A stretch of 35,001 nucleotides of DNA from a virus. The stretch is from positions 1 through 35,001 of IMG/VR virus record IMGVR_UViG_3300023174_000397, one strand, 5' to 3'. The notes under the pieces were generated by a model that ran no database searches, was not told the origin of the DNA, and saw only the letters and a program-made list of their open reading frames with translations. Every line of letters begins with the position of its first letter. Positions within the stretch are counted from its first letter, which is position 1. Shown piece by piece: positions 1 through 35,001 of the stretch. The position numbers were made by a program, and so were the translations under genes.

Positions 1-130
1 CGGATGGCGTGCGCTCGTCTACCGGTCCCCCAGGCCGGCCGGATGGCGTGCGCTCGTCTACCGGTCCCCCAGGCCGGCCGGATGGCGTGCGCTCGTCTAC
101 CGGTCCCCCAGGCCGGCCGGATGGCGTGCG
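1..130. repeat. 39-bp tandem repeat at window edge
   Basis: Three complete units and a partial fourth begin at 1, 40, 79 and 118 with no differences between the full copies. Each unit carries GGATGGCGTGCGCTCGTC and GGTCCCCCAGGCCGGCC. The array runs off the left edge, so its full length is unknown. The period is a multiple of three and one frame stays open, but that peptide is proline/arginine-rich and has no plausible gene context. It is not CRISPR because there are no spacers between units. Confidence 0.9.
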
Positions 131-133
131 TAC

Positions 134-204
134 GTTAGTGTGCACTTACTTTTTATGCCCGCTGGCTGACATTGTGCGCCGCACCATGGTTAGTAAGCAC
201 TTAC
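134..204. promoter_or_regulatory. Pair of TetR-operator-like palindromes
   Basis: GTTAGTGTGCACTTAC (134-149) and GTTAGTAAGCACTTAC (189-204) are near-identical 16-mers, 55 bp apart. Each is an imperfect dyad of the form GTWAGTG-NN-CACTTAC. This is the size and style of TetR-family operators in divergent intergenic regions. No gene that they would control lies in the window. The assignment to TetR is inference; the repeats themselves are directly visible. Confidence 0.45.
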
Positions 205-209
205 ATTCG

Positions 210-394
210 GGGGTTCGTGCGAAAGACTGGGGCGGATTCGGGGGTTCGTGCGAAAGACTGTCCGGCATCAGACGCGATCGGCAGGTTTTGGTCGATTGGC
301 TGACATGCTGCGACGCATCAAGGTCAGCTGGCGGTCAGGTTCGGGGGTTCGTGCGAAAGACTGCGCCATGTTCAGGGGTTCGTGCGAAAGACTG
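210..394. repeat. Four copies of a 20-bp repeat in two pairs
   Basis: GGGGTTCGTGCGAAAGACTG occurs without mismatch at 210-229, 241-260, 344-363 and 375-394. Within each pair the start-to-start distance is 31 bp (11-bp spacer, about three helical turns), and the pairs are 103 bp apart. The last copy ends where the phage-like Z coding sequence starts to read sensibly. Paired subterminal repeats of this kind are typical of transposase-binding sites at ends of elements such as the IS21 family, but no transposase is in the window, so the identity is a guess. Confidence 0.8.
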
Positions 395-1217
395 ACCCGC
401 TGGTTTTCGCTGCCAGCCTAGCGGCCGATTGCTCGACGGCGATCTCAAGTTGCTTCCCGAACTCGCGCTGCGATACCTGCTCCGCAATCTCGTAGAAGTA
501 GAACTGCTTGCGATAGCTCACTCTCGGCACGAACGCGAGCACCAGCGAAATCTGACCGCTGCGCCCATAGCCCAGCGACGCGCCGAAATATCTCCCCTTG
601 GCAAGGTAGATGCCAGGGCGAAGTTTCCCGCGCCTCTGGCGCACCGCAAAGTACTGGCCGCCGGCCTTGCCGAATGCTTGCTTCCTGCGCGTGCCCCACC
701 GCTTATTTGATTCGCCCGGCCTGCGCCGCAGCGTGCGCGAATAGCCCGCGGTGAGCTCGGTGCCGACCTGCGACACGATCTGGGCAATCTGCGAGCGTTG
801 CACGTTGCCGTAGGCGTCCAGCCTGGCGCCGGAGGCGGGCACCGCGAACGTCCCAGGCGGCATCACGCCTGCATTCATCAGTGCACGCTCAAATCGCTTC
901 AATCGCCGCGTCCCGGCCCCCTCGACGATCGGCGTCAGGAATCGACCCTTCTCGCCGCCCTCGCCGTACTCATTGCCGAACCAGACGCGCGCCTCGAGCT
1001 TGTTCGCGTTCGCCCCGCGAAAAAAGAACGTCCGCATGGTAAATGGTGTCGGTCGGTCAATGTCCGCAGGCGCCTTCTCCTTGAGCTTGTCGCGCACCGC
1101 TTTCGCCGTCCGCGTCAGCGCCGTCGCGACCGCGCCTCGAAACCTGCGCGGACTGAACTCGTTGATCTGCGCCTGAATGCGCTGCAGCGCGTCTTGATCC
1201 ACTTCGACTTTGAACAT
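372..1217 (-). CDS. Minor tail protein Z (lambda gpZ family), 3' end altered
   Basis: The 281-residue product matches prophage minor tail protein Z (PF06763-like): a basic helical N-terminus (residues 22-50), then the characteristic DRPTPFT segment near residue 54 and a following ARVWFG strand. In lambda, gpZ helps finish the tail end that joins the head. GGAGG lies just before the ATG. Lambda Z has about 190 residues, so this is a long member. The last seven residues (SVFRTNP) and the stop are encoded inside the 20-bp repeat at 375-394, so the native C-terminus was probably replaced. In lambda order Z lies between FII and U; here those genes are 30 kb away and Z sits beyond the primase. Confidence 0.8.
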   Translation of the reverse strand: MFKVEVDQDALQRIQAQINEFSPRRFRGAVATALTRTAKAVRDKLKEKAPADIDRPTPFTMRTFFFRGANANKLEARVWFGNEYGEGGEKGRFLTPIVEGAGTRRLKRFERALMNAGVMPPGTFAVPASGARLDAYGNVQRSQIAQIVSQVGTELTAGYSRTLRRRPGESNKRWGTRRKQAFGKAGGQYFAVRQRRGKLRPGIYLAKGRYFGASLGYGRSGQISLVLAFVPRVSYRKQFYFYEIAEQVSQREFGKQLEIAVEQSAARLAAKTSGSVFRTNP

Positions 1218-1433
1218 GGCGCCTCCGTTTCTGCCAGCAGGCAGTGCAACCAGTGTATCCAGTGCAACCAGTGTACGAAGTGCCGGAGTGCTATTAGAGC
1301 CCTCGTGTACTCACGGCAACCCTTCCTATATATACATACATACACTACACTACACTATACACTACTATATAGAGAACACGTTGATTTTAAACACTTTTTG
1401 GTCAGGGTAACCACCAGTGCAACCCAGTGCAAC
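1218..1433. other. A+T-rich, repeat-bearing region; possible origin
   Basis: No gene is convincing here. CAGTGCAACC occurs four times (1242-1251, 1260-1269, 1415-1424, 1425-1434) with degenerate copies at 1251-1260 and 1269-1278. Between the two clusters lies a strongly A+T-rich stretch (about 1326-1400) with short repeats such as TACACTACACTACAC and TATATATA, unlike the surrounding GC-rich DNA. Iteron-like repeats flanking an easily melted segment beside a primase-helicase gene fit a replication origin. The stretch may also hold the promoter of the Z gene (minus-strand TGTTTA, 16 bp, TATATA). Confidence 0.5.
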
Positions 1434-3643
1434 CTACGCCCCTGGCAGGGGTTTCGGGGGCATCCGCAGCAGGTTTCGCCCGTTGCTGCGGCGCCGCTGG
1501 CCGCTGTTCAGGTCGCCGACCAGCTGGCCGCAGTTCGTGACGTCGGCCCGCGACGGCCGGTCGAACCCCATCTCGAGCATCACCTCGGTCGCGGTCATCC
1601 ACCTCCAGAGCGACTCCGGCTCGTCCCATCTGTAGTGACTGGTCAGCCGCTCTTGTACCGGGTCGAGCACCTCGTGCGCCTTGTTCGCCTCGTTCAGGTC
1701 GGCCATCTCCTCCGGCGTGAGGTACCAGGACTCGCCCTGCTGGTAGTGCGCCTGGTAGATCTCGGCCCAGACCTGCTGCATGTTCAACCCGTGCTGATGG
1801 TTCAGCCCGACGCATGACAGCGTCCAGTAGCGCCGATTGCCGGTCGGGTCGTGCAGGTACTGGCGGGGGTTCACGCTCGCAAAGAACACCGTGCGCCGCG
1901 CGTACTTCGACTCCCGGCGCGCATAGGCTGCCCGCAGGACGTCCTTGTCGCGGGTCAGCCACGCCTTCAGTTGCGCGATGTCCGACCGCTTGAACGTGGC
2001 GTCCAGTTCGCCGAGCTCGACCAGCCAGAAGCTCACGGCTTGCTTCACGCTGTCCTTGTCGTCGGCCTTGAGCAGCATCCCGTCCTGAATGACGCCTAGG
2101 CTGGCCGGGACGAGGCTCTTGAACCACGCCGTCTTGCCCAGGTACTGCTCGCCCTGCATCACCAGCACGCCGTGCGCCGACACGCCGTTGGGGCGAAACG
2201 CCGCGGCGACGGCCGAGATCATCCATCGCAGCAGGATCGACCGTTTGCGCCGCGCGACCGCCGGATCGTCCTCCTCGGCCTCGCAGCAGATGGTGTGGAG
2301 CAGGGCATCGAACCGCGACTGCCCGTCCCACGGCTGGCTGGTGATCCAGTTCGCCACCGGTTGTAGGGGTTCTGGTCGGCGAGGTAGGTGACATACTCGT
2401 CCACCTTGCCGGTGGGCACCCGAAACTTCTCGAGCGCCGAGATCAGCCACGCGAGCGAGGCGTTCGCCTGATTGTCGATCGAGAACCCGGCGCCCGGGAT
2501 GATGAGCTCGACCTCCTTCGCGATCACGTTGTAGCGGATGGTGACGCGCAGGCGGCGGCAGGCCTCCAGCACGTTCGCGATCGTCGCCAGCGGCTTGCCC
2601 TTGTTGTCGGTGTCGGGGAACGGGCGCAGCCAGTCCACGGCCCCGAAGTCCACCGGCGCGTTGTCGTTGGCGGCGGGCGGCGGCAGGATCTCGCCGGTCG
2701 TCGGGTCCACGCTGGCCGGTGCTGCAGCGCTTGGGTCAACCGATCGCCGGTCGAACCGTTCCTCGATCACGCGCGGCTGTTGTGCGCCAGCGGTGAGCCC
2801 CGACCGGATGGTCGCGGCGGCCTCGCCGGCCGGCAGCCCGCAGGCGGCTGCGGCCTGAGTCAATTCGGCGACGATGCGGTGCTCGGAGAGCAGGCCGGTA
2901 TGCAGCAGGCGGCCGAGCCCATAGGCCTCCTGGTTGAGCGTGTCGTTGCGCCCGCCCTCGGCGGCGATCTTCACGCGCTCCACAGCCGCGTCGAATGCTC
3001 GGGTGACGTATCGGTCCACCGAGCCGCCAACGCGCGCCTGTGGGGCTGCTGACGCCGCCGTGGCGGGCATCGGTGGTGGTGCGGGCGCCGGTCGGGTGCG
3101 CGCGGCCAGCACGGCGTCGGTGATCAGCTGGATCGCGCCGTCGGCGATCGGCTGGACGTCGGGGCGGATTGAAGCATGCTGCAGCGCGTTACCGGTCATC
3201 GTGAAGAACTGCCGGCCGCAGAACAGTTCGACGCCGATCTCGTTGGACTTGATCGTCTTCGCCGTGCCCCGGCCGATGATATGGATCCCGCGTTCGGACG
3301 GCGACCATTCTGCGTACGTGCAGCACGCGGTGAGGATGCGCTCGGTGAGCGGCTCGCGCTCGGTGCGGTCGACCGCGTCGAGGTCGATTCCGATCAGCCC
3401 GTCGCCGGGCAGGAACGCGAAACCGAGCCCGTCGGCTCCGAGGCGCCCGACGGCGTCCCATGCCTGCTCGAGGGTGACCAGCCGGGCGCGATCCTCGGGG
3501 CTACCCTGCACGCCTTGTCGGATACCGCCGTCGGCGTAGTAGGGCATCTTCGCGGGCTTCTTCTGCCCGGGCTTGTCGACCAGGCGCCAGACTAGCCACT
3601 GCGCGCGACCGGAGAGTTCAGCAGGGAATGCGGGCTGATTCAT
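1434..3643 (-). CDS. Phage primase-helicase, interrupted by a one-base frameshift
   Basis: Two overlapping frames make one protein of about 736 residues. The N-terminal frame (stop at 2219) shows an archaeo-eukaryotic primase-like domain: WLVWRL at 16-21, GIDLD near 90, SERGIHII and a VELFCGRQFFTMTGN strand. The C-terminal frame (1434 to about 2360) is a VirE/phage P-loop helicase (PF05272): Walker A GEQYLGKT, Walker B-like WLVELGEL and the TGNRRYW sensor. The frames join at about 2357-2361, where ...NPYN must continue as PVANWI; one extra C in the CCGG there would restore this. It would prime and unwind DNA at the phage origin. The break is a real mutation or an assembly error. Its start overlaps the stop of the upstream HTH gene (ATGA). 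Confidence 0.85.
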
Positions 3644-3858
3644 TCGGCCTCCCGCGCGAGCTTGATCTGCAGGAGCTCAAGCGTCCGCACGGACGGCACC
3701 GCCGGGGGCTTCTTCATTCGCCAGATGTACACCGTGCCAGGCTTGACGCCGACGAGCTCGCAGACGCGTCGGACGCGGGCCGCGTTACTGGGTGCGTCGA
3801 TCGAGGCGAACAGTCGATCGAACCGGTGCTTCCGTTCTGTGTGCGTCATGGCAGGCAT
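3640..3858 (-). CDS. Small helix-turn-helix DNA-binding protein
   Basis: A 72-residue basic protein. Residues 28-47 (VRRVCELVGVKPGTVYIWRM) form a helix-turn-helix of the Cro or MerR-like size class, followed by a short C-terminal helix. It overlaps the primase start by four bases (ATGA), so the two are translationally coupled. A near-perfect 18-bp direct repeat lies immediately upstream (3866-3925), which makes autoregulation, or binding at a replication or control site, plausible. The first ATG was chosen because AGG precedes it at usable distance; an alternative ATG lies three codons in. The family beyond HTH is not recognised. Confidence 0.7.
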   Translation of the reverse strand: MPAMTHTERKHRFDRLFASIDAPSNAARVRRVCELVGVKPGTVYIWRMKKPPAVPSVRTLELLQIKLAREAE

Positions 3859-3927
3859 TTACCTAGTAAAGAATCGCGGGCGAATCATGCCCGGGAGTAT
3901 TGATTCCGTAAAGCATCGCGGGCGAGG
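3859..3927. promoter_or_regulatory. Direct repeats upstream of the HTH-primase pair
   Basis: GTAAAGAATCGCGGGCGA (3866-3883) and GTAAAGCATCGCGGGCGA (3908-3925) differ at one base and are 42 bp apart, about four helical turns, so a protein could bind both on one face. They fill the only gap between the HTH gene and the gene to its right. A role as operator for the HTH protein is inference. Confidence 0.55.
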
Positions 3928-4374
3928 CTACCCGGCTCGCATCACGGCCCAGGCGGCCGAGCGGATCAATGCGGCGCGCTCGGGTCCGTCGAGCCGCTCG
4001 ATGACGGCCAGCCGTTCGCGGCGAGCGGCGTGATCGGGTAATGCGGCGATGCGGATGGCATCGGCGACGTCCAGCGCCAACTGGCGGGCGCCGCCGGTGC
4101 GCTTGCGGTGCGCGCCTTGCAGGTGCGCGGCGCGGCGATCGTCATGCATCACCGCGACCGCGCGTACCTCGCAGGCGTGTCGCCACGCCTCGCTGGCTGT
4201 GTCAGCCGGAGAGCTTCCCGACGCGCTCGCGCCGCTCGTAGTCGTCGCGGCAGTCTGCGTCGCAGAACTCGCGGGCGCCAATGGACTCGCCGCAGTTGTA
4301 GCACTGGCCGGTGATGGGGAGAACAGGTCGCCGCTTGCTGCGTGTGGCCTCGAGGTGGCGTTCGGCCTGTTCAT
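3928..4374 (-). CDS. DUF7696-like small phage protein, start uncertain
   Basis: The C-terminal part, from about residue 61 (SEAWRHACEVRAV) to the end, has the pattern of a short helical family found in phages and plasmids (S-EAW-R-CEVR, a basic KRTGGARQLALDVADAI helix, then an arginine-rich tail). Function is unknown. The first 55-60 residues are low-complexity Ala/Ser/Thr/Pro and lie on top of the zinc-ribbon gene (4202-4399) in another frame, so they are probably not translated or are a recent extension. No ATG or GTG lies nearer to the conserved part; a TTG is possible near residue 32. The 148-residue form uses the only ATG available. Confidence 0.55.
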   Translation of the reverse strand: MNRPNATSRPHAASGDLFSPSPASATTAASPLAPASSATQTAATTTSGASASGSSPADTASEAWRHACEVRAVAVMHDDRRAAHLQGAHRKRTGGARQLALDVADAIRIAALPDHAARRERLAVIERLDGPERAALIRSAAWAVMRAG

Positions 4375-4399
4375 TTGCGAGATCTGCCTCGTCTGGCAT
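4202..4399 (-). CDS. Small zinc-ribbon protein (DUF2116-like)
   Basis: A 65-residue product. A charged N-terminal helix is followed by CYNCGES and FCDADCRDDYERRER, a compact four-cysteine zinc site (CxxC...CxxxC) of a kind common in phage early regions. A nucleic-acid or protein contact role is likely but not established. The ATG at 4399 is preceded by GAGGA at five bases; an upstream TTG in frame has no better site. The gene is compressed against the next one to the left: their reading frames overlap by about 170 bases if the long start of that gene is used. Confidence 0.72.
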   Translation of the reverse strand: MPDEADLANEQAERHLEATRSKRRPVLPITGQCYNCGESIGAREFCDADCRDDYERRERVGKLSG

Positions 4400-4517
4400 G
4401 TCGTTCCTCAATGCGTAGTTGGTAGCGAAGTGGCAGCGCCCGAGCCGGGCCTCGACCCGGGAGGAACCCGACTGGGCATGGCCAGACCGAGCCGGGTGTC
4501 GTCGCTGCCTGCGGGTG
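4400..4517. other. Intergenic, no firm gene
   Basis: Very GC-rich, with two copies of CGAGCCGGG (4441-4449, 4488-4496) and a small CCGGG/CCCGG dyad. A 23-codon minus-strand ORF starts at an ATG inside it and ends just before the zinc-ribbon gene, but there is nothing to support translation. I considered a tRNA because of the string AGTTGGTAGCG, but no cloverleaf can be drawn. Confidence 0.4.
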
Positions 4518-4907
4518 TTAGGGCACCGCCCGCTGGCCGTTGTGCTGCAAGTGTTCGATGGCTTGGGTGAGATCGTCTGGGGATCGGCAGACCACGTAGA
4601 GCCCGCCGCGCTGTTCGACGGCCCGCTGGTAGTCGCGCTGGGCGGCGCGCTGGCGGCCGTCGGTGGTCTTGAATTCCGGCGCTACGGCGACGCCGAGCGT
4701 CTGGCCGACCATGTCCGGGGTGATGGTGACCGCGACGATCGCCATCGCGTCGGACGCGCCAGGGATGCCGACGCGCACCACGCGCCGCGGGTTGTCGTAG
4801 GCGCGGAACAGGCCGGCCTGCTGACGCCAGATGAGGACGTCCGGCCGCTGCCCGACGGCCAGCATGGCCGGGATCTGAACCTCGACGGTTTCGCGGTTGC
4901 GGGACAT
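4518..4907 (-). CDS. VRR-NUC domain nuclease
   Basis: A 129-residue product with the VRR-NUC fold of the PD-(D/E)XK nucleases: GIPGASDAMAI (G-SD), then APEFKTTDGRQRAAQRDYQ, i.e. the E-K and Q of the active-site pattern, and finally a GGLYVVCRSPDDL strand-helix. Stand-alone VRR-NUC proteins of this size are common in phages, next to helicases and primases, and act on structured or nicked DNA. The ATG at 4907 begins MSRNRETVEV; the longer in-frame extension to 5081 is arginine/serine-rich shadow sequence. It is part of the leftward replication operon. Confidence 0.85.
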   Translation of the reverse strand: MSRNRETVEVQIPAMLAVGQRPDVLIWRQQAGLFRAYDNPRRVVRVGIPGASDAMAIVAVTITPDMVGQTLGVAVAPEFKTTDGRQRAAQRDYQRAVEQRGGLYVVCRSPDDLTQAIEHLQHNGQRAVP

Positions 4908-4938
4908 GGCGCCCGCGATTCTGCCTGAGACGGGCGGA

Positions 4939-5113
4939 TCACGGTAGCCGCAGGATGACCGTTGCGATGACCACGGCTGCGGCCATTCCGCAACCGAGCC
5001 CGAGCAGGAAGGGGAACACCGTCGATCGCCTCGGGCTCGCGGTACTCGTCGACCAGCGGGCATTCGCGGCCCTGGTGGCAATCGCCGTGGCAGCAGATGT
5101 CTGGGTCTGTCAT
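4939..5113 (-). pseudogene. Small Cys-rich membrane protein, probably frameshifted
   Basis: The ATG at 5113 overlaps the upstream stop (ATGA) and opens MTDPDICCHGDCHQGRECP, a cysteine-rich start seen in small phage membrane proteins. That frame then degenerates into arginine/proline. A different frame from about 5019 reads VFPFLLGLGCGMAAAVVIA and ends ILRLP with a stop at 4939: a clean transmembrane helix. Removing one G from the GG at about 5019-5020 joins them as ...EPEAID-VFPFLL... into a protein of about 57 residues. Alternatively the helix is a separate 26-codon GTG-started gene (4939-5019). The single-base event is inference. Confidence 0.45.
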
Positions 5114-5343
5114 GCTTGCCCCCTTGCGCGGATACGGATGATGAGGTTGCCGCAGACGTTGCGGGCGGTTTCTTTGATCACCTCATCGTGCAAGTCCCAG
5201 ATGCACTCACGCACTTCACTGATCTCTTGCACACACGCCTCACGCTCGGCAGCTGCAACAATCTGTGCAACGCGCCACGCAGCATCGCCAACGAACACGA
5301 TGCCGTGTTGATCCAACATCTGTTGAAACTCGTCGCGGGTCAT
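5110..5343 (-). CDS. Hypothetical phage protein, 77 aa
   Basis: Not recognised. It is mostly helical, begins MTRDEFQQMLDQHGIVFVG and has a long amphipathic helix with the pattern WRVAQIVAAAEREACVQEI. The AAAEREAC string is common in short phage proteins encoded in early operons. It is translationally coupled on both sides by four-base ATGA overlaps, which supports it as a real gene. No function can be given. Confidence 0.7.
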   Translation of the reverse strand: MTRDEFQQMLDQHGIVFVGDAAWRVAQIVAAAEREACVQEISEVRECIWDLHDEVIKETARNVCGNLIIRIRARGQA

Positions 5344-5585
5344 TTCGTCTCCTTCGCGCGGTAGAGGGGCACCATGTCCAGCGAGTCGCCGTCATGCGTG
5401 TGAGTCACCGGCACCGCCTCGCACACCACCCCATCCCCGTACTCCGGGATCAGGGCGCGGATGGCTTCTGCTGCGCGTTCTCCGGTCTGGATGCACTCGG
5501 CATTGATCCCGTAGGTATCGCAAGCGTCGATGCCCGCCTGGATCGCAGCTTTCGCGCACATTTCGATCAGGTCGGCGGCGGTCAT
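5340..5585 (-). CDS. Hypothetical phage protein, 81 aa
   Basis: Not recognised by name. The N-terminal half is a helix containing AAIQAGIDACDTYGINAEC and the motif TGERAAEAIRAL; the C-terminal half is a short beta segment (VPVTHTHDGDSLDMVPLY). The HTHDGD string could bind metal, but this is speculation. Overlaps both neighbours by four bases (ATGA), as do most genes in this cluster. Confidence 0.7.
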   Translation of the reverse strand: MTAADLIEMCAKAAIQAGIDACDTYGINAECIQTGERAAEAIRALIPEYGDGVVCEAVPVTHTHDGDSLDMVPLYRAKETK

Positions 5586-5734
5586 ACCAGTCCCCTCATC
5601 ACATAGCCCGCCGTCACCGACAGGCCAACAAGCAGCGCCACATCCATAGGGTCCGCTTCGCAGCCGGTCTTTGCGCCCAACGCAGACACGGCAAGCGCCA
5701 GAAGCGCAACGCCGAGAGATTCGATTCCGCTCAT
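5582..5734 (-). CDS. Small two-helix membrane protein, 50 aa
   Basis: The start MSGIESLGVALLALAVSALG gives a first hydrophobic helix at residues 5-20; a second hydrophobic stretch (MDVALLVGLSVTAGYVM) occupies 30-46, separated by a short loop with one cysteine. The ATG at 5734 overlaps the upstream stop by four bases; the longer in-frame extension is arginine-rich shadow. It could be a small inner-membrane protein acting early in infection. Nothing indicates a holin because it is in the early operon. Confidence 0.65.
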   Translation of the reverse strand: MSGIESLGVALLALAVSALGAKTGCEADPMDVALLVGLSVTAGYVMRGLV

Positions 5735-6138
5735 GCTTTCTCCTTGGCGAGGGCGGCGTCTACCTCTGCGTCCAGATCGTCGCCGGTCACGAGAACAAGA
5801 TCGCCCAGTTCGTTGTCCATGTCGCACCAGACGCCCGCGCTGGGGCCGCGCCCATTAAGAACATCTGCTGGCACTCGGTTACGCAACCACTGATACCGCT
5901 CCGCATCCTCCCGCAGCCTCTCGATCTCGGCATGCATTTTGGCTGCGGAACGGTCGGCGCGATCCCTGTACGCAGCAGCGGCCAGATCGGCGGCGGACAG
6001 CGCGTCCACGGCGGCGACTGCCGCTTGCTGCAGTTCATCCCATCGCGGGCACGCGGCGCAGGTTGCAGAGTCATGAGAATGCTTCACGTAATGCTGTAAA
6101 TCGACGACCGCCGATAGCAGCCTTTCGCTTGTTTTCAT
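5731..6138 (-). CDS. Phage hypothetical protein with the DAERYxWLR motif, 135 aa
   Basis: Contains CAAC at residues 27-30, an Ala-rich helix, then a coiled-coil segment ending in EIERLREDAERYQWLRNR. This last motif recurs in many unrelated phage proteins of GC-rich hosts and is usually annotated only as hypothetical. The acidic C-terminus (DDLDAEVDAALAKE) is also typical of that group. GGAGAC lies just before the ATG at 6138, and the ATG overlaps the upstream stop. Function unknown; structural adaptor roles are possible. Confidence 0.72.
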   Translation of the reverse strand: MKTSERLLSAVVDLQHYVKHSHDSATCAACPRWDELQQAAVAAVDALSAADLAAAAYRDRADRSAAKMHAEIERLREDAERYQWLRNRVPADVLNGRGPSAGVWCDMDNELGDLVLVTGDDLDAEVDAALAKEKA

Positions 6139-6449
6139 TTCGTCTCCTTCCATAGCGCCCTTACGCGCTCCCATTCTTTCCGGTCGCAGTCCCAGCCAAG
6201 TGGCTTGTAGTTTTCCTTTGCGGCGCGTGCTTGGTCGTCGCTTGCAAAGTCTGCTTCCAATTCGCGCTGGATTACTGCCCGCGTGTTCTCGGAAAGCATG
6301 GGCCAGATATTGACCAGCCAGTCCGCGCAGACGCCAACGACATAGGTCGAGCGCCCACAACAATACCGAAACGCGGCGATGACCATTAGGTCGTTCCATC
6401 CCCAGCCCTGCTCTCTGGTGAGTTTTAATTTTGGTTTGCGGTCGGTCAT
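6135..6449 (-). CDS. Hypothetical phage protein, 104 aa
   Basis: Not recognised. It begins MTDRKPKLKLTREQGWGWND, has one hydrophobic, cysteine-containing helix (MVIAAFRYCCGRSTYVVGVC), then helices bearing many charged residues and tryptophans. It resembles the 'DLMVIAAFRYCLGR.TY' class of small phage proteins whose role is unknown. The DNA is visibly less GC-rich than most of the operon, hinting at a separate acquisition. Coupled to both neighbours by ATGA overlaps. Confidence 0.7.
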   Translation of the reverse strand: MTDRKPKLKLTREQGWGWNDLMVIAAFRYCCGRSTYVVGVCADWLVNIWPMLSENTRAVIQRELEADFASDDQARAAKENYKPLGWDCDRKEWERVRALWKETK

Positions 6450-6817
6450 TTCGTCCCTTTCAGGGCGGGGAGCGACGCATCAAAAACCGGCGTCCACCAG
6501 CCCGACTCCTGCGAATCGCTGACCGAATCAATGACCCACCCGGCATCGTCCCAATCGCGCCACCACAGGACGTACGTTTCGCCGTCCCACTCATTCGCAG
6601 GCCGCAGCGTCGTCAGCCGCGCCAGTTCAGCCCGCAGCCTCTCGACCTTCACCGCTTGAGCTTTCGTTTCCTCGTCGCACTTCATGCGGTAGGCCATGTG
6701 AAAGTCTGCCGCATCCCCCCGCAGCCGCGCGTTCTCCTCACGCAGCGCCCGCAGGTCGGGGACCAGAGCTTCGCGGATGCGGCCGCGGAGCGTGATCAGG
6801 TATGCTCGAATCGTCAC
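6446..6817 (-). CDS. Coiled-coil hypothetical protein with GTG start, 123 aa
   Basis: The GTG at 6817 has a strong GGAGG five bases upstream and overlaps the stop of the preceding zinc-finger gene (GTGA), so I prefer it to the ATG at 6850. Residues about 5-70 form a charged coiled coil (LREENARLRGDAADF...VERLRAELARL). The C-terminal half is Trp-rich beta (YVLWWRDWDDAGWV...SGWWTPVF) and looks like a small domain of its own. Function unknown. Confidence 0.68.
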   Translation of the reverse strand: MTIRAYLITLRGRIREALVPDLRALREENARLRGDAADFHMAYRMKCDEETKAQAVKVERLRAELARLTTLRPANEWDGETYVLWWRDWDDAGWVIDSVSDSQESGWWTPVFDASLPALKGTK

Positions 6818-6981
6818 TTTTCCTCCCTTCGTTGCTTGATTTTCACCCACGAGTGCGCTGCCTTTTCAGCGCACTGGTCGCAGGCAACCTGCGAGCGGCC
6901 CGTCGCGCTGCGGATGCGGCGGGTCGCCAGACGGAACTGGCAGCGCATGCAGAAGGTGCCGGGTGGGATGGGCGAGTTCAT
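6814..6981 (-). CDS. Small four-cysteine zinc-finger protein, 55 aa
   Basis: The product begins MNSPIPPGTFCMRCQFRLAT and continues to a second pair, VACDQC, giving CMRC (11-14) and CDQC (34-37), a plain zinc ribbon, then a basic tail (KIKQRREEK). Its ATG overlaps the upstream stop by one base (TGATG) and its own stop overlaps the GTG of the next gene, so it fits the operon exactly. The short length makes it easy to miss. Phage zinc ribbons of this size usually contact DNA, RNA or a host protein. Confidence 0.72.
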   Translation of the reverse strand: MNSPIPPGTFCMRCQFRLATRRIRSATGRSQVACDQCAEKAAHSWVKIKQRREEK

Positions 6982-7322
6982 CAATCTACCCTCCAGACCC
7001 TCAACCCGCCGCGCTCAGAACGAGCGGTGAACGCCCGGCCGGGGTTCGCTTTTCGCGCACCTTGAATCATCATCCGAACGGACGATGCCGGGCTGATCTG
7101 CGACGGAATCAGAACCGAATCACCCGGCTCCAGCGACTCGATGGCGATGCGTGCGCGCGAACGAATGCCGGGAATGTTGACCGGCGGCGGGATGTTCTTC
7201 TCGATCACCAGATCTGGCGCAGGCTGCGGCTTGAGCGCCTCCGACAGCGCGGGCATGCGCTCGCCCGGTCGGCGGTCGCCGCCCATGATCGTGACCGTGC
7301 GTGGCTCGAATAGGTCAAGCAT
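6981..7322 (-). CDS. Hypothetical phage protein, 113 aa
   Basis: Not recognised. The N-terminus contains a glycine/proline linker; residues 60-100 read IAIESLEPGDSVLIPSQI...ASSVRMMIQGARKANPGRAFTARSERGGLRVWRVD, a pattern of short phage proteins that look like a small DNA-binding or KilA-like domain (a basic SSVR-x7-ARK helix followed by a strand pair with FTARSERGGLRVWR). This suggests a nucleic-acid contact but gives no precise function. It overlaps the gene upstream by eight bases. Confidence 0.68.
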   Translation of the reverse strand: MLDLFEPRTVTIMGGDRRPGERMPALSEALKPQPAPDLVIEKNIPPPVNIPGIRSRARIAIESLEPGDSVLIPSQISPASSVRMMIQGARKANPGRAFTARSERGGLRVWRVD

Positions 7323-7521
7323 CTACGCCCCCTTCCCGCTCCCGCGCCTCCGCCCACGTGAGCCGGACGTCCGCGCAGGCGGCCGGGCGGGGCCGCCAGG
7401 CGCAGTGCGGGTCCACGATGTAGCGGCCAATCGACCGCAGGTGCGCGACGCTGGCCGCGCGTTTCGCTTCCAGGCTTGTCGCAGCGGCGATGCGCTGCTG
7501 GGGGGTGATGTAATCAATCAT
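7315..7521 (-). CDS. Hypothetical phage protein, 68 aa
   Basis: Starts MIDYITPQQRIAAATSLEAK at 7521, where the ATG overlaps the preceding stop (ATGA); the longer in-frame reading to 7866 is shadow sequence. A helical basic N-terminus is followed by LRSIGRYIVDPHCAWRPRP. No known domain. Similar short proteins occur beside helicase and methylase genes in related phages; role unknown. Confidence 0.65.
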   Translation of the reverse strand: MIDYITPQQRIAAATSLEAKRAASVAHLRSIGRYIVDPHCAWRPRPAACADVRLTWAEAREREGGVDA

Positions 7522-7688
7522 TTGAAGCTCCCGTCGTCGTTGAGCCGATCCGGCTCGAATAGGTGCCGCAGTTCCGGCGGCACCTTGTAGGTGTAGGTGC
7601 GCCGCGGGCGGCGCGGTTTCTGCGGGGCTGGCGGTGCCGCACGCGGGCCGGGGAACGGCCAACTGGTCGGCACTGCCACGGACCGCAT
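7518..7688 (-). CDS. Small basic protein, 56 aa
   Basis: The start at 7688 (MRSVAVPTSWPFPG) shares one base with the upstream stop. The product is proline- and arginine-rich up to residue 32 and then reads TYTYKVPPELRHLFEPDRL, which looks folded. It is not recognised. The longer frame to 7745 is less likely because it runs into the neighbouring gene. Confidence 0.55.
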   Translation of the reverse strand: MRSVAVPTSWPFPGPRAAPPAPQKPRRPRRTYTYKVPPELRHLFEPDRLNDDGSFK

Positions 7689-7891
7689 CACAGGCCGTAG
7701 GACGCGACCAGCGCGTCGGTGGTGGCGGGGTCGGCCAGCACGCACTCAGCGGCTGCCAACGCCGCCGCGCGGAACTGGCCGGACGACAGCGCGTCGAGGG
7801 TTCCGTGCTCGGCGCGCATCCACGCCTCGACCGCGCGGGCCGGTACGTGAGGGGCGATGGTGGCAATGGTTTGCTGGTAGCTCACCGGCAT
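7688..7891 (-). CDS. Hypothetical phage protein, 67 aa
   Basis: Starts MPVSYQQTIATIAPHVPARA at 7891. The whole protein is alpha-helical, with WMRAEHGTLDALSSGQFRAAALAAAECVL, and resembles short phage proteins with one HTH-like helical bundle; no specific function can be assigned. It overlaps the gene upstream by ten bases and the one downstream by one. Confidence 0.65.
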   Translation of the reverse strand: MPVSYQQTIATIAPHVPARAVEAWMRAEHGTLDALSSGQFRAAALAAAECVLADPATTDALVASYGL

Positions 7892-8103
7892 CCCCCCTGC
7901 TGCACGTTGTGCACTTCCTCTGCGAACAGCACGCCGGCCGCGTGCCACGCGGCGTGCTCTTGGTTCTTCAGCGGCAGGCCGGCGACGCCGTCCCAGAACG
8001 CTGCCGTGTTGCTGAACATCGTGTTCTGCTCGCCGTCCTCGGTGAACAGCGGGCTGGTGAGGTCTCGCGCCATCGCGAGCACTTCGGTGGTGAATACGTC
8101 CAT
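7882..8103 (-). CDS. Hypothetical phage protein, 73 aa
   Basis: ATG at 8103 with AGGAGAC just upstream. The sequence MDVFTTEVLAMARDLTSPLF...NTAAFWDGVAGLPLKNQEHAAWHAAGVLFAEEV is helical and contains no known domain. It is the first gene after the A+T-rich gap at 8104-8220 and so probably opens a transcript of its own. Role unknown. Confidence 0.66.
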   Translation of the reverse strand: MDVFTTEVLAMARDLTSPLFTEDGEQNTMFSNTAAFWDGVAGLPLKNQEHAAWHAAGVLFAEEVHNVQQGGCR

Positions 8104-8220
8104 TGTCGTCTCCTAGTTGTCGCGCCTTAACTGCAGCGCGTGACCAGAATCATGCCGAAAAGTATTTAGAAAGTAAACAGAAAGAATATTTATAGGCAAG
8201 CAATACCCAATAGCTTTTCG
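8104..8220 (-). promoter_or_regulatory. A+T-rich gap with a likely leftward promoter
   Basis: This is the only long gap in the early operon. 8156-8220 is A+T-rich and bounded by an inverted repeat, CGAAAAG (8156-8162) and CTTTTCG (8214-8220). On the minus strand TTGGGT (8205-8210), 16 bp and TATTCT (8183-8188) make a sigma70-like promoter that would serve the small-gene cluster from 8103 leftward. Alternatively the inverted repeat is a processing or attenuation structure. Confidence 0.4.
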
Positions 8221-9846
8221 CTATGCTGCCCGGTCTCCGAGCAGCGACTGCGCGCGGGCAAGTACATCTCGCAGTTCGGCAGGCTTCATCCTGACGATGT
8301 CTCCCGGGCGCAGCCGCAGCACCGTCGACCACGGCTGGCCGGTGACATCGAACACGCGCTGCAGATGCTCCAGCACCTCGACCTGCAGCGCACGCTTCGA
8401 CTCGCGCGCGTCGACGATCTTCTGAGCCCGCCACCGCGACATCCCGACCTGGTGGACGAGCTCGTCCACGGTCTGCGCGCGACCTTGCAGCATCCGCTGC
8501 ATCCGCCGGGACGCGGCCATCGCAGCCGCGTCGATCTCGACCAGTTCGCCCTCGACCTCGCGCGGGCCGGTGTTCGGCCGCACTGGTTCGCGGTGACCGC
8601 ATACCGGACACTGCGGGGCTGGACGGTAGATCGAGAAGCACTTCCGGCAGGTGGTGACGCCGACGTCGTCGGTGTCGCGCGGCCCGCGCTCGCGCTTCTG
8701 GATGCCGTCCAGCGACCAGTCGCGGTCCTCGTCCGGCAGGCCATGCGTAACTATCGCCCCCACGTGGTCGATGATGATCGCCTCGGCCTTGCCAGGATAC
8801 GGGCGCAGCGCCCGGCCGACCTGCTGCAGGTAGAGCGCAAGCGACTGCGTCGGTCGCAGCAGGATCGCTGCTTCGATCGCCGGCAGGTCGAATCCCTCCG
8901 AGATGATGTCGCACGACGCCAGCACGAGGATATCGCCGCGGGCGAACTCGTCGATCAGCCGGGTGCGGGTCGCGTTGTCCATCGAACCGTCCAGCGAGGC
9001 GGCGGGCACGCCAGCCGCGATGAACTGGTCGGCCACGTGCTTCGCGTGCTCCACGGACACGCAGAACGCGACGGCGCGTTTCCCGGGCACGAGCGACTGA
9101 TAGTGGCTCACCGCGTCGCCGATGATCTGCGGGACGTCCATCGCGGCGGCCAGCTGGTCGCGCGCGTAGTCGCCGGCACGGGTCCGCACGCCGTCGAGGT
9201 TCGCCTGCATGGGCGGCCCATAGGCGCGGTACCGGGACAGCGAGCCCGAGTCGATCAGATCGGCCGTCGACGGCCCGAGGATGAGTCGGTCGGCGAACCC
9301 GTCGGCGTGGCTGCCCAGGCCGCGGCCGTCCAGCCGGATCGGGGTGGCGGTGACGCCGAGCACGCGGGCGCGCGGCCAGCGGGCCAGCACGCGGCCCCAG
9401 GTGCTGTCGATGGTGAGGTGGTGCGCCTCGTCCACGACGATCAGATCGGGGTCGGGCAGCCCGCCGGACTCGAGACGGCGAGCGATCGTCTGCACGCTGG
9501 CGACCGCAGCGCCGCCGCGGCCGGTGGCGAGTGCACCGACGAACGAGCGTCCGTGCTCGCGGAACTCGTCGGCAATAACCTGCCTGCGGATCGGGCCAGG
9601 CGCGATGATTTCGTGATGGCAGGCGAAGCGGGCAAGCGTCATCGCGATCTGCCGGACCAGTTCGGCACGGTGCGCGAGCAGGTAGACGATGCGACCGCGC
9701 GCGACCGCGTTGGTGGTGACGTGGGAGAACAGGATAGTCTTTCCGCCACCCGTGGGAAGGCACACCAGCGGCGCCGTGGCGCCCTCGGAGTAGGCCTCGC
9801 GCAGCTGATCGACGATGGTCTGCTGGTAGGGGCGGAGGGTGATCAT
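8221..9846 (-). CDS. SF2 DNA helicase with C-terminal zinc ribbon
   Basis: A 541-residue DEAD/DEAH-type helicase. Motifs in order: the Q-like RPYQQ at 5-9, Walker A PTGGGKT 31-37, DEAH 139-142, TAT 166-168, and QQVGRALRP 341-349 with the arginine finger. Cysteines at 400, 403, 413 and 416 form a zinc ribbon after the helicase core, and a basic C-terminal tail follows. Phage helicases of this kind (UvsW/RadD-like) act in replication restart or recombination. The start MITLRPYQQT at 9846 overlaps the methyltransferase stop by four bases; the upstream in-frame extension is not conserved in style. Confidence 0.9.
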   Translation of the reverse strand: MITLRPYQQTIVDQLREAYSEGATAPLVCLPTGGGKTILFSHVTTNAVARGRIVYLLAHRAELVRQIAMTLARFACHHEIIAPGPIRRQVIADEFREHGRSFVGALATGRGGAAVASVQTIARRLESGGLPDPDLIVVDEAHHLTIDSTWGRVLARWPRARVLGVTATPIRLDGRGLGSHADGFADRLILGPSTADLIDSGSLSRYRAYGPPMQANLDGVRTRAGDYARDQLAAAMDVPQIIGDAVSHYQSLVPGKRAVAFCVSVEHAKHVADQFIAAGVPAASLDGSMDNATRTRLIDEFARGDILVLASCDIISEGFDLPAIEAAILLRPTQSLALYLQQVGRALRPYPGKAEAIIIDHVGAIVTHGLPDEDRDWSLDGIQKRERGPRDTDDVGVTTCRKCFSIYRPAPQCPVCGHREPVRPNTGPREVEGELVEIDAAAMAASRRMQRMLQGRAQTVDELVHQVGMSRWRAQKIVDARESKRALQVEVLEHLQRVFDVTGQPWSTVLRLRPGDIVRMKPAELRDVLARAQSLLGDRAA

Positions 9847-11207
9847 GCCACCTCCGACCGTGCAGGTTGCGGACGGTTGTCGTTGGCTGGCCGGATGAGT
9901 GCGGCGTCGATGCGCCATCCGATCCACCGCACGACCGGCACCGCCCAGCTATTGCCCAGCGCCTTGTAACGCGGGCCGTCGGGGCACTGGTCGGCGGGTT
10001 TCCCGCGCCACGAGATCTGCGTGTAATCGTCGGGGAATCCTTGCAGGCGCTCGCATTCGCGGGGCGTGAGGCGGCGGACTTGCATAACCGAGATGACGGC
10101 GTCGCTGACCCTGGAGCCGACACCTTCAGCGCGCAAGGTGTGATGCGTGTCGCCATTCCATGCTTGGTTCCGGTCGTCATACGCCACCGCCACGCTATGC
10201 CCGTCCGTATCCAGCGGCCCGCTCTTGTCGCCGTACTGGACCACGTCGGACTGGCGGGCATCGAAGGCGTGGGCTGGCACGAACAACGATGCTCCACTTA
10301 AAGCATGTTGATCTTCCAACCCTTGCTTATCACCGAACGCAGCGTTCAGAGTGCAATTGACTTCCGCAGGCCACGGAATAACAGAACTGTTTACTACGTC
10401 TGAAACTTCATTACGTTGTCCGTTGTTCGCAGTCAGGGCGTTGACTACACCGTTGCAATCATGCGGAATCACTCCCCCGTCGCAGTCGAAGTCGGTGCCA
10501 AGGCCACCGCCGCCAGTGCTGCGTGAAGGGATGGTGGGAGCGATTTTCCTCGTTTCTCTGCTCGGCGGATAATCCCGGCGCACGCCTTTCCACTCAAAAA
10601 GAACCGCTGCGGGATCGAAGTTGTTTCTAGCACTTGCGACAACGAACACACGCTTGCGTCGTTGGGCCAGGCCGAAGTATTGGGCATCCAAGGTGCGCCA
10701 CGCGACTGTTCTTTTGGGTCCAGCAACCACACCCGCGCCCGTCCATCTGCCGCTCGGAATGATGGCGGAATCTGATCCAGCGAGCGCCCCAAGAAAACAC
10801 CCGAAGGCGTTGTCTCGGGTGGAGAGGACTCCTGGGACGTTCTCCCAGAACACAATGCTTGCGGGTTGTCCGCGAACAGATCGAACTGCGTCGATGGCAT
10901 CTGCGATCTCGCAATAGGTGAGCGACAGGTTTCCCCGCGCGTCGTCAAGGGACCGGCGCAGGCCGGCGACTGAAAATGCTTGGCACGGCGTGCCGCCGCA
11001 GAAGATGTCGGGAGCTTCGACCTCGCCTGCCAGAATGCGCGCAGGCAGCGTCGCCATGTCTCCCAAGTTGGGAGTGTCTGGGTAGTGGTGCCGCAGCACC
11101 GCCGACGGGAACGGTTTGATCTCGGAGAACCACGCAGCCTTCCAGCCCAGCGGTCCCCACGCAACGCTCGCGGCTTCAATGCCGCTGCGCACGGATCCGA
11201 ACCTCAT
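9843..11207 (-). CDS. Orphan DNA C5-cytosine methyltransferase
   Basis: 454 residues. The AdoMet site starts MRFGSVRSGIEAASVAW; PCQ (74-76, catalytic Cys), ENV (122-124), QRRKRVFVVA, and the C-terminal CERLQGFPDDY and ALGNSWAVPVV motifs are all in the right order for the Dcm class. There is no restriction endonuclease beside it, so it likely protects phage DNA from host restriction or marks it for regulation. The middle part (about 10285-10465 and 10540-10900) has visibly lower GC than its flanks; this is the target-recognition region and looks exchanged. The ATG at 11207 overlaps the Cro-like gene. A longer reading frame to 11906 runs over opposite-strand genes and is rejected. Confidence 0.92.
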   Translation of the reverse strand: MRFGSVRSGIEAASVAWGPLGWKAAWFSEIKPFPSAVLRHHYPDTPNLGDMATLPARILAGEVEAPDIFCGGTPCQAFSVAGLRRSLDDARGNLSLTYCEIADAIDAVRSVRGQPASIVFWENVPGVLSTRDNAFGCFLGALAGSDSAIIPSGRWTGAGVVAGPKRTVAWRTLDAQYFGLAQRRKRVFVVASARNNFDPAAVLFEWKGVRRDYPPSRETRKIAPTIPSRSTGGGGLGTDFDCDGGVIPHDCNGVVNALTANNGQRNEVSDVVNSSVIPWPAEVNCTLNAAFGDKQGLEDQHALSGASLFVPAHAFDARQSDVVQYGDKSGPLDTDGHSVAVAYDDRNQAWNGDTHHTLRAEGVGSRVSDAVISVMQVRRLTPRECERLQGFPDDYTQISWRGKPADQCPDGPRYKALGNSWAVPVVRWIGWRIDAALIRPANDNRPQPARSEVA

Positions 11208-11416
11208 GCCTTCCCCCGTCGCTTGGGCAACTCCCCGATGATCTCGGTGAGGCACACCGCGTTGTTCGTCACTTCGCTGATTCGAGTGAGGTGTTCGTAG
11301 GACGGGCGGGCGCGGCGTTCCTCCCACTTCCACAACGTGACCCACGCCACGCCGATCGCGCGGGCCAGTTGCGCGCGGGTCAATCCGTGCGCCTCTCGAT
11401 ACTGCTGCAGGTTCAT
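11204..11416 (-). CDS. Cro-like HTH regulator
   Basis: A 70-residue XRE-type helix-turn-helix: HGLTRAQLARAIGVAWVTLWKWEERRARPSYEHLTRI at residues 9-45 fits the five-helix fold, with no peptidase or dimerisation domain. It is the first gene of the leftward operon and is preceded by AGGAG. It likely binds the palindromes at 11439-11471 and controls both divergent promoters. No matching CI-type partner is present. Confidence 0.85.
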   Translation of the reverse strand: MNLQQYREAHGLTRAQLARAIGVAWVTLWKWEERRARPSYEHLTRISEVTNNAVCLTEIIGELPKRRGKA

Positions 11417-11519
11417 CTCGACTCCTGGACAATTGATGGAGTAGCAATACTACTCGCCTTGCAGTATACTGGGCAACCCCGGCACGCATTGACCGGGGAA
11501 ACAACTTACAGGAGGCAGT
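11417..11519. promoter_or_regulatory. Divergent early control region with operators
   Basis: GAGTAGCAATACTACTC (11439-11455) is a 17-bp perfect palindrome around a five-base centre, and CAGTATACTG (11462-11471) is a ten-base perfect palindrome; their centres are about 20 bp apart. TATACT inside the second is a good -10 for rightward transcription. On the minus strand TTGCCC (11471-11476), 18 bp and TAGTAT (11447-11452) could be the leftward promoter. The operators thus overlap both promoters, as in lambdoid control regions. A GGAGG lies at 11511-11515 for the rightward gene. Confidence 0.65.
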
Positions 11520-12386
11520 GTGGAAGCGAACGACAACTACGCAGCGCTGGTAGCGCTGACCAATGAGCAGCACCACGCGCACCCGGCCGTCGGCGCGAGC
11601 GGGCTCAAGGAACTTGCCCGCAGCCCGGCGCACTACTGGGCGAAGTACCGCGACAAGAACCGACAGCCGAGCAAGCCGTCGGCCGCGATGGCATTCGGCA
11701 CGGCCTATCACGCGATGCTGTTCGAGCCCGGCAAGTTCTTCGACCGCTACGCGGAGATGCCAGAGGGTCTGGATCGCCGCACGAAAGAGGGGAAAGCCCT
11801 GTTTGCGGACATCGAGGCCAGCGGGAAGCAGCCGATTACGAGCAGCGACCTCAACGCGCTGGAAACGATGGTCGACTGCGTGAACGCTCACCCGGTTGCG
11901 CGGCATCTGCTTCGCACCGAAGGCGCGGGCACCGAGCAGTCGATGTTCTGGATCGACCGCGGGACGCGGCTGGGATGCAAGATCCGGCCGGACTGGTACG
12001 TCGAACCCGGAGCCGCGTACCCGAACGGAGCGATCATCGACCTCAAGACGACCAGCGATGCTCGTCCCGAGGCGTTCGGCCGGTCGGTCTGGAATTATGG
12101 GTACTGGCTGCAGGCCGCCTGGTACATCGACGGATTCCGCAACGTGTTCGAGACCAGCGGCGACCCGGTGTACCTCTGGCTCGCGCAGGAGGGCGACGCG
12201 CCCTATGCGGCCGCCATGTATGCGCCCGCACCGGATCTGATCGACTACGGCCGCCGCGAGTATCGCCGCCTGCTGGACGTGCTGGCCCGTTGCGAGACGA
12301 GCGGCGAATGGCCGGCGTACCCGACCGAGATCAGCCGACTGGAGATGCCCGCTTGGGTGGACCGCCAGATTCAGGACGCGGCGTGA
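11520..12386 (+). CDS. RecE-like exonuclease (DUF3799 family)
   Basis: 288 residues, GTG start with GGAGG upstream. GTAYHAML (61-68), then TEQSMFW, IRPDWY (D158), IIDLKTT (D174, K176) and WLQAAWYIDG (Q198) form the PD-(D/E)XK nuclease core of the RecE/DUF3799 exonucleases, which digest the 5' strand of double-stranded ends. It heads the rightward operon and pairs with the Sak4-like ATPase and SSB further along. Length is typical for the stand-alone nuclease domain. Confidence 0.87.
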   Translation: MEANDNYAALVALTNEQHHAHPAVGASGLKELARSPAHYWAKYRDKNRQPSKPSAAMAFGTAYHAMLFEPGKFFDRYAEMPEGLDRRTKEGKALFADIEASGKQPITSSDLNALETMVDCVNAHPVARHLLRTEGAGTEQSMFWIDRGTRLGCKIRPDWYVEPGAAYPNGAIIDLKTTSDARPEAFGRSVWNYGYWLQAAWYIDGFRNVFETSGDPVYLWLAQEGDAPYAAAMYAPAPDLIDYGRREYRRLLDVLARCETSGEWPAYPTEISRLEMPAWVDRQIQDAA

Positions 12387-12544
12387 TCCGCCGGCAGTTT
12401 CGCGATGACGCGGAGCGGGAGACGTTCGAGGAACGCGCCGCGATCATCGAGTTCGATGCAGGACTGCCCCGGGAGGACGCCGAGGCAGAAGCGTGGCGGC
12501 AGATCATCGCCGCCAGAACACAACCACGGGAGGTAGCACGATGA
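12383..12544 (+). CDS. Small helical protein between exonuclease and ATPase, 53 aa
   Basis: GTG at 12383 overlaps the exonuclease stop (GTGA) and its stop overlaps the next ATG (ATGA), so it is tightly coupled to both recombination genes. The product reads VIRRQFRDDAERETFEERAA then IIEFDAGLPREDAEAEAW; the FEERAAIIEFDAGLPREDAE pattern recurs in short phage and plasmid proteins of this operon position. Function unknown. Confidence 0.72.
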   Translation: MIRRQFRDDAERETFEERAAIIEFDAGLPREDAEAEAWRQIIAARTQPREVAR

Positions 12545-13548
12545 GTTTTGAGATCCGCACCGCCGAGCGCCAGGGCGCCCGGCTTCTGATCCAGCTGTCC
12601 GGTGTCAGCGGCAGCGGCAAGACCTACAGCGCGCTGCAGCTGGCCTACGGGCTGGCCGGCGGCGACGCGAACAAGGTGGTCGGCATCGACACCGAGAACC
12701 GCAGGATGAGCCTGAACGCGAACGTCCTGCCCGACGGCGCGCGCTTCCGCGTGCTGGACTTCTTCGCGCCGTTCAGCCCGGCCCGGTACGTCGAAGCGAT
12801 CGACGCGGCATGCAAGGCCGGCGCCGAGGTGATCGTGATCGACAGCGTGACCCATGAGTGGGAGAGCGAGGGAGGGTGCGAGTGGATCGCGAACCAGACC
12901 CGGTTCCCGGACTGGAAGAAGGCGAAAGCCGAGCACAAGCGGTTCATGACGCATATGCTCCAGTCGCCGGCGCACATCATTGCCTGCACGCGCGCTCGCG
13001 AGAAGGTCGACTTCAGCGACCCGAAGAACCCGCGCCCGCTGGGGATCCAGCCGATCCAGGAGAAGAACTTCTCCTTTGAGGCGACCGTGTCGTTGATGAT
13101 GCACGACCAGGGTCGCCGACAGGATGCGCTGAAGTGCCCGGCGGACCTGCAGGAGATCCTCGGCCGCGGCGAGGGCTACATCACGGCCGAGGACGGCGCC
13201 GCGCTGCGCCGGTGGGTGGACGGCGGGACCACGGTCGATCCGAAGATCGAGCGTGCGCGCGGCCTGCTGCTGAACGCGGCCGAGGGTGGCGTCGCCGCGC
13301 TCAAGGCCGCATGGGAAGCGACCCCAAAGGCCGTCCAGCGAGCGTTGGGCAAGGCGTTCATTGAGTCGGCGAAGGCGAGCGCGGCGGCGTTCGACGATGC
13401 GCGCGGCGGCCAGCGGGAGCAGGACGACACGCTGGACGCGATCAACCGGGCGGCAGCGGCTGCCGCCCAACGGCAAGAGTTGCCGCCGACCCCGGCGGCC
13501 CCCGAGCAGGGCACCGGCCAGCAGGCCGGAGCGGACTGCGTTATCTAG
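12541..13548 (+). CDS. Sak4-like RecA-fold ATPase (single-strand annealing)
   Basis: 335 residues. The P-loop GVSGSGKT (21-28), a Walker B-like strand EVIVIDSVTHEWE (D101) and a further IIACTRAREK sensor strand define a RecA/Rad51-fold ATPase of the phage AAA_24/Sak4 group. Members of the Sak4 group anneal DNA strands and work with a phage SSB, and both are encoded here beside a RecE-type exonuclease. The C-terminal third is Ala/Gln-rich and probably disordered. Sak4 is an inference from family pattern and neighbours; a packaging or other P-loop role is less likely. Confidence 0.72.
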   Translation: MSFEIRTAERQGARLLIQLSGVSGSGKTYSALQLAYGLAGGDANKVVGIDTENRRMSLNANVLPDGARFRVLDFFAPFSPARYVEAIDAACKAGAEVIVIDSVTHEWESEGGCEWIANQTRFPDWKKAKAEHKRFMTHMLQSPAHIIACTRAREKVDFSDPKNPRPLGIQPIQEKNFSFEATVSLMMHDQGRRQDALKCPADLQEILGRGEGYITAEDGAALRRWVDGGTTVDPKIERARGLLLNAAEGGVAALKAAWEATPKAVQRALGKAFIESAKASAAAFDDARGGQREQDDTLDAINRAAAAAAQRQELPPTPAAPEQGTGQQAGADCVI

Positions 13549-13557
13549 GAGACATCG

Positions 13558-13968
13558 ATGCAGATGATCGGATTCGCCCGGCTTGGCCGGGATGCGGAGG
13601 TGCGGCACACGGCAGCAGGTGATGCGGTGGCGAGCCTGTCGCTCGCGTTCAACTACGGGCGCAAGGACGACGGCGGGAAGCGTCCGACGCAATGGGTGGA
13701 CGGCTCGCTCTGGGGCAAGCGTGCCGAGGCTCTGGCACCATACCTGAAGAAGGGCGGGGGAGTCGTGGTGACGCTGGACGACCCGCACATTGAGGAGTTC
13801 GAGGGCCGCAACGGGGCGGGCTACAAGCTCGCCGCGCGCGTCTCCGAGATCGAACTCGTCGGCGGCCGCGACGATGCCCCGACGCAGCGCCAGGCACCGG
13901 CGCCTGCATCGGCCGCTGCGAAGCCCGCTGCGCCTGCGTCGATGGCGGACGACGATATCCCCTTCTGA
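13558..13968 (+). CDS. ssb: Single-stranded DNA-binding protein
   Basis: 136 residues with an OB-fold N-terminus: IGFARLGRDAEVRHTAAGDAV, followed by LAFNY and WVDGSLWGKRAEALAPYL. The linker is Ala/Pro/Gln-rich and ends in the acidic tip DDDIPF, the standard SSB C-terminus that docks partner proteins. It is placed directly after the Sak4-like ATPase, as expected for a partner of that annealase. GGAGAC precedes the ATG. Confidence 0.92.
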   Translation: MQMIGFARLGRDAEVRHTAAGDAVASLSLAFNYGRKDDGGKRPTQWVDGSLWGKRAEALAPYLKKGGGVVVTLDDPHIEEFEGRNGAGYKLAARVSEIELVGGRDDAPTQRQAPAPASAAAKPAAPASMADDDIPF

Positions 13969-13989
13969 TCCACAGTAGCGCCATGTAGA

Positions 13990-14048
13990 ACCGGGCAACC
14001 TCTCGGGGATGTAAGCGCATTACATCTTGCCGAGAGCAATTGCCCGGT
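13990..14048 (+). terminator. Nested hairpin after ssb
   Basis: Three concentric stems: ACCGGGCAA/TTGCCCGGT (13990-13998, 14040-14048), TCTCGG/CCGAGA (14001-14006, 14030-14035) and GATGTAA/TTACATC (14008-14014, 14020-14026). It is followed by TATTTCT. It would end transcripts from the recombination operon or act as a structured RNA between ssb and the following HTH gene. The inverted repeats are visible; the terminator role is inference because the T-tract is weak. Confidence 0.7.
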
Positions 14049-14080
14049 TATTTCTATGGTCCTCCGGAAATGGGGCAACC

Positions 14081-14299
14081 ATGAACAAAGACGAACTGAT
14101 CTATATACAGCACCGACTAGGACTGTCTGACAGGAAGATGGCCGCGTGCCTCGGCGTAACCCGGCAGACCTGGCGGAACTGGCGCCGGGGATTCAAGTGT
14201 CCTCGGTTGGCGCAGAACAGCATCAGATGGATGCTTGAACTGCGCCGGCTGGATCCCGCGAACGACAATGTTCCCAAGCCCATCAGGTTCGTGCCGTGA
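14081..14299 (+). CDS. Small HTH DNA-binding protein
   Basis: 72 residues. LGLSDRKMAACLGVTRQTWRNWRRGFKC (13-40) is an XRE/Cro-type helix-turn-helix with a conserved phage tail (WMLELRRLDPANDNVPKP). It follows the nested hairpin, so it may have its own promoter, and ends just before integrase on the other strand. Candidate roles are an excisionase-like or lysogeny regulator. It is one of only three HTH genes, and none has a C-terminal repressor domain. Confidence 0.72.
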   Translation: MNKDELIYIQHRLGLSDRKMAACLGVTRQTWRNWRRGFKCPRLAQNSIRWMLELRRLDPANDNVPKPIRFVP

Positions 14300-14391
14300 A
14301 GGACGACACGCTAGAGGCAGCCCTGCTGCTCGCCGTAAACAACCTGATCTGCATCGGGTTCGGCTGGCTGCTGGCCGCAGCGCTTCGATAG
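14296..14391 (+). CDS. Tiny one-helix membrane ORF overlapping int
   Basis: GTG at 14296 overlaps the HTH stop (GTGA). The 31-residue product reads VKDDTLEAALLLAVNNLICI then GFGWLLAAALR: an acidic start and one hydrophobic helix. The last 81 bases lie antisense to the 3' end of the integrase gene. Coupled start and clean helix make it plausible, but it is too short to be certain. Confidence 0.4.
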   Translation: MKDDTLEAALLLAVNNLICIGFGWLLAAALR

Positions 14392-15513
14392 CCAGCGCTC
14401 CCATTTCGCCACGGCGGCGAGCTTCTCGGGCATGCCGTCGTGGCGATTGTAGTGCCGTTCCGCGATGTCGATACGTTGGTGATTCTGGTACGCGTCGCGT
14501 TCCGTTTTGGACAGGCCGGCCTCGCCGGCAAGCGTCTTCCACGTCCGACGCAGATCGCGCGCGTCGAAGTCGGGCAAGTCACCGGCTCGCAGACGCGCGC
14601 GCACCGCGTCGTGCGTGATCGGCCCGTGCTTGCCTGGGAACAGGTAGCCGCCCGGGCCGGGCTGCAGCGCGTCCAGCAGCTGCGCGGCGAGGTCGCAGAC
14701 CGGGATGGTATGCGGTCGCCCGTTCTTTGTCGTCGGCCAGTGCAGGATCCGCTCGGCCGAATCCCACTGCTCGGCCCGCAGCCCGGAGATCTCCGTCACC
14801 CGCTGGCCGGTGAGCAGCAGCAGCGCGACGACCGTGCGCGCGCCGCCGGTTCGCTGCTCGGTGGCCCAGCGCCAGACCTGCAGCCACTCCTCGACCGACA
14901 GCCACCGCTCGCCGGGGCGCGTGGCTCCCTTGTCCACCGGGACGGCGTCTACGGGGTTCGCCACCAGCCCCCAGTCGCGGGGATTCGCGGTGCGGTAGTC
15001 GTGCGCCGAGCGAATCGCCCAGCGGAAGGCGGCGGACAGGTACATCCTGCGCTTCGCCGCCGCAGCCCGCGCATCGGCCGCGAATCGCGGCTTGATCACG
15101 GACACGATGTCGCGAGGCGTGACGTCCCGGGCGAGGCGTGACCGGCCGATGATCGAGCCCGCCTCTGCGAGGATGTAGCGGGCCTGCCGCTGCGACGCGC
15201 GGCCATCCAGCGAGGCGACATAGGCGTCCAGCAGTTCGCCGAGCGTCGCGCGCCCCTCGGCTGGACGGTGTCCGACGAACCGCTCGCGGGCATCGGCGAG
15301 CGACAGCGCGGGGTAGGTGCCGAGCTTCTGCAGACGGCGGCGGCCGTCCACGAACCGCTGGGCGAACCACTCGGCGCGCCCGGGCTGGACGCGCAGCAGC
15401 AGGCGCCCGGCTCCTCGAGGTGCGGCGTCGGCCAGTGTTTCGCTAGCGACCTTGCCGGACGCGGCCCGGCGTACAGCGGCGGCGATCGCCGCATCGGTCA
15501 GCAGTCTGCTCAT
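14311..15513 (-). CDS. int: Tyrosine integrase
   Basis: 400 residues. The N-terminal arm-binding part has VQPGRAEWFAQRF and LQKLGTYPALSLADAR as in DUF4102-type integrases; the core-binding helices span 90-200; the catalytic domain shows TGQR (R238), TKNGR (K263), DLRRT (R322), NH (H345) and HYNRHD (Y355 nucleophile). The usual His before DLRRT is Arg (R319), a substitution known in several phage integrases. The start at 15513 lies just beside the repeats of the presumed attP. It is transcribed toward the recombination operon, on the same strand as the late genes but separated by a terminator. Confidence 0.93.
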   Translation of the reverse strand: MSRLLTDAAIAAAVRRAASGKVASETLADAAPRGAGRLLLRVQPGRAEWFAQRFVDGRRRLQKLGTYPALSLADARERFVGHRPAEGRATLGELLDAYVASLDGRASQRQARYILAEAGSIIGRSRLARDVTPRDIVSVIKPRFAADARAAAAKRRMYLSAAFRWAIRSAHDYRTANPRDWGLVANPVDAVPVDKGATRPGERWLSVEEWLQVWRWATEQRTGGARTVVALLLLTGQRVTEISGLRAEQWDSAERILHWPTTKNGRPHTIPVCDLAAQLLDALQPGPGGYLFPGKHGPITHDAVRARLRAGDLPDFDARDLRRTWKTLAGEAGLSKTERDAYQNHQRIDIAERHYNRHDGMPEKLAAVAKWERWLSKRCGQQPAEPDADQVVYGEQQGCL

Positions 15514-15776
15514 GTCCCCTCCAGCGGTAGCAGTCCGGTAGCAGTATCCCACGAAGCAGGTGCCGGAAAGCCCCAGGAATGCGCCAGAGAAGCGATCGGG
15601 CGCGGAGACGGTAAACGGTTCGTGCTGCTAGGGAAATCGCGCCACAGGCCCGTCTAGCCGTTTCCTAGTCCGTGTCCTCGTAATAGACGCGGATGGAAAT
15701 GCACGAAATGATTGGAAATGCACGCGAATCTCCAGTCATGCGTGAATTCCGAGTAGCGGTTGCGGTAGCAGTGGCG
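15514..15776. other. Presumed attP with repeated integrase sites
   Basis: No gene. CGGTAGCAGT occurs three times (15525-15534, 15536-15545, 15763-15772), and TGGAAATGCACG twice (15694-15705, 15713-15724, 19 bp apart). An inverted pair CTAGGGAAA (15628-15636) and TTTCCTAG (15661-15668) lies between. Short repeats beside int on both sides of a putative core fit arm-type sites for integrase or excisionase. The exact crossover point cannot be seen because no attL or attR is present. Confidence 0.6.
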
Positions 15777-15798
15777 AAAAAACGCCCCGCGCGGGGCG
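15777..15798 (-). terminator. Rho-independent terminator of the late operon
   Basis: On the minus strand CGCCCCGC/GCGGGGCG forms a perfect eight-base-pair stem (15783-15798) followed directly by six T residues (15777-15782). It lies about 50 bases after the Rz1 stop and before integrase, so it would keep late transcription out of int. Confidence 0.85.
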
Positions 15799-15847
15799 GG
15801 GCAAAGGGGCGGCGGCTGCTGCCCAGGAGGAGAACGACGAGATCATT

Positions 15848-16099
15848 CTACCCGCGCGGCCAGGCATCAAGCAATCGCCGGTGCCGCGACTGGCACTCGC
15901 GGTAGAGCGAAACGGTGTCGACCGACCAGCGCAGGACGTCCGCGCTGCGCCCGCTGGCCGGCTCGTCCAGATCATCGCACGGCGCTCTCAGGTTCGCCGG
16001 AGGCGCCGGGATCGCCGGCGCGGATGGCATTGCGGAGCACCCCGAGACCAGCATCGTCCAGACACTCGCGATCGCGATACACAGGCTTTTCGACCACAC
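15848..16099 (-). CDS. Outer-membrane spanin Rz1 (lipoprotein)
   Basis: 83 residues from a GTG at 16099 that has AGGAGG six bases upstream. Signal: MWSKSLCIAIASVWTMLVSG then Cys21, a lipobox LVSGC; the mature part is proline-rich (APAIPAPPANLRAP), as in Rz1. The gene overlaps the end of the Rz gene in another frame, the classic embedded arrangement. It would join Rz to span the periplasm and fuse the membranes at lysis. Confidence 0.85.
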   Translation of the reverse strand: MWSKSLCIAIASVWTMLVSGCSAMPSAPAIPAPPANLRAPCDDLDEPASGRSADVLRWSVDTVSLYRECQSRHRRLLDAWPRG

Positions 16100-16331
16100 G
16101 CTCGACCTCCTGATAGATCGTGCGGAACTCCGTCCGCAGTTTCACCCGGTCGGCCTCGTAGCCCGCCGACGCCTTGTCCACCTCGGCCCGCAGCTGCTCC
16201 TCGCGCACGCGCGTCATCTCGATCGCGTCTCGCTCGGCCGCCGCCCAGCGCCAGCTTTGCACCTTCCAGCCGGCGGCGAAGCCGGCGGCGAGCGCCACGG
16301 CCAGCGCGATCGCCATCGCCTGCAGGTTCAT
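15972..16331 (-). CDS. Inner-membrane spanin Rz
   Basis: 119 residues beginning MNLQAMAIALAVALAAGFAA, a signal-anchor helix; then a coiled coil (ERDAIEMTRVREEQLRAEVDKAS) and the Rz-type tail VYRDRECLDDAGLGVLRNAIRAG. The start at 16331 overlaps the endolysin stop (ATGA). Rz1 begins within this gene. Last step of lysis, after holin and endolysin. Confidence 0.85.
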   Translation of the reverse strand: MNLQAMAIALAVALAAGFAAGWKVQSWRWAAAERDAIEMTRVREEQLRAEVDKASAGYEADRVKLRTEFRTIYQEVERVVEKPVYRDRECLDDAGLGVLRNAIRAGDPGASGEPESAVR

Positions 16332-16939
16332 GCTGCCCCCGCGATCGCACGCTCGGCGACCCGCGCGAGCCGCACGCGCTCGTCCAGCCCGTGCTTCCCG
16401 CCGTTGACGCGCCGGGTGATCCGCTGGACGTCGCCGATGATCGCGTCGGGGATGTTCCGCTCCCACCAGGCGATCGCCGAGCGCAGCGCCCAGGCGGGCT
16501 CGGCCAGCGCGTCCGGCAATGCCTCAAGGTCGATCCCCAGCGCACGGCCGACCGTCCGGTAGTTGTCGCGCCCGGTGACCTGCAGCAGCCCGCGGCCACG
16601 AAACCGCCAGCCGTCGCCCGGGCGGACGTTGCCCATGCGCCCGCCGTAGACCGCCTCGGCGAGCTCCTGCGGGTTCCGCACGAACGGCTGGGCGGATGCC
16701 TCGGTCGGGAACCGGGACGGCCACACGGCGCGTATACGGGCCGCGGTGGTGTAGGTCAGGGACTCCAGCACCCGGTCAAGCATAACCGACTCGTGCAAAA
16801 TCTGGCCGAGGAAGTCGGGGAGCTCGCGCAGCCCTGCGGAGAACGTGGTCGGGCCGATCTCGGCGGCGAACACCGGCGTCCAGCGCGAGACGTTGTTCGG
16901 ATGCACTCCGCAGGAGCGCAGGATTGATGTCCAGTCCAT
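16328..16939 (-). CDS. GH19 endolysin
   Basis: 203 residues of the chitinase-like GH19 fold found in phage lysins. FLGQILHES (43-51) holds the catalytic glutamate (E50), and FRGRGLLQVTGRDNY (113-127) is the substrate-groove signature. No signal peptide, so it needs a holin to reach the peptidoglycan. Its stop overlaps the Rz start. Confidence 0.92.
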   Translation of the reverse strand: MDWTSILRSCGVHPNNVSRWTPVFAAEIGPTTFSAGLRELPDFLGQILHESVMLDRVLESLTYTTAARIRAVWPSRFPTEASAQPFVRNPQELAEAVYGGRMGNVRPGDGWRFRGRGLLQVTGRDNYRTVGRALGIDLEALPDALAEPAWALRSAIAWWERNIPDAIIGDVQRITRRVNGGKHGLDERVRLARVAERAIAGAA

Positions 16940-16999
16940 GTCGGGATTCTAGGTCTGCAGCCAGTAGGCCGGCAGACGGAAAGGGTTAGACGTCGAAGG

Positions 17000-17998
17000 T
17001 CATACCCGGATCACCTTCCGCTCGAAGTCGACGTGCGTCTCGTCGAGCACCTTGCAGATGGCGGGCCGCAGCAGCATGCCGTCATGGTATGTCAGCACGG
17101 CAAAGCCGCTGCGATGGTTCAGCGGGCTGTCCTCTGCGTAGCTGAACTGCGGACCTTCTGGATCGGCCAGCGTGCCGGAGTTGATGCCGTACCAAGTGCC
17201 GCGCCGGTTCGTGAACTCCTGCACCCTCAATGCATGATCGTGCCCGGTCGCGTAGTGGACGCTCGACTCTTTCGCGTTGTTGAAGCTCGAATGCACGCCG
17301 CCTTTCCAGCGGTGCTTGATCTCTGTCCAGCCGTTCGTGTCGGCGTTGAGATGGATTGACCAGCACTCCTGCCACTTTGGGAAATGATCGGTCAGGGCGA
17401 AGCCCTTCAGCCCCTCGAACTCCGGCGCCACGGTAACCAGCTTCCTTGTAAATCGAATGCAGTGGTTTCCGATTGTGCGTACCAGCCTACAGCCGCGAGG
17501 TGCAGCGTCCTCGATCTCGCCGAGCCGCTCCTGGCAGGCTTCGATTTCCTGCCGGACATTTGGCGCGGGAGAGAAGTCTCGCCGTCCCCAATGCGACGGG
17601 CCGACCATGTCGAAGATGTCGCCGTTTCCGATGACCATCTTGGGCTTCAGCTCGCGCACCAGATGCACAAGCGCGCGGTGCGCGGTCGACTCGATGCCAG
17701 GCCAGTAGTGGGCATCGCTGAACACGATTACCGTGCCGCTCTTGATCTCCTGATGCAGTCGCGTCGGCGACCTGTACAGCGCCTGCGTGGCCGGATTCTC
17801 CAGCGGAGTGCGGTCGAACGGCACGCCGAATTTGCGTAGCGCAATGGATGGCAGCGACTGGCCGGTCTCCAACTCGAACTTCCGCCGCCGCGAGTAAACC
17901 TGCCGCACGGTAATACCAAATGCGTCGGCTATCTGCTGCACGTTCTTGCCTGCGCTCCAAGCATCCAGCAGTTCCTGGTCGTTGATTTTGGGTTTCAT
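17000..17998 (-). CDS. HTH-metallophosphoesterase fusion
   Basis: 332 residues. Residues 6-40 (DQELLDAWSAGKNVQQIADA..ITVRQVYSRRRK) form a helix-turn-helix of the resolvase/homeodomain kind. Residues 88-300 are a calcineurin-like phosphoesterase: FSDAHYWPG (D95, H97), GNGDIFD (D127), GNHC (N178, H179), VHS (H236) and GHDH (H253, H255), so all metal ligands appear present. The substrate is unknown; DNA, nucleotide or phosphoprotein are open. It sits between the membrane proteins and the endolysin, an unusual place for such an enzyme, and overlaps the SprT-like gene by one base. It may be a moron acting on host processes. Confidence 0.83.
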   Translation of the reverse strand: MKPKINDQELLDAWSAGKNVQQIADAFGITVRQVYSRRRKFELETGQSLPSIALRKFGVPFDRTPLENPATQALYRSPTRLHQEIKSGTVIVFSDAHYWPGIESTAHRALVHLVRELKPKMVIGNGDIFDMVGPSHWGRRDFSPAPNVRQEIEACQERLGEIEDAAPRGCRLVRTIGNHCIRFTRKLVTVAPEFEGLKGFALTDHFPKWQECWSIHLNADTNGWTEIKHRWKGGVHSSFNNAKESSVHYATGHDHALRVQEFTNRRGTWYGINSGTLADPEGPQFSYAEDSPLNHRSGFAVLTYHDGMLLRPAICKVLDETHVDFERKVIRV

Positions 17999-18348
17999 CA
18001 GAACTGATCTTTGGCCCAGCCAAAGCGACGACAGACTATTGCCGCAAGCCGGTGCCACTCTCGATTGTGTTCCGCGCGCGTCTCGGTTCCCGCGCGGGCC
18101 TGATGCAGGTGGACCATCTCGTGCGCCACCGTCTCGACCAGCGTGTCCCAGTCCGTGACCAGCAGCATCGAGACCTCGATGCCGTGCTGGCTGCCTTGAC
18201 GGTGGTAATGCGCGTAGGCGTCCTGCTGGACGCCGATATGCATTTCAATTTCGTCTGAGGGTGGAAGGCGCCATTTGCTGAAAGGCGGGAACTCACGGAG
18301 ACAATCGTAGACAGCGGCAACCTGAGCGGGAGTGATGTCCAGCGGCAT
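17998..18348 (-). CDS. SprT-like zinc metalloprotease
   Basis: 116 residues starting MPLDITPAQV at 18348. VETVAHEMVHLHQ gives the HExxH zinc site (H76, E77, H80), with a third ligand likely H94 in EHNREWHRLA, the layout of SprT/Spartan-like domains. No zinc ribbon follows, so only the protease core is present. Spartan-type enzymes cut DNA-protein crosslinks; phage copies are uncharacterised. One-base overlap with both neighbours suggests co-translation with the phosphoesterase. Confidence 0.72.
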   Translation of the reverse strand: MPLDITPAQVAAVYDCLREFPPFSKWRLPPSDEIEMHIGVQQDAYAHYHRQGSQHGIEVSMLLVTDWDTLVETVAHEMVHLHQARAGTETRAEHNREWHRLAAIVCRRFGWAKDQF

Positions 18349-18626
18349 CAGTTGCCGGGCGTGCGGCCCGTGTAGATCGCCCAGACCGCGCCGACGGCGG
18401 CCAGCACGGCAGCGATCCATTTGATCCCGTTGCCGATCCACCCGAGGACCGAAAAGAACGACTTCGCGTGCCCGATGATCGAATGAATGTCGGCGGTGAG
18501 CGCAGTGTTCTCCGCCAATGTCGTCTCAAGCTTGTCCATGCGCTTCGCCTCTGCCTCGAGTTGCTCCTCGATCTGCGCGATCCGGTCGGCGATTGGCGCG
18601 CGCCGCTCGGGGCCGTTGTAGTCCAT
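18348..18626 (-). CDS. Coiled-coil plus one-helix membrane protein
   Basis: 92 residues. GPERRAPIADRIAQIEEQLE leads a coiled coil (about 14-45), and residues 66-86 (GNGIKWIAAVLAAVGAVWAI) form one transmembrane helix near the C-terminus. This layout is seen in phage lysis-region proteins described as holin-like or as hemolysin XhlA-like. It could be a holin, pinholin or a regulator of one. Position next to a second membrane protein supports a lysis role. Confidence 0.62.
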   Translation of the reverse strand: MDYNGPERRAPIADRIAQIEEQLEAEAKRMDKLETTLAENTALTADIHSIIGHAKSFFSVLGWIGNGIKWIAAVLAAVGAVWAIYTGRTPGN

Positions 18627-18629
18627 AGC

Positions 18630-18806
18630 CTACTTCTCCGAGAGCGGCTGGTTCGTAACGGCCCGCAGCGCGGCGATGGCGGCGGCGATCGCCAGGCCGA
18701 CGATCTGCTCGGTCTGCGGGTCCAGTTGGAACTGGACGACCTGCCCCTGCACGACCGAAAGAACGGCGAGGGCCATCGCGAACCACATGGTCTTCGACTT
18801 CAGCAT
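18630..18806 (-). CDS. Small holin-like membrane protein, 58 aa
   Basis: Starts MLKSKTMWFAMALAVLSVVQ at 18806. Two hydrophobic segments, about 7-24 and 34-50 (VGLAIAAAIAALRAV), separated by a short polar loop, and a charged tail (NQPLSEK). Size and shape fit a class of phage putative holins. The longer frame from 18836 is possible but adds no feature. Either this gene or the previous one is the best holin candidate. Confidence 0.6.
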   Translation of the reverse strand: MLKSKTMWFAMALAVLSVVQGQVVQFQLDPQTEQIVGLAIAAAIAALRAVTNQPLSEK

Positions 18807-18825
18807 GGTGGTCACTCCCATGAGA

Positions 18826-19086
18826 TCAGAGAACATCCCTGGCTGCCGCGCGCTTCTCCGTCACCTCGCCAGGAATCGGAGCGCCGGTCTCGGCGAATCG
18901 CACGACGTACCAGTCGGTGCTGGCGAGATACGCGAGCGCCTCGGCTTTCGGGTCCGGTTGAGGCCGTGGACGGAGAGCCTCGGCCTCCTCGTCGGTGATT
19001 GGCACGGAGCCTGCGGGTAGCAGATGGACGAAGCTGTCGTCGTCGAGGAAGTGCAGTGTTTCGTCGGGGGCTTTGTAGTGTTGCAT
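18826..19086 (-). CDS. Tail-fibre-assembly-like protein
   Basis: 86 residues: MQHYKAPDETLHFLDDDSFV at the start, then the conserved-looking LAYLASTDWYVVRFAETGAPIPGEV, a pattern common in small proteins encoded right after phage fibre genes (DUF4376/tfa-like C-terminus). Such proteins are thought to chaperone or cap the fibre; that role is not proven here. It follows the fibre gene by 15 bases. Confidence 0.68.
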   Translation of the reverse strand: MQHYKAPDETLHFLDDDSFVHLLPAGSVPITDEEAEALRPRPQPDPKAEALAYLASTDWYVVRFAETGAPIPGEVTEKRAAARDVL

Positions 19087-19101
19087 TGAAGTCCTAAGTC
19101 C

Positions 19102-20304
19102 TTAACGAAGTTCCATCCATACGCTAACGCTGGCGTTAGACTGGTTTGCTACTAGGTAGCTGACTCCCGGCGGAACAATAAAAGTGTGCGTGTGGAATGT
19201 GCCCGCCGCGTTTGCCGTGTTGAGTTGGTGTCTTGAAGTAATAAACCCTGCTACCGACACGTAGGAATCAAAAACGTTTGCTGAAGCTGTCATTACAACA
19301 GAAACCTGAATCGGTCTTCCGGTGGTGTTGTAATAACTCGTTCCAAGCGATCGAGAACCACTCACGTTCTGCCAAGTCTGGCCGAACCCAAGAGAATACA
19401 TAGCGGACAGAGCCTGCCCGCCCTGGCCTTGAATCAACGACGGCGCACTCGCCCAAGTGCCCGCCGTGGTCTGAGTCGAGCGCACCAGACCAACGACCCG
19501 ATAAGCGACGTTGCTGCGCGCCGTCGTGCTGTAGACCGTGCCCGCTGATGTAGCGCCAGCGCTGATCGCTGTAGTGCTGATCACGCCCATTTCGGACAGA
19601 TCGTTCCCGCCAGCGATGTTGACCACTGCAAGCTCGATTGTGCCGGCGTTGTTCAGCGCCAGCACGACGAGGTCGGACTGCGTTGCGTTGATCGTCCCCA
19701 GCGTCGCACCAGACGGGACGACCAAGTTTGAAGGCGTTCCGGTAACAGTCGTCACCGTTCCGCTGCCGAGCGTCGTGCTGCGGAAGTCCAGCGTGAGCGA
19801 CGACGCGCTGATCGTCAGCGCGTTGGCCGAGACCGATGCGGATATCGGGCGGATCTGATTTGCCGCGACAAGGCTGACCGGCTGACCGTTCGCCCGCTGA
19901 TAGGCCACGCACCGCACGACGCCGGAAGCCTCGCCGACAAACAGCGCGCAATCGCCCGCTGCGGTCGTGATGTTCGCCGCGCCGGGCAGGATCAGCGAGG
20001 CTCCGTGCGTCAGCGTCAGCGCGTTGTCGAACACCACGAACCGAGGGTCTCCGTTGCCCAGCGTGATTGCAGTGATCGTCGTCGTGCCGGTGACCCTGAC
20101 GTAGTTGGTGCCCGCGGCGGACAGGCTGACGGTGCCCGCGCTGGCGACATCAGCGCGGTCCTGCCCGTTGAACACGTTCGGCACCGCCGCGTCCGCGCCG
20201 CCGCCCAACACGGAGCGCAGCACCGCGAGGTCGTTGGTCAGCTTGGTAATGTCGCCTGCCGGGCTGGTCGTCGCCGGGTTGATGGTGTCGGATTGCCAGG
20301 GCAT
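19102..20304 (-). CDS. Tail fibre/appendage protein
   Basis: 400 residues. The N-terminus MPWQSDTINPATTSPAGD and the helix LTNDLAVLRSVLGG look like an attachment peptide; then comes beta-rich, Ser/Thr/Ala-rich sequence (VRVTGTTTITAITLGNGDPR) and a C-terminal domain from about residue 300 with HTHTFIVPPGVSYLV. The DNA of the last 330 bases is visibly lower in GC than the rest, as if the receptor-binding end had been exchanged. Placed just after the collar-type fibre gene. A role in host recognition is likely from position. Confidence 0.75.
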   Translation of the reverse strand: MPWQSDTINPATTSPAGDITKLTNDLAVLRSVLGGGADAAVPNVFNGQDRADVASAGTVSLSAAGTNYVRVTGTTTITAITLGNGDPRFVVFDNALTLTHGASLILPGAANITTAAGDCALFVGEASGVVRCVAYQRANGQPVSLVAANQIRPISASVSANALTISASSLTLDFRSTTLGSGTVTTVTGTPSNLVVPSGATLGTINATQSDLVVLALNNAGTIELAVVNIAGGNDLSEMGVISTTAISAGATSAGTVYSTTARSNVAYRVVGLVRSTQTTAGTWASAPSLIQGQGGQALSAMYSLGFGQTWQNVSGSRSLGTSYYNTTGRPIQVSVVMTASANVFDSYVSVAGFITSRHQLNTANAAGTFHTHTFIVPPGVSYLVANQSNASVSVWMELR

Positions 20305-20308
20305 AGCG

Positions 20309-21175
20309 TTAGGTCCGAATGATGTAGTTGAGGATCATCGTCGGCTGGACGTTCGGATGAGCTTGCCCGCCGCCGGTGCTGCTGCTGGTCAGCGTCGTCG
20401 CGCCGGTGTTCATCGCCGTGTTGAACGACCCTGCGTTCACCGACGATGCGCCCTGCGCCTGCACGGTGTGCGTGTGCGCGGGGATCTGCGGCGTGGTCAG
20501 CGTGTGCGTCTGCGAGCCGCCGGCAGCGCCCAGCGTCTGCCCGTCAACCACGCCGAATCGGATCGCCACGCTTGCCCCGGCTGTCACCCCCGTGCCGGTG
20601 GACAGCGTGACCTGCGACCCCGAGTCGATGCTGGCGATCGTGACACCGGCCGGCAGCGTCGAGCCCCACGCGCCCATGCCGACGGCCAGCCCGGCAGTGC
20701 TCGACAGCGCGGTGACCACCGCCGACCCGAGAGAGGTGTTGCCGGTCAGGTTGACGTTCAGGCGGGCAGCTGCCGTGCCGCCCATGTCGTCTTCGCCGGC
20801 GATCACGCGCCCGCGCAGGTCCGGCAGGTTAAACGTCGTGCTGCCGTCGCCCACGCCGTAGACCGTGCCGATCGCCGTGAACAGTGCGGCGTAGGTGGTC
20901 CGCGAAACGGCCTGGCCGGAGCAGAACAGCCAGCCCGCCGGCGAGGAACTGCCGGCGAACGGAACGATCACGCCGGACGGGACGATCTGCGGAATCTGCG
21001 CTGATGGCACCTGACCGCCCGCGTCCAGCGAGGCGACGCCGATCGCGACACCGCGCATCGAGACGATGTCGTTCACCGCCTGCACGGCTTGAAGCAGGTC
21101 GGAACGCGCCAGCGAGGGAGAGTCTCCGCCGGAGTCTAGGTTGCTGGTCGGGATACTACCGGTCGGCCAGGGCAT
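20309..21175 (-). CDS. Tail collar-domain fibre protein
   Basis: 288 residues. The N-terminus (MPWPTGSIPTSNLDSGGDSP) has the same style as the next fibre gene. Residues 67-120 form a phage tail collar domain (PF07484): GWLFCSGQAVSRTTYAALF then TTFNLPDLRGRVIAGEDDMG. An inserted 45-residue beta module (about 150-195) interrupts it, and the tail has HTHTVQAQG and HPNVQPTMILNYIIRT, the usual end of this family. It should form part of the distal tail fibre. Confidence 0.88.
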   Translation of the reverse strand: MPWPTGSIPTSNLDSGGDSPSLARSDLLQAVQAVNDIVSMRGVAIGVASLDAGGQVPSAQIPQIVPSGVIVPFAGSSSPAGWLFCSGQAVSRTTYAALFTAIGTVYGVGDGSTTFNLPDLRGRVIAGEDDMGGTAAARLNVNLTGNTSLGSAVVTALSSTAGLAVGMGAWGSTLPAGVTIASIDSGSQVTLSTGTGVTAGASVAIRFGVVDGQTLGAAGGSQTHTLTTPQIPAHTHTVQAQGASSVNAGSFNTAMNTGATTLTSSSTGGGQAHPNVQPTMILNYIIRT

Positions 21176-21180
21176 AGGGT

Positions 21181-24100
21181 TTAGGCGCGCTCTCCGTAGC
21201 CGAACACATCGACATCTGCCGTGCCCGCTTTCGCGGATCCTGCGCTGTCGAATACGTTGACCGTGACGCTGCTGGTAGACTTGCCAGTGACCGTAAAACG
21301 GTCTCCGCTGGCCGCCGATTGTAGCGTGACCTGAATCGTGTTCACCCCGACGAACTGAGGCGTGAACGTGATTGTCGCGCCGCCGCTCGGAATTGAGACA
21401 TTCCCGAAGTGCTCGACGCGGTCGGGGACGTCAACCTTCACCACAAAACGGGTAAGGAACGGCCGGTAGTTCGGGTCGCTCGTGGACAGCGTCACGCGGA
21501 AGCGGGCATACCGGAACGAGTATGCGCCCGGCAGGAACGGCGTGTAGGCAGACCACGTGGCGTTGTCGTTGCTGGTCGAGATCTCGTACCCGGCCGAGAT
21601 GACGTCGTCCTTGCCCTGCCATGTCCAGTCCGGCGGCCCGTAGGTACTCCACGGATCGGTGAAGTCCGACCACGGCGGGGTCGACTGCGAGATGATCTGC
21701 ACCAGCGAATCGATCTGCACCAGCGAGGTCGCCACGTACCCGATGTCGATCAGTTCGGACACGTAGGTGCCGGTGTCGGCAGGCTCGGAGAACAGCCACG
21801 GCGCGGTGTAGGGCGTCCACGGAGAGGACAGCGAGGCCCAGGTGTCGTCACCGACCAGCACGACGCCGCCGCCAGAGATGGTGTCGTCCCACGTGCCGTA
21901 GCTCGTCCAGTCGATGATGTCCGCCCACGCGGGGTAGTTCGTGAGGACGATCTCGGCCGTTCGGTTTTTCGTGCCGTTCCACCCGCCGGTTGCCTCGTTG
22001 TAGGACAGCACCACATTGATGCCGCTGGCGTCCGAGATGATGACGACCGACTCCGACAGCGACTCGTTCCCCGAGGTGTCCACGGCTTTGATCATGAACG
22101 TGCCGCCGCGAGGCGACAGTGTCTCGTAGGCACTCGACCGCGTCCGACCGACCACGACGCCCGTCTCCCACGCCGAGCCCTGCCGGAGCTCGTAGTAGTC
22201 GACGTCGATGTCATCCACCGGGCGCCACGCGAACTTGAGCGTGTCGCCGGCCCTGCTCGCCACGAACCCGGTCACGTTGTTCGGCCGCGCCTGCTTGCCC
22301 AGCACCACGACCTGTAGGCTGGACGCCGACGACCGCGTCCCGATCGCGTTCTGCGCGACCACGGTGACCGTGTAGGTCTCGATCTCGAGGTCGTTGAGTT
22401 CGATCGAGGTGGTGGTGGTGACCAACTCGGGGCCGACGTTGCCCTCGGCCTTGCGGAGCGTGACCACGTAGGAGGTTGCGTTGTCGGATGCCAGCCACGA
22501 GACGTCCAGCCGGGAGCGGAAGCCGGCCGCGGTCGCGTAGTAGGTTTCGGTCGCGGCCACGCCCTGCGGGGCAGACGGGCGCGCACTCAGAACCGATATC
22601 GACCGCGGCTCGAGCACCAGGTTGTTCTCGACGGCGGCGAACTTGTCCGGCTCATGCGCGAGCGCGGTGACCGTGAACTGGTGCTTTTCGTCCTCGGCCA
22701 CGGCCAGCACGCGGAACAGCTGCGGCTCGACCTGCGGCGAGGACAGCACCCAGATGGTGCCCGTGGCCGGCGCGGCCGGCAGCGCCGGCGACAGCGTGAG
22801 CGACGAGGTCGTCCCCGGCCCGGTCGTGACGGTGGACTCCTGCATCGACCCGTCCGGCCCGAGGCAGGACAGCGTGTAGATCTGCCCAGAGGCGAGCGTG
22901 ACCGCCGCGTCCAGCGTTGCGCTGGTCGTGGTCGCGCCCAGCAGGCGGCCGCCGTAGCGCACGCCGGCGCGGCCCGGGTCGGCGACCTTGATCACTTGGC
23001 CGGGGCGCGCGACAGTGCCGTCCAGCCCGGTCTTGAACGTGACCGTCTCCGCCTCGAGCCGCTCGGAGAGCAGCAGCCAGCGCCCGGCCCGGTTGGCCTG
23101 CCCGCGCGAGGTGCATCCGATAGCCGCGATCTCGGTCGTGATCACCCCGTACCGGGCGATCCCCTGGACGTCCTCGACATATTCGACCTTCTGCCGGTAC
23201 AGGTCGGCCGGGTCGTTCCACGTGACCAGCGCCACAGTGTGCCGCGCCTTTGCGCTCGACCCCGTGTAGGTGAACTCCCCACCGATCACGTTCGCCGGCG
23301 AGAACAGGTAGGACGGATCCTCGGGCGCGTCCTGCACCGCGGTGATGCTGCCAGACGACCAGTAGACCATGCCGCGGAAGATCGAGGCGAAGTCGCGCAG
23401 CACGTTGTAGGCCTCGGCGCGCGACTGCAGGTACAGGTTGCACGTGAACCGAGGCTCGAAGCCGCCGAAGCCGTCGGGGACCAGTTCGTCGCAGTACCGG
23501 CCGATCTGGTACATGGCCCACCGGTCCACCTGCGCCGGGTCCACGAAATCGCCTAGGCCGTACCGGTCGCTGGTGATGAGGTCGTAGAAGCACCACGCCG
23601 GGTTGTCCGTCCAAGCGATCTGGAACGTGCCGTCCCACGAGCCGGTGTAGACGCGCGTCGTCGGGTTGTAGTTCGACGGGATTCGCACCCGGAGCAGCTT
23701 GACGTCGTAGGCCCGGCGAGGGATCTGCGAGAACTGCGCCGAGTCCACCGTCATCGCGACCAGCGCGCTGTTCGGGTAGCGCAGCTTCGCGTCGATTATC
23801 TCGGTCACCGAGTCCAACACGGTCTTGTTTTGCAGCGACGCCAATGCGCTGTCCGGCGTGATTCGGCGCACGCGGATCGTCCACGGACCAGCGCCGGCCA
23901 GCGGCACGCGGAAGGTGCGCTGATACCGGCTGGTCGTCTTGCCAGAGATCACCCCGAAGCCGTTCAGGTCGAGATCCACAAACGACCCGGCGCCGGTCTG
24001 CAGTTCGATGCCGATCGTGACTGTGGCGCCTCTGAGGTTCCCGGTGTCCGGCAGTTGTTCGGTCAGTGCCGGGACACCGATCGTGACCAGAATAGCGTTC

Positions 24101-24456
24101 AGATTCGGGTTCGTGAACGCGCGCGTGACAGGCGTTGCGGCATTGATCTCGGTGCTGATCGCGATGGTGTTCTCGACGGCGGCAAAGCCCGGCAAGTAAC
24201 CCTGCCCCTGCGTGCCGTTGCGGGTCTCCACCATCGCGCCCGGGAAGTTGAACGTCCCGTCGGCCGCCTGCAGAGGCGTGTCGTCCAGGTAGATCGACTT
24301 CGCACCATCGACCAGCCCCTCGATCTCGCCCTCGCAGATGAGGTCAATGATCTTCGCCGTCGCGCGCGAGCGCAGGCTGTCTGGCGCCTCTGACGCAGAT
24401 TGAGTTGACTGGGCGCGGTTCTTGCCGCCGCCAGCGCCAGCGATCCGCGTGCTCAT
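21181..24456 (-). CDS. Tail tip attachment protein J
   Basis: 1091 residues of the lambda gpJ type. The N-terminal third has SLRSRATAKIIDLICEGEIE and IYLDDTPLQ, standard for J; the middle covers the tail-hub part (WCFYDLITSDRYGLGDFVDP, YNVLRDFASIFRGMVYWSSG). The C-terminal third holds two fibronectin type III repeats (starting PSAPQGVAATETYY and ARPNNVTGFVASRAG) and a last beta region that carries Trp-rich repeats (WADIIDWTSYGTW). J ends the tail and in lambda binds the receptor. Gene follows I with a four-base overlap. Confidence 0.94.
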   Translation of the reverse strand: MSTRIAGAGGGKNRAQSTQSASEAPDSLRSRATAKIIDLICEGEIEGLVDGAKSIYLDDTPLQAADGTFNFPGAMVETRNGTQGQGYLPGFAAVENTIAISTEINAATPVTRAFTNPNLNAILVTIGVPALTEQLPDTGNLRGATVTIGIELQTGAGSFVDLDLNGFGVISGKTTSRYQRTFRVPLAGAGPWTIRVRRITPDSALASLQNKTVLDSVTEIIDAKLRYPNSALVAMTVDSAQFSQIPRRAYDVKLLRVRIPSNYNPTTRVYTGSWDGTFQIAWTDNPAWCFYDLITSDRYGLGDFVDPAQVDRWAMYQIGRYCDELVPDGFGGFEPRFTCNLYLQSRAEAYNVLRDFASIFRGMVYWSSGSITAVQDAPEDPSYLFSPANVIGGEFTYTGSSAKARHTVALVTWNDPADLYRQKVEYVEDVQGIARYGVITTEIAAIGCTSRGQANRAGRWLLLSERLEAETVTFKTGLDGTVARPGQVIKVADPGRAGVRYGGRLLGATTTSATLDAAVTLASGQIYTLSCLGPDGSMQESTVTTGPGTTSSLTLSPALPAAPATGTIWVLSSPQVEPQLFRVLAVAEDEKHQFTVTALAHEPDKFAAVENNLVLEPRSISVLSARPSAPQGVAATETYYATAAGFRSRLDVSWLASDNATSYVVTLRKAEGNVGPELVTTTTSIELNDLEIETYTVTVVAQNAIGTRSSASSLQVVVLGKQARPNNVTGFVASRAGDTLKFAWRPVDDIDVDYYELRQGSAWETGVVVGRTRSSAYETLSPRGGTFMIKAVDTSGNESLSESVVIISDASGINVVLSYNEATGGWNGTKNRTAEIVLTNYPAWADIIDWTSYGTWDDTISGGGVVLVGDDTWASLSSPWTPYTAPWLFSEPADTGTYVSELIDIGYVATSLVQIDSLVQIISQSTPPWSDFTDPWSTYGPPDWTWQGKDDVISAGYEISTSNDNATWSAYTPFLPGAYSFRYARFRVTLSTSDPNYRPFLTRFVVKVDVPDRVEHFGNVSIPSGGATITFTPQFVGVNTIQVTLQSAASGDRFTVTGKSTSSVTVNVFDSAGSAKAGTADVDVFGYGERA

Positions 24457-25070
24457 ATCGCGATGTCCTCAGTGTACAGGCCCGCAGAGATGACCGCAGA
24501 ACCCACGACGAGGCGCCCGTAGCCCACCGGCACAGGGTTGCCCTGCGCTGTCGTGTTCACCGCCCCGTTGAACACGTAGGACGGCTTGTTTTCGGGCCGC
24601 TCGCCGCTGCCCGCGTTGTTCCCAGGCGCGGGCGAGAGCAGCCGCGCGACGCCACCCAGCGCCATCGAAACGCCGATCGTTCCGATCACGCCCGCGACTG
24701 TGGTCGAGCCGTACAGCACCGCCGTGCCGATGGCCGCCGGCAAAAACACCGCCGTCGCGATCAGCGCCACCCCGAGGATGATCTGCCCGAGCGCCGATTT
24801 CGCGCCGGCGATCACCGGAACGATGCGGATCGGCTCGGTCGCGCTGCTCGGCTCGCGCAGCTGGTCCGGCTCGCCCAGGCGCCGCCGCCCGACCTGCACC
24901 CGGTAGCCCTGCGACACCTCGAGCACCGCCCGCTCAAACCCCTGGAAGTTCGCCATCAGCGCCCGGACAGCCTCTGCCGCGCTGCCCACGGCCAGCCGGT
25001 GCGTGCGGCCGAACCGGCGCCCGAGCTCGCCATACAGGCGCACCTCACGAACCGACGTAGCGCAGGACAT
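24453..25070 (-). CDS. Tail assembly protein I
   Basis: 205 residues of the lambda gpI family (PF06805): an N-terminal ubiquitin-like part (VRLYGELGRRFGRTHRLAV), then a glycine/alanine-rich hydrophobic region (GQIILGVALIATAVFLPAAI) and the C-terminal NPVPVGYGRLVVGSAVISAG. In lambda it is needed for tail tip assembly but is absent from the finished virion. It overlaps K by 26 bases and J by four. Confidence 0.9.
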   Translation of the reverse strand: MSCATSVREVRLYGELGRRFGRTHRLAVGSAAEAVRALMANFQGFERAVLEVSQGYRVQVGRRRLGEPDQLREPSSATEPIRIVPVIAGAKSALGQIILGVALIATAVFLPAAIGTAVLYGSTTVAGVIGTIGVSMALGGVARLLSPAPGNNAGSGERPENKPSYVFNGAVNTTAQGNPVPVGYGRLVVGSAVISAGLYTEDIAI

Positions 25071-25737
25071 GGGTGGTCACCTTTCGCCAGAACCCGCCGT
25101 AGACGTCGCGGCTCGACAGCCGACCGTGCAGGTGATGCAGGATTATATCGTCCCCGAGGTAGATCGCGGCGTGGTTCGGGACGGGCGAGGCGACCTGCAT
25201 CAGCAGCACCGCGCCCGGGTGCAGGTCCGCCCCAGCCTCGAACCCGGCATCGGCGAAGTGCGCCCGGTACAGGTCGCCGCCCTGGTGCCACCAGTCGTTC
25301 AGCCTCTGGAAGTCCGGCAGCACGACCCCGCGCTCGATCCGGTACCAGTCCCTGATCAGCCCGTAGCAGTCGAGCGTGCCGTGGTGGAACTCACGGCCGA
25401 TCAGCGGCGCGGCGTAGCCCGACGGCGCGATCGTCCCCCAGCGGTTCGCCGGCCACGCGAGGATGTGCCACGGCACGCCCGAGGACTCGCAGCCGACCCG
25501 GTCGGGCTCGCTGGCCGCCTCGGTGCCGTCCGGGTGCGAGTGAAAAACGCCCACGATCGTCCCGGCCTCCTCGGCCTCGGCGTAGTCCGCCGGGTCGATC
25601 TCGAAGTGCTGAACGCCCGCCGCCACGTTCCGGCATGGGTGGTAGACCTCCCGGCCGCGAGCGACCACGACCAGCCCGCAGGCTTCCCGCGGATAGGCGT
25701 CCCGGGCATCCCGCTCGGCATCGTCGCGCCAGGTCAT
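25045..25737 (-). CDS. Tail protein K, JAMM plus NlpC/P60 peptidase
   Basis: 230 residues starting MTWRDDAERDARDAYPREAC at 25737. Two enzymatic domains: JAMM/MPN isopeptidase with HSHP (H66, H68) and S76-x2-D79, and NlpC/P60 with LDCYGLIRDWY (C124) and NHAAIYLGDD (H189). In lambda gpK both domains are at the tail tip; the NlpC/P60 part is thought to cut peptidoglycan during entry. All key residues are intact. Overlaps L by four bases. Confidence 0.92.
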   Translation of the reverse strand: MTWRDDAERDARDAYPREACGLVVVARGREVYHPCRNVAAGVQHFEIDPADYAEAEEAGTIVGVFHSHPDGTEAASEPDRVGCESSGVPWHILAWPANRWGTIAPSGYAAPLIGREFHHGTLDCYGLIRDWYRIERGVVLPDFQRLNDWWHQGGDLYRAHFADAGFEAGADLHPGAVLLMQVASPVPNHAAIYLGDDIILHHLHGRLSSRDVYGGFWRKVTTHVLRYVGS

Positions 25738-26438
25738 CGGACCAGCCCCGCCGCCGGGTAGCCCCCGAACGGAAGCTCTGCGTACTGCCCGAACCGCGCC
25801 TTGCACGAGGACAGTCGCTTCCCGCAGACGTCCAGCGCCAGAGAGCCGACCGGCTGGTCGTTCGCGTCGAAGTATGCCGCTCCGGTGTAGGAGCACTCCG
25901 CGCCCCGGTACCGCCACGGACAGACGTTCTGCACGATGTACCGGCGCGGCAGCTGCACGCCCGCGACGTCGCAGGCTGCGGCGAGCTCGAACTCAATCAG
26001 CACCTTGTTCTCGAGCGACTTGCGGTCCACGTAATAAATATCGTCCGGCAGGTGCGTATTGGGGTCGGCCGCCGGGTTCACGCCGCCCGGGAAGTTCACC
26101 GCGTCCAGATACTTCACAAGCGTGCGCCGGCGGGTGACCTTTGCTCCGATCAGATCCTGGTAGGACCGCACCAGCGCCCCGAGCAGGCCGGTCACGTTCG
26201 CCACGCGCAGCGACGGCCGCGGGAACTGGCCGCGCCCTGTGAACTCGAAGCCGGAGGCCTCGATCGGCATCGGCTGGTAGACCACACCTTGCCATGTCAC
26301 CGGCTGGCGCAGTTCGTTTGTGCCCGCGTGGAATCGGTTGATCGCCCCGCCGATGGCCGTCGCGTCCAACTCGAACAGTTCGACCACGCTGCCAGGCGCG
26401 AACGACATGAGATCGGCCATAGGCGTTGTGGCTGGCAT
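25734..26438 (-). CDS. Minor tail protein L (iron-sulphur type)
   Basis: 234 residues of the lambda gpL family. The C-terminal domain has CPWRYRGAEC (C173, C182) and VCGKRLSSC (C205, C212), the four cysteines that bind an iron-sulphur cluster in lambda gpL; an extra C156 is also present. L is part of the tail tip next to M and J. The N-terminal part has ELFELDATAIGG, standard for the family. Confidence 0.92.
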   Translation of the reverse strand: MPATTPMADLMSFAPGSVVELFELDATAIGGAINRFHAGTNELRQPVTWQGVVYQPMPIEASGFEFTGRGQFPRPSLRVANVTGLLGALVRSYQDLIGAKVTRRRTLVKYLDAVNFPGGVNPAADPNTHLPDDIYYVDRKSLENKVLIEFELAAACDVAGVQLPRRYIVQNVCPWRYRGAECSYTGAAYFDANDQPVGSLALDVCGKRLSSCKARFGQYAELPFGGYPAAGLVR

Positions 26439-26440
26439 GT

Positions 26441-26776
26441 TTAGGACTCAAATACCTGATCAAACGTCGCCGAGATCGTGCTTACCGCCGCGTTGTCGAG
26501 CGTCATCGACCATTCACGGCAGACGAACTTGCCAGCCGCTCCCCCCGGAGGCGTCCAGTCGAACGCCGTGATCCCGTTGTCAGCCCTGAAGAACGCGAGC
26601 AGCGCATCCCGCTCGGCAGTGCTGCGCGCCGAGAATCGCAATGACCATTTCGCCGGCCGCAGGTTGATTCCGTCGCCGACCCGCTGCTCGTACCCGTCGC
26701 CGAACTGCGAGCGCAGCACCCGTGGTGTCTCGGTCATCTGCGCCGAGAAGTCCGGCGCGATCGTGAAGGTCGCCAT
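26441..26776 (-). CDS. Minor tail protein M
   Basis: 111 residues, lambda gpM family (PF05939): VLRSQFGDGYEQRVGDGINL followed by the ARSTAERDALLAFFRADNG region and FDWTPPGG. It joins the tape measure initiator to the tail tip. One-base overlap with the tape measure stop and two bases before L complete the H-M-L-K-I-J order of lambda. Confidence 0.93.
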   Translation of the reverse strand: MATFTIAPDFSAQMTETPRVLRSQFGDGYEQRVGDGINLRPAKWSLRFSARSTAERDALLAFFRADNGITAFDWTPPGGAAGKFVCREWSMTLDNAAVSTISATFDQVFES

Positions 26777-28926
26777 TATGCCCCCGCTGCCAGCAGCCCG
26801 CCGGGCCGCTGCTGCTGGATGATCTCAGAGCGCACCGCAGCCGCGATCGCCGCGCCCAATTGCGCCGCGCGACCCTGACCATCGACCTGCTGCTGGCCGG
26901 TCGTCGCGTTCACCACCACGTTCACGCTGGTCGATCCGCCTGCCGCCGACACGCCCAGCCGCCCGTCCGGCCCCCGGCGCAGCGGCATGATCGCCTCTGG
27001 CCCGGCCTCGCCCATGATCCCGGTGCGGAAGCCGCCGCCCGAGGCGAACGGAAACAGCGTCGGACGGTTCACCACGCCGCCGCGGGCGAAGGGTGCCGCG
27101 GTACCGAACATCGAGCCTATCCAGCCGCCCAGTTCAGCACCTCCGTTAGAGCCTCCGGGTCCGAAGATGCTCGTCATCAACGGGGTCATGATCGTGCGCT
27201 GCACCGCGATGCGCGCGATGTCAGCAAGGATCGAGGACACCAGGTCGCCGAACGAAGCCTTGCCCTTGAACGCGAAGTCGATGAACGTGTCCGTCGCCTT
27301 CTTGCCCCACCCCTCGATCGCACGCGTCAGATCAGCGAACGTGTCCTTGCCCTTCTCGCGCAGCGCGTTCATCGCCGCGATGGACTCCTGGTCACTCAGC
27401 AGCCCCCGCTCGTTCAGCATCTGGATCTCCTCCAGCTGCTTGCGGTACTTCTCCGTCGGGTCTCCGAGCTCGATGTACTTCTCGCGCAGCGTCTCCAGCC
27501 GCTTCTGCTCGGACTCGTAGGCGCGATCGGTCTCGCGCTGCAGCCGCTCCCGCTCGCGCTCAAGCTCGACGAGGCGTTTTTTCTTGTCCTCCTCAAGCTG
27601 CGCCTGCGCCTTCAACGCATCGACCTCGCGCGCCAGCATCTGCAGCCGATTGATCTGCGCCGAGCTCAGATCCTTGAACCGGCCCAGTTGCACCTCGGCG
27701 AGGAACTGCTCCTCGACGGATAGTTTCTGCGCCGCCACGACCTGATCCTGGTAGCGCTGCAGCAGCCGATCGAACTCGGAGATTTTCTGCGATTGAGCCG
27801 TCGTCGACTTCGACATCTCCCGTTCGATTGCGGCCTGCGTCGTCACGGCACTCGACGCGCGCATGGCCGCCGCGCGGTTCTCCATCCGCATCAGTTCCTG
27901 GGTGTCAGCGATCAGCGTGCGAAGCCGCTCCGCTTCGCGATCCATGATCGCCGCGCGACCCGGGAACATCTTCCGCATGTTGTCGTTCATGCCGGCTTCA
28001 ACCGCGGCCAGTTGGCGGCGCGCGTCGTCCAGCTTCTGCTGCAGCGTGTCCTCGCGACCGATGTTCAGCATGGCGTTCCATGCCGATTTTGCCGCCCCAG
28101 TCACGGACTTCCATGCCGTCTCGAGGTACCCCAGCTGCACGGTTCGCCCCTGCAGCGACTGATTCAGCGCGTCCAGCGTGGCTCGCAGCGCAGCCTCTTT
28201 CTGCCCGGCCTCCTCAAGCCCCTTGATGTAGCGGAACTGCTCGATGGTCAGGAAGTTGTACGCCTTGTTCGCTTCAGCAGCCCACTTCGCCACGCCGTCG
28301 CGCATATTGGCGAACAGCTTGACGATCTCCTCGGACGACTGCCCGGTCAGCCGCTGCAGTTGCGTCATTGCGGTCGCGGCAGCCTCCACCGACGCCGGGC
28401 CGAATTGACCTCCGCCGACAGACGCCGTCAGGAACTCGCGAGCGGCCCCGGCCGTAGCGCCGGTCGCCGACTGAATGCGTGCCGCAGCCGTCTCAAACTG
28501 CGACGCGGTGATCCCGGCATAGTTGCCGGTGACCACGATCGCCCGCTGCAGGTTGATCGACTCTTGGTAGCCCTGAATCGCCGCCGCAACGAAGGTTCCG
28601 ATCGTTGCTGCCAGCCCGCCGAACGCCAGCCGGGCAGGAGTCAGGAACGACCCGATGCCGGACAGCGCAGCGCCGATCGAGCCGAACTGGTCGCGCACCT
28701 GGCCGCCCTGCTGCAGCAGGATCAGGAACGGGTTCTGTCCGCCGGCCAGCTGCGTCGCGACGTCGGTGAACTGCGCCGGCAGCATCCGCATCGCGTACTC
28801 GGTCTCGCGAGCAGATTTCTGCGCGGATCGCCCGACCTCTCCAATGCTGCGCGACAGGTCGTCAACGGCACGCCCGCCGTTGACGTTGACGTTCAGCCGA
28901 AAATCAGCGCCGACGTTCAGTGCCAT
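26776..28926 (-). CDS. Tape measure protein H
   Basis: 716 residues. It starts with [20 protein letters not shown] and the family motif [33 protein letters not shown], has a long coiled coil (about 420-560, [20 protein letters not shown]), and ends with the lambda H C-terminus ([30 protein letters not shown]). It sets tail length and is ejected with DNA. Its start overlaps the end of the GT reading frame by 23 bases, as in lambda. Confidence 0.93.
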
Positions 28927-29589
28927 CGTGCATCGCGGCCAGCGCCGCGGCCTCCATTGTCTGCAAGTCCTCGAACAGCACCGGCGACACCCGTACCCGC
29001 ATCATCGCCAGCGCTGCCCGTACCCCCGCGTAGTCCAGCCCCGTCGGCCCCGCCATGCTCGTACGCCACTGCGTACGCAGACGGAGAAACACGCTCAAGG
29101 GCTCCTCGTTTTCCGCCCACAGATCGAACTCCTCCGCTTGCTGGACGCCCTGCAGGTACTCCGCAGGCGGCGCCCCGAACGTCTCGAAATCCTGCTCGAT
29201 GTCGCTGATGCGGCCGCCGCGGAACAGGTGCGCGACGGCGCCCGCTAGTTTTTTCGCCGGGCCAATTCACTGCGGGCATCACCGAACGCCCGAAGGATCT
29301 CCGCGCCGGCCGTCGAGAACCGATCGACCAGCATCCGCAGCGCATCCTCAGAGAACGGAACCTCTCCGCTCTCGTCCACCACGCCAGCCCAGCCGCGCAC
29401 GATCCGCAGCAGGCCGTCGACCTCCGACACCTTGCCGTCCTGCACCTCGGACAGCAGGGCGACGACCTGCGACTGCGGCATCCGCACGAACTCGACGTCG
29501 AAGGACGCCGGCTCGTGCTTGCCGCCATCGACCGGCACCATCACGGTGACCGGCCAGCGGAAGGTTGCGGACTGCGAGATCTTCAGCAT
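28904..29589 (-). CDS. Tail assembly chaperone GT, made by -1 frameshift
   Basis: Ribosomes reading G slip one base back at A AAA AAC (29248-29254) just before its TAG and go on in the frame that ends at 28904. After the slip the protein reads [40 protein letters not shown] and so on to HDGTERRR, about 115 extra residues. In lambda gpGT binds the tape measure and tube subunits during assembly. The T region has no start of its own except a late GTG/ATG, so frameshift is the natural way to make it. Confidence 0.88.
29245..29589 (-). CDS. Tail assembly chaperone G
   Basis: 114 residues of the lambda gpG class: an N-terminal beta part ([20 protein letters not shown]) and helices with [22 protein letters not shown]. 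It ends ELARRKN at a TAG that immediately follows the slippery heptamer. Most ribosomes stop here; a minority make GT. Order V-G-T-H as in lambda. Confidence 0.9.
   Translation of the reverse strand: MLKISQSATFRWPVTVMVPVDGGKHEPASFDVEFVRMPQSQVVALLSEVQDGKVSEVDGLLRIVRGWAGVVDESGEVPFSEDALRMLVDRFSTAGAEILRAFGDARSELARRKN
29248..29254 (-). promoter_or_regulatory. Programmed -1 frameshift slippery site
   Basis: Minus-strand A AAA AAC in the reading phase of G (CGA AAA AAC TAG). Both tRNAs can re-pair after slipping. The stop codon directly follows. I did not find a strong downstream pseudoknot by eye, though GC-rich sequence follows. Confidence 0.85.
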
Positions 29590-29599
29590 CGGGCGGCCC

Positions 29600-30769
29600 T
29601 CACTTCGCGCAGATCACGATTTCGTCGTCGCCGGTCGGCGGCGAGAGCACCAGGCCCATGTTCAGCATCTGCACGCCGTCCATGTCGCTGTAGCTCGGGT
29701 TCGTGACCTGCACCGCGCCGGAGTAGACCTGCACGATGTTCCCGGCGTTCAGGCCGTGCGTGACGTCGAGGTTCGACAGAACCACGTTGCGCGCGGTCGA
29801 CCACCAGTCGCGGAACGCCACCGTCTCGGCCTCGACCACGATGTTCCCGGCCGGCTCGCGATCGGTCAGCAGCACCGACTCCGAACCGCCGACCAGCGTG
29901 CGATGCACGATGCTGTTCGCCAAGTCGATCGACAACGACGACATCACCGCGTTGACCGTGTGGAACTGAAACGGCGTGGTGTTGATGTTGGTCACGGCCA
30001 GCGGGGTCTGCCAGGCGGTGTAGACCGGCGTCGGCGCAGCCGTGTCGGTGACCGCGTTGTAGATGCCGGTGAACTCAAAGCGGAACACCGGGATCTGCTT
30101 GGCTTCCATGCTGATCGACACCGTGCCGCGCGCGCCGGTCAGGCGATGCAGGACGCCGTCCACGTTGAAGTACAGGGTGACCGACGGGAACGACGAGATG
30201 CTCGGCCCGCTGATCGGCGAGTAGTAGGCGCCCGCGTCGATCTGGAACGTGCTGGTCGCGTTCGGCGTGGTGGCCCACGCAGGCGCGACGGTGGCGACCT
30301 TCGTGGAGCCGCTGTAGGCGATGATCTGCCGCCGCTGGCCGGAGCCGGTGCCGCCGGTCAGGCGAATGATCTGATTGCGGTAGAAGTTGTCCACCGCGCT
30401 CGCGCCCGCGTGCAGCGTGATTGTGCTGGCCGCGCCTGCCTGCGCCGTGCCGGTGACGTTCGCGGCGACCAGCGACTCGGCGAAGCCGCACGCGCGGATC
30501 AGCGCGCTCCACGGCGCAGCCGTTCCGGCCGTACCAGCCCCGGCCATCTCGACCTCGAACGACACGCGCGCGCGCGTGCCTGCCGGGATCTGCTCGGAGT
30601 TGCCCAGGTAGGGCCGGATCAGGTCGCGAGCGACCAGATCGTTTTCCTGCGGGGTGACGTCCATGTTTCGGACGAGGACCGCGTGTGACGCACCAGTGGG
30701 AACCGGGTCGGTTCCGTAGGTGCTTTCGATGCGGGCGAGCAGTACGCGCTTGCGTGAGAGCAGAGGCAT
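29600..30769 (-). CDS. Major tail tube protein V
   Basis: 389 residues beginning MPLLSRKRVLLARIESTYGT with a beta-rich middle (VSFEVEMAGAG, VTLYFNVDGVLHRLTGARGT) and C-terminal strand pairs, fitting the tail tube family (gpV-like). A 130-residue insertion (about 95-200) makes it longer than lambda V (246 residues). It forms the tube that H measures. Placed U-V-G as in lambda. Confidence 0.82.
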   Translation of the reverse strand: MPLLSRKRVLLARIESTYGTDPVPTGASHAVLVRNMDVTPQENDLVARDLIRPYLGNSEQIPAGTRARVSFEVEMAGAGTAGTAAPWSALIRACGFAESLVAANVTGTAQAGAASTITLHAGASAVDNFYRNQIIRLTGGTGSGQRRQIIAYSGSTKVATVAPAWATTPNATSTFQIDAGAYYSPISGPSISSFPSVTLYFNVDGVLHRLTGARGTVSISMEAKQIPVFRFEFTGIYNAVTDTAAPTPVYTAWQTPLAVTNINTTPFQFHTVNAVMSSLSIDLANSIVHRTLVGGSESVLLTDREPAGNIVVEAETVAFRDWWSTARNVVLSNLDVTHGLNAGNIVQVYSGAVQVTNPSYSDMDGVQMLNMGLVLSPPTGDDEIVICAK

Positions 30770-30778
30770 GATTTCCCC

Positions 30779-31198
30779 TTACAGAGTGTTTCGAGAATGG
30801 CGGTACCAGACGACGTATCGCATCGAGACCATGACCGCCGTCTGGTCCGCCTCGTCGAAATCCCAGGTCGTACCAGCCTCGCTGATGTCCAGCGCGAGGC
30901 CTCCAAACGTCGGCGCAGCCATCATTTTCGCATGAACCGACTCGCACACGGTATCTGCCAGCGCATCCGGGTCAGCGCCACGCTGGTAGACGCCCACCAC
31001 AACCTGCAGCCGCTTCTCTGTCTGACCGTTCGCGAACGACTGCTCGCCGACATCCTCCCCTGCGTAGGACACGACCAGCGCGGGCGACTCGTCCCGCGTG
31101 AGCGCCTCCTGCAGGTTTCGGAAGATGCGCGAGCCGACCCCGGTCGTGCCGACCAGTCCGGCGAGGATTGCCTGCACGATCTGTTCGCGTTTGCTCAT
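30779..31198 (-). CDS. Tail terminator U (gpU/DUF3168-like)
   Basis: 139 residues: REQIVQAILAGLVGTTGVGS followed by LVVSYAGEDV, the strand VVVGVYQRGADPDALADTVCES and VSMRYVVWYRH. This is the pattern of gpU-like proteins, which cap the tail tube and form the surface for head joining. Overlaps the joining protein gene by four bases. Confidence 0.82.
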   Translation of the reverse strand: MSKREQIVQAILAGLVGTTGVGSRIFRNLQEALTRDESPALVVSYAGEDVGEQSFANGQTEKRLQVVVGVYQRGADPDALADTVCESVHAKMMAAPTFGGLALDISEAGTTWDFDEADQTAVMVSMRYVVWYRHSRNTL

Positions 31199-32286
31199 GG
31201 CTTGGTCAGGGTCAGAACCTTGATTCTACCCGCAGACACGGCACGAATTTCGCGCACCGTGTAGCTCACCCCGGACACGACCAGTGTGGCGCCGCGCGCG
31301 ATGCCGACCAGTTGGTCGTCGCGGCAGGTTGCCGTGTACTCGGTCGAGAGCGCCCGGCCGGCGAGGATGTCCTCGGACGGCGCGTCGAAGATGATCTGCC
31401 CCGTCTGCGCGCCCCATGCGGCCGTGACCGCGAAGTCCGGCGTCAGGAAGAACGCCGTCAGATCCTCGCCGAAGAATCCGCTGTCGCCAGCCGGGTTCCC
31501 CGACACGCGGGTCAGCGACAGCAGCTTCAGCTTCCCGTCGTCCAGCGCGCGAACCTCGCGCACTTGGTAGCTCGTCCCGCCGCAGGTCAGCGTGGCACCG
31601 CGGCCGATGCCAGGCAGCTGCGAGGCGCGCATCAGCGCGGAATGCTCGGTCGAGAGTGCCGCCGCGGACAGGATGTCGTCGTCCGGCGCGTCAAAGATCG
31701 CCTGCGCGGTGAAGCCGCCCCAGGTGACAGTCCGGGCAAAGGCCTCAGTGTCGAAGAACACCGCGACCTCGGTGTCGTTCGCGCCGGCCACCACCGTGCC
31801 GGATCCGGCCCCGGTGACGATTGCGATCGTGATGCTGCTGTCGCCGACCCGTGGAACTGGCCCGAGCACGCCCGCAGCAGCCCCCAGGAACGCGCCCAGA
31901 GCCTGCGCGGAGTCTGCTCGTACCAGAACCCCACCGGCGGCCGATCCGAGCGCTGCGGCCAGCGTGGCGGCCGACACGCCGGTGATCTGCACCGCGCCTG
32001 CCGACGCCCCGGAGATCGCGTCCAGCGTGACGGCTGAGTTTCCGGCGATGCTGGCAAGCCCGCTGCCGGTGGCCGACTGCAGGAACCGCTCAAGGGTCTG
32101 CGCCGAATTGCCGGCGATCGCGACCCCGCCGGCCGATGCCTGAACGACCTGTGCGAGGGTCTGCGCGGAGACGCCGACAACCGCGACGCCACCAGCCGAA
32201 ACGCCGGTAACGGCGTCGAGCGTGACGCTTGAATTTCCGGTTCGCCCGCCGCCGGTTGCCGGCTGGTTCAGCAGCAGGATCAGCAT
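31195..32286 (-). CDS. Head-tail joining fusion: repeat domain plus two FII-like domains
   Basis: 363 residues in three parts. Residues 10-150 are about six repeats of some 25 residues built on the pattern GNSAxTLxxxxxAxAGGVxI, low in charge. Two copies of a gpFII-like (PF05354) domain follow, 165-255 (FFDTEAFARTVTWGGFTAQ to VREVRALDDGKLKLLSLTR) and 270-360 (FFLTPDFAVTAAWGAQTGQ to VREIRAVSAGRIKVLTLTK). Lambda FII is a single domain of about 117 residues that joins head and tail. The repeats resemble those of phage adhesion or decoration proteins. The doubling and the added repeats are unusual. Confidence 0.72.
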   Translation of the reverse strand: MLILLLNQPATGGGRTGNSSVTLDAVTGVSAGGVAVVGVSAQTLAQVVQASAGGVAIAGNSAQTLERFLQSATGSGLASIAGNSAVTLDAISGASAGAVQITGVSAATLAAALGSAAGGVLVRADSAQALGAFLGAAAGVLGPVPRVGDSSITIAIVTGAGSGTVVAGANDTEVAVFFDTEAFARTVTWGGFTAQAIFDAPDDDILSAAALSTEHSALMRASQLPGIGRGATLTCGGTSYQVREVRALDDGKLKLLSLTRVSGNPAGDSGFFGEDLTAFFLTPDFAVTAAWGAQTGQIIFDAPSEDILAGRALSTEYTATCRDDQLVGIARGATLVVSGVSYTVREIRAVSAGRIKVLTLTKP

Positions 32287-32296
32287 CGGTTATCCC

Positions 32297-32464
32297 TCAA
32301 ACAGGCATTGGCACCGCGAACCCACCGTGCGTGTTTTCCGCCAGCTCCTCTGCCGCGCCAGCCGCGATTATCGCCGCCCCGTCCTCGTCTGAGACGATAG
32401 CCATCTGCCCGGCGAGAAGCGGGACATCGCCGAGCGCGTAATCGGCAAGCAGGCGGATCTTCAT
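32297..32464 (-). CDS. Small structural-region protein, 55 aa
   Basis: Starts MKIRLLADYALGDVPLLAGQ at 32464 with its ATG in the stop of the upstream gene (ATGA). The pattern KIRLL-DY--G--P--AGQ-A-V-DE-GAAIIAAGAAE is a short family seen in head regions of many phages and thought to be a head completion or decoration factor; function is not proven. Ten bases separate it from the fusion protein. Confidence 0.68.
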   Translation of the reverse strand: MKIRLLADYALGDVPLLAGQMAIVSDEDGAAIIAAGAAEELAENTHGGFAVPMPV

Positions 32465-33972
32465 GCAAAGAACAAATCCCCAACGATGTCGTTCAGGCCG
32501 ACAGCGGTTGTGTCCGCATCGGCTGCGCCTGTAGTAGTGGTCAACCCGATGCCGGTTGCGAACGCGATGCCGCCTTCGATCTTGAACGTGTTTACACCGT
32601 TGGGCGGGATCGCAATCGTTCGCACAACGCCAGTGCCAGCCGTGGGCGTGGTCGTCTGGTTGTGCAGCTTGACGTACCGCCATGCCGCGTTCGTGTTTGC
32701 GAAAGACCATCCAACCACACGACCGGGTGATCCTTTGACGATCGTCGCGTTGGTCGTGGCAGCGGAGACAATGTGCGTGCCCGACGCCGCGCCGGTCGCG
32801 TTGGCACGGTACTGCTGGCCGACGTCACCAATTGCCGCAGTGCCAGCTACCAGCGCAGGCTGCGTGAACGACACCGTCGTTGTCCCTTGCTGAACCACCG
32901 GCAGCGGTGCTTGCTGACCGAGCGGGCGCACGCCAGCCAAGAACATCGGAACGTTTGCCATGTCCTCGACGGCAATGTGCCCGATTGTCCAAGTGGTCGT
33001 GCTGGCCGGCGCACTCACGCCATTATATGACCACAGGTAAAAGTACAGCGCGACGTCGTCGTCCGGCAGGTTCTCCACGCGGCTCGCGCGAGTCGTGACG
33101 GCCGGCGTCGTGCCAGAGGCGACCAAAGTATCAGACCAGTTGGTGTTCCGGCCGTCGGCGTAGACCTGCATGAGGTGACCGGGCGACGCGGTCGAGTTGA
33201 TCGTCGCCGTCGTGTCGCCGCTGTTCCAGCCGTTGCGCTGCGCGTCCACGTTCGCGTTAGTTGGCGTCGTGCCGCTGTAGACCGTGCGGATGTAGTTCCA
33301 CCCGAACAGATCGACCGTGCAGGAACCAGACGCCGGCCAGTTCGCGACGTTGAAGGTCACGTCGTTTCCAGACACAGACGCAATCGTGTACCGGCCCGGG
33401 ACACCCGCCGCACCGGTAATCGCACCTACGAGCATCGACTGTCCGACGTTCGCCGCGGTGAACGGGTTGCTCGGGATCGTGACCGTGATGCTCGTCGCGC
33501 TGTTGATCGTGCAGGACAGACCCTCGCCGATCAGGTCGGCCAGCATCGCCACGAAGTTGTTGTTTGCGATGCGCTGCGACAGCGTGACCCGGTGACGCGC
33601 GAGGAAGGCTCCACGGAAGGGCTGGTTTGATCGCGCCAGCCATTCCGAGTTCGTCGAGGTGCCGGTCGTCAGCAGAATGTTTCCGCTCGCCTGAGACACA
33701 CCCATTCCGGTGCCGAGCCGTCGCTGCGTCATCCGGTCGGTTTCCATCAGCGCCGAGCCCACCCGCCCGAACGATACGGTCCAAATGTCAGCCGGAGCCT
33801 GACGCACCACCGCGCCCGCCGCATCAGCCAGCGGGTTTACCGCCTGCACCCGCATCGGCACCGCCGAGTCCGCCAAGCCGTCGGTTACCTTGATGCGCTG
33901 GTACTGCGCGCCCGCGATGTCGTCGGTCGCGACGACCTCGCCGGTAGCTGGCAGCGTGACGTTATCGGCCAT
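32461..33972 (-). CDS. Virion structural protein, unrecognised
   Basis: 503 residues. The N-terminus (MADNVTLPATGEVVATDDIA) and its QYQRIKVTDGLADSAVP segment are like phage head or fibre surface proteins; the rest is beta-rich with many Thr/Gly and segments such as VSFGRVGSALMETDRMTQRR and LFGWNYIRTVYSG. The C-terminal half has further beta sequence ending NDIVGDLFFA. A surface appendage or head fibre is likely from its place between head and joining genes; no firm family. Confidence 0.6.
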   Translation of the reverse strand: MADNVTLPATGEVVATDDIAGAQYQRIKVTDGLADSAVPMRVQAVNPLADAAGAVVRQAPADIWTVSFGRVGSALMETDRMTQRRLGTGMGVSQASGNILLTTGTSTNSEWLARSNQPFRGAFLARHRVTLSQRIANNNFVAMLADLIGEGLSCTINSATSITVTIPSNPFTAANVGQSMLVGAITGAAGVPGRYTIASVSGNDVTFNVANWPASGSCTVDLFGWNYIRTVYSGTTPTNANVDAQRNGWNSGDTTATINSTASPGHLMQVYADGRNTNWSDTLVASGTTPAVTTRASRVENLPDDDVALYFYLWSYNGVSAPASTTTWTIGHIAVEDMANVPMFLAGVRPLGQQAPLPVVQQGTTTVSFTQPALVAGTAAIGDVGQQYRANATGAASGTHIVSAATTNATIVKGSPGRVVGWSFANTNAAWRYVKLHNQTTTPTAGTGVVRTIAIPPNGVNTFKIEGGIAFATGIGLTTTTGAADADTTAVGLNDIVGDLFFA

Positions 33973-33984
33973 CGTCTGCCCCCG

Positions 33985-34584
33985 TTAAGCGTTCGGCGCG
34001 GTCAGCGTCTTCGTGTTGATCGTGACCGACTGCGCGCTGGCAATGCTGGTATTGTCGAGCGTGATGTCGCCGCCGAATGTGATCGTCGCGCCGTTCGACA
34101 CGCCGGCCGTCGAGGTCGCCGACAGCGTTACCGTGGTGCCGCCCACCGCGACCACCGTCGCCCCGGTCGGCACGCCAGTGCCCGACACGTTCATGCCGAC
34201 AACCACGCCGGTCGTGGATGCGAAGTTCAGCACGTTGCCGTTCGCAGCCGTCAGCGCGTTCGTGGTCAGTTGCACCTGGGCGGTCACCGTCCCCTGTTCG
34301 TGGCAGGTCGCGACGCCCGAGTCCCAGATCCGGTAGTAGCCCGCCGTGCCAGCCGCGCTGGCCGTCCCCGTCCAGCTGCCTGCGAGCGCCTTCGATCCGG
34401 ACGCGGCGTCCGCCATCCAGTTGCTCGGCAGGTTCATGCTGACCAGCAGCGTGCCGCTGGCCGCCGCTGCCGGGTTAGCCGGCGGCGAGCCGGTGTAGAT
34501 CCGCAACACCGCAGACGTGCCCGGGACAGACTCAGTTACGTCGAGCATCGCGTTGCGAACAGCCGTCGAAAACTGGATCGCCAT
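33985..34584 (-). CDS. Head-region structural protein with inserted beta module
   Basis: 199 residues. The frame MAIQFSTAVRNAMLDV, LRIYTGSPPANPAAAASGTL, NLPSNWMADAASGSKAL and AGYYRIWDSGVATCHEQGTV and the end FGGDITLDNTSIASAQSVTI form a family common near capsid genes in Burkholderia-type phages, often just called structural. A 45-residue module (about 120-165, VVVGMNVSGTGVPTGATVVA) is inserted between its two halves; a similar module is in the collar fibre protein. Confidence 0.68.
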   Translation of the reverse strand: MAIQFSTAVRNAMLDVTESVPGTSAVLRIYTGSPPANPAAAASGTLLVSMNLPSNWMADAASGSKALAGSWTGTASAAGTAGYYRIWDSGVATCHEQGTVTAQVQLTTNALTAANGNVLNFASTTGVVVGMNVSGTGVPTGATVVAVGGTTVTLSATSTAGVSNGATITFGGDITLDNTSIASAQSVTINTKTLTAPNA

Positions 34585-34593
34585 CGCGCCCCC

Positions 34594-34776
34594 TTACTCC
34601 GCCGGCAAAGCCGGCTGCTTGTCCGCTTTCGCCTTGGCCTTCACCGGCTCGGCCACGAGCTCAGCCCCGCCAGCCTCGACCAGCGCTTCGACCACCTCTT
34701 TCGCCGCGTCCAGGTAGTCGCCGACGTTGAGCACACGATCGTCGTGATGCACAGAACCGGTAATCATGCACCGCAT
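34594..34776 (-). CDS. Small head-region protein, 60 aa
   Basis: The start MRCMITGSVHHDDRVLNVGD is chosen because AGGAG stands six bases before the ATG at 34776; longer starts would cross the hairpin at 34794-34823. A helical middle (AAKEVVEALVEAGGAELV) and a lysine-rich tail (KAKAKADKQPALPAE). It follows the capsid gene as FI-type or head-completion proteins do; no family can be named. Confidence 0.6.
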   Translation of the reverse strand: MRCMITGSVHHDDRVLNVGDYLDAAKEVVEALVEAGGAELVAEPVKAKAKADKQPALPAE

Positions 34777-34793
34777 GGACTGCTCCTGTGAAA

Positions 34794-34823
34794 GCGGGGC
34801 GAAGCCGTCCAGCCTCGCCCCGC
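34794..34823 (-). terminator. Stem-loop after the capsid gene
   Basis: GCGGGGCGA (34794-34802) pairs with TCGCCCCGC (34815-34823), a nine-base-pair stem with a 12-base loop, then TTT on the minus strand. It lies 18 bases after the capsid stop and would trim the mRNA or weaken read-through, keeping capsid in excess. A weak terminator at most. Confidence 0.6.
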
Positions 34824-34841
34824 GGGTCACTGCACTGCCGA

Positions 34842-35001
34842 TCAGGCGACCGCGTTCTGGATGAAGTACCCAGCCGTCGACGCCGCAATTACCGGAGCCT
34901 CCGAACGCGTGACCGGGAAGTACCAGGTCTTCGTGTTGCGCTCGTAGTAGGGCTCCTCGACCACCGGATAGCCGTCCAGGTTGTAGGTGTAGCCGAAGGT
35001 C
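34842..35001 (-). CDS. Major capsid protein, C-terminal part
   Basis: The reading frame comes in from the right edge and gives FGYTYNLDGYPVVEEPYYER, then NTKTWYFPVTRSEAPVIAAS and ends TAGYFIQNAVA. This end is typical of HK97-fold major capsid proteins of the non-lambda-E type. Only about 52 residues are in the window, so the family is a judgement from those and from the position before the head-tail genes. Confidence 0.65.
   Translation of the reverse strand, partial: TFGYTYNLDGYPVVEEPYYERNTKTWYFPVTRSEAPVIAASTAGYFIQNAVA

Follow-up and report, generated by a model that had tools for sequence, protein, structure and literature searches.

A candidate iteron-type replication origin downstream of the VapE-type helicase gene of a temperate siphovirus

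Here, we identify the gap between a primase-helicase gene and a minor tail gene of a temperate siphovirus as the very probable site of a replication origin of the kind known from PICI/SaPI elements and P4, i.e., one that would be recognized by the helicase itself. The analysis covered a contig of 35,001 bp in full (hereafter, the window). At the level of sequence, the gap contains repeats that are phased and inverted around an A+T-rich core and that lie downstream of the helicase gene, comparable arrays recur in relatives, and the helicase is predicted to end in a winged helix. By analogy with PICI, SaPI, Cch2, and P4, we infer that this winged helix binds the repeats, that opposed hexamers assemble, that the core melts, and that the fused primase primes. 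A preliminary description of the same DNA had proposed a candidate replication origin here, and this proposal is supported by the recurrence of the layout in relatives and by a peak in duplex instability. Origins of this type have already been described for satellites and P4. A literature search returned no description of this family's origin grammar or of the wing/iteron association, and we therefore regard as new where such an origin lies in these phages, the quantification of its array grammar, and an association between the wing of the helicase and the letters of the iterons. To our knowledge, origins are unmapped in most tailed phages. If our reading is correct, the place of the origin and the target of the initiator could be read from sequence for a large family, with at least 592 confirmed relatives, in phages as well as in prophage-like loci of bacterial genomes. 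Because phage origins would then be tied to satellite origins (PICI, P4), competition between phages and satellites for the same iterons becomes testable.

The intergenic gap and its gene setting

The gap at 1218-1434 is intergenic and 217 bp long, with the helicase stop codon on one side and the start of the minor tail gene (1217) on the other (Table 1). It contains four exact copies of CAGTGCAACC, at the positions previously described, and the rest of the 35,001-bp record has none. When 1218-1434 was dinucleotide-shuffled 2000 times, the commonest 10-mer was present once in 1752 shuffles, twice in 247, three times in 1, and four times in 0. Similarly, the AGTG, AGTGYA, and AGTGTA counts of the window were reached by 0 of 5000 shuffles. 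While the count of four stands, its division into two tandem groups has to be amended: the copies at 1242 and 1260 are 18 bp apart with the degenerate CAGTGTATCC between them and, thus, belong to an array in 9-bp phase that also includes degenerate units, both between these copies and next to them (block C), and that two weaker AGTG units may extend to 1295. Counted downstream from the helicase stop codon, with orientation given in that frame, the units lie at 0 and 10 (block A, minus), 69 to 86 (block B, plus), and 156, 165, 174, and 183 (block C, minus), with the weaker block C units at 139 and 147.

Table 1. Features of the candidate origin and its neighborhood in the window
Feature	Position	Strand	Remark
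Block A copy 1, iteron CAGTGCAACC (GGTTGCACTG on the primase strand)	1425..1434	+	Touches the helicase stop codon (1434-1436)
Block A copy 2, iteron	1415..1424	+	Exact CAGTGCAACC
Possible degenerate block A copy CAGGGTAACC	1403..1412	+	2 mismatches, AGTG core lost; putative role
A+T-rich core, candidate unwinding element	1318..1392		G+C 0.307; the contig's least stable duplex overlaps it
Block B, four TAGTGTA units, inside the A+T-rich core	1338..1364	-	Putative iterons
Block C, four 9-bp-phased units	1242..1278	+	CAGTGTACGA 1269-1278, CAGTGCAACC 1260-1269, CAGTGTATCC 1251-1260, CAGTGCAACC 1242-1251
VapE-type AAA+ helicase part of the primase-helicase gene	1434..2363	-	PF05272, E 4.5e-51
Helicase C-terminal winged-helix domain, putative iteron reader	1461..1661	-	Model residues 235-301 (AlphaFold2), alignment
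N-terminal primase part, same gene, different frame	2219..3643	-	PHROG DNA primase families
phrog_1924 minor tail protein, far side of the origin	372..1217	-	PHROG match

Pentameric repeats had also been described and are present (Tandem Repeats Finder: period 5, 5.4 copies, 1333-1357). Their position, their orientation, and their AGTG core suggest that this "microsatellite" is a second, facing array of AGTGTA type in the opposite orientation (block B). As the B units deviate from the exact iteron, the window does not pass the strict facing-gap test; a strict one-mismatch rule gives it no block B at all, so that the assignment of this block is putative.

The A+T-rich stretch is bracketed by repeats as described. 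The G+C content of the gap is 0.479 compared to 0.662 for the contig, and the lowest-G+C 75-mer of the contig (0.28) lies in the gap at 1323, ahead of one at 8143 (0.32). A duplex-unwinding calculation, previously proposed as a check, places the instability peak of the contig in the gap as well: the least stable 80-nt duplex starts at 1322 (5.8 sd), and the runner-up starts at 8145 (4.9 sd). GC skew, the other calculation proposed, lends the origin no support, with the cumulative minimum at 34902 and the maximum at 24182 of the fragment. Positions 8143-8217 are the second most A+T-rich and second least stable stretch of the contig. The preliminary description held that nothing else in the window is both A+T-rich and repeat-bearing; no second place with both properties was found, but longer repeats are present at 1-400, in G+C-rich DNA.

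Several other elements were observed. At 1-130, i.e., at the contig edge, a 39-bp unit is repeated 3.3 times with 100% match and may have stopped the assembly. At 163-400, the 20-mer GGGGTTCGTGCGAAAGACTG is present in four exact copies in two pairs (210/241 and 344/375) within a diverged 104-nt duplication, and these repeats contain the near-palindrome TTCGTGCGAA; the 20-mer of 210-394 had 0 matches in the IMG/VR scan. Operator-like near-palindromes GTTAGTNNNNACTTAC lie at 134-149 and 189-204, and a similar GTTAGTNNNNACTAAC is found just past the origin in loci L007 and L008, which are the only 2 of 124 relatives to have it. The palindrome GTTAGTNNNNACTWAC near the L007 and L008 origins was considered as a general origin feature and rejected, being present in just 2 of 124 relatives. 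DnaA boxes have the consensus TTWTNCACA. With 0 exact matches to it in the window, a DnaA-dependent oriC-like origin was also rejected. No tRNA was found in the window, and no RNA family reached the gathering threshold in 1-2500.

The window encodes the virion proteins tape measure, central fibre J, minor tail, tail assembly, and tail terminator, together with an integrase (14311-15552) and a DNA methyltransferase (9843-11906). Judged by these genes, it is part of a temperate siphovirus, and because it has its own virion genes, it represents a phage and not a phage-inducible chromosomal island. The repeats adjoin the primase-helicase gene as previously noted, with block A touching its stop codon; however, the gene is split between two frames here, with the change between the primase and helicase halves near 2360-2450. 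Relatives have a single primase-helicase frame, e.g., Mano at 34605-36902. In view of the split, the gene in this copy may be non-functional or mis-sequenced, and the split itself reflects either a genuine mutation or a mistake in the sequence. No Pfam family matched the primase half (2219-3643). In the relatives Mano (L005) and Alexa (L055), a Toprim primase domain lies ahead of the VapE/winged-helix part, and different primase domains may have been exchanged on a common helicase chassis. Beyond the gap, several relatives have other sequences in place of the minor tail gene, as judged by eye; among relatives of this tail gene, sought as a second anchor, none was confirmed.

Repeat arrays in relatives and their shared layout

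We scored the window together with 45 IMG/VR relatives, 79 further stretches found by alignment and drawn from the best 80 of at least 592 confirmed relatives, 39 of 60 bacterial-genome loci, and nine named phages. The 21 genome loci left out (L177 and L179-L198) were mostly partial matches. The helicase stop codon was found in 171 loci (L105 and L126 being without one), and 167 had enough downstream DNA to be scored (L104, L107, L108, and L137 had too little). Removal of helicases at least 90% identical to another reduced 166 loci with at least 250 residues to 125. L057 is a duplicate of L005; at least three stretches (L061, L062, and L065), from already sampled contigs, were removed at dereplication.

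A cluster, i.e., a repeated 8-mer with a score of at least 9, a cut-off chosen after seeing the window's own 9.3, lies at -20 to +630 of the helicase stop in 40 of the 125 dereplicated loci (32%, window included) and is absent there in 85. Among upstream 650-nt control segments, clusters were present in 0/125 of those directly before the stop and in 3/750 of the rest. At a score of at least 12, the counts are 27/125 downstream vs. 2/750 in controls. Clusters in successive segments further downstream number 2/116, 4/113, 6/108, 0/90, 0/84, 2/76, and 2/67, and 51/125 loci have a cluster anywhere in -20 to +2580. Without the window, the rate is 14/33 for helicases at least 45% identical, 24/81 at 35 to 45%, and 1/10 below. 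Degenerate arrays were seen by eye at that place in L006, L008, and L025. Nothing was scored there in others, e.g., Mano (helicase 62% identical), FoX1, and Mica; the Jilinviruses Arya, KA2-1, and ECO1230-10 have a cluster about 2 kb from the gene, and in ep3 no cluster reached the cut-off. Thus, conservation beside the primases of relatives, which had been proposed as a check, applies to the kind of array at that place (40/125 vs. 3/750) but not to the exact array, whose 28-mer had 0 matches in the IMG/VR scan.

As far as these sequences go, relatives conserve the array layout and not the repeat letters, which vary by lineage (AGGGACAC, AGTGACCC, AGGTGTCA, AGTGCATC, CAGGGTAC, ATCCCACC, and others). 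The 8-mer AGTGCAAC is present in 7 exact copies beside the primase in L049 and, in the form GGTTGCAC, in 6 exact copies beside that of Acinetobacter phage Alexa. A scan that started from the motif was specific only in part: it found AGTGCAAC trios in 26 stretches (two from one contig), 6 of them beside this VapE helicase family, 63-230 nt downstream (one being the L049 contig again), and 20 not. For 10 of these 20, one neighboring ORF each was scanned and was DUF3987/Prim-Pol (1), DnaG-type primase (1), ribonucleotide reductase (3), phage structural/packaging (3), or without match (2); several trios lie inside long reading frames. The triple AGTGCAAC arrays in L211, L212, and L220 are near ribonucleotide reductase genes and not near a VapE helicase.

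Motif statistics were computed on 56 dereplicated loci with a motif. Five loci had been dropped beforehand: L054, as its repeats were judged to be coding; L089 and L157, as implausible; L018, because of its frame shift; and L129, because its k-mer is palindromic. The spacing between neighboring copies peaks at 9 nt (63 of 419 distances). Neighboring copies 7-13 nt apart have the same orientation in 165 of 185 cases and are opposed in 20, whereas the opposed orientation prevails at distances of 40-59 nt (56 of 63) and of 70-125 nt (48 cases, with the same orientation in 11). An opposed gap of 70-125 nt is present in 43/56 loci, with a median of 99.5 nt. The median A+T content is 0.63 in opposed gaps vs. 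0.46 in whole loci, and the A+T minimum has at least two copies on each side in 40/56 loci vs. 19.1 expected from random placement. Together, the counts of orientation, spacing, and A+T content identify the pair of arrays B and C, which are oriented toward one another with an A+T-richer gap between them, as the most constant element; the number and direction of outer arrays vary among loci.

The layout of the window was compared with ten other AGTGY-type loci. Two match it closely, i.e., L049 (A at 25/47, B at 90/99, C at 201/210/219) and L075 (A at 21, B at 66/76, C at 164/173/182). L024 has the same block order, with degenerate TAGTGTA B units at 78/88. B and C also face each other in L026, L039, and L055, where the outer array is oriented as B, unlike in the window. 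The remaining loci fit less clearly.

The predicted helicase winged helix and the letters of the iterons

AlphaFold2 modeled the helicase part over 309 residues with a mean pLDDT of 87. The last elements of the model are H235-243, E254-257, H258-264, H272-285, E290-293, and E296-301, which is the order of a winged helix. Mean pLDDT in this region rises from 76 (residues 231-240) to 90-97 in the blocks between 241 and 300. Among solved structures, 7pds, "PriRep1 with dsDNA", is the closest (Foldseek E 1.3e-15; structural alignment by VIA of model residues 1-307 with Z 25.1, rmsd 4.8, and 292 aligned). A profile search of PDB likewise gave 7pds as its sole match at E ≤0.01 (2.3e-35), and this match covers the ATPase part only (profile 1-250).

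Several comparisons relate this domain to the repeat letters. Iteron similarity correlates, weakly overall, with identity of the C-terminal domain (rho 0.137; partial 0.114 given the ATPase domain, 4/2000 permutations), while the partial correlation with the ATPase domain given the C-terminus is -0.002. In the 30 loci nearest the window, the C-terminal effect is 0.190 (6/2000). AGKGY[AC] iterons accompany 23 of 24 helicases with an SNG wing vs. 7 of 36 without SNG (p 3.4e-9, ignoring kinship). For the broader [STAG]NG wing in the 60 dereplicated origins, the counts are 27:3 with the wing and 3:27 without. Grouping by 60% ATPase-domain identity (23 groups, 6 of them mixed) leaves the SNG association at 9:0 vs. 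4:10 (p 0.0016); at 50% and 45%, 3 and 2 groups are left, too few to be informative. We also compared 185 non-independent pairs that are at least 50% identical and differ in wing state: 144 differ in the expected way, 1 in the opposite way, and 40 are ties. The wing hypothesis was formed post hoc on the same data on which it was counted. In a forward check on the motif-fetched loci L205, L213, L214, L217, and L218, the wings were TNG, SNG, ANG, TNG, and TNG, i.e., 5/5 for [STAG]NG and 1/5 for strict SNG, against a base rate for [STAG]NG of 62/125 dereplicated helicases; because the C-termini of L205, L217, and L218 are nearly the same, this check amounts to about three lineages. It weakly favors NG over SNG as the wing determinant.

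From the predicted fold and the analogous replicons, we suggest a model whereby the C-terminal winged helix of the helicase binds AGTG-type iterons. The 9-10 bp phasing would line up several subunits of the helicase along the same face of the DNA, and the facing arrays B and C would seed two opposed hexamers flanking the A+T-rich segment, with block A strengthening or regulating assembly. The helicase would then melt the A+T core, the fused primase domain would prime, and host polymerases would carry the forks away. Because the iteron letters are lineage specific, initiation would be specific to the phage's own genome.

More tentatively, and at slightly less than even chances, we suggest that a single origin grammar, together with a winged-helix code for the repeat letters, is common to the VapE-type primase-helicases of tailed phages. 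This grammar would comprise phased head-to-tail arrays, two of them facing across about 100 bp of A+T-richer DNA, and further outer arrays, and BPP-1 hints that it may also apply to other families of helicase. If grammar and code hold, the specificity of the initiator would become predictable from sequence in hundreds of phages and prophages. For work on start-site choice by helicases, the wing/iteron association also supplies natural variants.

Alternative readings and comparison with known replicons

The repeats could instead bind a transcription regulator of the downstream tail gene, with the A+T-richness reflecting a promoter. The gap does lie between genes read in the same way, and its minus strand has a weak sigma-70-like site (1391-1364); however, this site is the sole one found in 8 kb, where 0.9 are expected, arrays were seen by eye behind the helicase gene also in relatives in which the next gene has a different start, and the class of repeat tracks the C-terminal domain of the helicase. 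We therefore consider an operator or promoter unlikely. It is very unlikely that the arrays are functionless microsatellites that expanded by chance in a non-coding gap: while simple TACAC repeats are prone to slippage and the 28-mer of the exact array is without other match in the IMG/VR scan, no shuffle matched the AGTG-type counts, and the layout recurs at the equivalent place in diverged phages.

A third reading is a pRN1-type origin, in which secondary structure and not iterons would be read. According to Berkner et al. (PMC4234260), a stem-loop origin has been proposed 3' of the primase-helicase gene, including for BPP-1. The systems of pRN1 and BPP-1 resemble that of the window in that the origin is proposed to lie 3' of a primase-helicase whose C-terminus is a winged helix. 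This proposal relies on a stem-loop, whereas the 217-nt strand of the window folds no better than its shuffles (-28.8 vs. a shuffle mean of -25.75 kcal/mol, z -0.94; 36/200 shuffles fold as well). Moreover, BPP-1 itself (L227), whose primase has no match to the VapE profile, shows what resembles the iteron grammar: at +469 to +559 (about 469-567 nt) past the primase stop, two 9-bp-phased pairs of TTTGCCTCG are inverted and surround the lowest-G+C 60-mer of the 6-kb stretch read. A stem-loop origin in the window is, thus, very unlikely.

An iteron origin read by the helicase is familiar from satellites. According to PMC6092414, the origins of Escherichia coli PICIs have two iteron sets, one on either side of an A+T-rich region. 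PICI/SaPI pri-rep-ori replicons (e.g., EcCICFT073; SaPIbov1, SaPI5) consist of a primase and an initiator helicase followed by the origin. Similarly, the window has an AAA+ helicase (PF05272) with a predicted C-terminal DNA-binding domain and the origin candidate directly downstream of its gene, with block A at the stop codon, and the iteron consensus differs between its relatives. Unlike these elements, the window belongs to a temperate siphovirus, which encodes an integrase and tail proteins of its own and is no satellite, and the likeness described here is one of layout.

For SaPI Rep and SCCmec Cch2, PMC7581432 describes recognition, via the C-terminal domain, of iterons downstream of the protein's own gene, and reports that Cch2 requires AAGTG. 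The repeats of Cch2, at its putative origin, likewise lie just downstream of its gene, and the iteron of the window shares AGTG with this 5-nt sequence. By the same source, Cch2 differs from the window in having a Primase_Cterm/D5-type domain, a cassette element as its setting, and three iterons only. The AGTG common to both may be due to chance.

P4 has a split ori/crr arrangement. PMC4234260 describes P4 alpha as a primase-helicase of the Toprim primase class with a winged helix that binds origin repeats. In primase type, the relatives Mano and Alexa carry Toprim, like P4 alpha, a likeness drawn from the description of P4 and not from its sequence.
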